64,000 nucleotides of DNA from Rhodococcus sp. KBS0724 (lineage in GTDB: Bacteria > Actinomycetota > Actinomycetes > Mycobacteriales > Mycobacteriaceae), in the NCBI RefSeq assembly GCF_005938745.2, contig NZ_VCBX02000001.1:4974501-5038500 (forward strand), read 5' to 3'. The position numbers and the translations under genes were made by a program. Positions 1 to 64,000 of the stretch are shown piece after piece. Numbering within the stretch: the stretch's first letter is position 1; each line of letters starts with the position of its first letter. Under the pieces are notes generated by a model. It did no database searches. It was not told where the DNA came from and saw nothing but the letters and a program-made list of their open reading frames with translations.

Positions 1-507
1 GGCGAGCACGGGCTGTACCCGTACCGGCCGCGCCTGGAAGACCTCAACGGATTGTACGAGCTGCGAATACTGCTCGAACTACAGGGAATTCGCCGAGTGC
101 TCGACACCGAGTACGCCCGGCACAACGCTGATGTTCTGGGAGCCGAACTCGACAAGTGGTATGCGTTGCGCACGCACTCACCCAACCCGGATTCCAGCTT
201 TGTCACCCTCGACGAGGAGTTTCACACGGCGCTGTTGGTCTCGGCCGGAAATCCCGCACTGACCGAGGCCTTGGCTACCGTCAATGCCAAGATCCGGCCG
301 GTGCGGATGTTCGACTATCCGACGCCGGCCGGAATCGAAGCTACGGTCGACGAGCACATCGCGATCGCTGAACTCGTCCTCGACAACAAGCTGCCGCAAG
401 CCTTGGACTCATTGCGGGCGCACATCGACGACGGGCGGCTCGTGGTAGTCGAGCACGCCCGCCAGGCACTGTCGTTGGCGGCCCTGGCGAGCGCGGTTCG
501 ATACTGA
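1..507 (+). CDS. GntR-family transcriptional regulator, C-terminal FCD domain (5' truncated by window)
   Basis: The open frame runs in from the left edge and ends at TGA 505-507, so only the last 168 residues are visible. They start inside the linker to the effector domain. The segment LNGLYELRILLE followed by an all-helical stretch is the usual opening of an FCD ligand-binding domain; later 'DEEFHTALL' and 'VDEHIAIAELVLDNK' carry the Asp/His positions that bind metal or carboxylate ligands in this family. The winged-helix DNA-binding part must lie outside the window. It probably regulates a catabolic or transport gene nearby, possibly the flavin oxidoreductase 120 bp downstream, but nothing here proves the target. 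Confidence 0.8.
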   Translation, partial: GEHGLYPYRPRLEDLNGLYELRILLELQGIRRVLDTEYARHNADVLGAELDKWYALRTHSPNPDSSFVTLDEEFHTALLVSAGNPALTEALATVNAKIRPVRMFDYPTPAGIEATVDEHIAIAELVLDNKLPQALDSLRAHIDDGRLVVVEHARQALSLAALASAVRY

Positions 508-628
508 AAGCGTCGGCGCGGGACATCTCGGTTCCGACCTTTTTGGGTGTTGAGGAAATAGGAATGCACTCCAGGCGGTTGCACCTCACAACAAGACTTT
601 TCTGCCTGCCTCGAAAGGTGCCCACTTC

Positions 629-1618
629 ATGTCGGTTCCACTCTCCATCCTCGATCTTGCGCACATCGGCCAGAACGAGACCGCCAAAGACAGCTTCGAC
701 GCCAGTGTGACGCTGGCGCAGCGAGCCGAGGAGTGGGGCTACCAGCGAATCTGGTACGCGGAGCACCACAACATGGGCTCCATCGCGTCGTCCGCGACCA
801 GTGTCCTGATCGGCCACGTTGCAGCTCACACCACCAAAATCCGGCTTGGTGCCGGTGGCATCATGCTCCCCAACCACGCACCGCTCACCATCGCCGAACA
901 GTTCGGCACGCTCGAGACACTGCACCCCGGACGCATTGATCTTGGTCTCGGCCGCGCTCCCGGCAGCGATCAGAAGACGATGCAGGCTCTGCGCCGCGAC
1001 CCCAGTTCGTCCGACAGCTTCCCTCAGGACGTCCTCGAACTTCAGGGATATCTCGGCGACACATCGCGTATTCCCGGCATCAACGCGGTGCCCGGTAAGG
1101 GCACCCACGTCCCCCTCTACATCCTCGGTTCGTCGTTGTTCGGTGCAAAACTGGCCGCCATGCTCGGCCTCCCGTACGCGTTTGCGTCACATTTTGCGCC
1201 CAACGCGCTTCGCGACGCCGTGACCATCTACCGCCGCGAATTCAAGCCGTCGGAGCAGTTGGCCGAGCCGTACGTGATCGCGGGCGTCAATGTGATCGCC
1301 GCCGATACCACCGAGCAGGCGCAGCAGGAATTCCTCGAATCCAAGCGCAATCGTGTCAGTCTGCTTCTCGGCCGCGGTCGCACGTTTACCGACGACGAGG
1401 CCGATATGCTGCTCGACTCCCCCGCCGGTCAGCAGGTTCTCCAAATGGCCAGGTACAGCGCAGTCGGCACTCCCGCCGAAGTCCGCGCGTACCTGGACGA
1501 ATTCACCGAGCACGCGCAGGCCGACGAGCTGATCACCGTCTCCACCGGCACCAACCGCGCCGCGTGGCTGCGCACGTTCGAACTACTCGCCGACGTCAGC
1601 AACCTGGTGCCCGCCTAA
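629..1618 (+). CDS. LLM-class (luciferase-like) flavin-dependent oxidoreductase
   Basis: This 329-residue protein belongs to the bacterial luciferase-like monooxygenase fold that uses FMNH2 or F420. Visible family marks are '[21 protein letters not shown]' around residue 45, the glycine-rich '[13 protein letters not shown]', and '[14 protein letters not shown]' near residue 105. It matches the single-component subgroup often annotated MsnO8-like. An AAAGGTG Shine-Dalgarno precedes ATG 629 by about nine bases. The MFS gene starts nine bases after the stop, so the two are probably co-transcribed. Substrate is not predictable; neither cofactor can be excluded. Confidence 0.85.
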
Positions 1619-1627
1619 GCTGCGGGT

Positions 1628-2800
1628 ATGGGCGATCCATCCCGTCGCGGGTTCATCTCGGTACTGGCCGTACTTCTCTCGACGGGGTGGGCTGCCAACC
1701 ACTTTGCCTCCCTCATCCCGGTATTGCGGGACCATGAGGGTCTCTCGCACGCCGTTCTCGACGGTGTGTTCGGCATCTACGCACTCGGTCTACTTCCCGG
1801 ACTGTTGACCGGTGGCGTGCTCTCCGATCGTGTCGGCCGAGCGGCCGTTGTCCTGCCCGGAGCGCTTGTCGCCGCACTGGGCACGGTATTTCTGCTGCTG
1901 TGGCACAACACTTCCGGCCTCCTGGTGGGTCGTCTGGTCGTCGGTATCGGTGCCGGTCTGGCAATCGGCGCGGGCACGGCCTGGGCCGCTGATCTGCGCG
2001 GCAAGGCGGGAACCGTGCTGGCGGGCGTGGTCCTCACCGCCGGTTTTGCTCTGGGCCCCTTGATCTCCGGCCTGATGGCCCAGTTCGCAGCCTTTCCCTT
2101 GGTCACACCCTTTGTTGTCTCGGCGTTGCTCTCCGTGTGTTCCGTTGCCGCCGCAGCGATGTGGAGCCGAACACCTACTCCGCCTTCCGCAGTGATCCCG
2201 TTGCCTGCCGACGGTCGACGATCGGTCCGCTCAGCCCTGATCTGGGCGCTGCCACTGGCGCCCTGGGTGTTTGCCAGTGCGACAGTCTCGTTCGTGACGA
2301 TGTCCGCGCGACTCGGCGACCGCTACTCCGGCCCACTGCTCCCCGGAATTGCTGCGGCAATCACACTCGGTGCGGGCATCACCGTTCAAACCGTTGCGCG
2401 TCATCGCAATTGGGGCCGGCAAGCCGGAAGCGCAGGTGCCGGGTTGGCAGCGCTCGGATACTGCCTCGTCGCGGCCGGCGGAGCCCACCCGCCGCTGGTC
2501 CTGTTTGTCGTCTGCGCCCTCGTCCTTGGAACCGCATACGGCTTGTGTCTGCGCAGTGGTCTTCTCGACCTCGAAACCCTTGCGCCACCGGCATCACGCG
2601 GAACATTGACGGGCATCTTCTACGTCGGAACGTACCTCGGCTTCGGATTGCCCGTACTTCTTGTCGTCCTCGAACCGAGCCTGGGTCCGTCCGTGCCCAT
2701 GCTTGCCCTCGCTGCACTTGCCGCGTTGGTTGCCGTGATTCGATTCCGGGCAGTGTTAGCGTCGTACCAGCCCACGACACCCAAGGAGTTCGCGTCATGA
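1628..2800 (+). CDS. MFS transporter
   Basis: This 390-residue, highly hydrophobic protein has about twelve predicted membrane spans. A major-facilitator motif A lies after the second span ('GGVLSDRVGRAAVV', residues ~62-75). Its size fits the 12-TM drug/metabolite exporter group. The start ATG 1628 lies nine bases after the preceding oxidoreductase stop, and the stop codon overlaps the start of the following CMD-family gene by ATGA, so the three genes look like one operon. The substrate is unknown; export of a small aromatic or toxic compound handled by the flanking enzymes is a reasonable guess only. Confidence 0.82.
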   Translation: MGDPSRRGFISVLAVLLSTGWAANHFASLIPVLRDHEGLSHAVLDGVFGIYALGLLPGLLTGGVLSDRVGRAAVVLPGALVAALGTVFLLLWHNTSGLLVGRLVVGIGAGLAIGAGTAWAADLRGKAGTVLAGVVLTAGFALGPLISGLMAQFAAFPLVTPFVVSALLSVCSVAAAAMWSRTPTPPSAVIPLPADGRRSVRSALIWALPLAPWVFASATVSFVTMSARLGDRYSGPLLPGIAAAITLGAGITVQTVARHRNWGRQAGSAGAGLAALGYCLVAAGGAHPPLVLFVVCALVLGTAYGLCLRSGLLDLETLAPPASRGTLTGIFYVGTYLGFGLPVLLVVLEPSLGPSVPMLALAALAALVAVIRFRAVLASYQPTTPKEFAS

Positions 2801-3330
2801 ACGCTCGCATCCAGCCTGGCCGGTTGAAAGAACTCGGCCCGATCAACTGGGGAATCTGGCGTGTCCTCTCGAAAGCCGCCGGCGCACCGGACGCACACCT
2901 CTTCAGCACCTTGGGCCGTACCGGTGGCCTGTTCCGCGGTTGGCTGCACTACTCCGGGTCTTTGATGCCCGGCGGCAAGATCTCACGCCACGACACCGAA
3001 CTGATCATCCTGCGCGTCGCACATCTACGCGAGTGCGACTACGAAATGGATCACCACATCAGGCTCGGCCGAAAGGCTGGAATCGACGCACAACACCTTG
3101 CCCGAATTATCGAGGGCCCCACAGCTTCCGGGTTGAGTTCTCGTCACCAGGCGATCTTGGCTGCGGTCGACGAGTTGGTCACCACCAAAGACGTCTCCGA
3201 CTCGACCTGGAAGACGTTGTCCCAGCACCTCGACGACCGTCGGCTCATCGAGTTCACGTTGCTGGTAACCCAGTACGACGGGTTGGCCACCACGATCGGG
3301 ACGTTGCGCATCCAACGCGATTTTTCGTAG
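2797..3330 (+). CDS. Carboxymuconolactone decarboxylase-family (AhpD-like) protein
   Basis: 177 residues. The start ATG at 2797 overlaps the upstream MFS stop (ATGA), indicating translational coupling. A longer in-frame opening upstream exists but runs through the MFS gene and is not used. The CMD core is seen as 'LRVAHLRECDYEMDHHIRLG' (~residues 72-91); it resembles the EXXCXXXXH redox motif but has a single Cys and two adjacent His. Such single-Cys CMD proteins are usually involved in peroxide handling or are of unknown function. The C-terminal half has a second CMD-like helix pair around 'LTEFTLLVTQYDGLATTIGTL' (first residues inferred as LIEFTLL). Confidence 0.82.
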   Translation: MNARIQPGRLKELGPINWGIWRVLSKAAGAPDAHLFSTLGRTGGLFRGWLHYSGSLMPGGKISRHDTELIILRVAHLRECDYEMDHHIRLGRKAGIDAQHLARIIEGPTASGLSSRHQAILAAVDELVTTKDVSDSTWKTLSQHLDDRRLIEFTLLVTQYDGLATTIGTLRIQRDFS

Positions 3331-3336
3331 CCGCTC

Positions 3337-3912
3337 TCAGGGCTTGCAGATACGAATTATCGCTTCGCGCACCACTTCACGACGGTGATCGAGTTCCTGC
3401 GCGTCCACCGATTGGTTGTCGGCAATGCCGGGCGCGACCACCCAGGCGAGCACGAGGCCGAAGATCAGGGTGATGAGGTCTTCCGGATTCCAGTGAGCGG
3501 CGATTGTGCCGTCGTCCTGGGCCTTGCGAATCGCGGTGATCCGCGGGAGCCAACTGGAATGCTCTTCTGCTTGTTTGCGCATCCGAGGTCCTTCGCCCTG
3601 CAGTTGACCCCAGATCATCATGCGCTGGATGTGCGGCTTCCTGGTCATGGCATCGAACAATTCGACAGCATGCTGCGGTACGTCGCCGCCCACCCATTCG
3701 ACAGATTCCATGGCTTCGACGAAGTCCGCGTCGAGCACGGCATGAAAGAGCGCCACTTTGTCCCCGAAGTACGCGTAAAGCCGTTCCTTGCTGGCGTTAC
3801 CGTTCTTCGCGATGCGATCGATTCGTGCGCCGGCGAGTCCGTAGGTGCCGAACTCTTCCAGTGCAGCGTCGAGGATTCGCTGCTTCGTCGCGGTCACATC
3901 TGTGGGAGCCAT
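3337..3912 (-). CDS. TetR/AcrR-family transcriptional regulator
   Basis: 191 residues. The N-terminal TetR domain is clear: 'TKQRILDAALEEFGTYGLAG' then 'IAKNGNASKERLYAYFGDKV', with the recognition helix containing ERLYAYFG. The C-terminal ligand domain is the all-helical type seen in local repressors. It is divergent from the DHA2-type MFS gene, with 68 bp between starts that contain a palindrome (see operator). By analogy to QacR/TetR pairs it probably represses the exporter and itself until a substrate binds. It converges on the CMD gene with six bases between stops. Confidence 0.88.
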   Translation of the reverse strand: MAPTDVTATKQRILDAALEEFGTYGLAGARIDRIAKNGNASKERLYAYFGDKVALFHAVLDADFVEAMESVEWVGGDVPQHAVELFDAMTRKPHIQRMMIWGQLQGEGPRMRKQAEEHSSWLPRITAIRKAQDDGTIAAHWNPEDLITLIFGLVLAWVVAPGIADNQSVDAQELDHRREVVREAIIRICKP

Positions 3913-3927
3913 AGTGATTATCGTAAC

Positions 3928-3947
3928 CGAACGAACTATTTCGTTTG
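3928..3947. promoter_or_regulatory. Probable TetR operator palindrome
   Basis: AACGAA (3930-3935), four bases CTAT, then TTCGTT (3940-3945) form a perfect 6-4-6 inverted repeat. C3928/G3947 extend it after one mismatched pair. It lies in the 68-bp gap between the divergent TetR gene and the DHA2 MFS gene, right where either promoter would sit. This is the expected binding site of the TetR protein; no promoter boxes could be assigned with confidence. Confidence 0.6.
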
Positions 3948-3980
3948 ACTCTCGAAGAAGTGCTCACTTACCTTGTAACG

Positions 3981-5579
3981 ATGACCACCACTGACGTCGA
4001 AAGCGGCGCAACGCCGCCGTCTCCGGAGATCTCCGAGAACCCGAATCATCAACGACGCTGGCTGGTGCTCTGCATCGTCGCGTTTGCACAACTCATGGTG
4101 GTGCTCGACGGCACCATCGTCTCCATCGCCCTGCCCGCCGCGCAGGAAGAACTCGGCATCAGCGACCTCGATCGCGCCTGGGTTGTCACCTCGTACGCGC
4201 TGGCATTCGGCGCACTGCTACTCCTCGGTGGCCGCATCGCCGACTACTGGGGACGTAAGCGCTCCTTCATCGTCGGCATGGCCGGCTTTGCCGTGGCGTC
4301 GGGCATCGGCGGCATCGCCCAGTCCGGCATCGAACTCTTCATCGCCCGTGCCGGCCAGGGTGTCTTCGCGGCACTTCTCGCGCCCGCCGCACTGTCGATG
4401 CTCACCACGACCTTCATCGGAGAAAAGGAGCGCGCCAAGGCTTTTGCCGTCTACGGCGCGATCTCCGGCGGTGGCGCGGCTATCGGTCTGCTGCTCGGCG
4501 GCGTCCTGACTCAGTACGTCGACTGGCGCTGGTGCCTGCTCGTGAACATCCCGATCGCTCTCATCGCGATTGGTGCTGCCGTCCCGATCGTCAAGGAAAC
4601 CAAGGCGCACGGCGACACGAGCTACGACCTTCCGGGCGCTGTCCTCATCGCGCTCGGACTCGGCTCCCTGGTCTACGGATTCACGCGCGCCGAACACGGC
4701 TGGGGTCAGACCGACACCCTGCTGTTCATCGCCCTCGGCTTGGTTTTCCTCGCGCTGTTCGTGGTCGTCGAAAGCCGCAGCAAGAATCCGCTTCTGCCAC
4801 TGAGCGTTCCGTGGCATCGCGACCGCGGCGCGGCACTGATCGGCTCCATGCTCGTCGGCGCAGCCCTTCTCGGCGGCACCTTGTACCTCACGTTCTACCT
4901 GCAGATCGTGCTCGGATTCAGCCCCGTCATGGCCGGCGTCGGTTCACTGCCGATGGCCTTCTTCATCGTGCTGGCTTCCACCGCGGCTGCTCAGCTGTCC
5001 ACCAAGATCGGCCCCAAGCCGCTCATGGTTGCCGGCCCCTTGGTCGCCGCAGTCGGACTTCTTCTGCTCACCCAGATCGAGGTTCACAGCTCGTACTGGA
5101 CCCACGTGTTCCCGGGCCTTGCCATCTTCGGCTTCGGTTTGGGCCTGCTGATGGTGCCCATGCAGAACCTCGCGCTGATCGGTGTTCCGGACCACGACGC
5201 CGGCGCAGCCAGCGCCCTCGTCAACGCAACCCTGCAGATCGGCGGCGCACTGGGAACCGCACTCTTCACCACGATCTACGCGTCGGCCAAGTCCGCATTC
5301 ACCGCAGACAACGCGGCGCCGATCCCCCCGGAAGGCATGCCTGCCGACTTGTCGAACGCGGCCGTCCCGACCGGCGACGAATTGGCTCTACTCCCCCAGC
5401 CGGTGCAGGACTTCATCGCCTCGATGACCGACTACTTCTTCGGCGCCGAGGTTTCGGGATACTCCGCCGCATTCGGTTGGGCCGCAATCCTGTTGGCGAT
5501 CATCGCACCCGTCGTCGTGGTGCTGGTTCGCGCCAAGAAGGGTGATCTCCCCGCCGAAGGCGCGGTACATATGGGCTAA
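3981..5579 (+). CDS. DHA2-family (14-TM) MFS drug exporter
   Basis: 532 residues from ATG 3981. A TTG 36 bases earlier is in frame but falls inside the operator palindrome and is rejected. The protein has about fourteen membrane spans and typical DHA2 motifs: 'VLDGTIVSIALPAAQEELG' in TM1, motif A 'LLLGGRIADYWGRKRSF' after TM2, and a TM5 motif C-like segment around 'GGGAAIGLLLGGVLTQ'. This family exports hydrophobic drugs by proton antiport at the inner membrane. The gene is divergent from a TetR regulator, so inducible efflux is the likely mode. Confidence 0.88.
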   Translation: MTTTDVESGATPPSPEISENPNHQRRWLVLCIVAFAQLMVVLDGTIVSIALPAAQEELGISDLDRAWVVTSYALAFGALLLLGGRIADYWGRKRSFIVGMAGFAVASGIGGIAQSGIELFIARAGQGVFAALLAPAALSMLTTTFIGEKERAKAFAVYGAISGGGAAIGLLLGGVLTQYVDWRWCLLVNIPIALIAIGAAVPIVKETKAHGDTSYDLPGAVLIALGLGSLVYGFTRAEHGWGQTDTLLFIALGLVFLALFVVVESRSKNPLLPLSVPWHRDRGAALIGSMLVGAALLGGTLYLTFYLQIVLGFSPVMAGVGSLPMAFFIVLASTAAAQLSTKIGPKPLMVAGPLVAAVGLLLLTQIEVHSSYWTHVFPGLAIFGFGLGLLMVPMQNLALIGVPDHDAGAASALVNATLQIGGALGTALFTTIYASAKSAFTADNAAPIPPEGMPADLSNAAVPTGDELALLPQPVQDFIASMTDYFFGAEVSGYSAAFGWAAILLAIIAPVVVVLVRAKKGDLPAEGAVHMG

Positions 5580-5584
5580 ACCCT

Positions 5585-5626
5585 TGTGCGCCTTTATTAA
5601 CCGCCCGCGGTTGATAAAGGCGCACA
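5585..5626. terminator. Long bidirectional hairpin terminator
   Basis: A 20-bp inverted repeat (left arm 5585-5604, right arm 5607-5626) has a single T-G wobble and almost no loop. It lies between the convergent MFS and NmrA-like genes, five bases after the MFS stop. It can terminate both transcripts. Confidence 0.8.
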
Positions 5627-5631
5627 GCAGG

Positions 5632-6483
5632 TTAGGCCTGCTTCAAGACCTCAGCCACCGGCGTGCTGCTGCGGCCGATCAGTTTCTGCAGGTCACCGGA
5701 CTCGGTGTCCAATGCTCCCGTGGCGATTGCCGCATCGGAATCGGCAAGAATCTCCGCGACCGGAGCAGGCAATCCGACGCTCTCGAGAATCCCCTTGTAT
5801 GCGTCCTCGCTCACGAACTGGTACGCGACGGACTTGCCGGCGAACTCGCTGACCTTCTCCGCGAACTGAGCGTAGGTAAGGCGCTCGTCGCCGCCCAATT
5901 CGTAGACCGCGCCTTCGTGGCCGTCCGTCGTGACTACTGCCGCTGCGGCATCCGCGTAATCCGCCCGCGCTGCGCCGGCAACCTTTCCGTCCGCGCCCGC
6001 TCCGACCACTGCGCCGCGCTCGATAACGCCGGCCAGGTCGTTGAGGAAGTTCTCCCAGTACCACCCGTTGCGCAGCAGTGCGAACGCAACGCCACTCGCG
6101 GCCAGTACATCCTCGGTTGCCTTGTGCTCGGCAGCGAGCTTCATCACAGTGTCCTGCGCGTTCAAAATGCTTGTGTACGCGATGAATCCGACGCCCGCAG
6201 CCTTTGCTGCGTTGATGACGTTGGTGTGCTGGGCAAGTCGCTGGCCCACTTCGCTGCCCGAGATCAGCACCACTTTGTCGACGCCGGCAAAGGCTGCTTC
6301 CAATGCGGCGACATCGGTGTAGTCCGCCTTGCGAACCACCACGCCGCGGGCTGCGAGATCCGCAGCCTTCTCCGGATTACGAACCACGGCGACGATGTCC
6401 GACGCGGGTGTACCCCGCGTGATGAGTGCCTCGACAACAAGGTGTCCGAGGTTTCCCGTTGCGCCGGTGACTGCGATGCTCAT
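5632..6483 (-). CDS. NmrA-like NAD(P)-dependent oxidoreductase (SDR superfamily, QorB-like)
   Basis: 283 residues. The N-terminal Rossmann motif is 'IAVTGATGNLGHLVVEAL' (GxxGxxG, residues 3-20), followed by 'VVRNPEKAADLAARGVVVRKADY', the atypical-SDR NADP-binding loop. It lacks a standard YxxxK dyad, as NmrA-like proteins and QorB (quinone reductase 2) do. A GGGAG Shine-Dalgarno sits six bases before ATG 6483. It is divergent from an HxlR-type regulator, an arrangement that matches E. coli ytfG(qorB)/ytfH and suggests a quinone- or electrophile-responsive reductase. Confidence 0.87.
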   Translation of the reverse strand: MSIAVTGATGNLGHLVVEALITRGTPASDIVAVVRNPEKAADLAARGVVVRKADYTDVAALEAAFAGVDKVVLISGSEVGQRLAQHTNVINAAKAAGVGFIAYTSILNAQDTVMKLAAEHKATEDVLAASGVAFALLRNGWYWENFLNDLAGVIERGAVVGAGADGKVAGAARADYADAAAAVVTTDGHEGAVYELGGDERLTYAQFAEKVSEFAGKSVAYQFVSEDAYKGILESVGLPAPVAEILADSDAAIATGALDTESGDLQKLIGRSSTPVAEVLKQA

Positions 6484-6530
6484 GTGAACTCCCGTTTAGG
6501 TTGAAGCGTGAACGTGCTCTGCAACCATCA

Positions 6531-6553
6531 TGCACTAATTTTTAGTAAGTGCA
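6531..6553. promoter_or_regulatory. Operator palindrome between NmrA-like and HxlR genes
   Basis: TGCACT (6531-6536) and AGTGCA (6548-6553) are inverted, and nested inside them ACTAA (6534-6538) and TTAGT (6542-6546) form a second dyad. A further TTTAGTAGTAC element lies near 6580-6590. HxlR-family repressors bind such ACTA/TAGT dyads, so this is the likely site for the adjacent HxlR protein, 50-120 bp from both start codons. Confidence 0.6.
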
Positions 6554-6600
6554 ACCACAAGAGTTAGCGCTATCGGTATGTTTAGTAGTACCCTGGGGAC

Positions 6601-7014
6601 ATGACCAGCACCGATATCCCTTCCTGTGCTGCCGAAACAGATCAGGATCCCACTCTCGAGGCCGATGTGTTCGCTCGCGGATGCAATTCCCGGGCAGCGC
6701 TCCAGAACGCAACCGGCCGCTGGGGCGCTCTGGCATTGGCAGCGCTACACGAAGGCCCGTACCGGTTCAGCGCGCTGCGTCGACGCGTCGACGGCGTCAG
6801 TGAGCGGATGCTCTCGCAGACCCTGCAAGCACTCGAGCGGGATGGCCTCGTGCACCGTGAAGTGCTCGAAACCATCCCGCCCAAAGTGGAATACAGTTTG
6901 ACCGAACTCGGCGCCGACGTCGCGGGCAAGATCACCGCACTGATCGAACTCCTCGAATCGAGGGTGCCGACAATCGTTGATTCACAAGCGTCTTACGACG
7001 CCCGCAATCAGTAA
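6601..7014 (+). CDS. HxlR-family winged helix-turn-helix regulator
   Basis: 137 residues. HxlR signature elements are 'RWGALALAALHEGPYRFSAL' near residues 40-60, 'RRVDGVSERMLSQTLQALER' and the wing 'DGLVHREVLETIPPKVEYSLTELG'. The N-terminal part contains two Cys (residues 9 and ~25), one of them in the position typical of redox- or electrophile-sensing HxlR/YodB/QorR proteins (CNSRAAL). Together with the divergent quinone-reductase-like gene this suggests thiol-based sensing of quinones or aldehydes, which is inference. Confidence 0.88.
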   Translation: MTSTDIPSCAAETDQDPTLEADVFARGCNSRAALQNATGRWGALALAALHEGPYRFSALRRRVDGVSERMLSQTLQALERDGLVHREVLETIPPKVEYSLTELGADVAGKITALIELLESRVPTIVDSQASYDARNQ

Positions 7015-7046
7015 CACCCGCAATCAGTCACGCCCGCAATCAGTCG
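6999..7046. repeat. Three tandem 16-bp repeats across two converging 3' ends
   Basis: Units at 6999-7014, 7015-7030 and 7031-7046 share the core CCCGCAATCAGT and differ at only two or three bases. The first carries the HxlR stop codon, the third carries the stop of the siderophore-binding protein on the other strand. It is a short minisatellite; no hairpin terminator was seen in this gap. Confidence 0.85.
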
Positions 7047-8032
7047 AGCGCCCCCGAAAGCTGAGCAATGAACTCGTCGAACGCATACGGGACGCTCAAG
7101 ACCGTCGGCGCGGATGTTGCCATCGCGTAATCCATTCCGACGAGGCGCACGATCCGGTCGTTCGACACCGAGGTCATGTTGGCAAACGGACCGAAGGCCA
7201 TCAGCATGTCGAGATTGGTGCCGTCGGCGTCGACGAGAATGAAGACGTCCGCGTCGAGAGTTTCGATGGACTCCATTCCCACGGACACCGAACTGTCGCC
7301 GGACGTGCACACCGCGTCCACCCCGGGAGAAGTTTTCAGTCCGAGCTGCCCCAGCAGACGGATTCGAGGATCGGTGTTGCAGAACACGATCAGGCCTTCG
7401 TCGGTACGCATCGCGTACGTTGCGGTCTTGCCCGCGAACTGCGGATGCTCGGCAGCTTGCCGCTCGAAATACGCTCCGGTGTCGTCGATCAACTGCTGCG
7501 CGCGTGCCGGCTGCCCGAGTGCCGCCCCGATCATGCTCATCTGCTTGTCCCAGTCGGTATCCCAAGGCTGATCGGGGAAGGCGACGGTGGGTGCGATGTC
7601 ACGCAGTCGCTGATACTTCTCCGCGGTGATCCCCGAATACACGGCCAGAATCACATCCGGATCGAGCGCCAGGATCTGCTCGAACGGCACATCCGGGTTG
7701 GTGGTCATCAGAACCGGCGTCGCACCGTTCAACAGTGAAGCGTCCCAAGGCAAGATGTTGTTCTCGATACCGTCACCCGAGAAGCTCTCCATCGCGACGG
7801 GCACCTTGTTCAGCGCGAGCACCGAATCTTGGCCGCTCCACCCGATGGTCACGATCCGCATGGGTTCGGTGTCGATCGTGGTCGAACCGTAGGCGTGATC
7901 GACTGTCACCGGAAACGCCCCCGCCTCAGCGGCTCCCGTCGACGAAACGGTCGACTCGGTGCCGGCAGAGCTTCCGCAAGCGGTGAGACCGAGCGCGAGC
8001 GCAGCCGCGAGCAGTGCAAAACGAGTTTTCAT
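7040..8032 (-). CDS. Iron-siderophore ABC transporter substrate-binding lipoprotein
   Basis: 330 residues from ATG 8032; the open frame extends upstream but the lipoprotein signal peptide fixes the start. Signal MKTRFALLAAALALGLTAC ends in the lipobox LTAC with Cys19. The mature protein is a periplasmic-binding-protein type III (FecB/FhuD/FepB class): 'RIVTIGWSGQDSVLALNKVPVA', 'FEQILALDPDVILAVYSGIT' and 'YMRTDEGL'-type lobes can be followed. It would bind Fe-siderophore at the outer face of the cytoplasmic membrane. No permease or ATPase gene is beside it, so it must work with a distant transporter. Confidence 0.87.
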   Translation of the reverse strand: MKTRFALLAAALALGLTACGSSAGTESTVSSTGAAEAGAFPVTVDHAYGSTTIDTEPMRIVTIGWSGQDSVLALNKVPVAMESFSGDGIENNILPWDASLLNGATPVLMTTNPDVPFEQILALDPDVILAVYSGITAEKYQRLRDIAPTVAFPDQPWDTDWDKQMSMIGAALGQPARAQQLIDDTGAYFERQAAEHPQFAGKTATYAMRTDEGLIVFCNTDPRIRLLGQLGLKTSPGVDAVCTSGDSSVSVGMESIETLDADVFILVDADGTNLDMLMAFGPFANMTSVSNDRIVRLVGMDYAMATSAPTVLSVPYAFDEFIAQLSGALD

Positions 8033-8110
8033 GTACCGGGACGCTAGTGCTCCACCAGCCCAGACCTGGACTCGAAGTCGCGATCTGGCGCATTGGCAAC
8101 ACAACTAGGC

Positions 8111-8152
8111 AAAAAAGACCCCGTGCACCCTTCTCGGAAGGGCGCACGGGGC
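8111..8152 (-). terminator. Rho-independent terminator of lpdA
   Basis: Read on the minus strand, a GC-rich stem (arms 8119-8132 and 8138-8151, one A-C mismatch) is followed by six T residues (plus-strand A8111-8116). It lies 15 bp past the lpdA stop. Confidence 0.9.
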
Positions 8153-8166
8153 CGAAGGCCGTGCTG

Positions 8167-9570
8167 TCAGAAGTTGATCATGTGGCCGGCGAGGCCGTGG
8201 ATCGCTTCCTGGAGCGCCTCACTGAGGGTGGGGTGCGTGTGGACGTTGCGTGCCAACTCGTTGACCGTGAGGTCCCACTTCTGGGCCAGGGTCAGCTCGG
8301 GCAGCAGTTCCGAGACGTCCGGTCCGATGAGGTGTCCACCGAGCAGTTCGCCGTGTGTGGTGTCGGCGATCAGCTTCACGAAGCCGGTCGGGTCACCGAG
8401 ACCGTGGGCCTTGCCGTTGGCAGCGAACGGGAAGTTCGCGACCTTGATGTTGTAGCCCTCGGCCTTGGCCTGCTCTTCGGTCAATCCGAAGGACGCGACC
8501 TGCGGCTGGCAGAACGTCGCCCGCGGCATCATCCGGTAGTCACCGAGCGTCTGCGTGTCCGCGCCACCGATGGTTTCGGCAGCGACGACGGCCTGCGCTT
8601 CTGCGACGTGTGCGAGCTGCAGCTTGGCGGTCACGTCGCCGATGGCAAAGATGTTCTCGACGTTGGTGCGCATGTAGTCGTCGATGGCGATGGCGCCGCG
8701 GTCGGTGAGGGCGACACCGGTGTTCTCGAGGCCGAAGCCCTCGACACGCGGTGCGAAACCGACGGACTGCAGAACCTTGTCCACGACCACGGTTTCGATC
8801 TCACCGGACTTGTTGTCCTTGATCGAGACGCTGACCTTGCTGCCGTCGTCACTGATGGACTGGACAGCGGCGCCGGTCTTGATGGTGACGCCGAGCTTCT
8901 TGTACTGCTTGGCGATTTCCTTCGAGACGTCGGCGTCCTCGTTGGGCAGTGCCCGGTCGAGGAACTCCACGATCGTCACATCGACGCCGTAGTTCTTGAG
9001 GACGTAACCGAACTCCATGCCGATCGCGCCGGCGCCGACGATGAGGATCGAGCCCGGCAGGTCGCGGGTGAGGATCTGCTCTTCGTAGGTCACCACGTTC
9101 TCGCTCAGCGAGGTGCCCGGCAGCAGCTTGGTGTAGGAACCGGTGGCGATGATCGCGTTGTCGAACGTGATCGTCTCGGTGCCTCCCTTGCTGAGCTCGA
9201 CGTTGATGGTGTTGGCGTCGGCGAACGTGCCTTTGCCGTCGAATTCGGCGATCTTGTTCTTCTTCATCAAGAAGTGGATGCCCTTGACTCGCCCGTCGGC
9301 AACCTTGCGGCTGCGATCGAAGGCGGAGCCGAAATCGAAGGACACGTCTCCGGACATGCCGAACGTCTTCGCTTCTTTTGTAAAGATATGCGCGAGTTCG
9401 GCATTGCGGAGAAGCGCCTTGGACGGGATGCAGCCCACGTTCAGGCACACACCGCCCCAGTACTTCTGCTCGATGATGGCAGTGCTCAGGCCCAGTTGTG
9501 CCGCGCGGATAGCAGCGACGTACCCACCGGGGCCGGCTCCGAGGACAACGACGTCATAGTGTGAGGTCAC
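8167..9570 (-). CDS. lpdA: Dihydrolipoyl dehydrogenase
   Basis: 467 residues from GTG 9570; the open frame continues upstream through unrelated sequence but homologues start here ([17 protein letters not shown]). The FAD-binding GxGxxG is at residues ~10-15 and the redox-active disulfide is in '[16 protein letters not shown]' (~residues 39-54). A second NAD-binding Rossmann motif is '[17 protein letters not shown]', and the C-terminal catalytic His-Glu dyad is in '[15 protein letters not shown]'. It reoxidises lipoamide in pyruvate/2-oxoglutarate dehydrogenases and, in mycobacteria, the same enzyme serves peroxidase complexes. The match to mycobacterial LpdC is very close by recall. Confidence 0.96.
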
Positions 9571-9619
9571 GATGTAACAGGGTAGTCCTGCATCGTTTTC
9601 CTGTCCCCGGATGGTCGCC

Positions 9620-10606
9620 TTACCGGCCAGTAGACCAAACTTCTGCGGCAACTCGGGTGAAATTTCCGCCGTAGATCGCTTCGATCGAGGACTCGTCGAA
9701 ACCCCGCCGACGCAGAACGACGTCCAAGGTGAGGGTGTCTTCCGGCGGAACCCACTGCAGCGGTCCCCACGCGGTGTATGCCTCGGAGAACGACGCCGCG
9801 TGATGAGTGATCTCGTCGAGGAAGTCCTCGGCGTCGAAGGAATAGTCCGATCCGATCCCGACGTGATCGACACCGACGAGTCCGACGGCTTCCTCAATGT
9901 GATCGGCCATTGCCTCGAGCCTGGCTTTGTTGTCGTCCGGGCCGTTGACGCCGAGGAAAATCCCCACGCCGTTGATCCCGATAACTCCCCCGGTATCGGC
10001 ACACGCCTTGGCCTGATCGTCGGTGATGTTTCGGGGGTGCTCCCACAATCTGCGGAGATTCGAATGGCTGTAGATCATGGGTCGCGCCGTGGCGGCGGCC
10101 AGGTCCAGACCGGTCCGAACCGAGCAGTGCGAACCGTCCACCATCATGCCGACGCGGTTCATCTCGGCAACGAGTTCGCGGCCGTACGCGGTCAAGCCCG
10201 TGTCGACGGCGTCGAGGCACCCACAGCCGGCGGCATTGGCGTGGTTGTACGTCGGCAACATCGACCGGACACCCAGATCGTAGAAGTACGCGATGTTGTC
10301 GGGATCACCGTCCAGCGGGTTGGAATCCTCGAGGTCGAATGCCAGCGCGATTCCGCCGGATCGCTGGACGTCGGCAACATCGAGGATCGTCGAGACGGGT
10401 GTGATGTCCGGATACTCGACGCGCGCCTGCCAGGCAAAGCTCTTGACCAGCGCAGTCGAATCCGCACGCGTGTGAGGCGCATAACCGACATTGACCGAAA
10501 CGTAACTGCCCTCAGGGCGCCGGTACCGCAATAGCTCCGCAATAGAGGCATTGGACTGCAACGGCAGGCAGCAGTGCTGTTCCCAGATCGGATATGTCCG
10601 GTTCAC
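9620..10606 (-). CDS. Membrane-dipeptidase-like protein (peptidase family M19), atypical metal site
   Basis: 328 residues, GTG start at 10606. The M19 TIM-barrel is recognisable from 'FDLEDSNPL' (Glu93, bridging metal ligand), 'MMVDGSHCS' (His160), '[16 protein letters not shown]' (His181, Arg192-Asn193) and '[10 protein letters not shown]' (catalytic Asp). The first metal-binding element, usually His-x-Asp in a DGHND-like motif, reads 'EQHCCLPL' here: His11 is kept but the Asp position is Cys13. The enzyme may still bind metal through Cys or may have lost dipeptidase activity. It follows lpdA's upstream region with 49 bp between genes and has no obvious operon partner. Confidence 0.8.
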
Positions 10607-10829
10607 CCGTTGAGCATATAGGTAAACAGTGGGCCCGATTCGAAACTGGTCAATCGTTCAGCAAATCCTCGGTTCACTGGCGAATAGCGCGTCGATGCTG
10701 TAGAAAGATCAAGACTTGCACGCTCTATATGCGTCGGGATGCAAAAACCCATACGGAGAAGTGTCGACGAAGGATCGTTCCACCCGGGGCGGATCTACAA
10801 GGTAATTCAGGTGGAGGGTTCTTAAGCCT

Positions 10830-11876
10830 ATGCGTTCTCGTTCATTCAAGCGCGGCCGTGTGATCGCCGCGATTGCAGCGGTGTCCGTGCTGCCGATGCT
10901 TGTCAGTCCGGCCATGGCTTCTGCCGGTGGTGACACCGCTGCGACTCAGACCACACCCGCGGCGTACTCGACGGATTCCAAACTGACGAGCCGCAGCGAC
11001 AACGGCCGCAAGTCCACGATCACCGTGTACTCGCCGTCGATGGGCCGCGACATTCCGCTCGAGGTCATCCTCCCCGCAGACAACAGCGAACCCCGCCCGA
11101 CGCTCTACCTCCTCAACGGCGCAGGCGGCGGCGAAGACCGTGCGACCTGGCAGCGCCAGACCGATGTCATGGACTTCTTCAACGAGAAGAACGTCAATGT
11201 CGTCACGCCGATCGAAGGCGCGTTCAGCTACTACACCGACTGGGTGAACGAAGATCCGGCTCTCGGTGTTCAGAAGTGGCAGACGTTCCTGACGCAGGAA
11301 CTCCCGCCCGTCATCGACAAGGAATTCAACACCAACAAGGTGCAGTCGATCTCCGCGATCTCCATGACCGCCACGTCGGTACTCAACCTCGCGATCGCAG
11401 CCCCCGGCCTCTACAAGAGTGTCGGCGCGTTCAGTGGTTGCGCCGAGACCAGCACTCCGGTCGGCCAGAGCTCCATCGAACTGGTTGTCGGCATGCGCGG
11501 CGACGCAGACGTCACCAACATGTGGGGCCCGCTCGACGGCCAGGGCTGGATCGACAACGACCCGGTTGTCAACGCCGAGAAGCTCCGCGGCACCGAGCTG
11601 TACATCTCCACCGGATCCGGTCTGCCCGGCCCGCACGACACCCTCGCCAATGAGGCAGTCGACGGCCAGGTCGGCGTGCTCGCCAACCAGATCATCGTCG
11701 GCGGCGTCATCGAGGCAGCAGTCAACTACTGCACCCACAACCTCGCGTACCGTCTGAACGAACTGCAGATCCCGGCAACGTTCGACTTCAAGCCCACCGG
11801 CACCCACTCGTGGGGCTACTGGCAGGACGATCTCCACAACTCCTGGCCGATGATCGCCAACTCCATGGGCATCTGA
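10830..11876 (+). CDS. Mycolyltransferase / esterase of the antigen 85 family (copy 1)
   Basis: 348 residues. A positively charged signal peptide (residues 1-31) ends in 'SPAMASA', so the protein is exported to the cell envelope. The alpha/beta-hydrolase core has 'RPTLYLLNGAGGGEDRATWQ' near residues 89-108, the nucleophile elbow 'SAISMTATSVLNLAI' with the serine in the ISM triplet, and the C-terminal catalytic histidine in 'GTHSWGYWQDDL', the hallmark of Ag85/corynebacterial Cmt enzymes. The family moves mycolic acids onto trehalose, arabinogalactan or proteins. A tandem paralogue follows after 185 bp. GTGGAGG lies 11 bases before ATG 10830. Confidence 0.9.
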   Translation: MRSRSFKRGRVIAAIAAVSVLPMLVSPAMASAGGDTAATQTTPAAYSTDSKLTSRSDNGRKSTITVYSPSMGRDIPLEVILPADNSEPRPTLYLLNGAGGGEDRATWQRQTDVMDFFNEKNVNVVTPIEGAFSYYTDWVNEDPALGVQKWQTFLTQELPPVIDKEFNTNKVQSISAISMTATSVLNLAIAAPGLYKSVGAFSGCAETSTPVGQSSIELVVGMRGDADVTNMWGPLDGQGWIDNDPVVNAEKLRGTELYISTGSGLPGPHDTLANEAVDGQVGVLANQIIVGGVIEAAVNYCTHNLAYRLNELQIPATFDFKPTGTHSWGYWQDDLHNSWPMIANSMGI

Positions 11877-11903
11877 CACCACAGATAAACAGGTTTTCCT
11901 CCG

Positions 11904-11942
11904 CACAACCCCGCTCTCCGAATCTTCGAGAGCGGGGTTGTG
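11904..11942. terminator. Terminator after mycolyltransferase copy 1
   Basis: A perfect 15-bp stem (11904-11918 with 11928-11942) around a nine-base loop, starting 28 bp after the stop codon. Together with the separate upstream region of copy 2 it suggests the two mycolyltransferases are separate transcription units. Confidence 0.85.
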
Positions 11943-12061
11943 TGCTGCACGGAAGCTGGAACCACGAAACGCTCCCCTGACCATGGCAATTCTGGTTTAC
12001 TGGCCAATGACATCGACCCAGGTCACACACCGGGTTACACGTAGTGGAGGTTTCAGTTCGT

Positions 12062-13108
12062 ATGGGCGCTCGTACATTCACGCGGGGACGTTTGGTCGCT
12101 GCAGTCGCAGCACTGTCCGTGATTCCGATGCTGATCAGTCCCGCCATCGCCTCAGCGGGCGGCGATTCCTCAGGCACCACGGCACAAGCCACGTCAGGCG
12201 CCGCTGGTTCGTACCTGGCGAGTCGTAGCGACGTCGGCCGCAAGTCCACGATCGCCGTGTACTCGGCGTCGATGGGCCGCAACATTCCCCTCGAGGTCAT
12301 CCTCCCCGCGGACAACAGCGCACCGCGCCCGACGCTCTATCTCCTCAACGGCGCAGGCGGCGGCGAAGACTCCGCGACGTGGCAGCGCAAGACCGACGTG
12401 ATGAACTTCTTCCAGGACAAGAACCTCAACGTCGTGACGCCACTCGAAGGCGCGTTCAGCTACTACACCGACTGGGTCAACGACGATCCCGAACTCGGTC
12501 GTCAGAAGTGGCAGACGTTCCTGACACAGGAACTCCCGCCCGTCATCGACAAGGAATTCAACACCAACAAGGTCCAGTCGATCTCCGCGATCTCCATGAC
12601 CGCCACCTCGGTACTCAACCTCGCGATCGCAGCCCCCGGCCTCTACAAGAGCGTCGGCGCGTACAGCGGTTGCGCCGAGACCAGCACCCCGGTCGGTCAG
12701 GGTGCTATTCAGTTGGTCACCGGCGTCCGTGGCGGTGCCGACATCGCGAACATGTGGGGCCCGGTCGGTAGCCAGGGCTGGATCGACAACGACCCGGTTG
12801 TCAACGCCGAGAAGCTCCGCGGCACCGAACTGTACGTTTCTACCGGCTCGGGTCTGCCCGGCCCGCACGACACCCTCGCCAACCCTGCGATGAACGGCGA
12901 ACCCGCCAATCTGGCCAACCAGATCATCGTGGGTGGCCTCATCGAGGCGGCAGTCAACTACTGCACCCACAACCTCGCCTACCGTCTGAACGAGCTGCAG
13001 ATCCCCGCGCAGTTCGACTTCAAGCCCACCGGCACCCACTCGTGGGGCTACTGGCAGGACGATCTCCACAACTCGTGGCCGATGATCGCGCGTTCGCTGA
13101 ACGTCTGA
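12062..13108 (+). CDS. Mycolyltransferase / esterase of the antigen 85 family (copy 2)
   Basis: 348 residues from ATG 12062, exactly the length of copy 1; a GTG 18 bases earlier is in frame but overlaps the GGAGG ribosome-binding site. It has the same export signal (ending 'SPAIASA'), nucleophile segment 'ISMTATSVLNLAIAAPGLYK' and catalytic 'GTHSWGYWQDDLHNSW'. Long blocks are identical to copy 1 at the DNA level, for example around the nucleophile, while the ~20 residues after the signal peptide and residues ~215-235 differ. This points to a duplication with possible gene conversion of the catalytic core and divergence of a surface loop. Confidence 0.9.
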   Translation: MGARTFTRGRLVAAVAALSVIPMLISPAIASAGGDSSGTTAQATSGAAGSYLASRSDVGRKSTIAVYSASMGRNIPLEVILPADNSAPRPTLYLLNGAGGGEDSATWQRKTDVMNFFQDKNLNVVTPLEGAFSYYTDWVNDDPELGRQKWQTFLTQELPPVIDKEFNTNKVQSISAISMTATSVLNLAIAAPGLYKSVGAYSGCAETSTPVGQGAIQLVTGVRGGADIANMWGPVGSQGWIDNDPVVNAEKLRGTELYVSTGSGLPGPHDTLANPAMNGEPANLANQIIVGGLIEAAVNYCTHNLAYRLNELQIPAQFDFKPTGTHSWGYWQDDLHNSWPMIARSLNV

Positions 13109-13120
13109 GTTCACGACTTT

Positions 13121-13156
13121 CGACCCCGCTTCCACCGGCTTTCGGGAGCGGGGTCG
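13121..13156. terminator. Terminator after mycolyltransferase copy 2
   Basis: CGACCCCGCT (13121-13130) pairs with AGCGGGGTCG (13147-13156), extended inward by three more pairs with one wobble. It begins 12 bp after the stop codon. Confidence 0.8.
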
Positions 13157-13190
13157 AATGCTGTCGGCGGGAAGCAGTAAGAATGGAGCC

Positions 13191-15242
13191 ATGACATCCG
13201 ATCAGCACGCCCCGACTGACAACGATCCGTACCTCTGGCTCGAAGACGTCACGGGCGAGGCCGCTCTTGATTGGGTGCGTGCGCACAACGCTGTCGCCGA
13301 AGCGCAACTCGCAACCGGTGAGCGCTTCGAGCGGATGCAGTCCGATGTCCGCGAGGTCCTCGACACCGACGCCCGCATCCCGTACGTGCGTCGCCGCGGC
13401 GAGTATCTGTACAACTTCTGGCGCGACGGCACCAATATTCGCGGGTTGTGGCGTCGAACCACTCTCGAGCAGTATCAACGCGACAACCCCGAATGGGATG
13501 TGTTGGTCGATCTCGACGCGCTGGCCGAAGCCGAGGGCGAGAACTGGGTCTGGAAGGGAACACAGTTGCTGCGCCCCCACCGCAATCGAGCCTTGATCAG
13601 CTTGTCGCGCGGCGGAGCGGACGCCGCAGTGGTCCGCGAATTCGACATCGAGACAAGGCAATTCCTCTCTCCTGACGGAGAGTATTCAGGTTTCTATCTT
13701 CCCGAGGCCAAGACCGACATCGACTGGATCGACATCGACACCGTCTATGTCGGAACGGATACCGGGCCGGGATCACTCACCGATTCCGGTTACCCTCGCC
13801 TGGCGCAGCGATGGAAGCGCGGCACTCCCCTCTCCAGCGCCGAGACGCTTTACGCGGGCGAGAGCACCGATGTTGCGATCTCCGCATCACATGATCCGAC
13901 GCCTGGCTTCGAGCGCGACTTCGTGACCCGCTCCGTCGATTTCTACAATTCACGACGGTTCCAGCTCACACTCGACGACGAACTGGTTCTGATCGATACA
14001 CCCGAAGACGCCGGCATCTCGATTCACCACGAGTGGTTGCTGATTCGCACCAAATCACCGTGGACGGTCGAGGGCGCCGAGTACGCGACGGGCACCTTGC
14101 TGGCTGCTCGGTACGAGGATTACCTCGCCGGCACTCGCAACCTCACGGTCCTGTTCGAGCCCGACGAGCATTCGTCGCTCGACCACTACAGTTGGACCCG
14201 CGATCATCTGATTCTTGTAGTTCTGACCGACGTCCGAACCACCCTGCGGATTCTGACTCCCGCCGATAATGCCTGGGACGAGCGGCCTTTCGAGGGGCTA
14301 CCGGAACTCACCACCATCGAGATCCTCGACACCGACCCCGATTCCGGCAACGAGTACTTCCTCAACGCCAGCGGATACACCTCACCGGCAACGCTGCTGC
14401 ACGGAGTGATCGGGGAATCGGAACCGACGGTCGTCAAAGCCGCGCCCGCATTTTTTGATGCCACAAACATTGTCACGCAACAGTTCTTCGCAACCTCGGC
14501 CGACGGTACCCAGGTCCCGTACTTCGTGGTCGGAACCGAAGACAGCACACCCGGACCCACCCTCCTCTACGGTTACGGCGGATTCGAGGTCTCGCTGACG
14601 CCGTCGTACAGCGGTTCCATCGGGCGAGCCTGGCTCACCCAAGGTGGCACGTACGTCGTGGCCAACATCCGCGGCGGCGGCGAGTACGGACCAGGCTGGC
14701 ACACACAGGTTCTCAAGTCCGGGCGCCACAAGGTGCATGAGGATTTTGCGGCAGTCGCCCGCGATCTGGTCGACCGCGGCATCACCACACCCGAGTTGTT
14801 GGCTGCCCAAGGTGGCAGCAACGGCGGACTCCTCATGGGCATCATGCTCACGAAGTACCCAGAACTGTTCGGCGCCATAGTTTGCCAGGTTCCACTCCTC
14901 GACATGCGACGGTTCCATCTCCTCCTCGCCGGCGCATCCTGGATGGCGGAGTACGGCGACCCGGACAACGCCGACGAGTGGTCCTTCATCTCGGAGTACA
15001 GCCCCTATCAGAACATCGACGCCGATGCGTCGTACCCGCCGATCCTCATCGCGACGTCCACACGCGACGACCGCGTCCATCCCGCCCACGCTCGCAAGAT
15101 GGCCGCACGGCTGGAAGAGTTGGGCAAGCCGGTGCTGTACTTCGAGAACATCGAAGGTGGGCACGGCGGCGCTGCGGACAACGCTCAGTTGGCGTACAAG
15201 ACCGCGCTCACCTACGAGTTCCTGTGGCAGAAATTCAGCTGA
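13191..15242 (+). CDS. Prolyl oligopeptidase family serine peptidase (S9A)
   Basis: 683 residues from ATG 13191 with a GGAG Shine-Dalgarno; an in-frame start 33 bases upstream lies in the terminator and is rejected. The N-terminal two thirds is the beta-propeller with opening 'DPYLWLEDVTGEAALDWVR'. The C-terminal hydrolase carries the S9 triad: Ser543 in 'QGGSNGGLLMG', Asp626 in 'TRDDRVHPAHA' and His658 in 'EGGHGGAADN'. 'ANIRGGGEYGPGWH' is the oxyanion/substrate region. The protein has no signal peptide, so it is a cytosolic peptidase cutting short peptides after proline or basic residues (protease II-like). The exact specificity cannot be read. Confidence 0.92.
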   Translation: MTSDQHAPTDNDPYLWLEDVTGEAALDWVRAHNAVAEAQLATGERFERMQSDVREVLDTDARIPYVRRRGEYLYNFWRDGTNIRGLWRRTTLEQYQRDNPEWDVLVDLDALAEAEGENWVWKGTQLLRPHRNRALISLSRGGADAAVVREFDIETRQFLSPDGEYSGFYLPEAKTDIDWIDIDTVYVGTDTGPGSLTDSGYPRLAQRWKRGTPLSSAETLYAGESTDVAISASHDPTPGFERDFVTRSVDFYNSRRFQLTLDDELVLIDTPEDAGISIHHEWLLIRTKSPWTVEGAEYATGTLLAARYEDYLAGTRNLTVLFEPDEHSSLDHYSWTRDHLILVVLTDVRTTLRILTPADNAWDERPFEGLPELTTIEILDTDPDSGNEYFLNASGYTSPATLLHGVIGESEPTVVKAAPAFFDATNIVTQQFFATSADGTQVPYFVVGTEDSTPGPTLLYGYGGFEVSLTPSYSGSIGRAWLTQGGTYVVANIRGGGEYGPGWHTQVLKSGRHKVHEDFAAVARDLVDRGITTPELLAAQGGSNGGLLMGIMLTKYPELFGAIVCQVPLLDMRRFHLLLAGASWMAEYGDPDNADEWSFISEYSPYQNIDADASYPPILIATSTRDDRVHPAHARKMAARLEELGKPVLYFENIEGGHGGAADNAQLAYKTALTYEFLWQKFS

Positions 15243-15246
15243 GTTG

Positions 15247-16080
15247 TCAGCGGTCGCGTAGCCACGCGACGACGCGCTTGGTCACCGCATCCGGTTTCCG
15301 GATCCAGCCGTTGTGACCGAGCGGTTCGTCGACGTGCACCATCGTGACCTGTGATCCGGTGAGCTTGTCCACCAAGTTCTTTGCGGATCGGCGCGGAGCG
15401 AGATCGTAGCCGTCGATGGTGACGGACAGGACCGGCAGGTTCAGTCGAGCGATCCGCTCCTCGTAATCGATGTCGGCGCCGACGGGGTCGATGGTGCCGG
15501 TACGCGCAAATCTGGCCCAGTCGGTGATCAACACCTTCGATTGCCGTCCGAACCCACCGACACTCAGGCGATCACCGGGCCAGAATCCGGCGATGTTGGC
15601 CGTCACCGACATCGCCGACGAACCCAGATACAGCCCCGGAGCGCGGATTCCCGGGAAGCCCCGGTGGTAGGGCGAGCCGGACGCCACGAGGATCAAACCG
15701 CCGAGGCGTCCGCGAATCCTTGCCGCGTACATCGTCCCCAACTGGCCACCCATACTGTGACCGAGCAGGAATGGTGTACTCGCCGGGAATCTTTCGCGCA
15801 CCACTTCGAACGTGGCCGGGAAATCCACCGACACCAACTCCTGGTATCCGAAGGTCGACGACGCGCTCGGCCGTGGCCGACTGTCACCCTGACCGCGCAA
15901 TTCCCCGATCACCGCATTGAAACCCTCGGCAACCAACGCTTCGGCAACCGGATCGTAGAAGCCTGCCGGCACGCCCAGACCAGGAAAGATCACGACGACG
16001 GGAGCGTCGTCAACCGGTCCCGGAAACAGGCGGATCGGAGTCACGGTTCCATCGGGAAGTTGGATCGGCACGGTCTCCAT
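15247..16080 (-). CDS. Alpha/beta hydrolase (serine lipase/esterase-like)
   Basis: 277 residues from ATG 16080; a GTG 18 bases upstream is possible. 'VVVIFPGLGVPAGFYDPVAE' opens the hydrolase fold, and the nucleophile elbow is 'FLLGHSMGGQLGTMYAARI' (GHSMGG). The Asp is likely in the 'SVTIDGYDLAPRRSAK' strand and the His in 'PLGHNGWIRKPDAV'. This looks like the monoacylglycerol-lipase-like or epoxide-hydrolase-like cytosolic group. It ends only four bases from the convergent prolyl oligopeptidase stop and lies 44 bp downstream of ppk2 on the same strand, so it may be read from the ppk2 promoter. Confidence 0.85.
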   Translation of the reverse strand: METVPIQLPDGTVTPIRLFPGPVDDAPVVVIFPGLGVPAGFYDPVAEALVAEGFNAVIGELRGQGDSRPRPSASSTFGYQELVSVDFPATFEVVRERFPASTPFLLGHSMGGQLGTMYAARIRGRLGGLILVASGSPYHRGFPGIRAPGLYLGSSAMSVTANIAGFWPGDRLSVGGFGRQSKVLITDWARFARTGTIDPVGADIDYEERIARLNLPVLSVTIDGYDLAPRRSAKNLVDKLTGSQVTMVHVDEPLGHNGWIRKPDAVTKRVVAWLRDR

Positions 16081-16124
16081 GCGTCTCACACTATCCACCG
16101 CGGAGCCGTCGGTCAGCCGTCTTG

Positions 16125-17039
16125 CTATTCCAGGCTGCCCACGATCAGCGGGTCAGGCGTTCCGACGATGTCGTGGTCCTTGTTGTCGTAGTCGAACTGG
16201 CTCAGCACATGTCGCATCGCGTTGATCCGGGCGCGCTTCTTGTCGTTGCTCTTGATGACGGTCCACGGTGCGGTTGCCGTATCGGTGAACCTGATCATCT
16301 CTTCCTTCGCCGCGGTGTACGCATCCCACTTGTCCAGGGACGCAATATCCATCGGGGAGAGTTTCCACTGGCGCACCGGATCGACCTGGCGAATCGCAAA
16401 CCTCGTCCGCTGCTCGAGCGGCGACACCGAGAACCAGAACTTGATGAGGCTGATGCCGTCGTCGACAAGCATCTGCTCGAAGAGCGGCACCTGACGCAGA
16501 AAACGATCGTGCTCCTCGTCCGTGCAAAACCCCATGACGCGCTCGACTCCGGCCCGGTTGTACCAGGAGCGATCGAACATCACGAGCTCACCGGCCGCCG
16601 GGAGGTGCTGCACGTAGCGCTGGAAATACCACTGCGTCGACTCGCGCGCCGACGGCTTTTCCAGTGCAACGACGCGTGCGCCACGAGGATTGAGGTGTTC
16701 CATGAAGCGCTTGATGGTGCCGCCCTTGCCTGCTGCGTCGCGTCCTTCGAACACAATCGCGTGGCGGGCACCGGTTTCCTTGGACCAATTCTGCAGCTTC
16801 AGCAGTTCGATCTGCAGGAGACGCTTGGCGATCTCGTACTCCTCGCGTGACATCCGAGAGTCGTACGGGTATCCCTCGCGCCAGGTATCGACCTCGAAAC
16901 CCTCTGGTGCCGTGAGCAACACGGGGTCGTCGTCGTCACTGTCGTCGACGGTGAATGCCGTCGTGTCTGTCAGGTCCACCGCGCTCGACAGGTCGGCGAA
17001 GGCACTGAGGAAGGGACGGCGCTCTGCTGTTTCGGTCAT
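16125..17039 (-). CDS. ppk2: Polyphosphate kinase 2
   Basis: 304 residues from ATG 17039 (MTETAERRP); a few upstream in-frame codons exist but lack support. PPK2 features are all present: Walker A 'GRDAAGKGGTIKRFMEHL', Walker B-like 'ELVMFDRSWYNRAGVERVMG', the lid region 'FSVSPLEQRTRFAIRQ', and 'WKLSPMDIASLDKWDAYTAA'. It is a single-domain PPK2 that transfers phosphate between polyphosphate and nucleotides in the cytosol. An acidic N-terminal stretch (DDSDDDD) precedes the domain. In corynebacteria a ppk2 gene flanks porA/porH, which is relevant for the small peptides found 400 bp away. Confidence 0.93.
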   Translation of the reverse strand: MTETAERRPFLSAFADLSSAVDLTDTTAFTVDDSDDDDPVLLTAPEGFEVDTWREGYPYDSRMSREEYEIAKRLLQIELLKLQNWSKETGARHAIVFEGRDAAGKGGTIKRFMEHLNPRGARVVALEKPSARESTQWYFQRYVQHLPAAGELVMFDRSWYNRAGVERVMGFCTDEEHDRFLRQVPLFEQMLVDDGISLIKFWFSVSPLEQRTRFAIRQVDPVRQWKLSPMDIASLDKWDAYTAAKEEMIRFTDTATAPWTVIKSNDKKRARINAMRHVLSQFDYDNKDHDIVGTPDPLIVGSLE

Positions 17040-17177
17040 TCCTGACAGGCTAGCCACCTTCAGCAACCATTTGGTGACGCCACGGTGAACGGGCGCATTC
17101 GCTGCCGGGCGAAGATCAGGGATAGATGGGGGTGATTCCCGATGGTCGAAGTGGCCTGGTCAGGCCAGACTTGAACC

Positions 17178-17381
17178 ATGACATTCGAGAGCAACACACC
17201 ACGCCCCTTCACCCGATCCACCGAAAACAAGATGTTCGCCGGAGTGTGCGGCGGGATTGCAGAATACTTTGACGTCGACGTCAATTTGGTGCGCGTTCTG
17301 GCTGTTATCGCCGCCGTGTGCACCGGCGGAACCGCAGCCTTGGTTTATCTTGCAGCCTGGATGCTGATGCCTTTGGGATAG
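17178..17381 (+). CDS. PspC-domain small membrane protein
   Basis: 67 residues. The whole protein is a PspC domain: 'KMFAGVCGGIAEYFDVDVNLV' (residues 19-39) followed by one long hydrophobic segment 'VLAVIAAVCTGGTAALVYLA' that could span the membrane once or twice, ending in 'WMLMPLG'. PspC proteins take part in envelope stress signalling. It is divergent from ppk2 and convergent with the small-peptide modules; a hairpin separates it from them. Confidence 0.88.
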   Translation: MTFESNTPRPFTRSTENKMFAGVCGGIAEYFDVDVNLVRVLAVIAAVCTGGTAALVYLAAWMLMPLG

Positions 17382-17400
17382 CGCACTCGAGAAAAGAATT

Positions 17401-17436
17401 GCGGGGCCCACACATTTCGCGCGTGGACCCCACAAT
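17401..17436. terminator. Hairpin between PspC gene and peptide module 2
   Basis: GGGG.CCAC (17403-17411) pairs with GTGG.CCCC (17423-17431), and the flanking bases extend the stem imperfectly. It lies 16-20 bp beyond the stop of the 47-residue peptide, and its GGGGCCCA core resembles the hairpin at 17981-18013 after the first module. Confidence 0.7.
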
Positions 17437-17451
17437 CAAGAAATTCTCGAC

Positions 17452-17595
17452 TTACTTGGCAGCTTTGAGTGTTCCGCCACTGAGTTCGGCAAGCGCCGTC
17501 AAGCCTTTGACAGCGATCTCGCTGACACTTCCTAGTCCCTGGCCGATAAGAGTTCCGACCGAACCCGCAGCATCCATTACGGAGCCTTCAATCAT
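17452..17595 (-). CDS. Small amphipathic peptide, 47 aa, module 2 (possible PorA/PorH-type mycomembrane peptide)
   Basis: 47 residues from ATG 17595, preceded by AAGGAG at seven bases. The peptide begins MIEGSVMDAAGSVGTLIGQG and ends in a short lysine-containing tail. It is almost identical to the peptide at 18032-18178, differing at about seven positions and by one residue in length. It has no signal peptide and no cysteines; glycine and serine recur every few residues on one helical face and aliphatic residues on the other. Its position between ppk2 and groEL2 is the porA/porH position in corynebacteria. Function is inferred from size, character and location, not from sequence identity. Confidence 0.7.
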   Translation of the reverse strand: MIEGSVMDAAGSVGTLIGQGLGSVSEIAVKGLTALAELSGGTLKAAK

Positions 17596-17654
17596 GTTTG
17601 TTCTCCTTCTATCCACCCAGTTACGGGATGGTCAGATAATTCAGACCTGCAAGA

Positions 17655-17846
17655 CTACGGAGCAACAACGGCGGGTGCGAAACTGATTGCGTCAAAAGAT
17701 CCGGAGATCCCACCGAATGTGTCACTCAACGAGCCGAACAAGTTGGCACCCATGTTATCCAACCCTAACAGTACATTCACCAGGGCTTGAGTTGCGGTTT
17801 CGCCATTCTCCATGACATAACCGAGGATGTTTACCAGCGACCCCAT
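17655..17846 (-). CDS. Small amphipathic peptide, 63 aa, module 2 (possible PorH-type peptide)
   Basis: 63 residues from ATG 17846 with GAGGAG six bases upstream; the 15 extra in-frame residues further upstream are not supported. It starts MGSLVNILGYVMENGE and shares a conserved core 'GLDNMGANLFGSLSDTFGGI' with the 63-residue peptide at 18238-18429. The tail is hydrophobic and proline-ended (AVVAP). The 59-bp gap to the following 47-residue peptide gene equals the gap in module 1. No export signal is visible; corynebacterial PorH and PorA also lack one. Alternative readings are a bacteriocin-like or toxin-like peptide. Confidence 0.7.
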   Translation of the reverse strand: MGSLVNILGYVMENGETATQALVNVLLGLDNMGANLFGSLSDTFGGISGSFDAISFAPAVVAP

Positions 17847-17980
17847 TTTTGACTCCTCAACAGAAAACTTGCGGAAATTGCCTATCAGCACGGTAGCGGC
17901 AAAACTGAAATTCAGTGGTGAAACGGAAGATTGTTTTTCTATCAGCGATGTCGGAGCGTAAATATGCAGGTCCAGAGCAT

Positions 17981-18013
17981 TTGGGGCCCGTGCGCCGTGC
18001 GCCCAGGCCCCAA
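17981..18013 (-). terminator. Hairpin after peptide module 1
   Basis: TTGGGGCC (17981-17988) pairs with GGCCCCAA (18006-18013). It starts 19 bp downstream of the 48-residue peptide stop on the minus strand, the same relative position as the hairpin after module 2, so the terminator was part of the duplicated unit. There is no clear T-run, so it could instead be an mRNA-stabilising stem. Confidence 0.6.
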
Positions 18014-18031
18014 AAGGAAACTCGAAACTGG

Positions 18032-18178
18032 CTACTTACCGGCAGCCTTGAGTTCTCCACCGCTCAGCGCAGCAAGAGCGGTGAGGCCCTTGACGGCGAT
18101 GTCCGCAACGCTGCCCATACCCTGGCCGATAAGGGTGCCGACGGAACCCGCAGCATCCATGACGGATCCTTCAATCAT
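18032..18178 (-). CDS. Small amphipathic peptide, 48 aa, module 1 (possible PorA/PorH-type mycomembrane peptide)
   Basis: 48 residues from ATG 18178 with AGGAG seven bases upstream. It begins MIEGSVMDAAGSVGTLIGQG, then 'MGSVADIAVKGLTALAALSG', and ends with a basic tail containing three lysines. It is the paralogue of the 47-residue peptide in module 2. Synonymous differences between the copies (for example GGA/GGC and GTC/GTA near the start) show that the peptide sequence is under selection. Several serines at GS steps are candidates for O-acylation if the peptide resembles PorA/PorH. Confidence 0.72.
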   Translation of the reverse strand: MIEGSVMDAAGSVGTLIGQGMGSVADIAVKGLTALAALSGGELKAAGK

Positions 18179-18237
18179 GTTGTACTCCTATATATCTGTT
18201 GAGTGAAGTGGATGTGCCAACTGCTCAGATTGCAGGA

Positions 18238-18429
18238 TCAAGCTGGCGGGATAACTTCAGGCAGGAAACTAATCGTGTCGAGAGATCCGGAGATCCCGCC
18301 AAATGTGTCACTCAGCGAGCCGAATAGATTAGCACCCATGTTATCCAAGCCCATCAGCATGTTGAGAAGGCTCCCCAACTGAGTGCCCATCCCGTCTGGT
18401 CCAAGAAGAATGTCCATCAAAGAACCCAT
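18238..18429 (-). CDS. Small amphipathic peptide, 63 aa, module 1 (possible PorH-type peptide)
   Basis: 63 residues from ATG 18429, with AGGGAG eight bases upstream. It starts MGSLMDILLGPDGMG, followed by a Met/Leu-rich helix and the core 'GLDNMGANLFGSLSDTFGGI' shared with the module 2 paralogue, then 'SGSLDTISFLPEVIPPA'. It is first in the minus-strand cluster, about 220 bp downstream of the WS/DGAT gene; that gap is A+T-rich and could hold a separate promoter. It resembles PorH of corynebacteria in size, composition (N, G, D, F, L rich) and location. Confidence 0.72.
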   Translation of the reverse strand: MGSLMDILLGPDGMGTQLGSLLNMLMGLDNMGANLFGSLSDTFGGISGSLDTISFLPEVIPPA

Positions 18430-18651
18430 TGTCTGAACTCCCTACGTAGAAGGCTCCCCACCCGACCGCCAAAGAATCGGTTCCGGTGAAGGTTCACCGT
18501 TGATGTGTCATCTGCGACTTTAGTGTTAACCCTAGAACCTGTGTCCGAAATGAACGATTAACGTAAATTTTCCAATTTTTGAAACACTTTCCCGGCCAAG
18601 GAACCGCACTGCCCACAACAATTCCGGCCTGCCGGGCACCTGACCGGAAAA
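18430..18651 (-). promoter_or_regulatory. A+T-rich leader of the peptide modules
   Basis: 222 bp without a gene between the WS/DGAT stop and the first peptide. It is visibly richer in A+T than its surroundings (18480-18590). Read on the minus strand it contains GGTTAACACTAAAGTC (18516-18531); an ACTAAAGT octamer also occurs 390 bp ahead of the second peptide cluster. It is a likely promoter region for the peptides, though -35/-10 boxes could not be fixed. Confidence 0.4.
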
Positions 18652-20094
18652 TCATTCGGCAGCTGGGACGTCGTACTCCACGGCTTGCCGCAACTCGTCG
18701 AAACTCTCGCGCAGCAGCACGACATAATGCTCCGGATCCGGCATCGCTCCCCGCGCCACGATGACATTGAGCGTCAGGGAACCTCCGGCCGCGGCAATCA
18801 GAAAGTGGCGCAGAACATCTCCGTCAACAGGAGCCTGCCCACCCAACACGGCAACAGCGGGCGCACCCTCGAACACGTTCCCGTCGATCGTCACCGGGAC
18901 GTTGCTGATCGTGGTGTGCTGCATGACCTCGCGGTCCGTGTTCAGCTTGTTGAGGCGCCTGGCCAGCCCGGTCAGCCGCAGCAACGGCGCAGGTGACGTC
19001 TCGATGCGTGTGCTGAATTTCCGTACCGCCAAATGTGAGCTACGTTCCTTCGCGACCTGCGCAGAATCCCGGATAAGCGCCAGTTTCTCCACCGGATCCG
19101 CAACGTCGGAATGGAGATCGACGGTCAGGAGTGCAAGCTGATTGGCCGACTCCCATTCTGCAATCTGCCGCATCGAGCGCGGAACCATGGCTGCGAGAGG
19201 GCGTTCCGGTCGCTCGCCCTTCTCCTCGAGATACTTCTCGAGCGCACCGGCCACCACCGCCAGGAAGATATCGTTCACCGTCGCCCCAGGTACGGCTGCT
19301 CGGATCGCCTTGATATCAGCGCCGTCGAGCGTTACGAACTCCAGCGCCAGATCACCTTCCAGCACGTGGTTGAAACGTGTCGGCGGACGGTCTGCGACGT
19401 ACTTCGCCAACTCTCCGGATTCCTCCGCCTGCGTGATCTCCTCTGCCGCTACCTTTGTCGCCGACAGGCCCTTCCCGAACCGGATCAGTTGCCCTGGGAA
19501 CCCGAGAACGCTGCGCCCCATCATCTCCACCAGCGGCAGCCCCGACTCCCGCGCAGATGCCTTGGGTTTGGCCGGCCCCGAGAACAATCGGTTGGTGAGA
19601 TTCCTGATCTCCAGACCGTCGCCCGCGCTGTGGTGCGTCTTGAGCATGATCAAGGTCAAGTCACCGGGGAGATCGTCAATTCCGCTGATTCCGGTCATGA
19701 CCTCCAATTCCCAGGGAGGCCGCGTCAGATCCATCGGCGCGCTCAGAGACCGGCCCAACAATGCCCGCACCGGCGCCCACCCCGGCCCCGATGCCTTGTG
19801 CACCCGAACATGATCATCGACAGTGAAATCAGCGGCCGGTACCCAGTACGGATAGTCCAGATCGAGAGGAACTCGCTGCACTCTGCTCGTGAACAGCGGC
19901 CAGTAGCCGAACCGCTCGGAAATCCATCGGACCGCGTCGGCGTGTGTCATGTCGGCCAGCGGATGGCCCGCAGTGTCGAAGAAGTACGCGCACACCATGT
20001 GACTGAGGTGCCCCTCGGACTCGTTGTAGATGAACTCCGCATCCCGCGGGCCCATCTGAGATACCCCGGCTGACAACGAGTTCCGAAAGATCAT
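18652..20094 (-). CDS. Wax ester synthase / diacylglycerol acyltransferase (WS/DGAT), copy A
   Basis: 480 residues from ATG 20094. The catalytic HHxxxDG motif is His154-His155-x3-Asp159-Gly160 in 'MLKTHHSAGDGLEIR', preceded by 'RPPWELEVMTGI' and followed by 'NDIFLAVVAGAL' and the C-terminal 'NVPVTIDGNVF'-type strand, the standard layout of the bifunctional WS/DGAT family. It esterifies acyl-CoA to diacylglycerol or fatty alcohol for storage lipid at the membrane. The N-terminus is slightly longer than usual (MGPRDAEFIYNE is the common start). The small-peptide modules follow it on the same strand. Confidence 0.92.
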   Translation of the reverse strand: MIFRNSLSAGVSQMGPRDAEFIYNESEGHLSHMVCAYFFDTAGHPLADMTHADAVRWISERFGYWPLFTSRVQRVPLDLDYPYWVPAADFTVDDHVRVHKASGPGWAPVRALLGRSLSAPMDLTRPPWELEVMTGISGIDDLPGDLTLIMLKTHHSAGDGLEIRNLTNRLFSGPAKPKASARESGLPLVEMMGRSVLGFPGQLIRFGKGLSATKVAAEEITQAEESGELAKYVADRPPTRFNHVLEGDLALEFVTLDGADIKAIRAAVPGATVNDIFLAVVAGALEKYLEEKGERPERPLAAMVPRSMRQIAEWESANQLALLTVDLHSDVADPVEKLALIRDSAQVAKERSSHLAVRKFSTRIETSPAPLLRLTGLARRLNKLNTDREVMQHTTISNVPVTIDGNVFEGAPAVAVLGGQAPVDGDVLRHFLIAAAGGSLTLNVIVARGAMPDPEHYVVLLRESFDELRQAVEYDVPAAE

Positions 20095-20186
20095 GTGTGC
20101 CCCTCACATCCGACGCTGGAAGATTGTCCGGATTGTAACGAGGCGACGCCCGATTATCTGGCGTTTCCCCAAGCTCGCCGCCCGGA

Positions 20187-20215
20187 CCTGAGTGCACACA
20201 AATGCCAGCCGGCAT
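20187..20215 (+). repeat. Dispersed 17-bp repeat with hairpin (copy 1)
   Basis: CCTGAGTGCACACAAAT at 20187-20203 recurs exactly at 22611-22627. Here it runs into a small ATGCC/GGCAT hairpin (20202-20215). A diverged relative (TTGAGTGCACTCA) is found near 30263. It lies in the 275-bp gap between the divergent WS/DGAT and IclR genes. Confidence 0.7.
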
Positions 20216-20369
20216 GCGTATCCCGCCCTCTCGAGACGAGTTGTGTGCAACCGTGCAACCGCGAGCCGCGCAGTCATTCCCGCTGGCCGGGCCAAACGAT
20301 TGCCGACGCGAATCGGGCCACACTAAGGTGACTGCGATCACACAGTTGTGGCGAGGACAGGAGTTCAGG

Positions 20370-21179
20370 GTGAGAACCACTCGCAAGGTGGACGATCCGG
20401 TGTCGGTAGTCGATCGAATTTCAGCCATCCTCGAAACCTTCGAGAACACAGGGCCTCTCACACTCGCGGAGGTAACTCAACGAACGGGGATCCCGCGCTC
20501 CACCGCTCACCGATTGCTCGAACAACTCGTCACGAAGCGGTGGATCACTCGACAAGAACACCGCTACGAACTCGGAAGCAAATCCTACGAACTCGGCCAG
20601 TGGGCACTCAATCAGAATCGGCTACGCCACGGAGCCGTGCCAGTCTTGAACCGGCTGGCTCGTTCGACTGGGCTGACGGTACATCTGGCGGCACTGAACA
20701 ACGGCGACGTCTTGTACTTGGACCGCATCCCTGGACGTACGCCGCTCGCACTCCCCAGCCGTGTGGGCTCACGACTCCCCGCACACGTCACTGCCGTCGG
20801 CAAAGCTATTCTGGCCAATCTCGAGCCCGGCAAGATGCAGAGCGTCACTCGTTCTCCGCTCCGCAGGACAACGCCGTACAGCATCACGTCCCCAGAGCAC
20901 CTCCTCACGGAACTCGAACGCGTCCGCGATCACGGAGCGGCAATGGACCGCGAAGAATCAGTGCTCGGAATCTCCTGTGTGGCAACCTCTATCGGACCTC
21001 GGGATCACTACTACGGAAATCGCGCGGCAATCTCGGTGTGCGGGCCGATCGGCGACATGAAGATGAATCAACTCGTGTCAACCGTGCGAATTGCTGCACG
21101 CGATATCTGGGATATCTGCGTCGCGAACGACCTCAAGTCGGCTACACCTACTGGTTCTGCTCCGCGGCGCGCGCCATGA
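20370..21179 (+). CDS. IclR-family transcriptional regulator
   Basis: 269 residues from GTG 20370, with AGGAG six bases upstream; the longer in-frame extension is not convincing. The N-terminal winged helix reads 'VVDRISAILETFENTGPLTL' and 'RTGIPRSTAHRLLEQLVTKR'. The effector domain contains 'VHLAALNNGDVLYLDRIPGR' and 'RLPAHVTAVGKAILA', typical IclR landmarks, and the conserved 'VTSIGP'-like strand (VATSIGPRD). It is divergent from the WS/DGAT gene and its last 32 bp overlap the convergent VOC gene. The ligand is unknown; regulation of the WS/DGAT or VOC gene is possible. Confidence 0.88.
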   Translation: MRTTRKVDDPVSVVDRISAILETFENTGPLTLAEVTQRTGIPRSTAHRLLEQLVTKRWITRQEHRYELGSKSYELGQWALNQNRLRHGAVPVLNRLARSTGLTVHLAALNNGDVLYLDRIPGRTPLALPSRVGSRLPAHVTAVGKAILANLEPGKMQSVTRSPLRRTTPYSITSPEHLLTELERVRDHGAAMDREESVLGISCVATSIGPRDHYYGNRAAISVCGPIGDMKMNQLVSTVRIAARDIWDICVANDLKSATPTGSAPRRAP

Positions 21180-21687
21180 GTTGCGCGTAGATCGCACGAT
21201 CGGTGCGCGGACCACCAGGCGTCGACGCACCGTAACGTTCGATTTCGGCAGCGATGTCCAGTGGTCGCGTGTGCGCGACGCCCGGCACGAGTTCACCGTC
21301 TAGTTGTCCGTCCGGAACCAGCCAGGTGACCTCGAATTCGATTCCGTCGGGGTCGCGGCCGTAGAGGGCTTTAGTCGCAGCGTGATTGGACGCTCCGCTG
21401 AGTGCCTTTGCAGCCAGCATCCGATCCCGGCACTCTGCGAGTTCACCGAGCGTCTCCACCTCCCAGGCCAGGTGATAGAGACCTACCGAGCCGTCCCGTG
21501 CGCGAGGTGCGTTGGCCTGAAAGAGTCCCAAGTCGTGATCGTTTGCCGAATTGGCTCCCCGCAGGAACGCTCCACCGGGAAACTCGACCGGAAGCTTCTC
21601 GAAACCCAGTACCTCGCAATAGAACGACGCACTCCGCTGGACATCGGAGACGAACAGCACCGCATGGTTCAGGCTTCGAATAGCCAT
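21148..21687 (-). CDS. VOC-family (glyoxalase/extradiol dioxygenase-like) protein
   Basis: 179 residues. The first beta-alpha-beta-beta-beta module starts 'IRSLNHAVLFVSDVQRSASF' and its His (residue 8) is the usual first metal ligand. 'LYHLAWEVETLGELAECRDR' supplies a second His and 'ALYGRDPDGIEFEVTWLV' the terminal Glu, giving the 2-His-1-carboxylate set of catechol 2,3-dioxygenase-like enzymes. It could cleave a catechol or isomerise a small substrate. The 3' end overlaps the IclR gene by 32 bp in the convergent orientation. Confidence 0.86.
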   Translation of the reverse strand: MAIRSLNHAVLFVSDVQRSASFYCEVLGFEKLPVEFPGGAFLRGANSANDHDLGLFQANAPRARDGSVGLYHLAWEVETLGELAECRDRMLAAKALSGASNHAATKALYGRDPDGIEFEVTWLVPDGQLDGELVPGVAHTRPLDIAAEIERYGASTPGGPRTDRAIYAQLMARAAEQNQ

Positions 21688-21778
21688 TGCACTCCCTCAT
21701 CTGTACACAGCCGTGTTGGTTATCCACAGACTATTTCTTACGTCCGCATATCGGCTTCGATACAGCCACAGTATCTAC

Positions 21779-22615
21779 GTGGACGTCCTCACCCGGAACC
21801 AGCTCCTCGAACGAGGACTCAGCCGAAGTGCGATTGCGCGTGCCACGAACTCGGGGAGACTCCACCGCGTGCTCCCGTCCGTTTACTCCACCGGCAATCC
21901 CGGATACTTCGAACGTTGCGTCGCGGTCACTCTCTGGAAGCCCGACTCGGTACTCAGTCACTCGAGTGCCGCTTGGCTGTGGGGATTGCTCGACGAGGAG
22001 CCGCGGCAGGTTGACGCCACCGTGCTGCGGTCGGCTCAGGTACGCGGGCCGGAATGGGTGCGGCTGCACCGGCGGGATCTGAAGTCGAGTGATCAGTGCA
22101 TGGGCTTGCCCGTCGTACCCGTCGAACAGTGTTTCATCGACGTCGCGGTCACTCTTCCGCGCCCCCAGTTGGAGGCGTTCTTCGACGCAGCGGTGTCGAC
22201 GCGGGTGCCGTGGACGTTGATCGCGCTGCGATGCGACGAGATGAAAGGCATGCACGGAATCCCTGCTGTGCGCGAACAACTTCGAACCTGCTGCCCGGGG
22301 ACGCTGTCGGAGCCGGAGCGCATCGTCGCCCGGGCGTTGTCGCGGCGCCGCTTCCCGCTCGAGATCAATGGCAAGGTCGGCAGATACTACGGCGACCTGA
22401 TGTGCCGCAGAGCCCGGGTAATCGTCGAGATCGACGGCCGTGAATTCCATATAGCGCCTGAGGTATTCAACAATGACCGGCGCCGCCAGAATGCGTTGGT
22501 TCTCGACGGCTGGCTGGTGCTGCGCTATTCCGCGGCAACTGTGATGGCTCACCTCGACGCGGTGGTGGACGAGGTCATCGCGGTGGTGCGCAGACGCCGC
22601 CACAACCGGGCCTGA
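21779..22615 (+). CDS. AbiEi-like HTH / DUF559 (Vsr-like nuclease fold) protein
   Basis: 278 residues from GTG 21779, the likely start because the protein then begins VDVLTRNQLLERGLSRSAIA, the AbiEi-antitoxin-type winged helix. An upstream in-frame start (21713) is less likely. The C-terminal DUF559 domain reads 'VIVEIDGREFHIAPEVFNND' and 'RRRQNALVLDGWLVLRYS', with the Asp/Glu residues that in Vsr-like nucleases bind metal. Such proteins are abundant in Rhodococcus and Mycobacterium; they may act in DNA repair or defence, but no function is proven. A decayed copy lies at about 30245-30430. Confidence 0.75.
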   Translation: MDVLTRNQLLERGLSRSAIARATNSGRLHRVLPSVYSTGNPGYFERCVAVTLWKPDSVLSHSSAAWLWGLLDEEPRQVDATVLRSAQVRGPEWVRLHRRDLKSSDQCMGLPVVPVEQCFIDVAVTLPRPQLEAFFDAAVSTRVPWTLIALRCDEMKGMHGIPAVREQLRTCCPGTLSEPERIVARALSRRRFPLEINGKVGRYYGDLMCRRARVIVEIDGREFHIAPEVFNNDRRRQNALVLDGWLVLRYSAATVMAHLDAVVDEVIAVVRRRRHNRA

Positions 22616-22627
22616 GTGCACACAAAT
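22611..22627 (+). repeat. Dispersed 17-bp repeat (copy 2)
   Basis: An exact second copy of CCTGAGTGCACACAAAT. It contains the stop codon (TGA 22613-22615) of the DUF559 gene. Confidence 0.7.
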
Positions 22628-22694
22628 CGCGCGCATGAACGGGAACCCGCACGCCGCTCGAACTTGTGCGCAAGAAATACTCACCCGCCCACGC

Positions 22695-22730
22695 AAAAGC
22701 CCGGCCCACCAAATATGGTGGACCGGGCTT
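22695..22730 (-). terminator. Rho-independent terminator of groEL2
   Basis: On the minus strand, a stem with arms 22716-22730 and 22697-22711 (one mismatch) is followed by four T residues. It lies 22 bp after the groEL stop codon. Confidence 0.9.
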
Positions 22731-22751
22731 CTAGGAGCTGAGGGGATGGAC

Positions 22752-24473
<1,722 letters not shown>

Positions 24474-24549
24474 CTAGCCTGTGGTCTTAAGCCAGTGCCC
24501 GCGACGGACGACCGGGGGTGTCGATGGTTCCCGGTCTCACTGACTCGAC

Positions 24550-24576
24550 CTGGCACTCACAGCTCGCGAGTGCCAA
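24550..24576. promoter_or_regulatory. CIRCE element 1 (HrcA operator)
   Basis: Minus-strand reading is TTGGCACTC, nine bases, GAGTGCCAG, matching the CIRCE consensus TTAGCACTC-N9-GAGTGCTAA with three changes. It lies 176 bp upstream of the groEL2 start codon. Confidence 0.88.
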
Positions 24577-24584
24577 TTGCATTT

Positions 24585-24611
24585 TTAGCACTCGAGCGTG
24601 CCGAGTGCAAG
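24585..24611. promoter_or_regulatory. CIRCE element 2 (HrcA operator)
   Basis: TTAGCACTC (24585-24593), nine bases, GAGTGCAAG (24603-24611). The left arm is perfect, the right arm has two changes. It is eight bases from CIRCE element 1 and lies just past the stop codon of the upstream secreted-protein gene. Confidence 0.88.
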
Positions 24612-24620
24612 GTTCAGGAC

Positions 24621-25178
24621 TCAGCCTGCGATGCAGAACTGTCCGTTGGTGAAGTTCACCGCGAAGGACAAGGTGCCCATGCAGTCGACTCCGTTTGCGT
24701 CGGCGGTAGCCCCGGCGCCCCAACCGGCGATGGCAACGGTGAAGTTTCCGTCAGCCGCACCGGCCCGCGCGATGCCGCCGCCGAGCGCATAGGCGTGCGC
24801 CTGACCGTTGCCGCGCGAAGCACCGAGAGCCGTTCCGAAACCGTTGGCGTAGGTGTTGGTGTAGCTGTTGTCCGCCGAGACGCTGACAGCCGTTCCGCTC
24901 TCCATGGCGCCGGCCTGTGAGCGTCCCGCTCCAACAGCCTGCGCGCCACAGCTCGCAGTGTCGGACACCTGGATGTCATTGACCAACGGCGGCGACACAC
25001 ACGTGACGGGCGCAGCCGAAGCCACTCCCCCGCCGGCCAGCGCCAGACCCGCAACCAAGCCCATCCCCGCAGTCACAACAGCCCCTGTTCTCGCCAGGCG
25101 GCCCCCCAACCGATTACTGGTACTTCCGTTTCCTCGCGAGGAAGAGCGGCGGAACCAGACTGACGAGATCAAGGGCAT
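24621..25178 (-). CDS. Secreted protein, DUF6764-like
   Basis: 185 residues. A long N-terminus with basic residues precedes a hydrophobic signal ('VVTAGMGLVAGLALAGGGVA') ending in 'SAAP', so the mature exported protein starts near residue 57. It has four cysteines in a C...C...C...C pattern, the first in 'VTCVSPPLVNDI' and the last in 'NGQFCIAG', and a central segment rich in Gly, Ala, Ser and Tyr. The pattern recalls actinobacterial DUF6764 proteins of unknown function; the name is from memory and unchecked. It lies just upstream of groEL2 on the same strand, but the CIRCE elements separate them. Confidence 0.7.
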   Translation of the reverse strand: MPLISSVWFRRSSSRGNGSTSNRLGGRLARTGAVVTAGMGLVAGLALAGGGVASAAPVTCVSPPLVNDIQVSDTASCGAQAVGAGRSQAGAMESGTAVSVSADNSYTNTYANGFGTALGASRGNGQAHAYALGGGIARAGAADGNFTVAIAGWGAGATADANGVDCMGTLSFAVNFTNGQFCIAG

Positions 25179-25259
25179 AGAAAACTCCTTCTTGGAACAC
25201 GTTCATGGATTCGGGCGCGAGAGTACCCGCTCTTATGACGTGCCGTCACGCATTGCAGG

Positions 25260-26045
25260 TCACGACTCGAGCAAGGTTTCCAGCAGCGCCGGAAGATCCG
25301 CCACGGAATCGATGACATAGTCCGGCTGTTGCGTTGCCAATTCGAGCACTGCCTGCCGAAACTTGCCGGTGCGCACCAGAACTCCGGTCAACCCGACCCT
25401 TTGCGACGACAAGATGTCGCCGATCAGATCGTCTCCCACCATGACCGTCGCCTCGGCGTCGACGTCCATCAATTCGGTGGCCGCGAGAAAGCCCGTGAGC
25501 GACGGCTTGCCGACGGCTGCGATGTTGACTCCGGCCACTTCCTCGAAACCCGGTAGGTATGTTCCGGTGTCGATCCGCAAGCCCGTGTCGGTCTCCCACA
25601 TCATCCCGCGGTGCATCGCGACCACTGGGACACCGTCGAGCAAATACTCGAGAACCTGACTCAGTGCCTCGTGTGTGAATTCGGGACCCGCGCCGCCGAG
25701 AATGACGACATCCGGGTTCTTGTCGACGAGTTCGATCCCCTCGAGGTCGCTGGACACATCGCCGTTGTTGAGCACCCAGGCCTTTGCTTCGGGATACGTG
25801 GTGCGCACGTATTCCGCCGTGAGCCGTGCTGCAGTGACAATCTGGCTGGGCTCGACCGCAATTCCCGCATCGCACAACCCTTCGGCGATCAGCGACGAAC
25901 TGCGCGAGGTGGTGTTGGTGAGAAACCCGCACGCCAAGCCTCGGTTACGCACATCGCGGACCGCCTCGCCGGCACCCTCGATGGGCTGCCAGGACGTGAG
26001 CAGGACTCCGTCGATGTCGAACAGAACACCTTCGATGTCAGCCAT
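25260..26045 (-). CDS. HAD-IIA family hydrolase (NagD/PGP-like phosphatase)
   Basis: 261 residues. HAD motif I is 'VLFDIDGVLLTSWQPIEGA' (DxDGV, residues 8-12), followed by the motif II region 'LACGFLTNTTSRSS' with the Thr-Asn of the NagD group, and motif IV 'ATVMVGDDLIGDILSSQRVG' near residue 205. The long cap between motifs II and III places it in class IIA (4-nitrophenylphosphatase, phosphoglycolate phosphatase, NagD). The substrate is a small phosphorylated metabolite, not identifiable here. It is divergent from the PucR regulator. Confidence 0.9.
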   Translation of the reverse strand: MADIEGVLFDIDGVLLTSWQPIEGAGEAVRDVRNRGLACGFLTNTTSRSSSLIAEGLCDAGIAVEPSQIVTAARLTAEYVRTTYPEAKAWVLNNGDVSSDLEGIELVDKNPDVVILGGAGPEFTHEALSQVLEYLLDGVPVVAMHRGMMWETDTGLRIDTGTYLPGFEEVAGVNIAAVGKPSLTGFLAATELMDVDAEATVMVGDDLIGDILSSQRVGLTGVLVRTGKFRQAVLELATQQPDYVIDSVADLPALLETLLES

Positions 26046-26117
26046 TGCACCAGCCTATAGTTGCAACCGCCGACCGTCGCACCACACGAAACGAACCGGC
26101 TCAGTAGGCTCAGCCTC

Positions 26118-27266
26118 ATGGACCTGCGCGACGACGATCTCTTCACCGTCGCGGGGTCCTTGGCGGAATTGCTCGGAGCTCCCGTCACGATCGAGGACGA
26201 GAACTCGACCGTCCTGGCGTACTCCGGCGGCGAACAAGCAGTGGACGAAGCTCGGATCGGCACCATCCTCGGCCGTCAGGTGCCCAGCCGGATACGTGAA
26301 CTGCTCTCACATGCAGGTGTTTTCGAGCGCCTGCATCGCGAGACGGACCCTATCTACGTCGACCTCGCCGACCCGGCCATCACTCCCCGGCTCGTCATCG
26401 CAGTGCGGGACAACAACATTGCCGTCGGCTCGATCTGGGTGGCACTGTCCGGACAGCCGACACCGACTCAGGAATCGACACTGCGCGCTGCGGTAGCCGT
26501 GGTTGCGGAGCACATTGCGTCCGAGCGCGACCGCATCAACAGCACCAGACGACGCCAGACCGAGCGAGTCAAAGCGCTGATCGGCGGCGGGGAGCAGGCA
26601 TTCCGCGCTGCCGAGGACCTGCGACTGCTCGGACCGCTGACCGTTGTAGCTGTCGGCGCGACAACCGGGTTCATGCCGAGCACTGTGGCTGCGTCGTTGG
26701 GCCTGTATCTCGACACTCTTGCCGTCGACGCCGTTGTCGCGCAGTTAGTCGATTCGACGTATCTTGTTGTCGCCGCTGACGAAGCGAACACCCGCCGGTT
26801 GCTGGAAGACTTTCTCAGCCGGGCCCGCGAACGCGCACAACTTGCTGTTGCGGTGGGTCGCACCGTGAAATCCGCCAGCGAATGCCATCTGTCGCGCGCC
26901 GACGCCGACCACGTCCTGGGCGCGCTGCGGCACAACCAGTCCGGCGGGATTGTCGCGGGAATGAAAGACACCTTGGCGTCGGTGCTGGCGTTGCATGTAG
27001 CTGACATTTTCGACGGACTGGGCGACTCCACACCTCTGAGTGCTCTGGAAGACCACGATCGCCGGCACGGCAGCGAACTCGTCGCCACAGCACGCACCTT
27101 CCTCGACAAGGGCGGTGATGTCGCGAATTCTTCCGCGGCACTGCACGTTCACCCCAACACCCTCCGCAACCGCCTACGTCGGTGCAAGGACATGTGCGGG
27201 GTCGACCTGACCGACGCGGACACTCGCCTGATCCTGATGCTTCAGTTCAAACTGCGAACCTCCTGA
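26118..27266 (+). CDS. PucR-family helix-turn-helix regulator (CdaR-like)
   Basis: 382 residues from ATG 26118. The first ~150 residues are GAF-like ('VTIEDENSTVLAYSGGEQAV'), the centre resembles the GGDEF-like domain of CdaR ('LAVAVGRTVKSASECHLSRA') and the C-terminus is the PucR HTH: 'NSSAALHVHPNTLRNRLRRC' then 'DADTRLILMLQFKL'. Such regulators usually activate transport and catabolic genes in response to a metabolite. No obvious target lies beside it; downstream is the A+T-rich accessory region. Confidence 0.88.
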   Translation: MDLRDDDLFTVAGSLAELLGAPVTIEDENSTVLAYSGGEQAVDEARIGTILGRQVPSRIRELLSHAGVFERLHRETDPIYVDLADPAITPRLVIAVRDNNIAVGSIWVALSGQPTPTQESTLRAAVAVVAEHIASERDRINSTRRRQTERVKALIGGGEQAFRAAEDLRLLGPLTVVAVGATTGFMPSTVAASLGLYLDTLAVDAVVAQLVDSTYLVVAADEANTRRLLEDFLSRARERAQLAVAVGRTVKSASECHLSRADADHVLGALRHNQSGGIVAGMKDTLASVLALHVADIFDGLGDSTPLSALEDHDRRHGSELVATARTFLDKGGDVANSSAALHVHPNTLRNRLRRCKDMCGVDLTDADTRLILMLQFKLRTS

Positions 27267-27727
27267 GCGGACGAGGAAGATATCGGAGCACCGCCGATGC
27301 TGCACTGTTTTGGCGAATTTTCGATCAAATATCCGACTAAAGTATTAACAATCCATCCACCAAAAGTACCAATTAACGACCGCCAATGCTGAATCAGCAA
27401 TTCGGCAATCGTCAAGTTGCCAATCTAGTTAGCCTTCCGCAAGATTTCCATCCGACGGCCAAAAGAAGCATTTTTGGACGCCTGACCAGCAGGAATGGAA
27501 CACGTTTCAGTTAGTTCTACAAATTCCTAGTCAAAGTGGACTTGCTCGAGCTAACCTCATTCTCGTCACGCCACATAAGACCTCAAGGGGGCAATGGAAA
27601 TCTCAGCGGCACGATTGCAGAGCCTCCATATACCGACCGAATCTGCTCTTTGTGGAATCCATCTGCCAAACCTGCGGCAGGTGTACAAATGCGTTTTCCG
27701 AGATCAAGCGAAAGGGTGGAACTCTGC
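27267..27727. other. A+T-rich intergenic leader of the second peptide cluster
   Basis: About 460 bp between the PucR gene and the first clear peptide. From roughly 27300 the base composition shifts to A+T and stays mixed up to about 36 kb. ACTAAAGT occurs at 27336-27343. A 45-codon frame, 27594-27731, overlaps the next peptide by ATGA but has no hydrophobic segment and only a weak ribosome-binding site; I do not call it a gene. The promoter of the peptide cluster is probably here. Confidence 0.45.
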
Positions 27728-27859
27728 ATGATCGTAATGTTCCTTCAAGCAACAGCAGCATTGTTCACTGACTTACTGGGCGTCGGCTGGACCGGGTCGA
27801 TGCTTCCCGGCACCTACGCCGCCCTAGGTTCGCTGGCCGAAGCAACCAGCCTCAGCTGA
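27728..27859 (+). CDS. Small hydrophobic peptide B1, 43 aa
   Basis: 43 residues from ATG 27728, starting MIVMFLQATAALFTDLLGVG and ending with Ala/Ser/Leu. It has one strongly hydrophobic stretch and no basic signal-peptide N-terminus. Its start 'M-aliphatic-x-aliphatic-F-L' and the later 'GTYAALGSL' resemble peptide B4 at 28357 ('FGTYLTALSS'), which suggests they are distant paralogues. The Shine-Dalgarno is weak (AAAGGGTGG, more than ten bases away). An in-frame opening extends back to 27536, so the start is uncertain. Confidence 0.5.
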   Translation: MIVMFLQATAALFTDLLGVGWTGSMLPGTYAALGSLAEATSLS

Positions 27860-27908
27860 TGACAAGAACGAGTCATTTCCGAGCATTTTCTGATAAAAGG
27901 AGTGAATG

Positions 27909-28049
27909 ATGGGAAGTTTGGGATCGGTAGCTGATGTCCTTAATGGTCCGATGGGATTATTTGTCAAGTCGATAGTCGCCGCCGTGATGTATAACCCAGT
28001 AATGTTCTCTGTCGATTTAGGCTGGGTACCTCCGCCAATCGAAGTGTAG
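27909..28049 (+). CDS. Small hydrophobic peptide B2, 46 aa
   Basis: 46 residues from ATG 27909; the ATG directly before it (27906) is too close to the AAGGAG at 27896-27901. The start MGSLGSVADVLNGPMG matches the MGSL start of the two 63-residue peptides in the first cluster. It continues with a hydrophobic helix and a tryptophan/proline-rich end (GWVPPPIEV). It is 49 bp after B1. No homologue is recognised; it is called on the strong ribosome-binding site, the shared N-terminus and its place in a row of similar small frames. Confidence 0.6.
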   Translation: MGSLGSVADVLNGPMGLFVKSIVAAVMYNPVMFSVDLGWVPPPIEV

Positions 28050-28146
28050 TTGGCACTCCTAGGTTCAATCAGTTCCTGAAGCTCGTTGACCTCGGCTAAA
28101 TCTTTGCCAATCAACGAAATCACCAACAGTAAGGATGTGAAAGATA

Positions 28147-28341
28147 GTGGATACAGCAAGTTTGTTCAGCGCGCTAGCTAGCATTGATCCCAACTCAATC
28201 CAGCTCCCACTGGCGGCTGTGACTGCCATCATCGATGGCGTGTTCGACACCATTTCCGCCTTCATCAACCTGGGCGTAACAGGCTCCGGAGCTTCAGCCG
28301 AACTCATCCAAGTGGGCCTCGGCTCCATCGCCGGCGCGTAG
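28147..28341 (+). CDS. Small amphipathic peptide B3, 64 aa
   Basis: 64 residues from GTG 28147. The sequence alternates Ser/Gly/Asp with aliphatic residues: 'DTASLFSALASIDPNSIQLP', then a helix 'AAVTAIIDGVFDTISAFINL' and a glycine/serine-rich tail ending GSIAGA. Its length and character are close to the 63-residue peptides of the first cluster and to corynebacterial PorH. The AAGGA at 28131-28135 is eleven bases from the GTG, which is long. It is followed after 15 bp by B4, so the two are probably translated from one mRNA. Confidence 0.6.
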   Translation: MDTASLFSALASIDPNSIQLPLAAVTAIIDGVFDTISAFINLGVTGSGASAELIQVGLGSIAGA

Positions 28342-28356
28342 TCGGGAGAGGAAACA

Positions 28357-28467
28357 ATGCTCAATATCTTTCTAACGTACCTGTCCGAATTGGTCGGTTT
28401 CGGCTCTGTTGATTTGGTTAGTACGTTTGGAACTTACCTAACCGCGCTGTCATCGTACCCAGTTTAA
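28357..28467 (+). CDS. Small hydrophobic peptide B4, 36 aa
   Basis: 36 residues from ATG 28357 with GAGAGG six bases upstream. It begins MLNIFLTYLSELVGFGSVDL, with aromatic and aliphatic residues throughout, and ends SSYPV. It is below the length most gene finders keep. Size and aromatic/hydrophobic character are like corynebacterial PorA (45 residues). It starts 15 bp after B3 and ends 16 bp before B5. Confidence 0.6.
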   Translation: MLNIFLTYLSELVGFGSVDLVSTFGTYLTALSSYPV

Positions 28468-28483
28468 ATAAAGGAGATTCCTG

Positions 28484-28576
28484 ATGATTCAGAGGTATCT
28501 GATCGCATTGGTGGGCTTTGTCTCGGGACTTGCAGGGCTGACCAATATGGGGAGTGGCATGATACAGAACAAGTAG
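28484..28576 (+). CDS. Small hydrophobic peptide B5, 30 aa
   Basis: 30 residues from ATG 28484, preceded by a perfect AAGGAG seven bases away, the best ribosome-binding site in the cluster. It begins MIQRYLIALVGFVSGLAGLT, a single membrane-length hydrophobic segment, and ends in a polar QNK tail. It is the last frame before a strong terminator at 28613-28662. Its length alone would give little confidence; the ribosome-binding site and operon position support it. Confidence 0.55.
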   Translation: MIQRYLIALVGFVSGLAGLTNMGSGMIQNK

Positions 28577-28612
28577 TCAGTTTTGTGGAATCGGTAACCC
28601 AATACACCACTG

Positions 28613-28662
28613 AACTCCGAGGATCCCCGAGGCCGCAATTAGCCTCGGGGATCCTCGGAGTT
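28613..28662. terminator. Strong terminator of the second peptide cluster
   Basis: A perfect 21-bp inverted repeat (28613-28633 with 28642-28662) around an eight-base loop, followed by a short T stretch. It lies between the last peptide and the WS/DGAT gene, so the peptides and the acyltransferase are probably separate transcripts or linked only by read-through. Confidence 0.88.
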
Positions 28663-28711
28663 TCACGAATGCCACGACACGATTGCCGGCACCGCCGCAC
28701 AAGGAGCACCC

Positions 28712-30172
28712 ATGAGATTGTCCAACCCATTGGCTAGGGGCGTTGAACCGTTGAACCCACGCGATGCCGACTTCATCTACAACGAAGCCGACGGGCACCT
28801 GGGCCACCTCATCGGCGTGTACTTCTTCGAAACCTCGCAGCACCCAGAGGCGGAATTCTCGGAAGAACAAGCGATCGAGTGGGCAACCGCACGCCTCGGT
28901 CACAACCGCATGTTCACACAGCATATTCAGCGGACACCACTTGGCCTCGAACATCCGCATTGGATCCCCGCACTAAACTTCGATGTCCGTGACCACGTTC
29001 GGGTCACCAACATCACCGAATCTGGCTGGGAACCTTTACAAAAGCCGCTCAGCAAGCTGTTGACCTCCAGGATGGATCTAGCTCGTCCACCCTGGGAGCT
29101 GCATTTCTTCAACGGAATAGAAGGATTGGACGATCTGCCTGGTCGTCTGACGGCTGTAGTCCTCAAATCGCATCATAGCGGCGCTGATGGCATTGCCATC
29201 CGAATGTTGGGTGAGGCCATTTTTTCGGAGAATTTGCGGCAAGCGAGTTTCGACCCCGCAATGCCTTTCGTGAAGAGTCGTGTGTTCCTCAAATCAGTCC
29301 TGGGATTTCCACGACAAATTTTGCGATTCACTAAGCATATCCCTGGCAATCGAGCCGCAGAAAGAGCTGTAGCCGATGCAAAAGCTGCCGGCGATTGGGT
29401 CGAGAGTCTCAAAGAACGTCCAGCCACCCGATTTAACGGCAAGGTAAGTGGGTCCGGAACTCTCAAGCAGATCACGCTCCCGGGAACAGAGGTGCGGCAG
29501 GTCAAAGATGCGGTACCCGAGGCCACGATTAACGATGTCTTGTTGGCCGTCGTCGGCGGCGCCTTGATGCGGTACCTCACCGAGAATGGAGAAAAGCCCG
29601 AGGGTTCTCTCGTAGCGATGGTGCCTAGGTCCATGCGCAAAGTCGAGGAATGGGAGTCGGCAAACCAGTTAGTGACGTTGTCTGTCAATATGCACACAGA
29701 CATCGAAGATCCGTTGGAACGGGTGGCGCTCATTGCGGAGTCCGCCCGCTCGGAGAAGACCCGCACCTCTCACCTAGCAGTCCGCCGCGTGAACGCCGCG
29801 ATTGAGACCATCCCGGCCCCACTGTCCCGATTGTTCGCAACAGCACGTGCGAAGAACCCCTATGATTTGAATCGTCCTCGCTACCAGCACACAACGGTGA
29901 GCAACATTCCGCTTTCTGTCGATGGGCTGACCTTGAACGGCGCGCCCGGCACAGCGGTGCTCGCTACCCAACCGCCAGTAGACGGGGATGGACTGCGGCA
30001 CTTTATGGTTGCCGCAGCTGGCGGAGGGTTGACGTTGAACGTAATTACGGACACTGCGATGATGCCGGATCTGGGCCACTACCTGGAGTTGCTTCGCGCC
30101 AGTTTCGCGGAACTCAAGGAAGCGGTCAACAGCCGCGAATTGGAGAGTGGAGCTGCCGAGATCGCATCCTGA
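28712..30172 (+). CDS. Wax ester synthase / diacylglycerol acyltransferase (WS/DGAT), copy B
   Basis: 486 residues from ATG 28712 with AAGGAG. HHxxxDG occupies His154-His155-x3-Asp159-Gly160 ('VLKSHHSGADGIAIRML'), the same numbers as in copy A at 18652-20094. The two share 'PRDA(E/D)FIYNE', 'MDL(T/A)RPPWEL' and the C-terminal layout, so they are paralogues. Codon use is slightly more A+T-rich than copy A, as is the region around it. It should make triacylglycerol or wax esters. The small-peptide cluster lies directly upstream, while in copy A it lies downstream. Confidence 0.92.
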   Translation: MRLSNPLARGVEPLNPRDADFIYNEADGHLGHLIGVYFFETSQHPEAEFSEEQAIEWATARLGHNRMFTQHIQRTPLGLEHPHWIPALNFDVRDHVRVTNITESGWEPLQKPLSKLLTSRMDLARPPWELHFFNGIEGLDDLPGRLTAVVLKSHHSGADGIAIRMLGEAIFSENLRQASFDPAMPFVKSRVFLKSVLGFPRQILRFTKHIPGNRAAERAVADAKAAGDWVESLKERPATRFNGKVSGSGTLKQITLPGTEVRQVKDAVPEATINDVLLAVVGGALMRYLTENGEKPEGSLVAMVPRSMRKVEEWESANQLVTLSVNMHTDIEDPLERVALIAESARSEKTRTSHLAVRRVNAAIETIPAPLSRLFATARAKNPYDLNRPRYQHTTVSNIPLSVDGLTLNGAPGTAVLATQPPVDGDGLRHFMVAAAGGGLTLNVITDTAMMPDLGHYLELLRASFAELKEAVNSRELESGAAEIAS

Positions 30173-30244
30173 GACCGATCTCCAACTGGCCCTACGGGAC
30201 GCGGCGGGATGTTCGCAGTTGCACGCAACCCACCTCGAGACGGC

Positions 30245-30430
30245 CGAATGTGCTTACCTACTTGAGTGCACTCACGCCAGCTGCGCCGTCGAATGGCGCG
30301 TGATGACGGAGCCGATCGTTGTTGAATACCTCAGGTGCGATGTACAAATCGCGGCCGATCGATCCAAAACTCTATCCAGACAGCACTTTCACGACAATGC
30401 GCTCCGCGGACTTTGGCAACTACGTCGATG
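30245..30430 (-). pseudogene. Remnant of a DUF559 gene
   Basis: On the minus strand the sequence reads ERIVVKVLSG, a stop, then 'IGRDLYIAPEVFNND' and 'RLRHHAPFDGAAGV'. These line up with 'ERIVARALSR', 'IDGREFHIAPEVFNND' and 'RRRQNALVLDGW' of the intact DUF559 protein at 21779-22615. The section between the first two blocks is shortened, and there are stops and no complete frame. It is a decayed paralogue or a fragment left by a rearrangement. Confidence 0.65.
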
Positions 30431-30739
30431 AAGCACAGCGGTCTCAGAGATTCCCGATTATTCAGAGGTAAGCGACCACCTGTGCGCGATACGCCATACG
30501 TGCTCTAATGCATTAGGATGCAACAAGTTCCGAACACGATCCCCACCACTTATCCTTCACGCACACCATCCAGCCCGATCGCCACACCACCGCGACTCAC
30601 ACAATCCCTCTACTTTGACACCAGAGCCGGACCCCAACTATTACGTCGCCTCGGAATTCCGGTACGAGGCTGACTTGACACAGACCCTTGAGGTCCGTTT
30701 GCGGGCGTCCCCGTGACAGTCCTGTCGATCAGGCCTGAC

Positions 30740-30965
30740 GCCAGTGCGCAACCCATGGCGAATCGGATCGACATTCTGGAGGACGGCCCGTTTGTTATCG
30801 GCCATTAGTGTCACCGCCGACTCAGACGAATTTTCCCAGTTACTCTCGTGGGCTGAGTCATTCGGACAGCCGATAGCTTTCGGTATCGGAGGCACCTGCA
30901 TTGCCATGACGCAGTCGCCCGTACACCAGGGCCTCGGGAAAGTCCCCACCGTCGAATTCCGCTAA
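30740..30965 (+). mobile_element. Possible IS110-type transposase fragment
   Basis: The plus-strand frame at 30744-30965 includes 'SVTADSDEFSQLLSWAESFG' and 'QPIAFGIGGT', which resemble the N-terminal DEDD-domain segment of IS110 transposases (usual form: LLAWARSFG..AFGIEGTGSYG). Neither the start, the catalytic remainder nor the ends are present. This rests on recalled family patterns and is tentative. Confidence 0.4.
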
Positions 30966-31258
30966 CCGCCCACACGCTGGCATGCGTCGCTACTACCTGC
31001 TTCGTTGAAAACTCTCAATACAGTCCGGCCTCGGCCGGCGACTGCTACCGGCGTGCCCGTTCGCGGGGTGCTCTGCACCCTCACACTGCACGGATATTTG
31101 CCCTCTGATAGGTCCGGGTGATCTGGGCGTGCTGGACCACCGACACCCTTTACGCTCCTTCCGGACACCGCGGCGAACAACTGCTTGTCACCGCGACTTG
31201 ACCAAGAGGGCTCAAACGCTATGTCAATCGCGAGGTTAGTCATCTCGTCAACAATCCT
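30966..31258. other. Gene-free stretch
   Basis: No supported gene. A minus-strand frame (30962-31243) is open but has no recognisable domain or ribosome-binding site. The stretch lies between two transposase remnants and is probably debris. Confidence 0.4.
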
Positions 31259-31309
31259 GTGACCAGTGCAGACGCGAGTTTACAACCATTGAGGCCTCAA
31301 CCCGGTCAT

Positions 31310-31500
31310 CGAATCATTTTGTGGAAGAACGCAAACCGAGCTCTGAATCGGAAGAGATGGAAAACAAGGATCGAATTGGCCAACACGATGTTCGAGTTCC
31401 TCGAGATCTTTCACAACCGCCAGCGTCGGCATAGCCCCTCTGGATGCTGCGGCGATCGAGTTCGAGAACATAAACTTCAAACTCTAACCCGTTACCTAAA
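31310..31500 (+). mobile_element. IS3-family transposase (OrfB) C-terminal remnant
   Basis: The frame contains 'LNRKRWKTRIELANTMFEFL' followed by 'EIFHNRQRRHS', the near-invariant C-terminal signature of the IS3/IS2-group integrase (usual form: LLNRQRWKTR.ELANAIFEYLEIFHNRQRRHSALG). After this the frame shifts: the next expected block (P-I-E-F-E) is found in the +1 frame as 'AAIEFEN'. No OrfA, DDE core or terminal inverted repeats are present. It marks past insertion activity in the A+T-rich region. Confidence 0.7.
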
Positions 31501-31620
31501 GTCAAGTATGACGACTCCATAACACCCAGGGCACGTCAAAGTCTCCGAATTCGCCGGTGCGTCTCACCTGATTGCTGCGCGAAGAGTTGAGAAGCCTTTG
31601 ATTTAGTGTATTCGTAGTTG

Positions 31621-31666
31621 AAGTATTTTAGCGCCGATGGGGTGCCCCATCGGCGCTAGAATACTT
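31621..31666. terminator. 46-bp near-perfect palindrome
   Basis: Positions 31621-31643 pair with 31644-31666; 22 of 23 base pairs match, the exception being 31628/31659. The GC-rich inner part is flanked by A+T-rich arms with T-runs on both strands, as in a bidirectional terminator. The nearest gene end is the secreted protein stop at 31888, over 200 bp away. A 180-bp gene-free stretch follows it. Confidence 0.7.
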
Positions 31667-31887
31667 TGGTTTCCATAACTCAACTGCGCATCGAAAAGTA
31701 AAGTTCAACATGTCGAATGTCTCAGGCTCACTATCCGCTTGTGGCGACATTCAAAATTTTTCTCTCTGCTTCTGACTGCGGGAGCCAGATTTAACGCGAC
31801 CACGGCCGAAGCTAGCTAACAGTGCTTGGAGATGTCGACAGAAAAAAGAATGCGCGTTGAGATTCGACGGACGAGCATCGAGTTCGG

Positions 31888-32376
31888 TTAGGAGACGACG
31901 AGGTTGAACCCGGTTGCGCCGCCGCCAGCGAGAGTGTGAGCATTCAGTTGTGTGGAATTGATTCCAGTGGGACCGGGGTGCTGCTGTGCACTGGTAACGC
32001 CAGGAGTGGTCAGGACCACCTTTCCTGTTGTCGCGCCGACAGTAAGTAGCCACGTGTAATCACCCTGGAGGCAGAACTCCCCGTTGGCATCGCTCACGGT
32101 AGACATTGACATCGAAGTGCCGAGGAAAGTCGACGAAGCTGTGGCTACGACTGTTACGCCGCTCACCCGCGTAGCCGTGTTGGGGATTCCGACGCTGGCT
32201 CCGCCGCCGCCATGATAATTGTCAACCAGGGCCGCCCCGGAATACACGGTGCCGCACAGTGCGTAGTAGGCCGGGGTTGGATCAGGACGAGGGGTGGCGT
32301 TAGCCACGCCGGAGCCAAGGATTGCGAGCGCCGCGGCGCCACCGACGATTGACGTGATCATGCTGTTTCTTCTCAT
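31888..32376 (-). CDS. Secreted protein of unknown function, SdrD-B/CarboxypepD-reg-like
   Basis: 162 residues from ATG 32376 with a GAAGGA site. A classical signal peptide (MRRNSMITSIVGGAAALAIL..) ends at 'GVANA', leaving a ~135-residue mature protein with two cysteines ('YALCGTVYSG' and 'GEFCLQGDY') that could form a disulfide. The segment 'GVTVVATASSTFLG...VSDANGEFCLQGDYTWLLTV' has the layout of a small Ig-like domain such as carboxypeptidase-regulatory or SdrD-B folds (x-Gly-V-x-V ... T-D-x-x-G-x-F/Y). No enzymatic motif is seen. It would act outside the membrane or in the envelope. Confidence 0.7.
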   Translation of the reverse strand: MRRNSMITSIVGGAAALAILGSGVANATPRPDPTPAYYALCGTVYSGAALVDNYHGGGGASVGIPNTATRVSGVTVVATASSTFLGTSMSMSTVSDANGEFCLQGDYTWLLTVGATTGKVVLTTPGVTSAQQHPGPTGINSTQLNAHTLAGGGATGFNLVVS

Positions 32377-32721
32377 GGTTTTCCTTCTGCTAAATGAAAA
32401 ATTCCGGAGTCGGGAATTTCAGTTGGACACGCATCTCCCGTTGAGTTCTTGGCCTATTGCGGGAAATTAATTTCGCACGATGGGGGTCACGTTAAATTGC
32501 AATAATGGAACAAGTTTCACTCTTGGATATTTGAGGCTCATTAAGATAGTTTCATCGCGCCGGTTGGACTAAACCAACCTAAAATTCAGATCGCATTTCC
32601 CATTTTGGGATGAATTCACCTTAGCTTTACCATTCCAGCCTGACGTAAGTCAAGTCAGCCCTGGAAGCGCGATTCAATGCAGATTAATCTCTTAGTACTT
32701 TGGTATGACAAGCTGTACATG
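32377..32721. other. A+T-rich intergenic region
   Basis: 345 bp, strongly A+T-rich. It must hold the promoter for the secreted gene at 31888-32376 (minus strand). I see no convincing frame, and no strong terminator for the gene ending at 32722. Confidence 0.5.
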
Positions 32722-33420
32722 CTAGTGCAGGGGACCTGCACCAGCGTTCAATACCGGAGACGAACCGGGAGACGCGGGAACCGTATTCGATGGGATGCAC
32801 GACGCGTTCGCCGAGAAAGGGAATGGGAAGGGAAGCCCATTGGACGTAAACCGGTAGAAGTTTCCAGGGAAGTATCCGAACTCGGATTCACGGAAGCTGG
32901 AGGTATTCAGGTTCAAATCAAATGATGATGACGTGGTCTTCACCGCGATTGTCGGCGGCGCAAAGGTCCCAGGATTGACACGCGGAACGGTCATCCGCAA
33001 TATCGGTGTGCCGCTGTTTGTCGAGGTCGTAGCGACGAGCGTGGGCGTTCCGGTGATCCCGTATCCGCCACTGTAGGAAACGTTGCCCGGCGTAGCCGGG
33101 TTCAGCGTGGCAGGGTTGTATTGGATGTCATACTGTATGTTCGTGAAACTTGCGACGGAGCCCGGCACTGTCTGAGGATCGAAATTGATCGTGTAAGCGT
33201 TAGTCCCGGGCGCGGGATTTACAAGCGTGTGGTTGACCGTAACCCCGAACGCTTGTGCTTGTGCGGCGTTGACCGGGCTTCCCGTCCAGCAAGCTATGTT
33301 GAATGGCGTATAAGTACTCCCCACGGTGGCTGACGCAATGGTCGTCGAACCGAGGAGAAGGCCGACCGATGCCGCGATCGTGCATACGACGAGTGGGATC
33401 CTCCGTTTGAGTGCATGCAT
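32722..33420 (-). CDS. Secreted protein of unknown function (tandem copy 1)
   Basis: 232 residues from ATG 33420 (MHALKRRIP); TGGAG lies seven bases upstream. An in-frame ATG 12 bases earlier overlaps that site. The signal peptide ends at 'TIASA' (residue 31). The mature protein is rich in Thr, Asn, Pro, Ser and Gly, beta-strand-like, with two cysteines ('FNIACWTGS' and 'SANASCIPSN') and a 'YDIQYNPATL' segment shared with copy 2. I do not recognise the family. It may be a surface or cell-wall protein. Over 560 bp of upstream DNA is also shared with copy 2. Confidence 0.72.
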   Translation of the reverse strand: MHALKRRIPLVVCTIAASVGLLLGSTTIASATVGSTYTPFNIACWTGSPVNAAQAQAFGVTVNHTLVNPAPGTNAYTINFDPQTVPGSVASFTNIQYDIQYNPATLNPATPGNVSYSGGYGITGTPTLVATTSTNSGTPILRMTVPRVNPGTFAPPTIAVKTTSSSFDLNLNTSSFRESEFGYFPGNFYRFTSNGLPFPFPFSANASCIPSNTVPASPGSSPVLNAGAGPLH

Positions 33421-34169
33421 TTTTAACTCCATCTCTCTGCTGTGTAATGGTTGTTTGACTTGAATCCGCCTTCGAAAAGCGCCTGTTCAGCTAATGGCTG
33501 CCTTCGGCTGCTTTCCTCTTCTTCAGCGACTCCTTGGCGATCGGTCGTCGATCCGGCGATCAGTCGTCGAGGACGATTTTCAGCTCCAACTGAGGCACAG
33601 CGAACAAAACCTACGGCGATCGATGAACCGATCCTCCAAATGCGCAGGGCGATAATTCTATGCCTCGTTTCCTACACGCCACATAAAGATATTGGTTTAG
33701 CAATGACACTCGAATCGAATTCGAGAAATATATTTCGATAAATGATGTGAGATCCGACAGTGATACACATCCGAACACGTGGTAAATAGATTATTTCACC
33801 CGCATTCCCAACCGGACTCATACGATTGACCTAATTAACAACGTCGATATAATTCATTCCCACAACCAAACTGGTGCAATGTTCGACCGTCGCGGATTCC
33901 GGGCCGCCCACCACTGGCGCTCATGTGATGGTTATCAGCCTAGCCCGCCTCGGTGGAACTTGTAATAGTTTTCCGAAAATTTTTTTCTCAGCAAAACGGA
34001 AGAGCAACTTAGACCTAACCGAGGAAATTCACTCCGATGCTTCAATCCTGAAAATATCTGCTACCTCAACTACTATCAAATGCGGGAGGCTCTAAAGAGA
34101 CAAAAGCCCAATGGCAAGCAAAGGGTTGAGCGAACCAACAAGTCTCTCAAGCATGGCACTGAGACTGAG
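33421..34169. other. Gene-free region upstream of secreted copy 1
   Basis: No supported gene. About 33421-33985 aligns with 34979-35590, upstream of the second copy, including TGTAATGGTTGTTT near the gene and GTGATGGTTATCA plus CCTCGGTGGAACTTGTAA at the distal end. The remaining part to 34169 is A+T-rich and unassigned. Confidence 0.6.
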
Positions 34170-34201
34170 GATCTCCGGGCGACAGCAGCCGCCCGGAGAT
34201 C
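34170..34201 (-). terminator. Terminator of secreted copy 2
   Basis: GATCTCCGGGC (34170-34180) pairs perfectly with GCCCGGAGATC (34191-34201). It lies 66 bp beyond the stop of the gene at 34268-34978 on the minus strand. Confidence 0.7.
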
Positions 34202-34267
34202 TCGGATCATTCTCTACGTGCCGACCCCTGGCTCAATTCGACACAGGCTCATGCTTGGGCACCTAGC

Positions 34268-34978
34268 CTAGGGGTGCAGGGTGCCGGCACCAGCGTTCAA
34301 CGTCGGATACGAACCTGCAGACGAGGGAAGGGTATTCGACGGGATGCACGACGTGTTTGCCGAGTAAGAGATCCCGAAGGACTTCCCATTGGACGTAAAC
34401 CGGTAGTAGTTGCCTGGGTAGTACCCGAACTCGGCTTCGCGAAGGCTGGAGGTATTCAGCTTCAAATCAAATGTTGATGAAGTGGTCGTCACATTGAGTG
34501 TCGGTGGTACAAAGGTCCCCGGCGCGACAGTCGGAATGGTCACACGCAGGATCGGCGTGCCACTGTTTGTCGAGGTCGTAGCAGCAACGGTTGCCGTTCC
34601 TGTGTACCCGGATCCACCACTGAGAGTAACGTTGGCACCCGCGGTGGGGGCAAAAATTGGGGTCAGCGTGGCAGGGTTGTATTGGATGTCGTACTGAAGA
34701 TTGGTGAGATTTGTGAGGGTATAGCCGAAGCCGCCGGTCGGTATCGTCTGACCATCGATGCTGATCGCGTAGGTGTTTGGCAAAGTGTGGGTAACCGTAA
34801 CGCCGCTCGCTTGCGATTGTGCGACGTTGCCCGGGCTACCCGCCCAGCATGCCGAGTTGAATGGAGTGTAAGTACTCCCCGCTGTGGCTGATGCCATGGA
34901 CGTCGAACCGAGGATCAGGCCAGCCGATGCGGCAATCGTGCATAGGACGACCGGGATCTTCCGTTTGAGTGCATGCAT
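34268..34978 (-). CDS. Secreted protein of unknown function (tandem copy 2)
   Basis: 236 residues from ATG 34978 (MHALKRKIP) with TGGAG seven bases upstream. The signal peptide ends at 'SMASA'. It shares with copy 1 the opening 'GSTYTPFN', the Cys in 'ACWAGSPGN', 'LQYDIQYNPATL', the strand 'ATTSTNSGTPILRVTIP', 'SSTFDLKLNTSS' and 'FGYYPGNYYRFTSNGKSFG', and ends 'LNAGAGTLHP'. Differences are spread over the mature part, so the duplication is not recent. Function unknown; a paired or alternately expressed surface protein is conceivable. Confidence 0.72.
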   Translation of the reverse strand: MHALKRKIPVVLCTIAASAGLILGSTSMASATAGSTYTPFNSACWAGSPGNVAQSQASGVTVTHTLPNTYAISIDGQTIPTGGFGYTLTNLTNLQYDIQYNPATLTPIFAPTAGANVTLSGGSGYTGTATVAATTSTNSGTPILRVTIPTVAPGTFVPPTLNVTTTSSTFDLKLNTSSLREAEFGYYPGNYYRFTSNGKSFGISYSANTSCIPSNTLPSSAGSYPTLNAGAGTLHP

Positions 34979-36213
34979 ATTAAACTCCATTTCTCGGGTG
35001 TGTAATGGTTGTTTTACTTGCATCCGCCGTCAAACAGGGACCTATTCGGCTGACGGCCGCATTCGGCGGCTTCCCTCTTATTCAGCGACCCCTTGGCGAT
35101 CATTCGTCAAGGAAGATTTTCAGTTCCAACTGGGAACACAGAGTGCGAAAACAATGGTGATCGATGAGTCGATCTAGATGAGCTGGGCGATAATTTCGTG
35201 CAGCGATTTCCAATTCCTGCACGCCAAAGAAAGATACTAGTTTACTACCGAAATTCGAATCGTATACAATAAATATATTTCGAGTCCGAATGATGTGAAA
35301 TCCATTCGCGATCCACGTCCAACCACGTAAGGAAGAGGTTATTTCGCTCCTCTAACAATCTGGAACCACGCGATAATCTAATTGGCAACGTCGGTATGCA
35401 TTCGTTCCTCCAATCAACTGGTGCCATGTTCGATCGCCGTGAGTTCTATCGAGATTCCCAAATATCGAACAACAACCTAGAAGTCTTGATCTAAAGTCCG
35501 GGAGCCGTTCACCACTGCCGCTTATGTGATGGTTGTCACCATAGCCCGTATCGGTGGAACTTGTAACAGTTTTTTGAAGAAAGTTTTTTCAGGAGGCTTG
35601 GCGGACCCATTTACCTTCACTCAAAGGATTCTGCTAACTAATCCTAAAGTCGTAAGCCGACCACCTATTTTCGAGAATTATGGGTACTAAAGTAGCAGAA
35701 ACGAGCAACTTTCCGGGCGCGCTTAATACTTTAGTACTAACCTTAAAGTGCCTACCGCAAGATCGGCCACATATGGAAAATTTATTCATTTCCTTAGTTA
35801 AACAAACGAGATGGCGTCAAATTTCAGCCTCCTGCGAGCGAAAATCAGCAATTTCGAGCCCCACCATGAGACCGGTTCTACATCGGACGTGATGGCACAC
35901 TCAGCGTCTAGGCACGGGCATCAACCCCGCGCCGCAGAGAACTCGGTCGTTAGCCCGTCTCAGCCCGACGCTTCTCCAACGAATACGCACCTGTCTGCAC
36001 GCAACTCACCTCCACGCTGACCGGATGCGCCACCTCACTCGTGGTTGCGTGCATCTGCGAACATTTCAAACTCGGGCGGCCTGTGCACATGCACAACACA
36101 TCCTCCGAAGCTGTGGCCGAACGGCCACTCCTTTCACCCACTCCCCAGCCCATGCTTGAAGCAGACCCGGTGTGACCGGCGTCTCGGATGTCAGCGGAGC
36201 AAAGGAGAAGGTC
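34979..36213. other. Long gene-free region upstream of secreted copy 2
   Basis: About 1.2 kb. 34979-35590 is the duplicated upstream block (see copy 1), with an extra insert of about 45 bp near 35450-35510. A perfect 11-bp inverted repeat, GTACTAAAGTA (35684-35694) and TACTTTAGTAC (35727-35737), follows. Several short frames up to 36170 lack ribosome-binding sites and domain features. From about 35900 the composition returns to G+C-rich. Confidence 0.55.
35684..35737. repeat. 11-bp inverted repeat with 32-bp spacer
   Basis: GTACTAAAGTA and its exact reverse complement flank 32 bp. The core ACTAAAGT also occurs upstream of both small-peptide clusters. It could be a regulatory site or the trace of a small element; nothing flanks it to decide. 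Confidence 0.5.
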
Positions 36214-37467
36214 ATGGGAACTCGTCAGAGCCCCGATCGTGTGGTCGTGGTCGGCGCAGGCATGGTCGGATTGTCGACGGCCTGGTTCCTGCAAGAACGT
36301 GGAGTCGACGTCACCGTCGTCGATCGGGATGGCGTCGCCGCTGACGCAAGCTGGGGAAACGCCGGCTGGCTAGCACCCGCACTCACGCTTCCCCTTCCCG
36401 AACCTGCTGTCCTTCAATACGGCCTGCGTGCGATGCTCAGCCCGTCGTCACCGGTGTATGTCCCGCTGACGACGGATCTGAAATTGATCCGGTTCCTGGT
36501 CGGCTTCGCCCGTCACTGCACGCCGTCGAAGTGGCAGGAAGCAATGTCCGTCTACACGGAAGTGAACCGAACGGCGCTGGGCGCATTCGACGAGCTTGCC
36601 GACGGTGGCGTCCGGGAGCACACCCGCTTGGCTGATCCGTTCCTCGCCGCGTTTGCCTCGGAGCAGGATCGCCAGACTCTGGTGGACGAGTTCCACCACG
36701 TCGAGGCCGCAGGCGGCGAAGTCGATTTCGATCTCCTCGACCACGACGCGATCCACTCGCTCGAGCCGACCCTCGGTACCGGAGTGAAGGCCGGAATCCG
36801 GCTCCGGGGTCAGCGTTTCATCGATCCCCCGCAGTTCGTGAACTCGCTGGCCGATGCCGTCCGTGAGCGCGGCGCAGACATCGTCACCGGATTTGATGTC
36901 GCGTCCATCGATGATCGCGCCGGCGGCGTGAGTGTTCGCTCCGCCCGCGGCGATTCACGCACAGCAGATGCCGTCGTCATTTCCAGCGGCGCTCGGTTGA
37001 ACAAGCTGGCAGCACCGTTCGGTGTTCGCAAGCTGGTGCAGGCGGGACGCGGATACAGCTTCAGCGTCACACCCGATCACTTGCCGAAAAACCCGGTGTA
37101 CTTTCCCACCCAGCGCGTCGCGTGCACGCCATTGCATGACAGATTCCGGGTCGCCGGAATGATGGAGTTCCGCAGCCCCGATGCCCAACTGGATCCGCGT
37201 CGAGTGCAGGCGATCATCGACGCCGCAAAGCCCATGCTCCGCGGCATCGACTGGACTGCGCGTGAAGAGGAATGGGTCGGCTCGCGTCCCTGCACCACTG
37301 ACGGATTGCCCCTGATCGGAGCTACGAAGTCGCCGCGCGTCCACGTCGCAGGTGGTCATGGCATGTGGGGTATCGCGCTGGGTCCGTTGACCGGAAAGAT
37401 GATGGCGGAGTCCATGACAGCAGGCACTATGCCTACTGTGATGCGCCACTTCGATCCACTTCGCTGA
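36214..37467 (+). CDS. FAD-dependent D-amino-acid dehydrogenase-like oxidoreductase (DadA type)
   Basis: 417 residues from ATG 36214, with AAAGGAG seven bases upstream; 14 in-frame residues before it are not used. '[20 protein letters not shown]' is the N-terminal FAD-binding GxGxxG, followed by '[20 protein letters not shown]' as in the DAO/DadA group (DxxxxxxxSxxNAG). The C-terminal '[20 protein letters not shown]' closes the FAD domain. It oxidises D-amino acids or related amines, passing electrons to the chain or oxygen. It faces an amino-acid permease gene whose 3' end overlaps by 35 bp, consistent with joint use of amino acids. Confidence 0.88.
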
Positions 37468-38863
37468 CGGCGGGTTTCACCCACTTGTAGTACGCGCCGG
37501 CCAGCAGGACGAGCCACACTGCCCCGGCCGCCAGTGCAACCCGGGTCTCGGACATGATGCCCAGCAGAATGACGACGAAGGTCAAGAACACGATCGCGAA
37601 GATCTGACCGTACGGCCACAGCGGCACTGGAAACTTCAGTGCCGCTGTTTCGTCGGCGCTCATCTGGCGTCGGGAACGGTACTGCGACAGCAAAATCATG
37701 ACCCACACGAAGATCGTGGCGAAGGTCGCGAGAGACGCAATCACGAGGAAAACCTGATCCGGGATCAGGTAGTTGAGCACCACGCCGACCAACAACGCGA
37801 CGGTCATGATGACAACGGTCATCCACGGAACTCCGTTGCGCGATACCTTCTTCATGACCTGCGGCGCCTGACCGGCGTGGGACATGCCGAACATCATGCG
37901 GCCGGCCCCGAATACGTCGCTGTTGATGGCCGACAAAGCCGCGGTGATGACCACGATGTTGAGTATCGAAGCGGCGGTGCCCAATCCGAGGTTCTCGAAG
38001 ATCTGCACAAATGGGCTGTTGTCCGAGGTGATGGTCTGCCACGGAATGATGATCATGATGACTGCGAGAGTGCAGATGTAGAACAAAATGATGCGCACCG
38101 GAACGGTATTGACCGCTTTCCTGATCGTGCGCGCCGGGTCTTCTGCCTCACCGGCGGTGATTCCGATGATCTCGGTACCACCGAACGCGAACATCACGAT
38201 GGCGAAGCACGCCAGGAACCCGCCGATACCGGTAGCGAAGAACCCGCCGTCGGACCACAGGTTGCTCAGGCCCGTGTCGGTCTCGTGGACTCCGAAGCCG
38301 AACACGATGATGGCGATACCACCTGCGATCATGGCGATAATTGCGGTGATCTTGACGAGCGTGAACCAGAATTCGAGCTCACCGAACACCTTGACGCTCA
38401 AGAGGTTCAACGCGCCGATGAAGAAGACGACTGCCAGAACCCAGATCCAGCGCGGCACGTCCGGGAACCAGAACTGCATGTACAGACCGAACGCGGTGAC
38501 GTCGGCGAGACAGACGATCACCATCTCGAACGTGTACGTCCACCCCGTCATGAATCCGGCGAGCGGCCCCAGATGCTGATTGGCGTATTCACTGAACGAA
38601 CCGGAAACCGGGTTTCGCACTGCCATCTCACCGAGAGCGCGCAGCACGAGGTACACCGCTAGGCCACCGATCAGGTAGGCCAGCAGAACCGACGGCCCGG
38701 CCCGCTTGATCGCTTCGGCACTGCCGTAGAAGAGTCCCGTTCCGATTGCCGATCCCAGAGCAATGAAACGAATGTGCCGCGCCGTCAGCCCCCTCTTGAG
38801 TCCAGCCCGTTTCTCGGGCAAGGCGTCGGTGTTCACTCGGTACTCCAGTCGGGTGGCAGACAT
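37433..38863 (-). CDS. Amino acid permease (APC/AAT family)
   Basis: 476 residues with twelve hydrophobic spans. The AAT-family N-terminus is clear: '[20 protein letters not shown]' then '[18 protein letters not shown]', followed by '[20 protein letters not shown]', the consensus block of AnsP/ProY/GabP-like proton symporters. It imports an amino acid at the cytoplasmic membrane; the exact one cannot be read. The 3' end overlaps the DadA-like gene by 35 bp in convergent orientation. Confidence 0.92.
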
Positions 38864-39035
38864 GCGTGCGCGGTTTCGCGCGCCGTCTATTCTCCGCTAC
38901 CTCCCCGCAGCCTCCCGCGCACCCCTCCCACCTGCCCGTACAGTGACTCGAGGCACACGGACTCTTGACGGATCACGTACCCTTCGACCAAAGTGTTTGT
39001 AACTCGTCGTATCACCAAATTGACTGGAGAAGCCG

Positions 39036-39503
39036 TTGTCCAACACCCTCGAAGCCAGCATCGACATCAATGCATCCCCGCAGGATGTGTGGGCGATCGT
39101 CGCCGACCTCCAGCGGATGGGCGAATGGAGCCCCCAGTGCAAGAAGATGAAGGTCATCGGCGGCACCGTCCGTGAGGGCGCCAAGACCGTGAACATCAAC
39201 CGCAAGGGCCTGCTCGTCTGGCCGACAACCGCCAAGGTTGTTCGGTTCGAGCCGAACAAGTCCGTCGCCTTCCGCATCGCCGAGAACCGCACTATCTGGT
39301 CCTACAACCTCGAAGCAACCGAAACCGGAACCAAGCTCACCGAGCGTCGTGAAGCTCCCACCGGAACGTCACAGGTCTCGCAGTTCCTGGTCAAGACGGT
39401 TTTCGGTGGCAACGACAGCTTCGAGGTCGAACTCGTCAAGGGCATGAACGCCACCCTCGACCGGGTGAAGAAGGAAGCGGAAGCAGCCAGCGTTCTCGCT
39501 TGA
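39036..39503 (+). CDS. SRPBCC-family protein (polyketide cyclase/dehydrase-like)
   Basis: 155 residues from TTG 39036 with GGAG upstream. It starts 'SNTLEASIDINASPQDVWAI', the standard first strand and helix of the START/SRPBCC fold, followed by 'VADLQRMGEWSPQCKKMKVI' and a last long helix 'VELVKGMNATLDRVKKEAEA'. The fold binds hydrophobic ligands in a cavity. No catalytic residues are assigned. The stop codon overlaps the possible TTG start of the next gene, suggesting co-translation with the TPR-like protein and the MerR fusion downstream. Confidence 0.87.
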   Translation: MSNTLEASIDINASPQDVWAIVADLQRMGEWSPQCKKMKVIGGTVREGAKTVNINRKGLLVWPTTAKVVRFEPNKSVAFRIAENRTIWSYNLEATETGTKLTERREAPTGTSQVSQFLVKTVFGGNDSFEVELVKGMNATLDRVKKEAEAASVLA

Positions 39504-39538
39504 CCCTCGACCAGGTCGAGGCTTCAGGATCTTCGTTC

Positions 39539-39985
39539 ATGGATCCCGTGATGAATCGAATAATGCAGGCACAGGAATTGGCGAGCTCCGGCGATCGAGT
39601 CGGGGCTCGCTCTGCGTTCGAGAACGTGTGGCGTGACGTCGGCGCAGATCCGTTGCACGTGGTCACCCTCGCCCACTACATGGCCGACGTTCAAGACGAT
39701 CCCGCCGTCGAGCTTGCGTGGGATCTACGCGCGCTAGAGGCGGCTGATTCACTGACCGATGCGCGAGCGCAGAAACACCATGCAACGTTGCAGGTTGCCG
39801 GTTTCTACCCGTCGCTGCATCTCAACCTTGCCGCCGACTACAAGAAGCTCGGCCGGGACGCCGAGGCCCACCTGCATCTCACACAAGCACAAAAGGCCGT
39901 CGGAGCCCTCGGCGACGACGAGTACGGCCACATGATCCGCAGTGGTATCGAACGACTGCGGGCAGAATTGACCCGTGACCACTAG
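39539..39985 (+). CDS. TPR-like protein of unknown function
   Basis: 148 residues from ATG 39539 (MDPVMNRIMQAQELASSGDR), the start seen in actinobacterial homologues I recall; a TTG at 39500 overlapping the preceding stop is the alternative. Helical pairs are visible: 'SSGDRVGARSAFENVWRDVG', 'HYMADVQDDPAVELAWDLRA' and 'LNLAADYKKLGRDAEAHLHL', which fit degenerate tetratricopeptide repeats. Such proteins bind partners. It overlaps the MerR-clamp fusion by 11 bp. Confidence 0.78.
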   Translation: MDPVMNRIMQAQELASSGDRVGARSAFENVWRDVGADPLHVVTLAHYMADVQDDPAVELAWDLRALEAADSLTDARAQKHHATLQVAGFYPSLHLNLAADYKKLGRDAEAHLHLTQAQKAVGALGDDEYGHMIRSGIERLRAELTRDH

Positions 39986-40982
39986 CCGCGCGCTCCTGAC
40001 GATCGGTGAGATGGCGAGGGCGTCGGCGCTACCGGTCAGCGCGCTGCGGTTCTACGACAAGGAAGGCGTGCTTGTTCCGCACTCCGTCGACCCGCACACC
40101 GGTTATCGCTGGTACACCGACAACCAACTCCGCGACGCACGACTGATCGCGGGAATGCGGCGCGTCGGGGTCCCGGTTCGGGAGATGACAGCAGTCCTGA
40201 CCGGTCCGGACCCACACTCCCGGTTGGACGCACACCTGCGCAATCTCGAAGACGGACTCGCTGACGCCCGCGCCGAACTCGACCGAATCCATCGGCTCAT
40301 CGATTCCCGGCCGACCGCCACTGGCGTCGACCTCGATTCCTGGGATGTACGACGCGCACTCGACGCCGTGCTTTTTGCGGTGGACGAGGACTCCGAATTT
40401 CCGATCCTTCGCGGCGTCCACATCGACATTCATGACGGCGTCGCGGCGTTTGTGACCACCGATCGATACCGTCTCGCGGTCGCAGAAGTGCGCGTGCGCG
40501 CCGCCCTGACTGTCTCGGCGGTTGTGCCACTCGCCTTTGCCCGACTGATCCGGGACATCGCCGGCGTCGTGACGCTCACCTTCTCCACCCGCACGGTGAC
40601 CGCGTCGTACCCAGGTGGAGAGGTGTCGAGCCCGCTCATCGAGGACGGCGAGTTCCCCGATCACCGGATCCTTCACGAACACTGTGACGCAGCCGAATTG
40701 AGCGGCGACAAACTCGCCGCTCTACTCAACGGCACCGCCAGAACAGCCGTTGTCAGCGTCGACGCCGGCGGTGACACTCGGGTCGATCCGGCAGGGATGG
40801 TTCCCGACGAGCAATTCCGGGTACTGGTCGATCGCCAGCGACTGCGCGAAGCCGCAGCAGCCCAACCCGGTCGGGCACTGGTGATTCGGGCAAGCGGCGC
40901 GGCGCTCCCCCTCGCTGTCCGCACCGCCGATCACGCCGGGTTCTTCTCGTACTTGATGCCGATTCGGGCTGCACAGACGTAG
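39975..40982 (+). CDS. MerR-family regulator fused to a DNA polymerase III beta-clamp-like domain
   Basis: 335 residues, GTG start. Residues 1-75 are a MerR DNA-binding domain ('LLTIGEMARASALPVSALRF', 'VDPHTGYRWYTDNQLRDARL'), followed by a coiled-coil to residue ~115. From ~125 on, the sequence resembles the second and third domains of DnaN: 'DVRRALDAVLFAVDEDSEFP', 'AFVTTDRYRLAVAEVRV' (clamp TDRFRLAVRE block), 'LSGDKLAALLNG', and the C-terminal 'ADHAGFFSYLMPIR' as in clamp termini. A clamp-like fold would give a symmetric ring or dimer and could sense a ligand or contact DNA. It is not the replicative clamp. Confidence 0.82.
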   Translation: MTTSRALLTIGEMARASALPVSALRFYDKEGVLVPHSVDPHTGYRWYTDNQLRDARLIAGMRRVGVPVREMTAVLTGPDPHSRLDAHLRNLEDGLADARAELDRIHRLIDSRPTATGVDLDSWDVRRALDAVLFAVDEDSEFPILRGVHIDIHDGVAAFVTTDRYRLAVAEVRVRAALTVSAVVPLAFARLIRDIAGVVTLTFSTRTVTASYPGGEVSSPLIEDGEFPDHRILHEHCDAAELSGDKLAALLNGTARTAVVSVDAGGDTRVDPAGMVPDEQFRVLVDRQRLREAAAAQPGRALVIRASGAALPLAVRTADHAGFFSYLMPIRAAQT

Positions 40983-40999
40983 TAATAGAGTTGCCCACG

Positions 41000-41506
41000 A
41001 TGAAAGCAATGTCGCGGACAGTGTTGTGGCTCGCGTTCGGCATATTTGCCATTGCCTGGATGTGGGTGGCAGCAACAGCAGGCGACGAGATTCCCGGCCA
41101 GTTCGGCTCGTCCGGCGCGGTAACCCGGTGGGATTCGAAGTGGTCGTTCCTCGGCCCGATCGGTGGAATCGGTATCGGCTTCACCCTGGCGGCCGCAGCG
41201 GCGAGGGTCCTGATCCCCCGCGTTCCCCGGCACGCGATCAACCTCCCGAACCAGAACGCGCATCGGTACTGGACGGACCCGGTCAACCGCGCGGAGTTCG
41301 ATCGAAGAATTTCCGAAGACCTCGAATGGCTTGGAACTGCCACCGTACTGTTACTCGCCGCGATGACAGCGGTCGCGGGCACGGTCACGGCTGATTCCGT
41401 CAGCGTGTGGTTACTCGCCGTTCCGACCGCTCTTTACCTGATCGGTGTGCTCGGCTACTGCGGCTCCATGATCTGGGGCGGACGCTATCGGGTACCGCAG
41501 AGATGA
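41000..41506 (+). CDS. DUF1648/SdpI-like membrane protein
   Basis: 168 residues from ATG 41000 (TTG 40991 is possible). There are four hydrophobic segments: 'TVLWLAFGIFAIAWMWVAAT', 'FLGPIGGIGIGFTLAAAAAR', 'TATVLLLAAMTAVAGTV' and 'VWLLAVPTALYLIGVLGYCG'. 'IPGQFGSSGAVTRWDSKW' is the DUF1648 signature (P-x-H/Q-F/W...G..). Related SdpI proteins confer immunity to a toxin and DUF1648 proteins are often regulators of envelope functions. The function here is unknown. Confidence 0.75.
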   Translation: MKAMSRTVLWLAFGIFAIAWMWVAATAGDEIPGQFGSSGAVTRWDSKWSFLGPIGGIGIGFTLAAAAARVLIPRVPRHAINLPNQNAHRYWTDPVNRAEFDRRISEDLEWLGTATVLLLAAMTAVAGTVTADSVSVWLLAVPTALYLIGVLGYCGSMIWGGRYRVPQR

Positions 41507-41652
41507 GTGCCCGGATACTGTGTCCTGTGCGACTAGCACGTAGGGACTCAGCAGGGCATCACCGAGGCGGTCCTGACGTAATCTAGTGGTGCACGACGCC
41601 CCGTACTGTCAGTGCGGCCAGCAGTAAACCGACCGAGTAGTTAGAGGAGCCT

Positions 41653-42366
41653 GTGGCACGCCGACCCACACCCCCCGGAACCCCGCAACCCACCGGGATC
41701 GGACATATCGTCGATCTGGTTCGTCATGCGATTCCGCCGCTTCATCCCGCCGGCCTGCCGTTTGTGCTCGCTCCGCTGGGTGTTGCTGCCCTGGGCCGCA
41801 ACCGCAAGTGGGTGCGTCGCGCCGGTTTGGCGTCCGCCGCTGCGTGCGCCACGTTCTTCCGTCACCCGCATCGGGTGCCGCCGAACCGCATCGGCGTCGT
41901 CGTAGCGCCGGCTGACGGCGAGGTCGCATTGGTCGACAATGCAGTCCCGCCGGCCGAGCTGAATCTGGGCAGCGAACCCCGCCCCCGGGTGAGCATCTTC
42001 CTGTCTGTTCTGGACGTACATGTCCAGCGCGCTCCCGTCGGGGGCACCGTCAAAACGGTTGTTCATCAGCCCGGCAAGTTTCTCTCCGCAGACCTTGCCG
42101 ATGCCAGCGAGGTCAACGAGCGCAACAGCATGCTCATCGAGACCGCGACCGGACACGACGTCGCCGTCGTACAGATCGCCGGCCTGCTCGCGCGTCGTAT
42201 CGTCTGCTACGCGGGTGTCGGCGACGCCCTCCCCATCGGTGATACCTACGGGCTGATCCGATTCGGCTCACGCGTCGACACGTACTTCCCGGCCGGAACG
42301 ACCTTGCTGGTCGAACCCGGTCAGCGCACAATCGGTGCTGAAACCGTCATCGCGCAACTACCGTGA
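41653..42366 (+). CDS. psd: Phosphatidylserine decarboxylase
   Basis: 237 residues from GTG 41653 with GAGGAG close upstream. It is the short Psd type of actinobacteria. '[20 protein letters not shown]' is the N-terminal family block; '[20 protein letters not shown]' follows the standard 'FLsp.DVH.nr.P..G' pattern with catalytic His, and '[16 protein letters not shown]' carries the Gly-Ser at which the proenzyme cuts itself to create the pyruvoyl group. It converts phosphatidylserine to phosphatidylethanolamine at the membrane. pssA overlaps the stop by GTGA. Confidence 0.95.
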
Positions 42367-43259
42367 AGACACCGAGAATGAAGCCAGCCGTGAAGAGACC
42401 GGTGGTGACAACCAGCCCGGCCATGAAGGTGCCCAAACGCACCCAAGCCGTGCGGTTGTTGCCGTCCGTCATCACGATCCTCGCGCTGTGTGCGGGCCTG
42501 TCCGCCGTCAAGTTCGCACTCGACGGAGAGCCGGGCATCTCGCTCGCGATGGTCGGCGCCGCCGCGGTTCTCGATTCACTCGACGGCCGGATCGCCCGAC
42601 TTCTCGACGCGACCAGCAAAATCGGTGCCGAGCTCGATTCGCTGTCCGATGCCATCTCGTTCGGCGTTGCCCCGGCGTTGGTCCTGTACGTGACGTTGTT
42701 GGACGACACCAACTTCGGCTGGATCATCGCGTTGGTCTACGCCGTGAGCATCGTGCTTCGTTTGGCCCGGTTCAACACCCTCCTCGACGAAGACGACGTG
42801 CCCGCTTACGCCCGCGAGTACTTCGTCGGAGTGCCCGCTCCCGCAGGCGCCCTGATCGCCCTCACTCCCCTGACTGCAACCATCCAGTGGGGCGACGGGT
42901 GGTGGTCGTCGCAGGTAGTTGTCGTCGTGTGGATGTTGTTCTCCGCGGCTCTGATCGTCAGCCGCATCCCGACCCTGGCCATGAAATCGGTATCCGTACC
43001 GCCGCACATGGCTGCTGCGCTGCTGGTGCTCGTGGCCTTGACCGCAGCCGCACTCATCACCTTCCCGTACGTGCTGCTGATCGTTCTCGTTGCGATCTAC
43101 CTGGTCCACATTCCGTTTGCCGTCCACTCCAAGCGCTGGGTGGCGGCACGCCCGGAAACGTGGAACATCAAGCCGTCGGAACGTCGGGCGATCCGCCGTC
43201 AGCCCACAGCGGGCGGACGACGCTCGATGGTGCGCCTCGGCTTACGTCGGCCTCGGTAG
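42363..43259 (+). CDS. pssA: CDP-diacylglycerol-serine O-phosphatidyltransferase
   Basis: 298 residues from GTG 42363, overlapping psd by four bases. The CDP-alcohol phosphatidyltransferase signature D-G-x2-A-R-x8-G-x3-D-x3-D is exact: '[20 protein letters not shown]' continuing LDSLSD. About eight membrane spans. It joins serine to CDP-diacylglycerol to make phosphatidylserine, the substrate of Psd, so the two form the phosphatidylethanolamine pathway. The N-terminus (residues 1-30) and C-terminal ~30 residues are basic and likely cytosolic. Confidence 0.95.
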
Positions 43260-43280
43260 GTCAGGACGTAGTCTCGGTAT

Positions 43281-45467
43281 GTGACTTCGCCGGAACTCGC
43301 CCTGACTGTCCGACTCAACACCTCCGCCGCAGATTTACGACGCGGTGTTGTGCGCCTGCATCCCGAAGCATTGGCCGCGTTGGGTATCCGTGAGTGGGAT
43401 GCCATCGCCTTGATGGGTGCGCGCGGAACCGCAGCCGTGGCGGGCCGGGCCCCCACCGGAACACCGGCAGGCACGATCTTGCTGGACGACGTCACGATGT
43501 CCAACGTGGGACTCACCGAAAACTCTTCCGTCGTGGTGGGTCCGGTGACGGTGTACGGAGCGCGATCCGTCTCCGTCACCGGTTCCACCATGGCAACCCA
43601 GTCGATCAGCCCCACCGTTCTACGTCAGGCGCTGCTCGGCAAAGTCGTGAGCGTCGGCGACACCGTCTCGCTTCTGCCCCGCGATCTGGGCCCCGGCACC
43701 AGCACTTCCGAAGCCACTCAAGCTCTTTCCCGCACCTTCGGTGTCGCCTGGACGTCGGAACTGCTCACCGTCACGGGCGTCGACCCGGCAGGTGGGCCGG
43801 TCAGTGTGCAGCCGAATTCGGCGGTGGACTGGGGAACAGCCGCCGCTGTATCTACTGCTGTCTCGGCCTCGGCCTCTGCCTCAGTTTCCTCTGCCTCAGT
43901 TTCGGTCGAACCCACCCCTTCCGTTCCCCTCGACCACCTCGTAGGCGCTCAGACGCAGGCCGCCAAACTCACCGAATGGCTCGGCCTGGCGCTCGACGAA
44001 CCGGAACTACTGCGCACCCTCGGCGCCTCCCCACACCTCGGTGTTCTGATCACCGGACCCGCCGGAGTCGGCAAGGCGACACTGGCCCGATCGGTTCTCT
44101 CGGCGCGAAAGCTCGTGGAACTCGACGGCCCCGGAGTTGGTGCAACCGAACCGAATACCCGCCTCCAGCGCATCGTCGACGCCGTAGCCGCAGTGCGCGG
44201 CGGCGGAGTCCTCCTGATCAGCGACATCGACGCACTACTGCCCGCCACACCGGAACCCGTCTCCGCGCTCATCCTCGAGCAGCTGCGCAGCGCTGTCGCC
44301 ACTCCCGGGGTCGCATTCGTGGCGACGTCCGCTCACCCCGAAGCCGTCGACGCCCGCGTGCGCGGTCAAGACCTGTGCGACCGTGAACTCTCCCTGAGCC
44401 TGCCCGACGGAGCCACCCGCAAAGCGCTCCTCGAACTGCTGCTTCGCAGAGTTCCCACCGGCACTCTGGAACTCGACGCCATCGCCTCCCGTGCTCCCGG
44501 CTTTGTGGTTGCCGACCTTGCGGCATTGTGCCGCGAAGCCGCACTCCGAGCCGCGACCAGAGCGTCCAAATCCGCCGAAGCCCCGGAGATTACCCAGGAG
44601 GACCTCGTAGGAGCCCTCGACGTGATCCGGCCGCTGTCCCGGTCCAGCACCGAAGAACTGTCCATCGGCAGTGTCACTCTCGACGACGTCGGCGACATGG
44701 TCGAAACCAAGCAGGCACTCACCGAAGCGGTGCTCTGGCCGCTGCAGCACCCCGATTCCTTTGCCCGCCTCGGTGTCGACCCGCCCCGCGGCGTACTCCT
44801 CTACGGTCCACCCGGCTGCGGCAAGACGTATCTTGTTCGCGCGCTTGCCAGCTCGGGCCACCTGAGCGTGCACGCCGTCAAGGGTGCCGAGCTGATGGAC
44901 AAGTGGGTGGGCGCCTCGGAAAAGGCAGTACGTGAATTGTTCCAGCGCGCCCGCGATTCCGCGCCCTCGCTCATCTTCCTCGACGAAATCGACGCCCTCG
45001 CCCCGCGCCGCGGGCAGAGTTCCGACTCCGGGGTGTCGGATCGCGTCGTCGCTGCACTGCTGACGGAGATGGACGGCGTCGAACCGCTGCGCGATGTGGT
45101 CGTGCTCGGCGCCACCAACCGTCCCGATCTGATCGACCCCGCACTGCTGCGGCCAGGCAGACTGGAACGCCTGGTGTTTGTCCCGCCGCCGGATGCAGAC
45201 GCACGCAAGGCAATTCTCAAGGCGTCCGGCAAGTCTGTGCCGCTGGCGGAGGATGTCGACCTCGATGCACTGGCCGTGGATCTGGAAGGCTACTCGGCAG
45301 CCGACTGCTCAGCGCTGTTGCGTGAAGCTGCCCTGGCAGCCATGCGCCGCAGCATGGACGCAGCCGACGTGACCGCCGCCGATGTGGCCACCGCGCGCGA
45401 AAAGGTCCGCCCATCACTCGATCCCGAGCAAGTCGCCCACCTGCAGGCGTACGCCGACAACCGATGA
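43281..45467 (+). CDS. CDC48-like AAA ATPase with two AAA domains (Rv0435c type)
   Basis: 728 residues from GTG 43281. An N-terminal double-psi barrel-like domain is followed by a Ser/Ala-rich linker (residues ~190-210), then two AAA modules. D1 has 'GPAGVGKATLARSVL' (~residues 256-270) and 'LLISDIDALL': the Walker A Thr/Ser is Ala and the Walker B Glu is Ile, so D1 is probably inactive. D2 is complete: 'GPPGCGKTYLVRALA' (~508), 'LIFLDEIDALAPRRG' (~563) and 'GATNRPDLIDPALLRPGRLE'. It should form a hexameric unfoldase. The order psd-pssA-ATPase is the same as in mycobacteria. Confidence 0.92.
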   Translation: MTSPELALTVRLNTSAADLRRGVVRLHPEALAALGIREWDAIALMGARGTAAVAGRAPTGTPAGTILLDDVTMSNVGLTENSSVVVGPVTVYGARSVSVTGSTMATQSISPTVLRQALLGKVVSVGDTVSLLPRDLGPGTSTSEATQALSRTFGVAWTSELLTVTGVDPAGGPVSVQPNSAVDWGTAAAVSTAVSASASASVSSASVSVEPTPSVPLDHLVGAQTQAAKLTEWLGLALDEPELLRTLGASPHLGVLITGPAGVGKATLARSVLSARKLVELDGPGVGATEPNTRLQRIVDAVAAVRGGGVLLISDIDALLPATPEPVSALILEQLRSAVATPGVAFVATSAHPEAVDARVRGQDLCDRELSLSLPDGATRKALLELLLRRVPTGTLELDAIASRAPGFVVADLAALCREAALRAATRASKSAEAPEITQEDLVGALDVIRPLSRSSTEELSIGSVTLDDVGDMVETKQALTEAVLWPLQHPDSFARLGVDPPRGVLLYGPPGCGKTYLVRALASSGHLSVHAVKGAELMDKWVGASEKAVRELFQRARDSAPSLIFLDEIDALAPRRGQSSDSGVSDRVVAALLTEMDGVEPLRDVVVLGATNRPDLIDPALLRPGRLERLVFVPPPDADARKAILKASGKSVPLAEDVDLDALAVDLEGYSAADCSALLREAALAAMRRSMDAADVTAADVATAREKVRPSLDPEQVAHLQAYADNR

Positions 45468-45476
45468 GGACTCACC

Positions 45477-47099
45477 ATGGACGCTGATCTTGTTCTGTAC
45501 GGCGACATCGTCACCATGCACGAGGACGTTCCGCACGCGAACGCGCTGGCCGTGACCGGCGGGCGGATCACTGCGGTGGGTGAGAGAGCCGAGATCGAGT
45601 CGTTTATCGGTGGCAGCACCCACGTGGTGGACCTCGGAACTGCCGCCGTCCTACCAGGATTCATCGAACCGCACGGGCATCCACTGGAAGAAGCCATCGT
45701 GCTCGGCCCTGCGGTTGTCGACATCCGCCCCGTCACCATCGCCGGTGCGGATACCGTCGTTGCCACCGTCATCGACACCGTGGCCGCCCGCGGTGCGTCC
45801 GGCGCTTCCCTCAACGGTTGGGATCCGCTGCTCCAGAAGGGGCTACCCGAACCCACGCTCGCATGGCTCGACATGGTTGCTCCTGATCATCCCCTCGTCA
45901 TCATGCACAATTCTGGCCACGTCGCCTACTTCAACACTGCCGCCGCGGCACAAGCCGGGATTACCCGAGACACCCCCGATCCGATCGGCGGATCGTACGG
46001 CCACGATTCATCGGGGGAACTCGACGGCGCAGCCTACGAGACACCCGCCGTGTTTGCCGTTGCCGGCCATGCGATGACCATCGGGAGCGACTATCCCCAA
46101 CTGTTGGCCGCCGAGTGCGCCCGACTCAATGCAGCTGGCATCACCACCGTTGCCGAAATGTCGTTCGACCCACGAATGCGCCCGGCTTTGAAAGCAATTG
46201 CCGATGCCGGCGGACTCACCACCAGGTTCCGTCTCTACGAAATGTCGACGCCGGAACGCACCACCGATGCCACCCCCGGCGAGGGCGATGATCTGGTCAA
46301 GCAGATCGGCATCAAGGTCTGGTCCGACGGTTCACCGTGGGTCGGTAACGTCGCGACCAGTTTCCCGTACCTGGACACCGCAGCTACTCGCGGACTCGGA
46401 ATCGCCTGCACCCACGGCCATGCCAACTACACCGGCGAACAGATCCACGACATCAGCGCCGCCTACTTCGAGCAGGGGTGGCAGATCGCGTGCCACGCCC
46501 ACGGCGACGACGCGATCACCATGGTGCTCGACGCGTGGGAGCAACTGCTGCAGGAATATCCGCGCCGCGATCACCGCTTGCGCCTCGAACACGTCGGCGC
46601 CATGCGCGCGGATCAATTCCGCCGGGCCACGCAACTGGGCGTCACCGTCAGTATCTTCATCGATCACCTCCACTACTGGGGCGACGTGTTGGTCGACGAC
46701 CTGTTCGGCCCCGAGCACGGCGGAGCGTGGGCGGCAGCAGGTTCCGCCCTTGCCGCCGGGCAACGGTTCACCTTCCACAACGACGGCCCGGTCACCCCGG
46801 CCAATCCGCTGCGGAACATGCAGGACGCGGTCACGCGGCTCTCGCCCAGTGGCCAGGTGCGTGCGCCGGAGGAACGCATTCCCGTCAACGCCGCCCTGCG
46901 CGCTCACACCGTCAATGCCGCTTGGCAACTCTTCAGTGAAGAGAGCATCGGCGCAATTTTCCCGGGCGGCTACGCGGATCTTGTTGTGCTCTCGGCAAAC
47001 CCCCTCGATGTGCTGCCCACCGAATTGGCCGGCATCGAGGTACGCGCCACCATTCTCGAAGGGCGAACGGTGTACGGAGAACTCACAGACATCCGGTAA
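45477..47099 (+). CDS. Amidohydrolase (YtcJ-like, metal-dependent)
   Basis: 540 residues. 'AAVLPGFIEPHGHPLEEAIV' gives the first metal-binding HxH of the amidohydrolase superfamily. 'LVIMHNSGHVAYFNTAAAAQ' and 'ACTHGHANYTGEQIHDIS' are YtcJ-family blocks, 'IACHAHGDDAITMVLDAWEQ' holds the next His pair, and 'RFTFHNDGPVTPANPLRNMQ' the conserved His/Asp. The terminal segment 'FPGGYADLVVLSANPLDVLP' is the usual composite beta domain. It hydrolyses an amide, lactone or similar bond; substrate unknown. It starts nine bases after the AAA ATPase stop. Confidence 0.9.
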   Translation: MDADLVLYGDIVTMHEDVPHANALAVTGGRITAVGERAEIESFIGGSTHVVDLGTAAVLPGFIEPHGHPLEEAIVLGPAVVDIRPVTIAGADTVVATVIDTVAARGASGASLNGWDPLLQKGLPEPTLAWLDMVAPDHPLVIMHNSGHVAYFNTAAAAQAGITRDTPDPIGGSYGHDSSGELDGAAYETPAVFAVAGHAMTIGSDYPQLLAAECARLNAAGITTVAEMSFDPRMRPALKAIADAGGLTTRFRLYEMSTPERTTDATPGEGDDLVKQIGIKVWSDGSPWVGNVATSFPYLDTAATRGLGIACTHGHANYTGEQIHDISAAYFEQGWQIACHAHGDDAITMVLDAWEQLLQEYPRRDHRLRLEHVGAMRADQFRRATQLGVTVSIFIDHLHYWGDVLVDDLFGPEHGGAWAAAGSALAAGQRFTFHNDGPVTPANPLRNMQDAVTRLSPSGQVRAPEERIPVNAALRAHTVNAAWQLFSEESIGAIFPGGYADLVVLSANPLDVLPTELAGIEVRATILEGRTVYGELTDIR

Positions 47100-47204
47100 C
47101 TACGAGTCCGTCGGCGAAGCTAGCACGGTTTGTGCACAGCGAACACTGCTTCCCGCAGACCGGAAAGGGTGCTCGCCTCACACAAACGGTGCCAGCTTCC
47201 TCCC

Positions 47205-48224
47205 CTACCAGCGGTTGCGCACCTCCTCGGCAAATCCGAGGAGGTCGCGAACTTCCACCGCTGTACCGCCGTCGAGAACCACGGTTCCGGTGAACCGGCC
47301 GAACACCTGGTGCTGAATGGACCGCAGCACCCCGACGTCGAAGGTCGCGGCCCTGTCGATGATCGGTTCGAACTTCATCTCGAAGCGGCCGTCGTTGCTG
47401 CTGAACTTCCACGGCGCACCGTCGTAGGTACCCTGCGGGATCTCGAACTCGAGCCGATCCAGTTTGTGCGCAACACCATTCACAAACGCGATGTTCTCAC
47501 TGGCCGCTGCGGTGTCCCCGAACCCGTAGCCGATGTTGAAGCCGAATCGCTCGCCGTTCACCAATCCCGATGCCGAACCCCAGTACCACGTGTTGTCGTA
47601 GGTCCAGACTCCGCGGCCCCAATCCAGCACTCCGAAAGCATCTTCCGAAGCAAATCCAAACTCCTGGGCACCGACTCGAACCGTTCCGGTCGCGGGCAGG
47701 CAGTTGACCTTCTGGTTGTAGTAGAACGAGCGCGGAGCCTTCGGAAACGGTGTGGCGATCACCATTCGATCGTCGTCGGGGCTTTCGAGAAACAGATCCG
47801 CGTGCAATCCCTTACCACCGTCGAAAGCCGGGTAGTCCACGATCAGCCGACGACCACCGTCGACATGCCTGAACTCGAAGCGCGCCTTGCCTTTCGACAC
47901 GACAACGTCGCCGGAGTCCGCACTGGACGGCAAACCCAGCTTGCCCATCGGGAAGGGCAGCATGACGTTTTCCGTGACCTCACGCGGAGTAGTGAAATCC
48001 AGCCACGACACCCCGAGCAAACCCATGTATCCGTTGTCCGCGACGGTCAGCGCAATGCCGTATTCCGGTGTGAGCACGCAGTAGTAATCCCACTCCTTGA
48101 GTCGGAACTTCGGTGCCCGAACGGCGGACCGCTGGTAGCTCTTGACCTCCGACGGCGCCCAACCCGCCTCTACGAGGTGCCCACGCGCATCGAGAAGCGG
48201 GCCTGGCGACATCACATTCTGCAT
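47205..48224 (-). CDS. DUF2804 domain-containing protein
   Basis: 339 residues. It carries the DUF2804 landmarks: an N-terminal 'GPLLDARGHLVEAGWAPSEV', 'KEWDYYCVLTPEYGIALTVA', the central 'DAFGVLDWGRGVWTYDNTWY' with the conserved D-W-G-R-G, and 'GERFGFNIGYGFGDTAAASE'. The family is related in fold to lipocalin-like carotenoid/AttH hydratases and has no proven activity. It lies two bases downstream of the PEP-mutase-like gene on the same strand, so the pair is likely an operon. Confidence 0.88.
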   Translation of the reverse strand: MQNVMSPGPLLDARGHLVEAGWAPSEVKSYQRSAVRAPKFRLKEWDYYCVLTPEYGIALTVADNGYMGLLGVSWLDFTTPREVTENVMLPFPMGKLGLPSSADSGDVVVSKGKARFEFRHVDGGRRLIVDYPAFDGGKGLHADLFLESPDDDRMVIATPFPKAPRSFYYNQKVNCLPATGTVRVGAQEFGFASEDAFGVLDWGRGVWTYDNTWYWGSASGLVNGERFGFNIGYGFGDTAAASENIAFVNGVAHKLDRLEFEIPQGTYDGAPWKFSSNDGRFEMKFEPIIDRAATFDVGVLRSIQHQVFGRFTGTVVLDGGTAVEVRDLLGFAEEVRNRW

Positions 48225-48226
48225 AG

Positions 48227-48979
48227 TTACTTCCAGCGCCCCAGGATCTCGTTGGCCTGATTCGACAACGCCATCTGGAAAAACGGCCCGAAGCTCACGC
48301 GGGCTACGCCGAGCGGCCCGAAACTGGCCGGGTCGTCCTGATCCGGAATACCGATTGCATTGACCGGCAGCGGAAGCTCCGACGTCAGACGACGCTGAAC
48401 CGCGTCGTCGTGGCGTCCGACGGGGTAGAGAACATCGGCACCCGCATCCGCGGCCAATTTCAGTCGAGCAATGGCCCGGTCCACCCGATCGGCCTCGTCA
48501 CCCACCTGCTTGACGAACAAGTCGGTGCGCGCGTTGACAACTACGTGCACACCGGCGGCGTCGGCGGCCTGGCGAAGCCCACCCACGAAGTCGGCGTGCT
48601 CCTGCGCCTCGCGCAGACGGCCACCCTCACTGTGCACGGTGTCCTCGATGTTGAGACCGACAGCGCCGGCATCGATCAACCCTTCGATGAGCACAGCGGG
48701 TTCGAGTCCGTAGCCACTCTCGATGTCCACGGAGATGGGAGCGTCGACGGCCCCCGTGATCTGCTTGATCCGACGCACCAACTCACCGAACGTGATGCCT
48801 TCGTTGTCCGGCTTGCCGATGGAATCCGATACGGGGTGGCTGCCCACGGTCAGGGCCGCGAAACCGGCGGCCACCGCAAGATTTGCCGACCACGCATCCC
48901 ACACCGTTGGCAGAATGACGGTGTTGCCTGGCTGGTGCAATGCCAGTAGAGCGGTGGCCTTGTCGTTGATCGATGTCAT
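48227..48979 (-). CDS. Isocitrate lyase/PEP mutase superfamily protein
   Basis: 250 residues from ATG 48979 with GAAGGAG; the longer frame has no support. 'NTVILPTVWDAWSANLAVAA' and 'FAALTVGSHPVSDSIGKPDN' form the N-terminal barrel; 'PISVDIESGYG' and 'GAVGLNIEDTVHSEGGRLRE' carry the Asp/Glu residues that bind Mg2+; 'VVVNARTDLFVKQVGDEAD' is the conserved NARTD block. The lyase Cys motif (KKCGH) is absent, so it is a PEP mutase/carboxyphosphonoenolpyruvate-type enzyme rather than isocitrate lyase. The exact reaction is unknown. Confidence 0.9.
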   Translation of the reverse strand: MTSINDKATALLALHQPGNTVILPTVWDAWSANLAVAAGFAALTVGSHPVSDSIGKPDNEGITFGELVRRIKQITGAVDAPISVDIESGYGLEPAVLIEGLIDAGAVGLNIEDTVHSEGGRLREAQEHADFVGGLRQAADAAGVHVVVNARTDLFVKQVGDEADRVDRAIARLKLAADAGADVLYPVGRHDDAVQRRLTSELPLPVNAIGIPDQDDPASFGPLGVARVSFGPFFQMALSNQANEILGRWK

Positions 48980-49026
48980 GCGGTGGCTCCTTCGGTACGT
49001 AGGTGCAAACCTCTCACCTACCGACT

Positions 49027-50295
49027 CTAGTGAGCTACGGGGCAGCCCGTGCTCTTGTAATCCACCTGGAACTCCTTGATGCCGTTGATCCAACCCGAGC
49101 GCAGGCGACGGGGATCACCGATCTTGGTGATGTCCGGGACGTTGTCGGCGAGTGCGTTGAACATCAGGTCGATCTCCATGCGGGCAAGGTTCGCGCCGAT
49201 GCAGAAGTGCGCACCCGTTCCACCGAAACCCAAGTGAGGATTGGGGTTACGGGTGATGTCGAAGGTCATCGGATCCTCGAACACGTCCTCGTCGAAGTTG
49301 GCGGAGCTGTACAGCATGACCACCCGCTGCCCCTTCTTGATCGAGACGCCGGCGAGTTCGGTGTCCTCGAGGGCGGTGCGCTGGAACGCGGTGACCGGTG
49401 TTGCCCAGCGGACGATCTCGTCAGCCGTGGTCTTGGGCCGCTCCTTCTTGTACAGCTCCCACTGCTCGGGATTCTCGAGGAACGCAATCATGCCGTGGGT
49501 GATGGCATTTCGGGTTGTCTCGTTACCCGCCACCGCGAGGATCAGGACGAAGAATCCGAACTCTTCGGGGCTCAGGGCGTCGCCGTCGATGTCGGCCTGC
49601 ACCAGTGTGGTGACGATGTCGTCGGCCGGGCAACTGCGACGCGCATCGGCCATTTGGTACGCGTATCCAAGTACCTCGGTGGACGCGACAGCCGGATCAC
49701 CCACGTACTCGGGATCGTCGTAGCCCATCATCTCGTTGGACCACTTGAACAGCTTGTCGCGATCGTCCTGCGGCACGCCGATAAGATCCGCGATCGCCTG
49801 CAGCGGCAGTTCACTGGCGATCTGCTTCACGAAATCACCCGGGCCTTCACCTACAGCGGTGTCGACGATGTTGCGAGCGCGGCGGTCCAATTCATCGCGC
49901 ATACCGTTGATCGCACGCGGGGTGAACAGCTTGGAAATCAGCTTGCGGAGTTTGGTGTGCTCCGGCGCATCCTTGTTGAGGAGCAGGTGCCGCAGCATCT
50001 CGATTGCCTCGCGCGGCATGTCGTCGGCGAAGCGTGCGATGGCGGTGTTCTCCCAGCTCGAGAAGATATCGCTGCGCTGGCTGACCTCTTTGACGTCCGC
50101 ATGGCGGGAGACAACCCAGTAGCCGTCGTCCTGGAATCCGCCGACGGTGGGCGGTTGTTCGCACCACCAGACCGGTGCATTGCGGCGAAGTTCGGCGAAC
50201 TCCTCGAACGGAATCCGCTCGCCGAGGAGGCCGGGGTCGGTGACGTCGAATCCGGCTGGCAGGTCAGGTGTGCGCGTTGCGTCCGAGATTGTCAT
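49027..50295 (-). CDS. Cytochrome P450, CYP125-like (steroid C26/C27 hydroxylase family)
   Basis: 422 residues from ATG 50295. The haem-ligand Cys is in 'FGGTGAHFCIGANLARMEID', the I-helix reads 'ILAVAGNETTRNAITHGMIA', and the ExxR and meander follow ('TADEIVRWATPVTAFQRTAL'). The N-terminus 'LPAGFDVTDPGLLGERIPFE' and the tail 'LRSGWINGIKEFQVDYKSTG' closely resemble mycobacterial CYP125A1, which oxidises the cholesterol side chain. No other sterol genes are beside it, so it may be a paralogue with another sterol or bile-acid substrate. A divergent TetR gene with a palindrome between them suggests inducible expression. Confidence 0.92.
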   Translation of the reverse strand: MTISDATRTPDLPAGFDVTDPGLLGERIPFEEFAELRRNAPVWWCEQPPTVGGFQDDGYWVVSRHADVKEVSQRSDIFSSWENTAIARFADDMPREAIEMLRHLLLNKDAPEHTKLRKLISKLFTPRAINGMRDELDRRARNIVDTAVGEGPGDFVKQIASELPLQAIADLIGVPQDDRDKLFKWSNEMMGYDDPEYVGDPAVASTEVLGYAYQMADARRSCPADDIVTTLVQADIDGDALSPEEFGFFVLILAVAGNETTRNAITHGMIAFLENPEQWELYKKERPKTTADEIVRWATPVTAFQRTALEDTELAGVSIKKGQRVVMLYSSANFDEDVFEDPMTFDITRNPNPHLGFGGTGAHFCIGANLARMEIDLMFNALADNVPDITKIGDPRRLRSGWINGIKEFQVDYKSTGCPVAH

Positions 50296-50352
50296 GGCGT
50301 CCTCTGATCGGTCGATTGTGCCCTGCACCACAGAGTAGCTTTCACTAACGGC

Positions 50353-50366
50353 CTGTCAAGTGACAG
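50353..50366. promoter_or_regulatory. Probable TetR operator
   Basis: CTGTCA (50353-50358), two bases AG, TGACAG (50361-50366): a perfect 6-2-6 palindrome in the 117-bp gap between the divergent P450 and TetR starts. Confidence 0.6.
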
Positions 50367-50412
50367 ACGGATAGTCTCGTGCAAACTCGTCGACAGCCGT
50401 AAGATTCCTTCA

Positions 50413-51027
50413 ATGACAGACACCGCCGCCAAACCGACTCTGCGCGAAAAGCAGAAGCTGCAGACCCGCGCCGACCTGGTGGCCGCCGCCGACGCTCTGT
50501 TCACCGAACGGGGCTACGCAGCCGTCACCGTGGAAGACATCGCGGCCGCAGTCGGGTGTAGCCGGGCCACGTTCTATCTGCACTTCCCCGGCAAACTCGA
50601 CATACTCAAAGCCCTCGGTTCCAACTCCGTCGTCATCAGCACACTCGCGATATTCCAGGACCTCGACCACGTCCTCGATTCCGGTTCACGCGCAGAATTT
50701 GCGGCGTGGATCAACCGCACACTCGACTGGTGCCGCGATCACCACCACCTGATGCGCGCGTGGGACGAGGCCATGGTTCTCGAACCCGAATTTCGTGCCC
50801 TCGCCCGCGACGGCATCTCGGCGCTCCCCAATGCGATGACGTCGTACCTTGCCCGCTGGCCACAGGAGCGCCACGACGAGGCAAAACTCCGAGTTGAACT
50901 GCTACTCACCCAGATCGAACGGTTTTTCATCCGCTGGGCAGAGCAGGGCGCCATCACCGCAGGCGCCGACGTGGCTGCCGAAGTCCTGACCGACATCTGG
51001 TTTCCCGCGTTGACCCCGCCGGCCTGA
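50413..51027 (+). CDS. TetR/AcrR-family transcriptional regulator
   Basis: 204 residues. 'LREKQKLQTRADLVAAADAL' then 'FTERGYAAVTVEDIAAAVGC' and 'SRATFYLHFPGKLDILKALG' form the DNA-binding domain, a standard TetR helix-turn-helix. The C-terminal domain is helical with several Trp (for example 'INRTLDWCRDHHHLMRAW'). It is divergent from the CYP125-like gene and probably controls it. The effector may be a sterol or fatty-acid metabolite, which is inferred from the neighbour only. Confidence 0.9.
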   Translation: MTDTAAKPTLREKQKLQTRADLVAAADALFTERGYAAVTVEDIAAAVGCSRATFYLHFPGKLDILKALGSNSVVISTLAIFQDLDHVLDSGSRAEFAAWINRTLDWCRDHHHLMRAWDEAMVLEPEFRALARDGISALPNAMTSYLARWPQERHDEAKLRVELLLTQIERFFIRWAEQGAITAGADVAAEVLTDIWFPALTPPA

Positions 51028-51053
51028 GAGCGTGCCCGCGATAGGTTGGTTCG

Positions 51054-52439
51054 ATGCCAGTCGATTTCCGAGCGATCCTCACCACCCTCGCGGCACTCGC
51101 GTCGGGGGCACTTGCCGCCTTCGCCCTGACCAACCCACCACTGCAGGACTGGGCGATTGTCGCCTCGCAGTCCGAACTCGACCGCTGGATCAGCAGCGGT
51201 CCCACCTCGGTTGCACTCGGCGCAGTCGTAGCCGCCCTCACCTGTGCGCTGGCTCAGCGGAGCGGTTCCCGAAGAGCAGCCTGGATCGCCGTTGCCGTGG
51301 CAACAGCGATCATCACACTGATCCGGGTTGCCGTTCCGGAAGTTGCCGTTCTCGACCTGCTGATCACTCTCGAAGTACTCAAAAGCATTGCGGCGGGCGT
51401 CATTCTGGGCTGCGCAGTTGCCGCGAGCTGGGATCGGGTCGCCGCTAAGAACGGCGTACTCCTGGGTGTGATCGCCGGTTTCTTGTCCGCACGTGCCTTC
51501 GGCACCACAACGGGGCGCCTGAGTACCTCCGCGGTGGGCGAACCGGCTTGGGCACTTCTCGCAGCAACTGCCGTGCTGGCAATCGCGTGCGCAATAACCG
51601 CTCAGTCCGGATTCCGCATCAGACGCCCTGACGCCGGCGAAATCCGCATCGCGCTCATTGCCGTGTTCGCCTTGGCAATCGGCCACCGGGTACTGGGATC
51701 CGTGATCGATCGCCAGAAGTATGCGAGTGAAGGCACTGCCTGGGCCGTCATGGTCGTGTGCGCCGCAGCGGCATTGACACTGACGGCCTTTGCAGCACAT
51801 CGGCTCGGCGACCAGTCCGGCGCAGGCGGCAAGTTCCTCTGGGCCGCAACAGCTCTCGCGGCCGCGTCGGCACCGACGCTGATGCTCCTCAATGGCGGAT
51901 TCGACGAGTGGGCGTCGCTGGAATCTCCCTGGATTACGGTGCTCGCCACCGGCGTGGCCGTCGCACTGGGGTTGCGACTGTGCAAGCTCGTCCCCGCTAC
52001 CGTCGCCGTGGTCATTCTTGCTGCGGTGCCCTTGTCGGAGCTTCTCCCTTTCGCCTCTGCGCACGGAACCGTTTCCGTCGTGGTGAAGCTCGCTGCCTTG
52101 GGGTTCGGCGGAGCGGCATTGCTCGGTGCGCTTGCTCCCGGCAGCCTGGTCGACGCCACCCTCGGACTGACAATTCCATTCGCGGCAATGACGTTCACCT
52201 CGATCGCTGTACTCACTGATCAACTCTCCACAGTGACGATTTACGTAGGGAGTTACTTGAAATCCGATTCCGATCCGACCGCAGAATCGTTCCCCACGTT
52301 TCCCGTCGACTACGTCACTGCCCAGACAATCGGAACCGCACTCCTCTTCGTAGCGATCATCGCGGTGTGCGGCGCCGCCGTCAGACGAGCGCCGCACAAC
52401 TCCAATTCAGCAGAATCCGGCGTAGCCGACGCTCATTGA
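51054..52439 (+). CDS. Large hydrophobic membrane protein of unknown function (1)
   Basis: 461 residues with about eleven hydrophobic segments, beginning 'FRAILTTLAALASGALAAFA'. No transporter or enzyme motif is recognised. 'VIDRQKYASEGTAWAVMVVC' sits in the middle. It starts 26 bp after the TetR stop and ends just 10 bp before a second protein of similar size and topology, suggesting co-expression. Both have a ~50-residue polar loop between spans near the N-terminus ('SELDRWISSGPTS' here; 'SRSIWSGDRFWSIGT' in the next). Probably an actinobacterial polytopic integral-membrane protein. Confidence 0.7.
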   Translation: MPVDFRAILTTLAALASGALAAFALTNPPLQDWAIVASQSELDRWISSGPTSVALGAVVAALTCALAQRSGSRRAAWIAVAVATAIITLIRVAVPEVAVLDLLITLEVLKSIAAGVILGCAVAASWDRVAAKNGVLLGVIAGFLSARAFGTTTGRLSTSAVGEPAWALLAATAVLAIACAITAQSGFRIRRPDAGEIRIALIAVFALAIGHRVLGSVIDRQKYASEGTAWAVMVVCAAAALTLTAFAAHRLGDQSGAGGKFLWAATALAAASAPTLMLLNGGFDEWASLESPWITVLATGVAVALGLRLCKLVPATVAVVILAAVPLSELLPFASAHGTVSVVVKLAALGFGGAALLGALAPGSLVDATLGLTIPFAAMTFTSIAVLTDQLSTVTIYVGSYLKSDSDPTAESFPTFPVDYVTAQTIGTALLFVAIIAVCGAAVRRAPHNSNSAESGVADAH

Positions 52440-52449
52440 CTACCGTGAA

Positions 52450-53796
52450 GTGGTGCCCGTCAAAAGCAGGACGCCCCGCCTGATACTCGGCGGTCTGACG
52501 GCATTCGTAGTCACCGTGGTTGGCCTGGCCCCCTTCCTCGAAAGCCAGTCCCGGTCGATTTGGTCAGGCGATCGGTTCTGGTCCATCGGCACGATCGGGG
52601 CCGGTGTTCTGGCGGTTGTTGCCGTCGGCACTGCGGCCGGTCTCGCTCGCACCCGCATCCGGACGGCTGCCTTGGTGACGCTCGGCGGGCTCCTGCTGGA
52701 ACTGCCAGGCCTGTACTACCAAGCATTCGAGGCCCTGTCCCCCGTCGGGGCCGGTGTTGCGCTCGGAGCCGTGACGGTCACGATCCCCCGAATGGTGCGG
52801 GCAGCCACCGTCGCGGGTGTGCTTGTGGCCGTGTTCGTTTCGGATGCACTGCTCGATCCCACCGCTGTTCCGCGGCGCTATGCGGACTACCTCGCGCAGG
52901 ACACCGCGCAGTTTCAGCCGCCGATCGTGGCCGCCACGCTCACTGCTCTCGGGCTGACCGCGCTGACGATAGCGGTGTGGTGGCGCAGCAATGCCGACCG
53001 ACATCGAGACGAGCCACCGGAGCGGATGGCAGTGCGGCCTGTGGTTATCTCGGCGGTGCTGACGCTCATGGGCGTGGCACTGAACTGGTGGATCACCATC
53101 AACACGGTGTGGGCAGCAATTCCCCTTGTCGCCTGTGCGCTTCTGGTCACCGTTGTCGCCGCGCGCATCTTGGAGAACGGCGGTCAGATCCTGCTGATGG
53201 CGACTGCCGCTGCGGCCATGCTGGCAGCAGCGGTGGCAAACAGCCTGTCGTCGACGGTGAGTACCGAGGTGTCGGCGCCCCTACCGACAGCGATCTTTCT
53301 GACGGTCCTCATCGTCGCGGCAGCAACGCTCGCCGCGTTCCGCCCCTCCCTCGTAGTCGGCTACATCCTGCTCCTTGCGCTGACGGTTACCGGAATTGCG
53401 AGCTACGTGGCAACAACCACGTTCTCGTTGGACAGCGCCACGTCGGTCAGTGACATCCTGATCCTCGTCTGCGGCGCCGGCGCGGCGTACACGATTGTCA
53501 GCGCCATGCAGTCCGAACCGGCGCGGACGGGTGCTTCGCGACTACTGGTCGGGCTTGGCGTGATCTTCGGACCCACGGCGTTTGCGTTGCTGGTGTACCC
53601 GCAGTTCTCCTACGGGTGGACCGACTACACACCCATCACCGGAGACAGCGCTGCCAGTCGGTTCGAACCCTCCGATGATGTCCTGATCCTCAACGGTGCA
53701 GCCCTCGCGATCGTGGTCATCTGCGCCTACGCCAGCTACCGACTGCGCCTGGTCAGTCAATCAGGTCCATCGACACCAAGCGTCGAAACACTTTGA
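52450..53796 (+). CDS. Large hydrophobic membrane protein of unknown function (2)
   Basis: 448 residues from GTG 52450 (a second GTG follows directly). About twelve hydrophobic segments. 'RRYADYLAQDTAQFQPPIVA' is a recognisable extracytoplasmic loop and 'YPQFSYGWTDYTPITGDSAA' another near the C-terminus. No family is recognised. Similar length, membrane density and position suggest it is a distant paralogue or partner of the preceding protein. Its last 44 bp overlap the convergent NUDIX gene. Confidence 0.68.
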   Translation: MVPVKSRTPRLILGGLTAFVVTVVGLAPFLESQSRSIWSGDRFWSIGTIGAGVLAVVAVGTAAGLARTRIRTAALVTLGGLLLELPGLYYQAFEALSPVGAGVALGAVTVTIPRMVRAATVAGVLVAVFVSDALLDPTAVPRRYADYLAQDTAQFQPPIVAATLTALGLTALTIAVWWRSNADRHRDEPPERMAVRPVVISAVLTLMGVALNWWITINTVWAAIPLVACALLVTVVAARILENGGQILLMATAAAAMLAAAVANSLSSTVSTEVSAPLPTAIFLTVLIVAAATLAAFRPSLVVGYILLLALTVTGIASYVATTTFSLDSATSVSDILILVCGAGAAYTIVSAMQSEPARTGASRLLVGLGVIFGPTAFALLVYPQFSYGWTDYTPITGDSAASRFEPSDDVLILNGAALAIVVICAYASYRLRLVSQSGPSTPSVETL

Positions 53797-54178
53797 GCGA
53801 GCCTGGCGCCACCTCGTCCATGGCTTCGTACTCGGCCGAGGTGAAGTACCGGATCTCGGCGATCTCGCTCGTCGGACGGGGTTCGCCGTCCATCTCGGCG
53901 CGATAGCAACTCATGTGCAGCGCCGTCCCCACCGAATGACCGAATGCCTGGGCCTCGAACACGTCGAGAAACTCGACGGTGCCCGGCACCAGTCCGACAT
54001 CGAGTTCCTCACGAATCTCGCGATGCAGCGCCTGTTCCGTCGTCTCGCCCGGATCGATTTTGCCGCCGGCCATGTAGAACGCTGTCTTACCGACCGACCG
54101 GGTCTGAATCAGTCGGCGATCCCGAATGTGAGCAAGGGCAGCGGTGCGGATGATCTGCGATTTCACCTGGTCCAACAT
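53753..54178 (-). CDS. NUDIX hydrolase
   Basis: 141 residues. The Nudix box G-x5-E-x7-R-E-U-x-E-E-x-G-U is seen as 'GGKIDPGETTEQALHREIRE' followed by ELDV, with all metal-binding Glu present; the last Gly is Asp. 'IRTAALAHIRDRRLIQTRSV' is the first strand pair and 'MAGGKIDPG' the loop. It cleaves a nucleoside-diphosphate-linked substrate such as an oxidised nucleotide. It overlaps the convergent membrane protein by 44 bp. Downstream on the plus strand, 180 bp on, the mrp operon begins. Confidence 0.9.
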   Translation of the reverse strand: MLDQVKSQIIRTAALAHIRDRRLIQTRSVGKTAFYMAGGKIDPGETTEQALHREIREELDVGLVPGTVEFLDVFEAQAFGHSVGTALHMSCYRAEMDGEPRPTSEIAEIRYFTSAEYEAMDEVAPGSLKVFRRLVSMDLID

Positions 54179-54359
54179 ACGTGTATCAGTTCACACGGTT
54201 GTAGTTCGAAGCGACTCACTGCACGGCAAAAGAAGACGGGCCGGTAATATATACACGCAGACGATGTCCTTGTGAAGAGAATTCGTCCCGAAAATACCGA
54301 TAGGTTCGATTTGTTCGGACACCCCGCCGCCCGCTGAACACAACACGACGGAGTGCCTT

Positions 54360-57194
54360 TTGCTCAGTATTCTGCTTGCCCATGCCGTTGCCGCCCTCTT
54401 GGCTCCGCTTGTGGTGCGCAGGTTCGGGCGAAACGGATTTTTCCCGCTCTCTCTGGTTCCGCTGATCAGCCTCGGTTGGGTCATCGACAAATGGGGCACA
54501 GTCGAGACACTGCACATCACGTGGGCTCCTGGCCTGTCGATGGACATCGACTTCAGGTTCGACGCGCTCTCCGCGATCATGGCCGTGCTGGTCCTCGGAG
54601 TCGGCACGCTGATCCTGATCTACTGTGCACGATATTTCAACGACGACGAACCCCGCCTCGGTATCTTCGCCGCCGAGATGGTGGCGTTCGCCGGCGCCAT
54701 GTTCGGCCTCGTGACCAGCGACAACATGTTGCTGCTCTACATGTTCTGGGAACTGACCACGGTTCTGTCGTTCCTGTTGGTCGGCCACTACGCCGAGCGC
54801 GCCACCAGTCGCCGCGCCGCAACCCAGGCACTGTTGGTCACCACTGCGGGTGGTCTCGCGATGTTGGTCGGCATGATCATCCTCGGTCAGGCCGGCGGCA
54901 GCTACAACCTGTCCGACCTGGTCGCGTCGCCGCCCACCGGATGGTTGCCGTCCGTCGCGATTGTCCTGATCCTGATCGGCGCATTGTCGAAATCCGCCAT
55001 CGTCCCGCTGCACTTCTGGCTACCCGGCGCCATGGCCGCACCCACCCCAGTCAGCGGTTATCTCCATGCCGCCGCGATGGTCAAGGCCGGCATCTACCTC
55101 GTTGCACGTCTCGCCCCGGGATACGCGGATTCACCGCCGTGGCGCATCACCATCATCAGCCTCGGTTTGTTGTCGATGATCCTTGCCGGTTGGCGAGCCA
55201 TGCGGGCGTACGACCTCAAACTCGTCCTAGCGTTCGGCACCGTCAGCCAACTCGGTTTCATGATGGTTCTGGTCGGTCTGGGTACCCGCGACGCGGCCCT
55301 CGCCGGCATGACGATGGTGGTGGCGCACGCCATGTTCAAGGCTGCGCTCTTCATGGTGGTCGGCATCATCGACCACACCACCGGCACACGTGACCTGCGC
55401 AAACTTGCCCACCTCGGTAAAACGGCCCCCGCCCTGGCGATCATCGCGGCCCTCGCCGCCGCCAGCATGGCCGGGCTACCGCCGCTTCTCGGATTTGTCG
55501 GTAAGGAAGCCGCCCTCGAATCGGTCCTCGAAACCGACGTCCTCGGCCACTGGTCGTCCATCGCCGTCATCACCGTCATCGTGATGGGCTCGATCCTGAC
55601 CGTCGGATACAGCATCCGATTCATCTGGGGCGCATTCGGTCGCAAGACGCTGAGCAAGCCCAGCCCCGCGGTGAGCAAGATGCATGCGCCCAGCTGGCTG
55701 TTCCTGTTCTCCCCCGGCCTGCTCGCCGTTGCCGGACTGGCCGCCGGAATACTGTCCCCGCAGCTCGAGAAGCTGCTCACGCCGTACTCCACCACCCTGC
55801 CCGCCGGTCCGCACGCCGACTATCACCTGGCGTTATGGCACGGCGTCAACACGCCGCTGCTGCTTACCTGCGTGGTCATCGCCGGAGGTTTTGCGCTCTA
55901 CATCGCACAGCGCCAAATCAGTCGCCTGCACTTCGAGCACCCTCCGCTCGGCAACGCCGACCGAATCTACGACGCGACCCTGCGCGGCATGGACACCATC
56001 TCCATGCGTCTGACCGGCGTCACGCAGCGTGGTTCACTACCCCGGACGCAGTCGACCATCCTCGCGACGCTGGTCATCGTGCCGCTGGTCCTGCTGATCA
56101 TCGACACCGACACGGGCGTCAACCTGCGGTTGTGGGATTCCCCCATTCAGCTGACCATCGCGCTGATGATGATCGCCGCGGCCATCGCTGCAACCGTCAT
56201 GCGCAACCGTCTGGCCGCCGTGATCCTCGTCGGACTCACCGGCTACGGCTCCGGCGTGTTGTTCGCGCTGCACGGTGCTCCCGACCTGGCTCTTACCCAA
56301 TTCCTGGTCGAGACACTGACATTGGTCATCTTCGTGCTGGTGCTGCGGAAGTTCCCGGCGGAGATCGACGAGAGCAAGGCGATCGGGTTCAAGTTGCCGC
56401 GCGCTCTTCTCGCGGGTGCCGTCGGAATCACGATCACCGCCATCGCCGCGTACGCCGTCAACGCACGCAATACGCGTCCGATCTACGAACTGCTTCCCGA
56501 CGCCGCGTACACCATCGGCAACGGCAAGAACGTAGTCAACGTCCTCCTCGTCGACATTCGCGCATGGGACACCCTCGGCGAGATCTCGGTGCTGCTGGTT
56601 GCCGCAACAGGCGTCGCGAGCCTCGTCTTCCGCAACCGCCGCTTCGGTATCGCGCCCCGCGTGTCCGACGCACCGTCCTTGATCGTCGACAAAGCGGCCG
56701 CGAGCACAGACACGACGTGGCTACGCGGCGGCGATCTCATCGATCCGCGTCACCGCTCGCTGGTCCTCGAGGTCACCACCCGGTTGGTCTTCCCGACCAT
56801 CATGGTGCTGTCGATCTACTTCTTCTTCTCCGGCCACAACGCGCCAGGCGGCGGCTTTGCCGGCGGATTGACGGCCGGGCTCGCACTCGTGTTGCGCTAC
56901 CTCGCCGGTGGACGGTACGAACTCGGTGAAGCCGTTCCCATCGACGCCGGAAAAATCCTCGGCCTGGGCTTGGCCCTCTCGGCGGGAACCGCGATCACCT
57001 CGCTGTTCCTCGGTGCCCCGGCGCTCTCGTCGGCAGTCTTCGAGTTCACACTCCCCCTGATCGGCCACGTCAAACTGGTCACCGCACTGTTCTTCGACCT
57101 CGGCGTCTACCTCATCGTGGTCGGCCTGGTGCTGGACGTACTCCGAAGTCTCGGCGCACGCCTCGACGCAGAAATCGAGGTGAAAGCATCGTGA
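54360..57194 (+). CDS. mrpA: Na+/H+ antiporter subunit A fused with subunit B (MrpAB/MnhAB)
   Basis: 944 residues from TTG 54360 with GGAG seven bases upstream. The NuoL-like core of about 16 spans contains 'PTPVSGYLHAAAMVKAGIYL' and 'ALFMVVGIIDHTTGTRDLRK', the proton-channel residues shared with complex I subunits (Lys and Glu in spans). The C-terminal ~150 residues ('TRLVFPTIMVLSIYFFFSGH' onward) are an MrpB domain fused in frame, the normal arrangement in actinobacteria, so no separate mrpB is expected. The protein exchanges Na+ for H+ as part of the complex. It overlaps mrpC by GTGA. Confidence 0.95.
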   Translation: MLSILLAHAVAALLAPLVVRRFGRNGFFPLSLVPLISLGWVIDKWGTVETLHITWAPGLSMDIDFRFDALSAIMAVLVLGVGTLILIYCARYFNDDEPRLGIFAAEMVAFAGAMFGLVTSDNMLLLYMFWELTTVLSFLLVGHYAERATSRRAATQALLVTTAGGLAMLVGMIILGQAGGSYNLSDLVASPPTGWLPSVAIVLILIGALSKSAIVPLHFWLPGAMAAPTPVSGYLHAAAMVKAGIYLVARLAPGYADSPPWRITIISLGLLSMILAGWRAMRAYDLKLVLAFGTVSQLGFMMVLVGLGTRDAALAGMTMVVAHAMFKAALFMVVGIIDHTTGTRDLRKLAHLGKTAPALAIIAALAAASMAGLPPLLGFVGKEAALESVLETDVLGHWSSIAVITVIVMGSILTVGYSIRFIWGAFGRKTLSKPSPAVSKMHAPSWLFLFSPGLLAVAGLAAGILSPQLEKLLTPYSTTLPAGPHADYHLALWHGVNTPLLLTCVVIAGGFALYIAQRQISRLHFEHPPLGNADRIYDATLRGMDTISMRLTGVTQRGSLPRTQSTILATLVIVPLVLLIIDTDTGVNLRLWDSPIQLTIALMMIAAAIAATVMRNRLAAVILVGLTGYGSGVLFALHGAPDLALTQFLVETLTLVIFVLVLRKFPAEIDESKAIGFKLPRALLAGAVGITITAIAAYAVNARNTRPIYELLPDAAYTIGNGKNVVNVLLVDIRAWDTLGEISVLLVAATGVASLVFRNRRFGIAPRVSDAPSLIVDKAAASTDTTWLRGGDLIDPRHRSLVLEVTTRLVFPTIMVLSIYFFFSGHNAPGGGFAGGLTAGLALVLRYLAGGRYELGEAVPIDAGKILGLGLALSAGTAITSLFLGAPALSSAVFEFTLPLIGHVKLVTALFFDLGVYLIVVGLVLDVLRSLGARLDAEIEVKAS

Positions 57195-57808
57195 GCGCAA
57201 ATATCGGAATGCTCCTCCTGATCGCCGTCCTGACGTCGACGGGTGTGTACCTGCTGATCGAGCGCGGCATCACCCGCATGTTGCTGGGAATGCTTCTGCT
57301 CGGCAACGGCATCAACCTCCTGATCCTCACCGTCGGCGGCAGCGACGGCAATCCTCCGATCGTGGGCCGCGAGTCCGTGCACGAGGAAATCGCCGACCCC
57401 CTGGCGCAGGGCATGATCCTCACCGCGATCGTCATCACGATGGGCATGGCCGGCTTTGTTCTGGCACTGGCGTACCGGTCTTACAAGATCAACACAGCAG
57501 ACGCCGTCGAAGACGATCCCGAGGACACCAAGGTCTTGCTGCGCCGACTGCCCGCCGACGCCCCCGACCACGACCGATCCGACGACCCCGTCACCGGTGC
57601 GCCCAGCATCGGCGGCGACGCATTCGACAAGGACGGCAACCCCATTCCCCTGGAACAACTGGTCAACCTCGAAGACATCGAGTGCTACGAAGACCTCCGC
57701 GACGGCGACTTCGAAGACGAACCCGTGCCGGACTGGGCAACCGACCTCGCCCGCAAGAAAGAGCCTGAGAAGCGCCAGAAAGACGGTAAGGGAGGTGCGC
57801 GCACGTGA
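57191..57808 (+). CDS. mrpC: Na+/H+ antiporter subunit C (MrpC) with acidic C-terminal extension
   Basis: 205 residues. Residues 1-105 are NuoK-like with three spans: 'MLLLIAVLTSTGVYLLIERG', 'MLLGMLLLGNGINLLILTVG' and 'GMILTAIVITMGMAGFVLAL'. From about 110 on there is a polar, acidic tail ('AVEDDPEDTKVLLRRLPADA', 'DLEDIECYEDLRDGDFEDEP') ending in basic residues. Typical MrpC proteins end near residue 115, so the 90-residue cytosolic tail is an extra. Start overlaps mrpA, stop overlaps mrpD. Confidence 0.94.
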   Translation: MSANIGMLLLIAVLTSTGVYLLIERGITRMLLGMLLLGNGINLLILTVGGSDGNPPIVGRESVHEEIADPLAQGMILTAIVITMGMAGFVLALAYRSYKINTADAVEDDPEDTKVLLRRLPADAPDHDRSDDPVTGAPSIGGDAFDKDGNPIPLEQLVNLEDIECYEDLRDGDFEDEPVPDWATDLARKKEPEKRQKDGKGGART

Positions 57809-59475
57809 CCATCTCGTCCAACCTCATGGGAGCACTTGCGCCCCTGCCCGTCCTGATCCCGATGCTGGGCGCCGCCGCAACACTTGTTGTCGGCCGGCGT
57901 CCCCGCTTCCAACGAGTCATCACCCTGATTGCTCTCGTCGGCGTCGTCGCAGTGTCCGCAATGCTGCTCTATCTCGCCGACCGCGACGGCACCACCGCAG
58001 TTCAGGTCGGCGGCTGGGATTCGCCGATCGGCATCACCCTCGTCGTCGACCGACTGTCGGCGATAATGCTGTTGGTCTCGTCGATCGTTCTGCTCACCGT
58101 CATGGTGTACGCGATCGGTCAGGGTATTCGCGACGGCAACGAAGCGCAGCCGGTGTCGATCTTCCTACCGACATATCTCGCACTCACCGCCGGCATTTCC
58201 AACGCGTTCCTCGCCGGCGACCTCTTCAACCTGTACGTCGGGTTCGAGGTGCTACTGTCCGCGAGCTTCGTGCTGCTGACATTGGGAGCGAGCGCCGACC
58301 GCGTTCGAGCCGGCGTCTCGTACGTCATGGTCTCGATGGTGTCGTCGCTGATCTTCCTGGCCGGCATCGCCTTTGCGTACGCCGCGACGGGCACTCTCAA
58401 CATGGCTGACATGGCCCTGCGATTCGACAACATCCCCGCCGGCACCCGCACCGCGATCTTCGGCGTCCTCCTCGTCGCATTCGGCATCAAAGCTGCTGTC
58501 TTCCCACTCTCGGCGTGGCTTCCCGACTCCTACCCGACCGCACCTGCGCCCATTACCGCAGTTTTTGCCGGCTTGCTCACCAAGGTCGGTGTGTACGCGA
58601 TCATCCGCGCGCACTCACTCCTGTTCCCGCAAGGTGAACTCGACAACGTCCTGATGGTGTGTGGTCTGTTGACCATGGTGGTCGGCATCATGGGCGCTAT
58701 CGCCCAGAGCGACATCAAACGATTACTGTCCTTCACCCTGGTCAGCCATATCGGCTACATGATCTTCGGTATCGCGCTCTCCACCACGTCTGGCTTGTCC
58801 GGCGCCATCTACTACGTCGCGCACCACATCATCGTGCAGACGACGCTCTTCCTCGTCGTGGGTCTGATCGAACGACAAGCCGGAAGCTCGTCCCTGAGGC
58901 GCCTCGGCGGTTTGGCCGCGGCCAGCCCGATTCTGGCAATCGTGTTCCTGGTTCCCGCGCTCAATCTTGGTGGTATCCCGCCGTTCTCGGGCTTCATCGG
59001 CAAGGTTGCGCTTCTGCAAGCCGGCGCTGCCGACGCCAGCGCGCTCGCCTGGATTCTGGTGGCAGGCGGCACCGTCACCAGCCTTCTGACGCTCTACGCT
59101 GTGGCCCGGGTGTGGACCAAGGCATTCTGGCGCGCCCGCGCCGACGCCCCCGAAGGCGACCTCGCCGATGTCAGCCCGTCAGCTCTGATCGACGAATCCG
59201 AAGAGGACATCGCGTTCGACGACCGCGAGGACGTCGGCAAGATTCCCGCCTTCATGCTGATCCCGACAGTCGCACTGGTCGGAGTGGGCCTGGCGTTGAC
59301 GGTGTTTGCCGGGCAGATCATCGACATCAGTGACCGCGCGGCGAAGGATCTACAGGATCGGTCCATCTACATCGACGCGGTTCTCGGAGATCACCGGCCG
59401 ATACCGATGGCTACCGATTCCGGCCAAGAACCGGTCGGCCCAGATTCACCCGACACCGAGGAGGCACCGCGATGA
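57805..59475 (+). CDS. mrpD: Na+/H+ antiporter subunit D (MrpD)
   Basis: 556 residues from GTG 57805, overlapping mrpC by four bases. NuoN/NuoM-like with about fourteen spans; 'FGIKAAVFPLSAWLPDSYPT' carries the conserved Lys in the proton path, and 'LTKVGVYAIIRAHSLLFPQG' and 'LGGIPPFSGFIGKVALLQAG' are core blocks. The last ~100 residues include an acidic loop and a proline-rich tail. It is the second antiporter-like subunit of the complex. Confidence 0.95.
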   Translation: MTISSNLMGALAPLPVLIPMLGAAATLVVGRRPRFQRVITLIALVGVVAVSAMLLYLADRDGTTAVQVGGWDSPIGITLVVDRLSAIMLLVSSIVLLTVMVYAIGQGIRDGNEAQPVSIFLPTYLALTAGISNAFLAGDLFNLYVGFEVLLSASFVLLTLGASADRVRAGVSYVMVSMVSSLIFLAGIAFAYAATGTLNMADMALRFDNIPAGTRTAIFGVLLVAFGIKAAVFPLSAWLPDSYPTAPAPITAVFAGLLTKVGVYAIIRAHSLLFPQGELDNVLMVCGLLTMVVGIMGAIAQSDIKRLLSFTLVSHIGYMIFGIALSTTSGLSGAIYYVAHHIIVQTTLFLVVGLIERQAGSSSLRRLGGLAAASPILAIVFLVPALNLGGIPPFSGFIGKVALLQAGAADASALAWILVAGGTVTSLLTLYAVARVWTKAFWRARADAPEGDLADVSPSALIDESEEDIAFDDREDVGKIPAFMLIPTVALVGVGLALTVFAGQIIDISDRAAKDLQDRSIYIDAVLGDHRPIPMATDSGQEPVGPDSPDTEEAPR

Positions 59476-60041
59476 ATCGCTCGCACGTACTCCGTATCGG
59501 AATTCTCCTGTGGCTCATGATCGTGTGGATCCTGCTGTGGGGCAATGTCAGCTGGGGCAACATCTTCGGCGGAATTGCCGTCGGCCTGGTCATCATGGTT
59601 CTCCTGCCGTTGCCCCCGGTCCCCGTGGAAGGTCGAGTGCATGTGCTCTCGATCCTGCGTCTGATCGGCGTGATCGTGTACTACGCGGTCGTCTCCAGCA
59701 TCCAGGTTGCGTGGCTCGCCATCCGGCCGTCGCCGCCGCCCGTCACCGGTGTCCTGCGCTACCAACTGGGTATCAAGTCGGACCTAGTGCTGACCCTGTG
59801 CATCGACGTCTTGAACCTCATCCCGGGAACGATGGTTCTCGAGATCGACCAGAACCGTCGCATCGTCTACGTCCACGTCCTCGACGTGGGTTCGCAGAAA
59901 GCGGTGAGCGCGTTCTATCGCTCGGTCGAAGATCTCGAGCGACTGTTCATCGCATCGTTCGAGCGTGACTCCGACTGGCAACCAAGCCCGTGGCACCAGC
60001 GTGACTACGAATTCGATGCGCCCCGAGCGGAGGATCAATAA
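59472..60041 (+). CDS. mrpE: Na+/H+ antiporter subunit E (MrpE)
   Basis: 189 residues; ATG overlaps the mrpD stop (ATGA). Two to three spans at the N-terminus ('ILLWLMIVWILLWGNVSWGN', 'IFGGIAVGLVIMVLLPLPPV') and a cytosolic C-terminal domain with 'SDLVLTLCIDVLNLIPGTMV' as in the MrpE family. It is needed for complex assembly or function. Confidence 0.93.
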   Translation: MNRSHVLRIGILLWLMIVWILLWGNVSWGNIFGGIAVGLVIMVLLPLPPVPVEGRVHVLSILRLIGVIVYYAVVSSIQVAWLAIRPSPPPVTGVLRYQLGIKSDLVLTLCIDVLNLIPGTMVLEIDQNRRIVYVHVLDVGSQKAVSAFYRSVEDLERLFIASFERDSDWQPSPWHQRDYEFDAPRAEDQ

Positions 60042-60310
60042 TGAACGGATTCATCACCACCATCCTGGTCATCTCCGGTGTGATGCTCGCGGTCGCCGCA
60101 GTGCTGACCACTTTCCGGCTCATCGACGGGCCGAGCTCACTCGACCGTCTGGTCGCGCTGGACACGATTGTCGCCGTTGCGATGTGTGGACTTGCCGTAT
60201 GGGCCGCGTACAGCGGAGACACCACGATCGTTCCCGCTATCGTCGCTCTCGCTCTGGTCGGATTCATCGGATCCGTCTCCGTCGCACGATTCCGGGTGAG
60301 TGACCGATGA
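60041..60310 (+). CDS. mrpF: Na+/H+ antiporter subunit F (MrpF)
   Basis: 89 residues with three hydrophobic segments, the middle one containing 'DGPSSLDRLVALDTIVAVAM', the MrpF core with the conserved Asp pair (D-R-L-V-A-L-D). It overlaps mrpE by one base (TAATG). Confidence 0.93.
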   Translation: MNGFITTILVISGVMLAVAAVLTTFRLIDGPSSLDRLVALDTIVAVAMCGLAVWAAYSGDTTIVPAIVALALVGFIGSVSVARFRVSDR

Positions 60311-60651
60311 TCGGCAACATTCTCGACGTCATCGGCGTCATCGCGATCTTCCTCGGCTCGGTTCTCGCCCTGACCGCCGCTGTCGGCATCGTGCGATTCC
60401 CCGACACCTTGCGACGGATGCACGCGGCCACCAAACCTCAGGTCGTCGGACTCGTTCTTGTTCTCATGGGCGCGGTGTTCCTGCTGCGCGGCAGCGTCGA
60501 CATCTGGATGCTCGTCCTGGTCGGCATCTTCACCATGTTGACGGCCCCGGTGATCGCGCACAGCGTGGGCCGCGTGGCCTACCGCGAGCAGCGCGAGCAG
60601 GACGCCGTCATGAAGATCAACGAACTGGAAGACCCGCCGCAGAATCCGTAG
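60307..60651 (+). CDS. mrpG: Na+/H+ antiporter subunit G (MrpG)
   Basis: 114 residues with three spans; 'AAVGIVRFPDTLRRMHAATK' is the family hallmark (R-x-P-D-x-x-x-R-x-H-A-x-x-K). It overlaps mrpF by four bases and is the last gene of the six-gene operon. Its last 35 bp overlap the convergent PAP2-like gene. No other gene of this operon type lies downstream. Confidence 0.94.
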   Translation: MIGNILDVIGVIAIFLGSVLALTAAVGIVRFPDTLRRMHAATKPQVVGLVLVLMGAVFLLRGSVDIWMLVLVGIFTMLTAPVIAHSVGRVAYREQREQDAVMKINELEDPPQNP

Positions 60652-62023
60652 CGTCGGAATCCGTGACGCCGGAAACGTCTGCGTCGCGGCCGCCCCACCG
60701 GGCGAGCGCAGTGCCCGGCCTGGCGTAGAACGTCGCGAAGAACGCCACCGACATCGCGGTCAGAACTCCGACAAGCAGCGGCCCGAACAGTTCCGGGTAC
60801 GCCGCCATCTGCACCGACGCAAACCGGTACGACAACAGCAATCCGACGAGTGCCGCACTGCCCCCGAGCACCAGCCGGATACGGAACCAACCCCAGCCAC
60901 GTTCCGGATCGTGCAGTGCCGCGTCGAGGGTCAGGCACAAAACCGCGCCGGCGATGAGGTCGACGCCGTAGTGGAACCCGAAGCCCAACGTTGCCGTCAA
61001 GGTCGCGAGAAGCCAGAACGTACCCAAGGTGCGCAACCACCACGGGCCACGCCGCGAGTGGGTGAACAGTGCCACCGCCCACGCGGTATGAAGGCTCGGC
61101 ATGCAGTTACGCGGCGCGGCGTCGTCGAACGGCAGCGACGCGGGGGCCGAGAAATCCACGTTCGGAACGATATTCGGCCAGAAGTCGCCGATCTGGAATC
61201 CGAGTCCGCGCGGTCCGAACGCAAATACCGGGCCCACCACGGGGAACAGAATGTAGAAGATCGGCCCGATCAACCCGATCAGCAGGAACGTCTGCAGAAG
61301 GTGATGCGACGGCCAACCCTTACGGCACTGGTACAGCGCGACAACAATGATCGCCACCGGCAATTCGACGTAGATCCAGTCGAGGATCGCCGCTCCCACC
61401 GGACCGAGCGCGTCGACAACCTGACCCATGACCCACGACGGGTTGCCCAACGCCTGATCCGCCAGGAACACGTACTCGTCCCACACGTCGGTGCCGACAA
61501 GAATGGTGAGGCACAGCCACGTCTCGGCTACCTTCGCGGCAACGATCAGCAGAATGCCCAACACGGCGCCGCGCAGGACGCTGCTGCGGCGCTCGCCGGA
61601 CAGTTTCCAGAACGCGTAGACCACAACGGCAGTGAGCACCCAGGTGCCGCCGGTACCCATCGTGATCGGCCCGCCGGCAGACCAGCGGATAACTCCGACC
61701 ACCAAGTCGATGGCGACAGCAGCGGAGACCGCGTACACACGCTCGCGGTTATTGAGCCCGACCAGGGCCAATGCCAGCCCCACCCACGGCATCGTGGCCG
61801 AACGAGGAACCAGGAAGTAGTCCCCGAAAAGGCTTTCCACCGGACCGAGATACCCGTGGTACGACGCAAAGGCTTGCACACCGAGAACCAGGGCGAGCAC
61901 CGCTGCACTGCCCAGGATCAGGACCTTGTGCGACGCGGCCCAGGACTGGCCCGTCTGGCCTGCTGAAGCTCCGCTTCCGGACCCCGCTGAAGCCCCGCTT
62001 CGGGACACACTGTCTGTCAACAC
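60617..62023 (-). CDS. PAP2/AUR1-like integral membrane phosphatase-fold protein
   Basis: 468 residues with ten or more spans. The PAP2_3 (AUR1-like) catalytic blocks are 'DAAPRNCMPSLHTAWAVALF' (motif 2 with Ser-His) and 'ATLGFGFHYGVDLIAGAVLC' (motif 3 with His and Asp). This group includes inositol-phosphoceramide synthases and lipid phosphate phosphatases; in mycolata such proteins may transfer or hydrolyse polar lipid head groups. The N-terminal ~200 residues hold additional spans. The first 30 residues are Ser/Gly-rich and poorly conserved-looking. It converges on mrpG with a 35-bp overlap. Confidence 0.85.
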   Translation of the reverse strand: MLTDSVSRSGASAGSGSGASAGQTGQSWAASHKVLILGSAAVLALVLGVQAFASYHGYLGPVESLFGDYFLVPRSATMPWVGLALALVGLNNRERVYAVSAAVAIDLVVGVIRWSAGGPITMGTGGTWVLTAVVVYAFWKLSGERRSSVLRGAVLGILLIVAAKVAETWLCLTILVGTDVWDEYVFLADQALGNPSWVMGQVVDALGPVGAAILDWIYVELPVAIIVVALYQCRKGWPSHHLLQTFLLIGLIGPIFYILFPVVGPVFAFGPRGLGFQIGDFWPNIVPNVDFSAPASLPFDDAAPRNCMPSLHTAWAVALFTHSRRGPWWLRTLGTFWLLATLTATLGFGFHYGVDLIAGAVLCLTLDAALHDPERGWGWFRIRLVLGGSAALVGLLLSYRFASVQMAAYPELFGPLLVGVLTAMSVAFFATFYARPGTALARWGGRDADVSGVTDSDATDSAAGLPVR

Positions 62024-62106
62024 CGGATAATAGTAAACGGCGTGTGAACGAAGCCTGGACGGCGTCTGGACAAACGTACGGTTTACCGAAACCGCTCAAC
62101 GAGGTG

Positions 62107-63231
62107 TCAGGTACCCAATTCCGCAACCAACGCGTCGACGACAGCCACCAGATCTCCACCGTGAGCTTCCGCCACACGCCGTTGACGCTGGTACGACGCT
62201 CCGCGTCGGGGAATCTCGGCGACCGATGCCAACTCGTCGGCGCACCCGAGCGATACCGCGACCGGCGTGAGATCTTCGAGCAGTCGCTCCAAGTCGTCGG
62301 TGACCAGACATTCGTTCGCGGCCGAGTCCAGGATGATCTCGGCGTCGAGACCGTATCTGGCTGCGCGCCACTTGTTTTCCTTCACATGCCACGGCTGCAT
62401 GTTCGGCAACGTCTCCCCCGCGCTGAGGCGGCGGTCGAGATCAACGATGAGGCAGTGAACCAACGCGACCAGCGCGCCCAGTTCCGCGCGCGTCGACACC
62501 CCGTCGAACACCCGCACTTCGATGGTTCCCCACTTGGGTGCCGGGCGAATATCCCAATGCATGCCACCGATCTTGGTGATCACGCCGGTCTTCATCTGGT
62601 CGTCGATGAACGACTCGTATTCGGCCCAGCTCTCGAACTGGTACGGCAGACCCGCCGTTGGCAACTGCTGGAACATCAGTGCCCGGTTGGACGCATAGCC
62701 GGTATCGACACCCGCCCACATCGGCGACGACGCCGACAGCGCCAACAGATGCGGATACCGCTGCAACAGTGCGTTGATGATGGGGAACACCCGATCCGCC
62801 GAGGACACGCCGACGTGAACGTGCACACCCCAGATCAGCATCTGACGGCCCCACCACTGCGTGCGCTCGATCAGCTCGTCGTAATCAGGCGTGCGCGTGA
62901 CCAACTGAGTCGACCACTGAGCAAACGGATGGGTACCCGCACAGATGAGGTCGACGCCCAGCGGATTCGCGGCGCGGCGCAGCAGGTCGAGTGATGCGTC
63001 GAGATCGCTCATGGCTTCACCGACAGTGTCGTGAATGCCCGTCACCAACTCGACGGTGTTACGCAGCAACTCTTTGGTGATGTGCGGAGTCTCGGAGCCC
63101 GCAAGCTCCTCGACCGCCGAAAACACCTCGGCAGCTGTATTGGAGAGATCTCTGGTCACACGATCGACCAGGGCGATCTCCCATTCCACGCCCAGCGTCG
63201 GACGCGGCGAACCCGGAAATGGAACTACCAC
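62107..63231 (-). CDS. ybdK: Carboxylate-amine ligase, GCS2 family (YbdK-like)
   Basis: 374 residues, GTG start. 'RPTLGVEWEIALVDRVTRDL' opens the glutamate-cysteine ligase 2 fold with the metal-binding Glu residues; 'LICAGTHPFAQWSTQ', 'MLIWGVHVHVGVSSADRVFP' and 'WDIRPAPKWGTIEVRVFDGV' are the consensus blocks of YbdK/EgtA-like ligases. It may join a carboxylate to an amine with ATP; E. coli YbdK has only weak glutamate-cysteine ligase activity. In mycobacteria the homologue sits next to sodC, as here. Confidence 0.92.
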   Translation of the reverse strand: MVVPFPGSPRPTLGVEWEIALVDRVTRDLSNTAAEVFSAVEELAGSETPHITKELLRNTVELVTGIHDTVGEAMSDLDASLDLLRRAANPLGVDLICAGTHPFAQWSTQLVTRTPDYDELIERTQWWGRQMLIWGVHVHVGVSSADRVFPIINALLQRYPHLLALSASSPMWAGVDTGYASNRALMFQQLPTAGLPYQFESWAEYESFIDDQMKTGVITKIGGMHWDIRPAPKWGTIEVRVFDGVSTRAELGALVALVHCLIVDLDRRLSAGETLPNMQPWHVKENKWRAARYGLDAEIILDSAANECLVTDDLERLLEDLTPVAVSLGCADELASVAEIPRRGASYQRQRRVAEAHGGDLVAVVDALVAELGT

Positions 63232-63318
63232 GCAGAGAATCCAACCACAATGATCGCGAGAACACCGTGCTGGCTACTGCGTGGTAGTTGCCGAAGTGAT
63301 GCAGAACTCAGAGCAGGA

Positions 63319-63999
63319 TCAGCTCTTGGTGATGACACCACACGCAACGCGTGCACCGGCGTCACCGGTATCGAGGGTCTGCTGATCCGGCGCCGGCGCG
63401 TAACGCGTCGGAATGTTGCCGAAGTTGTCGGCGCCCGCGTGGATCATGACGGAGGTGCCGCCGTTTGCCACCAGGTCGTCGACAGTGAACGCGTCGGTGG
63501 TGGTGACGAGGGTGGCAGAGCCGTCCTCGAGAACCTGCACGGACGTCAGGTCACCGCTGGCGGGATGACCGGTGTGGCCCTCTGCCTGGAAGTGTCCGCC
63601 GGCCGAGAGGAAGTTGCCCGGCTCGCCGCCGCTGGGCGCCACCGAGTTGGTCTCGCACTTGGCAACCTGGTGAACGTGGAAGCCGTGGAAGCCCGGCGTC
63701 AGGCCCTTTGCATCGAGGGTGACCTTGACGTCACTACCTTCCTGCGTGAAGGTGACCGTGCCGACCTTGCTGCCGTCTGCGCCGGTCAAGGTCGAGGTGA
63801 CCGTCTCGGTTGCGGAGCTACCGGCATGAGCAGTCGACGACGCTCCGTGGCTTTCGCTCTCGTGTGCGCTGGGGTCGGCCGCACCCGTCCACACAGGCGG
63901 AGTTGTACCGGGGACGTTGCTGGGCTCTTCGTTGTTACTGCAGGCAGTCAAGCCGAAAGCGGCTAGTGCGACTACGGGGGCAACGACGCGCCAGGACAT
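63319..63999 (-). CDS. sodC: Superoxide dismutase [Cu-Zn], lipoprotein
   Basis: 226 residues from ATG 63999. The lipoprotein signal ends in lipobox '[10 protein letters not shown]' (Cys20), placing the enzyme outside the cytoplasmic membrane. Copper/zinc ligands are in '[16 protein letters not shown]' (two His) and '[19 protein letters not shown]', with the last His in '[19 protein letters not shown]' and a disulfide Cys near the C-terminus ('ARVACGV'). A ~50-residue Ser/Thr/His-rich linker follows the lipid anchor. It detoxifies extracellular superoxide. The start lies at the window's right edge, so its promoter is not seen. Confidence 0.95.
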
Positions 64000-64000
64000 A

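Follow-up and report, generated by a model that had tools for sequence, protein, structure and literature searches.

A tandemly duplicated pair of short Gly/Ser-rich genes in the ppk2-groEL2 interval of a Rhodococcus genome: a candidate mycomembrane peptide system of the PorHA kind

Introduction

What do four very short genes between ppk2 and groEL2 of a Rhodococcus genome encode, and could they be a counterpart of the PorA/PorH peptides of Corynebacterium, where porH-porA is located between the same two genes (PMC3792995, PMC5944148)? As described in PMC5310785, Cmt1/MytC of C. glutamicum lipidates both PorA and PorH, neither of which has a signal sequence; PorA is mycoloylated at S15 and PorH at S56, PorA labelling needs MytC, and channel activity depends on PorA mycoloylation. 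The mycoloylated serines sit in Gly/Ser contexts (PMC11066868), and an AlphaFold2 prediction builds the pore from five PorH and five PorA (PMC12632848). The accessible text of PMC5310785 and PMC11066868 presents protein O-mycoloylation as demonstrated in Corynebacterium only and calls its occurrence elsewhere open. The window, by which we mean the whole 64,000-nucleotide stretch analyzed, comes from a 7.25 Mb genome with a PPK2 that shares 99% identity with the protein of Rhodococcus globerulus NBRC 14531. Members of the family make mycolic acids, and Nocardia, Rhodococcus and Gordonia have known MytC/Cmt1 orthologues.

Results

Two tandem modules on the minus strand

A sequence-only reading had proposed that four minus-strand frames form two copies of one module, which the ORF coordinates confirm. 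Module B consists of pep1-B (18238..18429, 63 aa with an MGSL start, in the PorH-like place of the pair; ORF list, purifying selection and profile), pep2-B (18032..18178, 48 aa with a MIEGS start, in the PorA-like place) and a hairpin with a GGGGCC stem at 17980..18014, called on folding energy. Module A repeats this layout of pep1, gap, pep2 and hairpin, with pep1-A at 17655..17846 (63 aa; ORF, selection and profile), pep2-A at 17452..17595 (47 aa; ORF and selection) and a terminator-like hairpin with a T-rich tail at 17397..17437, all again on the minus strand. The fixed gap of 59 bp between pep1 stop and pep2 start was found in both window copies, as it was in both R. globerulus copies, and measures 63 bp in five other genomes. 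The hairpins fold at -27.6 kcal/mol (z -2.7) and -35.8 kcal/mol (z -7.6), and hairpins also lie 3' of the modules in R. erythropolis NBRC 15567 and Rhodococcus sp. ARC_M6. Here the earlier reading held for the hairpins themselves but not for their distance of 16-20 bp, since the main stems in the window start slightly nearer, ~17 and ~14 nt past the stop codons.

A scan with a strict filter for short Gly/Ser-rich ORFs led by a Shine-Dalgarno (SD) sequence returned seven in the window, namely the four module peptides, each with the SD noted for it, and three at 27.9-28.5 kb; the same scan of the reversed window returned 0. The suggested Ka/Ks comparison came out in favor of the genes, with dN/dS of 0.00-0.33 for pep1 and 0.00-0.36 for pep2 in comparisons with computable dS. 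Synonymous sites are often saturated between species and the peptide sequences are nonetheless conserved. Both genes are under strong purifying selection, and we have hardly any doubt that pep1-pep2 is a real gene pair.

None of the four peptides has a cysteine or, judging the N-termini by inspection, a signal sequence, as had been claimed. The description "amphipathic" fared less well, as the best 18-residue helical moment of 0.35-0.40 is equalled by 7-13% of same-residue shuffles. Searched up to E 1, neither Pfam nor NCBIfam had a match to any of the four peptides, and none of them matches the MspA porin family PF09203 of Pfam. Gene conversion between copies A and B was considered and rejected, with 2 sites per peptide for it and 48 and 14 against. 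A profile comparison of pep1 with pep2 gave 18% probability, a value that 0/40 column shuffles reached, and from their sequences the two may be distant paralogues.

The interval and its neighbors

The modules do lie between ppk2 (16125..17027, minus strand) and groEL2 (22752..24473, minus strand) as the sequence-only reading stated, yet five other genes share the interval: a PspC-domain gene between modules and ppk2 (17178..17381, plus strand), a gene of the WS/DGAT acyltransferase family immediately upstream of the modules (18652..20094, minus strand), an IclR regulator, a glyoxalase-family gene and a DUF559 gene. Two Cmt1/MytC-type mycoloyltransferase genes stand in tandem on the plus strand, at 10830..11870 (ends taken from the search match) and 12044..13108. 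The second of these is a candidate lipidating enzyme, with an E of 3e-83 against Cmt1 and 6e-32 against Antigen 85-A.

The three further ORFs of the scan belong to a second peptide cluster on the plus strand, with peptides of 47 aa (27906..28049), 64 aa (GTG start, 28147..28341) and 36 aa (28357..28467), and immediately downstream of it lies a second WS/DGAT-family gene (28712..30172, plus strand). The cluster as a whole (27906-28576) holds these SD-led Gly/Ser peptides and perhaps another of 30 aa, and by eye they are unrelated to the modules. Similar clusters occur in R. globerulus (L086 2230-2716), R. erythropolis (L089 4078-4651) and genomes G001, G012 and G013.

Distribution within the genus

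Two tandem modules are also present in R. globerulus, and a single module in R. erythropolis NBRC 15567, Rhodococcus sp. P-2, Rhodococcus sp. ARC_M6 and genomes G012 and G016. Conservation in related genomes is nevertheless partial, with pep1 detected by profile search in 10/28 genomes of the genus and the slot copy broken or absent in three of those ten (G022, G023 and G013; loci L027, L030 and L026). At the slot of G022 pep2 is frameshifted and pep1 truncated; at that of G023 pep1 is cut by a deletion beside a WS/DGAT remnant while pep2 is intact; and at that of G013 a pep2 fragment alone remains. Each of the three carries a pep1 match elsewhere in its genome. G001 and G012 have a second, Nocardia-like pair immediately before two mycoloyltransferases. 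The window genome has a tandem mycoloyltransferase locus (L278) resembling the peptide-bearing L284 and L285, and no peptides were found in the stretch of it that was read.

Other porins exist in the genus, where MspA-family genes were found in 27/28 genomes, with one such gene in the window genome. The 10 pep1-positive genomes have fewer of them than the 16 others (P 0.0016; G017 and G019 dropped as incomplete), a difference confounded by clade.

A pair shared by seven genera

With E up to 0.05 allowed, 72/401 family genomes matched a 12-sequence pep2 profile, the weakest matches including many chance-like ones in long frames. At all 18 pep2-match loci examined (17 from new genomes and one, G348, that had supplied a pep2 row to the profile), a pep1 of MGS or MLGS type stands 44-78 bp upstream, pep1 being absent from the query. 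Another 20 loci, nine of them wider stretches of genomes counted before, showed the pair in 10/11 new genomes, and tandem pairs were seen at L240, L241, L242 and L066. With a 24-sequence pep1 profile 64/401 genomes matched, 62 of them credibly, across seven genera (g1, g4, g10, g14, g22, g23, which is Nocardia by the identity of contig G295:C23 with record L106, and g25); G054 and G399 were set aside with matches inside frames of 448 and 602 aa. A pep2 match follows within 420 bp in 63/76 pep1 places (6 weaker rows omitted) and a pep1 lies upstream in 62/75 pep2 places (8 weaker rows, E 0.0274 and up, omitted), counts that are partly circular in that the pep1 profile was built from pairs reached through pep2. 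An order-wide sample of 259 genomes from 72 genera gave two matches outside the family, both partial and in frames of 279 and 674 aa. The pair is thus a conserved unit in seven genera. Plasmid-borne spread of the module was rejected, as a search of PLSDB gave no match.

For the alignments, 54 filtered pairs were reduced under manually set rules to 42 for each peptide, the window included, 2 pep1 and 2 pep2 sequences with another start codon were then removed, and near-duplicates were omitted by hand to leave A4 (24 rows) and A3 (28 rows). In pep1, M1, G2, S3, G37 and S38 are invariant and D29 is also conserved. In pep2, G11, S12, S23 and S39 are nearly invariant, S39 falling within a C-terminal LSGG motif common to Rhodococcus and Nocardia.

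Some side observations were made at these loci. In g10, more MGS-starting peptides of 34-50 aa occur some kb downstream of the pair (L232 9560-10243, L233 9182-10130, L234 8979-9944), and so these clusters can contain more than two such peptides. Near the modules of genomes G085 and G111, both strands encode additional short Gly/Ser peptides with an SD (L066 10960-15180, L068 8781-10317), several starting MGS, MFGS or MEGS. Finally, the record "Kitasatospora arboriphila NRRL B-24581" (L104) looks mislabelled, since over 18.9 kb it shares 95.8% identity with Williamsia muralis NBRC 105860.

Linkage to a mycoloyltransferase and a WS/DGAT enzyme

Outside the genus, 16/23 module loci have a same-strand mycoloyltransferase-family gene downstream, 14 of them at 80-320 bp, and 17/23 have a WS/DGAT gene within ~2.3 kb (23 genomes of six other genera, distances from tblastn ends; L233 was omitted, the ORF filter giving no pair there). 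Among 48 background loci centred on ppk2 and lacking the module, the corresponding counts are 4/48 and 0/48, the 56 ppk2-centred loci having been picked by hand from the ppk2 places listed. Fisher P values of 2e-7 for the mycoloyltransferase and 1e-11 for WS/DGAT serve as a guide only, the two sets differing in phylogeny and stretch length. By genus, the mycoloyltransferase is present in g23 8/8, g10 4/4, g22 2/2, g25 1/1, g14 1/4 and g4 0/4, and 5/23 loci have neither enzyme, one of these five being on a 4.9-kb contig.

With Corynebacterium Cmt1 recognized by its match to PDB 4h18/8qhf (E 1e-184), 15/22 module-locus mycoloyltransferases (a set that includes those of L233) have Cmt1 as their best Corynebacterium match together with an insert 7 or more residues long. 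That insert is missing from the other 7/22, 5 of which match another Corynebacterium enzyme best. Counted per locus, 14/23 have an insert-bearing Cmt1-type enzyme, L236 and L239 showing the other type only. The insert, which may correspond to the MytC loop of the literature, is partly present in two further Corynebacterium enzymes (L273, L274) and thus not exclusive to Cmt1. Recurrent linkage of the pair to a Cmt1-type mycoloyltransferase and a WS/DGAT enzyme is shown for other genera.

The arrangement in the window clade is looser. Here, and likewise in R. erythropolis and R. globerulus, ~4.3 kb separate the modules from the Cmt1-type genes, which run on the opposite strand and hence are neighbors of the modules without forming an operon with them. 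In G085 (g14) two modules start 404 bp past groEL2; farther on come a prolyl oligopeptidase and a mycoloyltransferase, an arrangement also seen in the window. In a FastTree tree with midpoint root, the module-linked WS/DGAT enzymes and both window copies split from the genome's three other paralogues. The WS/DGAT partner might supply or attach another acyl group, or it might signal a role in lipid bodies.

Comparison with PorA and PorH

Synteny with porA/porH was borne out, both by PMC3792995 and by 40 Corynebacterium loci (from 59 genomes with a ppk2 match), whose intervals hold two peptides in 23 cases, one in 10 and none in 7 under the ORF filter. Under the same filter, ppk2 and groEL2 adjoin without such peptides in, for example, R. 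tibetensis and Antrihabitans, so that the slot by itself carries little weight. Most of the pairs in other genera lie outside the groEL2-ppk2 slot. We also observed different tiny peptides at the same place in other genera (L040, L041, L042 and L084 upstream of ppk2; L073), including glycine-zipper-like ones in genus g6, one genome of which is Rhodococcoides kyotonense. For the L073 peptide there is a weak match to PorACj_fam, which at E 0.029 falls below the cut-off.

The proposed profile search against PorA/PorH families went against the earlier reading. The window peptides gave no match to NCBIfam porH_1, porH_2, pora_1 or PorACj_fam at E up to 1, and the R. erythropolis peptides none in NCBIfam at E up to 5. 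In hhalign comparisons of pep1 and pep2 with profiles of 18 PorH-like and 15 PorA-like sequences, chosen by hand from the 40 loci, probabilities were 0.1-2.2%, and with 40 column shuffles each we reject PorA/PorH sequence homology. The highest value (pep1 versus porA, 2.2%, E 0.021) was equalled by 1/40 shuffles. The sensitivity of this test is limited, as porH versus porA themselves reach just 6.8% and one outlier shuffle stood at ~130 in two comparisons. Missing homology does not exclude function, given the precedent of PorACj and PorACur, which were found via the groEL2-ppk2 slot once BLAST had failed and were later shown to be channel-forming (PMC3792995, PMC5944148).

Discussion

Our preferred reading, to which we give a probability of about one half, is that each module specifies a two-component, signal-less mycomembrane peptide system, with pep1 PorH-like and pep2 PorA-like, that would be O-mycoloylated and most likely form a pore. 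The PorHA scheme fits the window peptides best because they come as a two-peptide unit with conserved serines in Gly/Ser contexts and Cmt1-type partner enzymes, in a family that makes mycolic acids. By analogy, pep1 and pep2 would be made together and cross the inner membrane by the route that PorA and PorH use, after which a mycoloyltransferase of the Cmt1/MytC type would transfer a mycolic acid to one of the conserved serines that stand in Gly/Ser contexts, the candidates being S3 and S38 of pep1 and S12, S23 and S39 of pep2. Once acylated, the peptides could come together in the mycomembrane, where they would most likely build a hetero-oligomeric pore or a pore-like surface complex, of which the window genome would hold two tandem versions. 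Export, O-mycoloylation, mycomembrane location and pore formation are inferred, and the parts of this scheme differ in strength. We think it highly likely that the products are envelope peptides and probable that they are O-mycoloylated, whereas the case for pore formation falls slightly short of even odds.

The sequence-only reading had spoken of a PorA/PorH-type system in two versions, and of this the slot, gene order, sizes and lack of a signal sequence stand while membership of the sequence families does not. The interpretation is strengthened by recurrence of the pair in seven genera and by the downstream mycoloyltransferase in 16/23 loci outside the genus. Speaking against it are the missing PorA/PorH homology, a helical moment not above that of shuffles, the presence of pep1 in just 10/28 genomes of the genus, the low mycoloyltransferase counts of g4 (0/4) and g14 (1/4), enzymes on the opposite strand in the window clade, the mostly different location of the pair in other genera, the MspA-family porins found across the genus, and an insert that Cmt1 shares in part with other enzymes.

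Three other explanations were weighed. The strongest is that pep1 and pep2 are mycoloylated surface peptides resembling ProtX that, without being channel-forming, coat the mycomembrane, stabilize it or link it to the cell wall. Linkage to Cmt1-type enzymes would be equally expected of such peptides, and their helical moment is unremarkable, but in their strict pairing and their porH-porA slot the two peptides resemble a channel and not ProtX, and we judge this explanation unlikely, at perhaps half the weight of the preferred one. Less credible again is a cytosolic coat on wax-ester or triacylglycerol inclusions made by the neighboring WS/DGAT enzyme. It would account for the WS/DGAT genes near the module (17/23 against 0/48 in the background), the missing signal sequences and the second signal-less peptide cluster beside the window's other WS/DGAT gene; the other recurrent neighbor, however, is a secreted-type mycoloyltransferase, and the modules occupy the porH-porA slot. 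Storage lipids, moreover, spread more widely than this family, whereas the matches outside it are two partial ones in long frames, and a lipid-body role is thus improbable. A leaderless two-peptide bacteriocin, or another antibacterial or toxin-like pair, would explain why two short Gly-rich peptides keep a fixed order and spacing, but is very improbable for chromosomal genes found in many species of each of several genera, absent from PLSDB, linked to envelope enzymes, without a transporter or immunity gene among the identified window neighbors and without a double-glycine leader on inspection (with which leaderless types are compatible).

If the two-component mycomembrane reading is right, pep1 and pep2 are candidate O-mycoloylation substrates outside Corynebacterium, with conserved candidate serines and, in several genera, a physical tie to the candidate enzyme, and the pair offers a direct test of whether protein O-mycoloylation occurs outside Corynebacterium. 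Structural comparison with PorHA would also gain another set of tiny paired mycomembrane proteins, unrelated to it in sequence, and the recurrent WS/DGAT partner may be the sign of a step still missing from the scheme, in the supply of acyl groups or in acylation of the peptides. The channel of R. erythropolis is reportedly about 8.4 kDa in size, and the unmodified pep1 and pep2 of that species are 6.0 kDa and 4.4 kDa. A cell-wall channel of R. erythropolis is mentioned in PMC3792995. More tentatively, and with clearly less than even confidence, we suggest that paired MGS/GS-type peptides are a hitherto undescribed class spanning the family and a main native substrate of Cmt1-type O-mycoloylation outside Corynebacterium, encoded in a dedicated WS/DGAT-pep1-pep2-mycoloyltransferase cluster and forming PorHA-like pores unrelated in sequence to PorA/PorH, the long-unassigned small cell-wall channel of R. 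erythropolis among them. Our literature search of titles and abstract openings found no description of such Rhodococcus or Nocardia peptides; most subscription papers were outside its reach, and absence is therefore unproven.

Among known systems, the MspA-family porins (PF09203), for which a role in mycomembrane permeability of Rhodococcus has been proposed (PMC9233653), differ in being ~20 kDa proteins with a signal peptide, and the window peptides do not match this family. ProtX (Cg2875) of C. glutamicum, a small signal-less peptide lipidated by MytC, is alike in being small and in lacking a signal, but is not described as a pair, the comparison being by description only. PorACj and PorACur are likewise tiny signal-less peptides in the same slot, but each is a single peptide, and the window peptides do not match PorACj_fam. 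The closest likeness is to Corynebacterium PorA/PorH, with two short co-directional genes, the longer first, of roughly 40-70 aa in the groEL2-ppk2 slot, no signal sequence, serines in a Gly/Ser context and a Cmt1-type enzyme in the genome. The window peptides differ in having no detectable sequence homology to them, in being richer in Gly/Ser and in their tandem duplication, and the pair in other genera differs in being linked to a mycoloyltransferase and a WS/DGAT gene. The sequence-only interpretation is partly supported and widened, and the module is best read as a sequence-unrelated variant of the PorHA kind of mycomembrane peptide system, accompanied by a probable lipidating enzyme.
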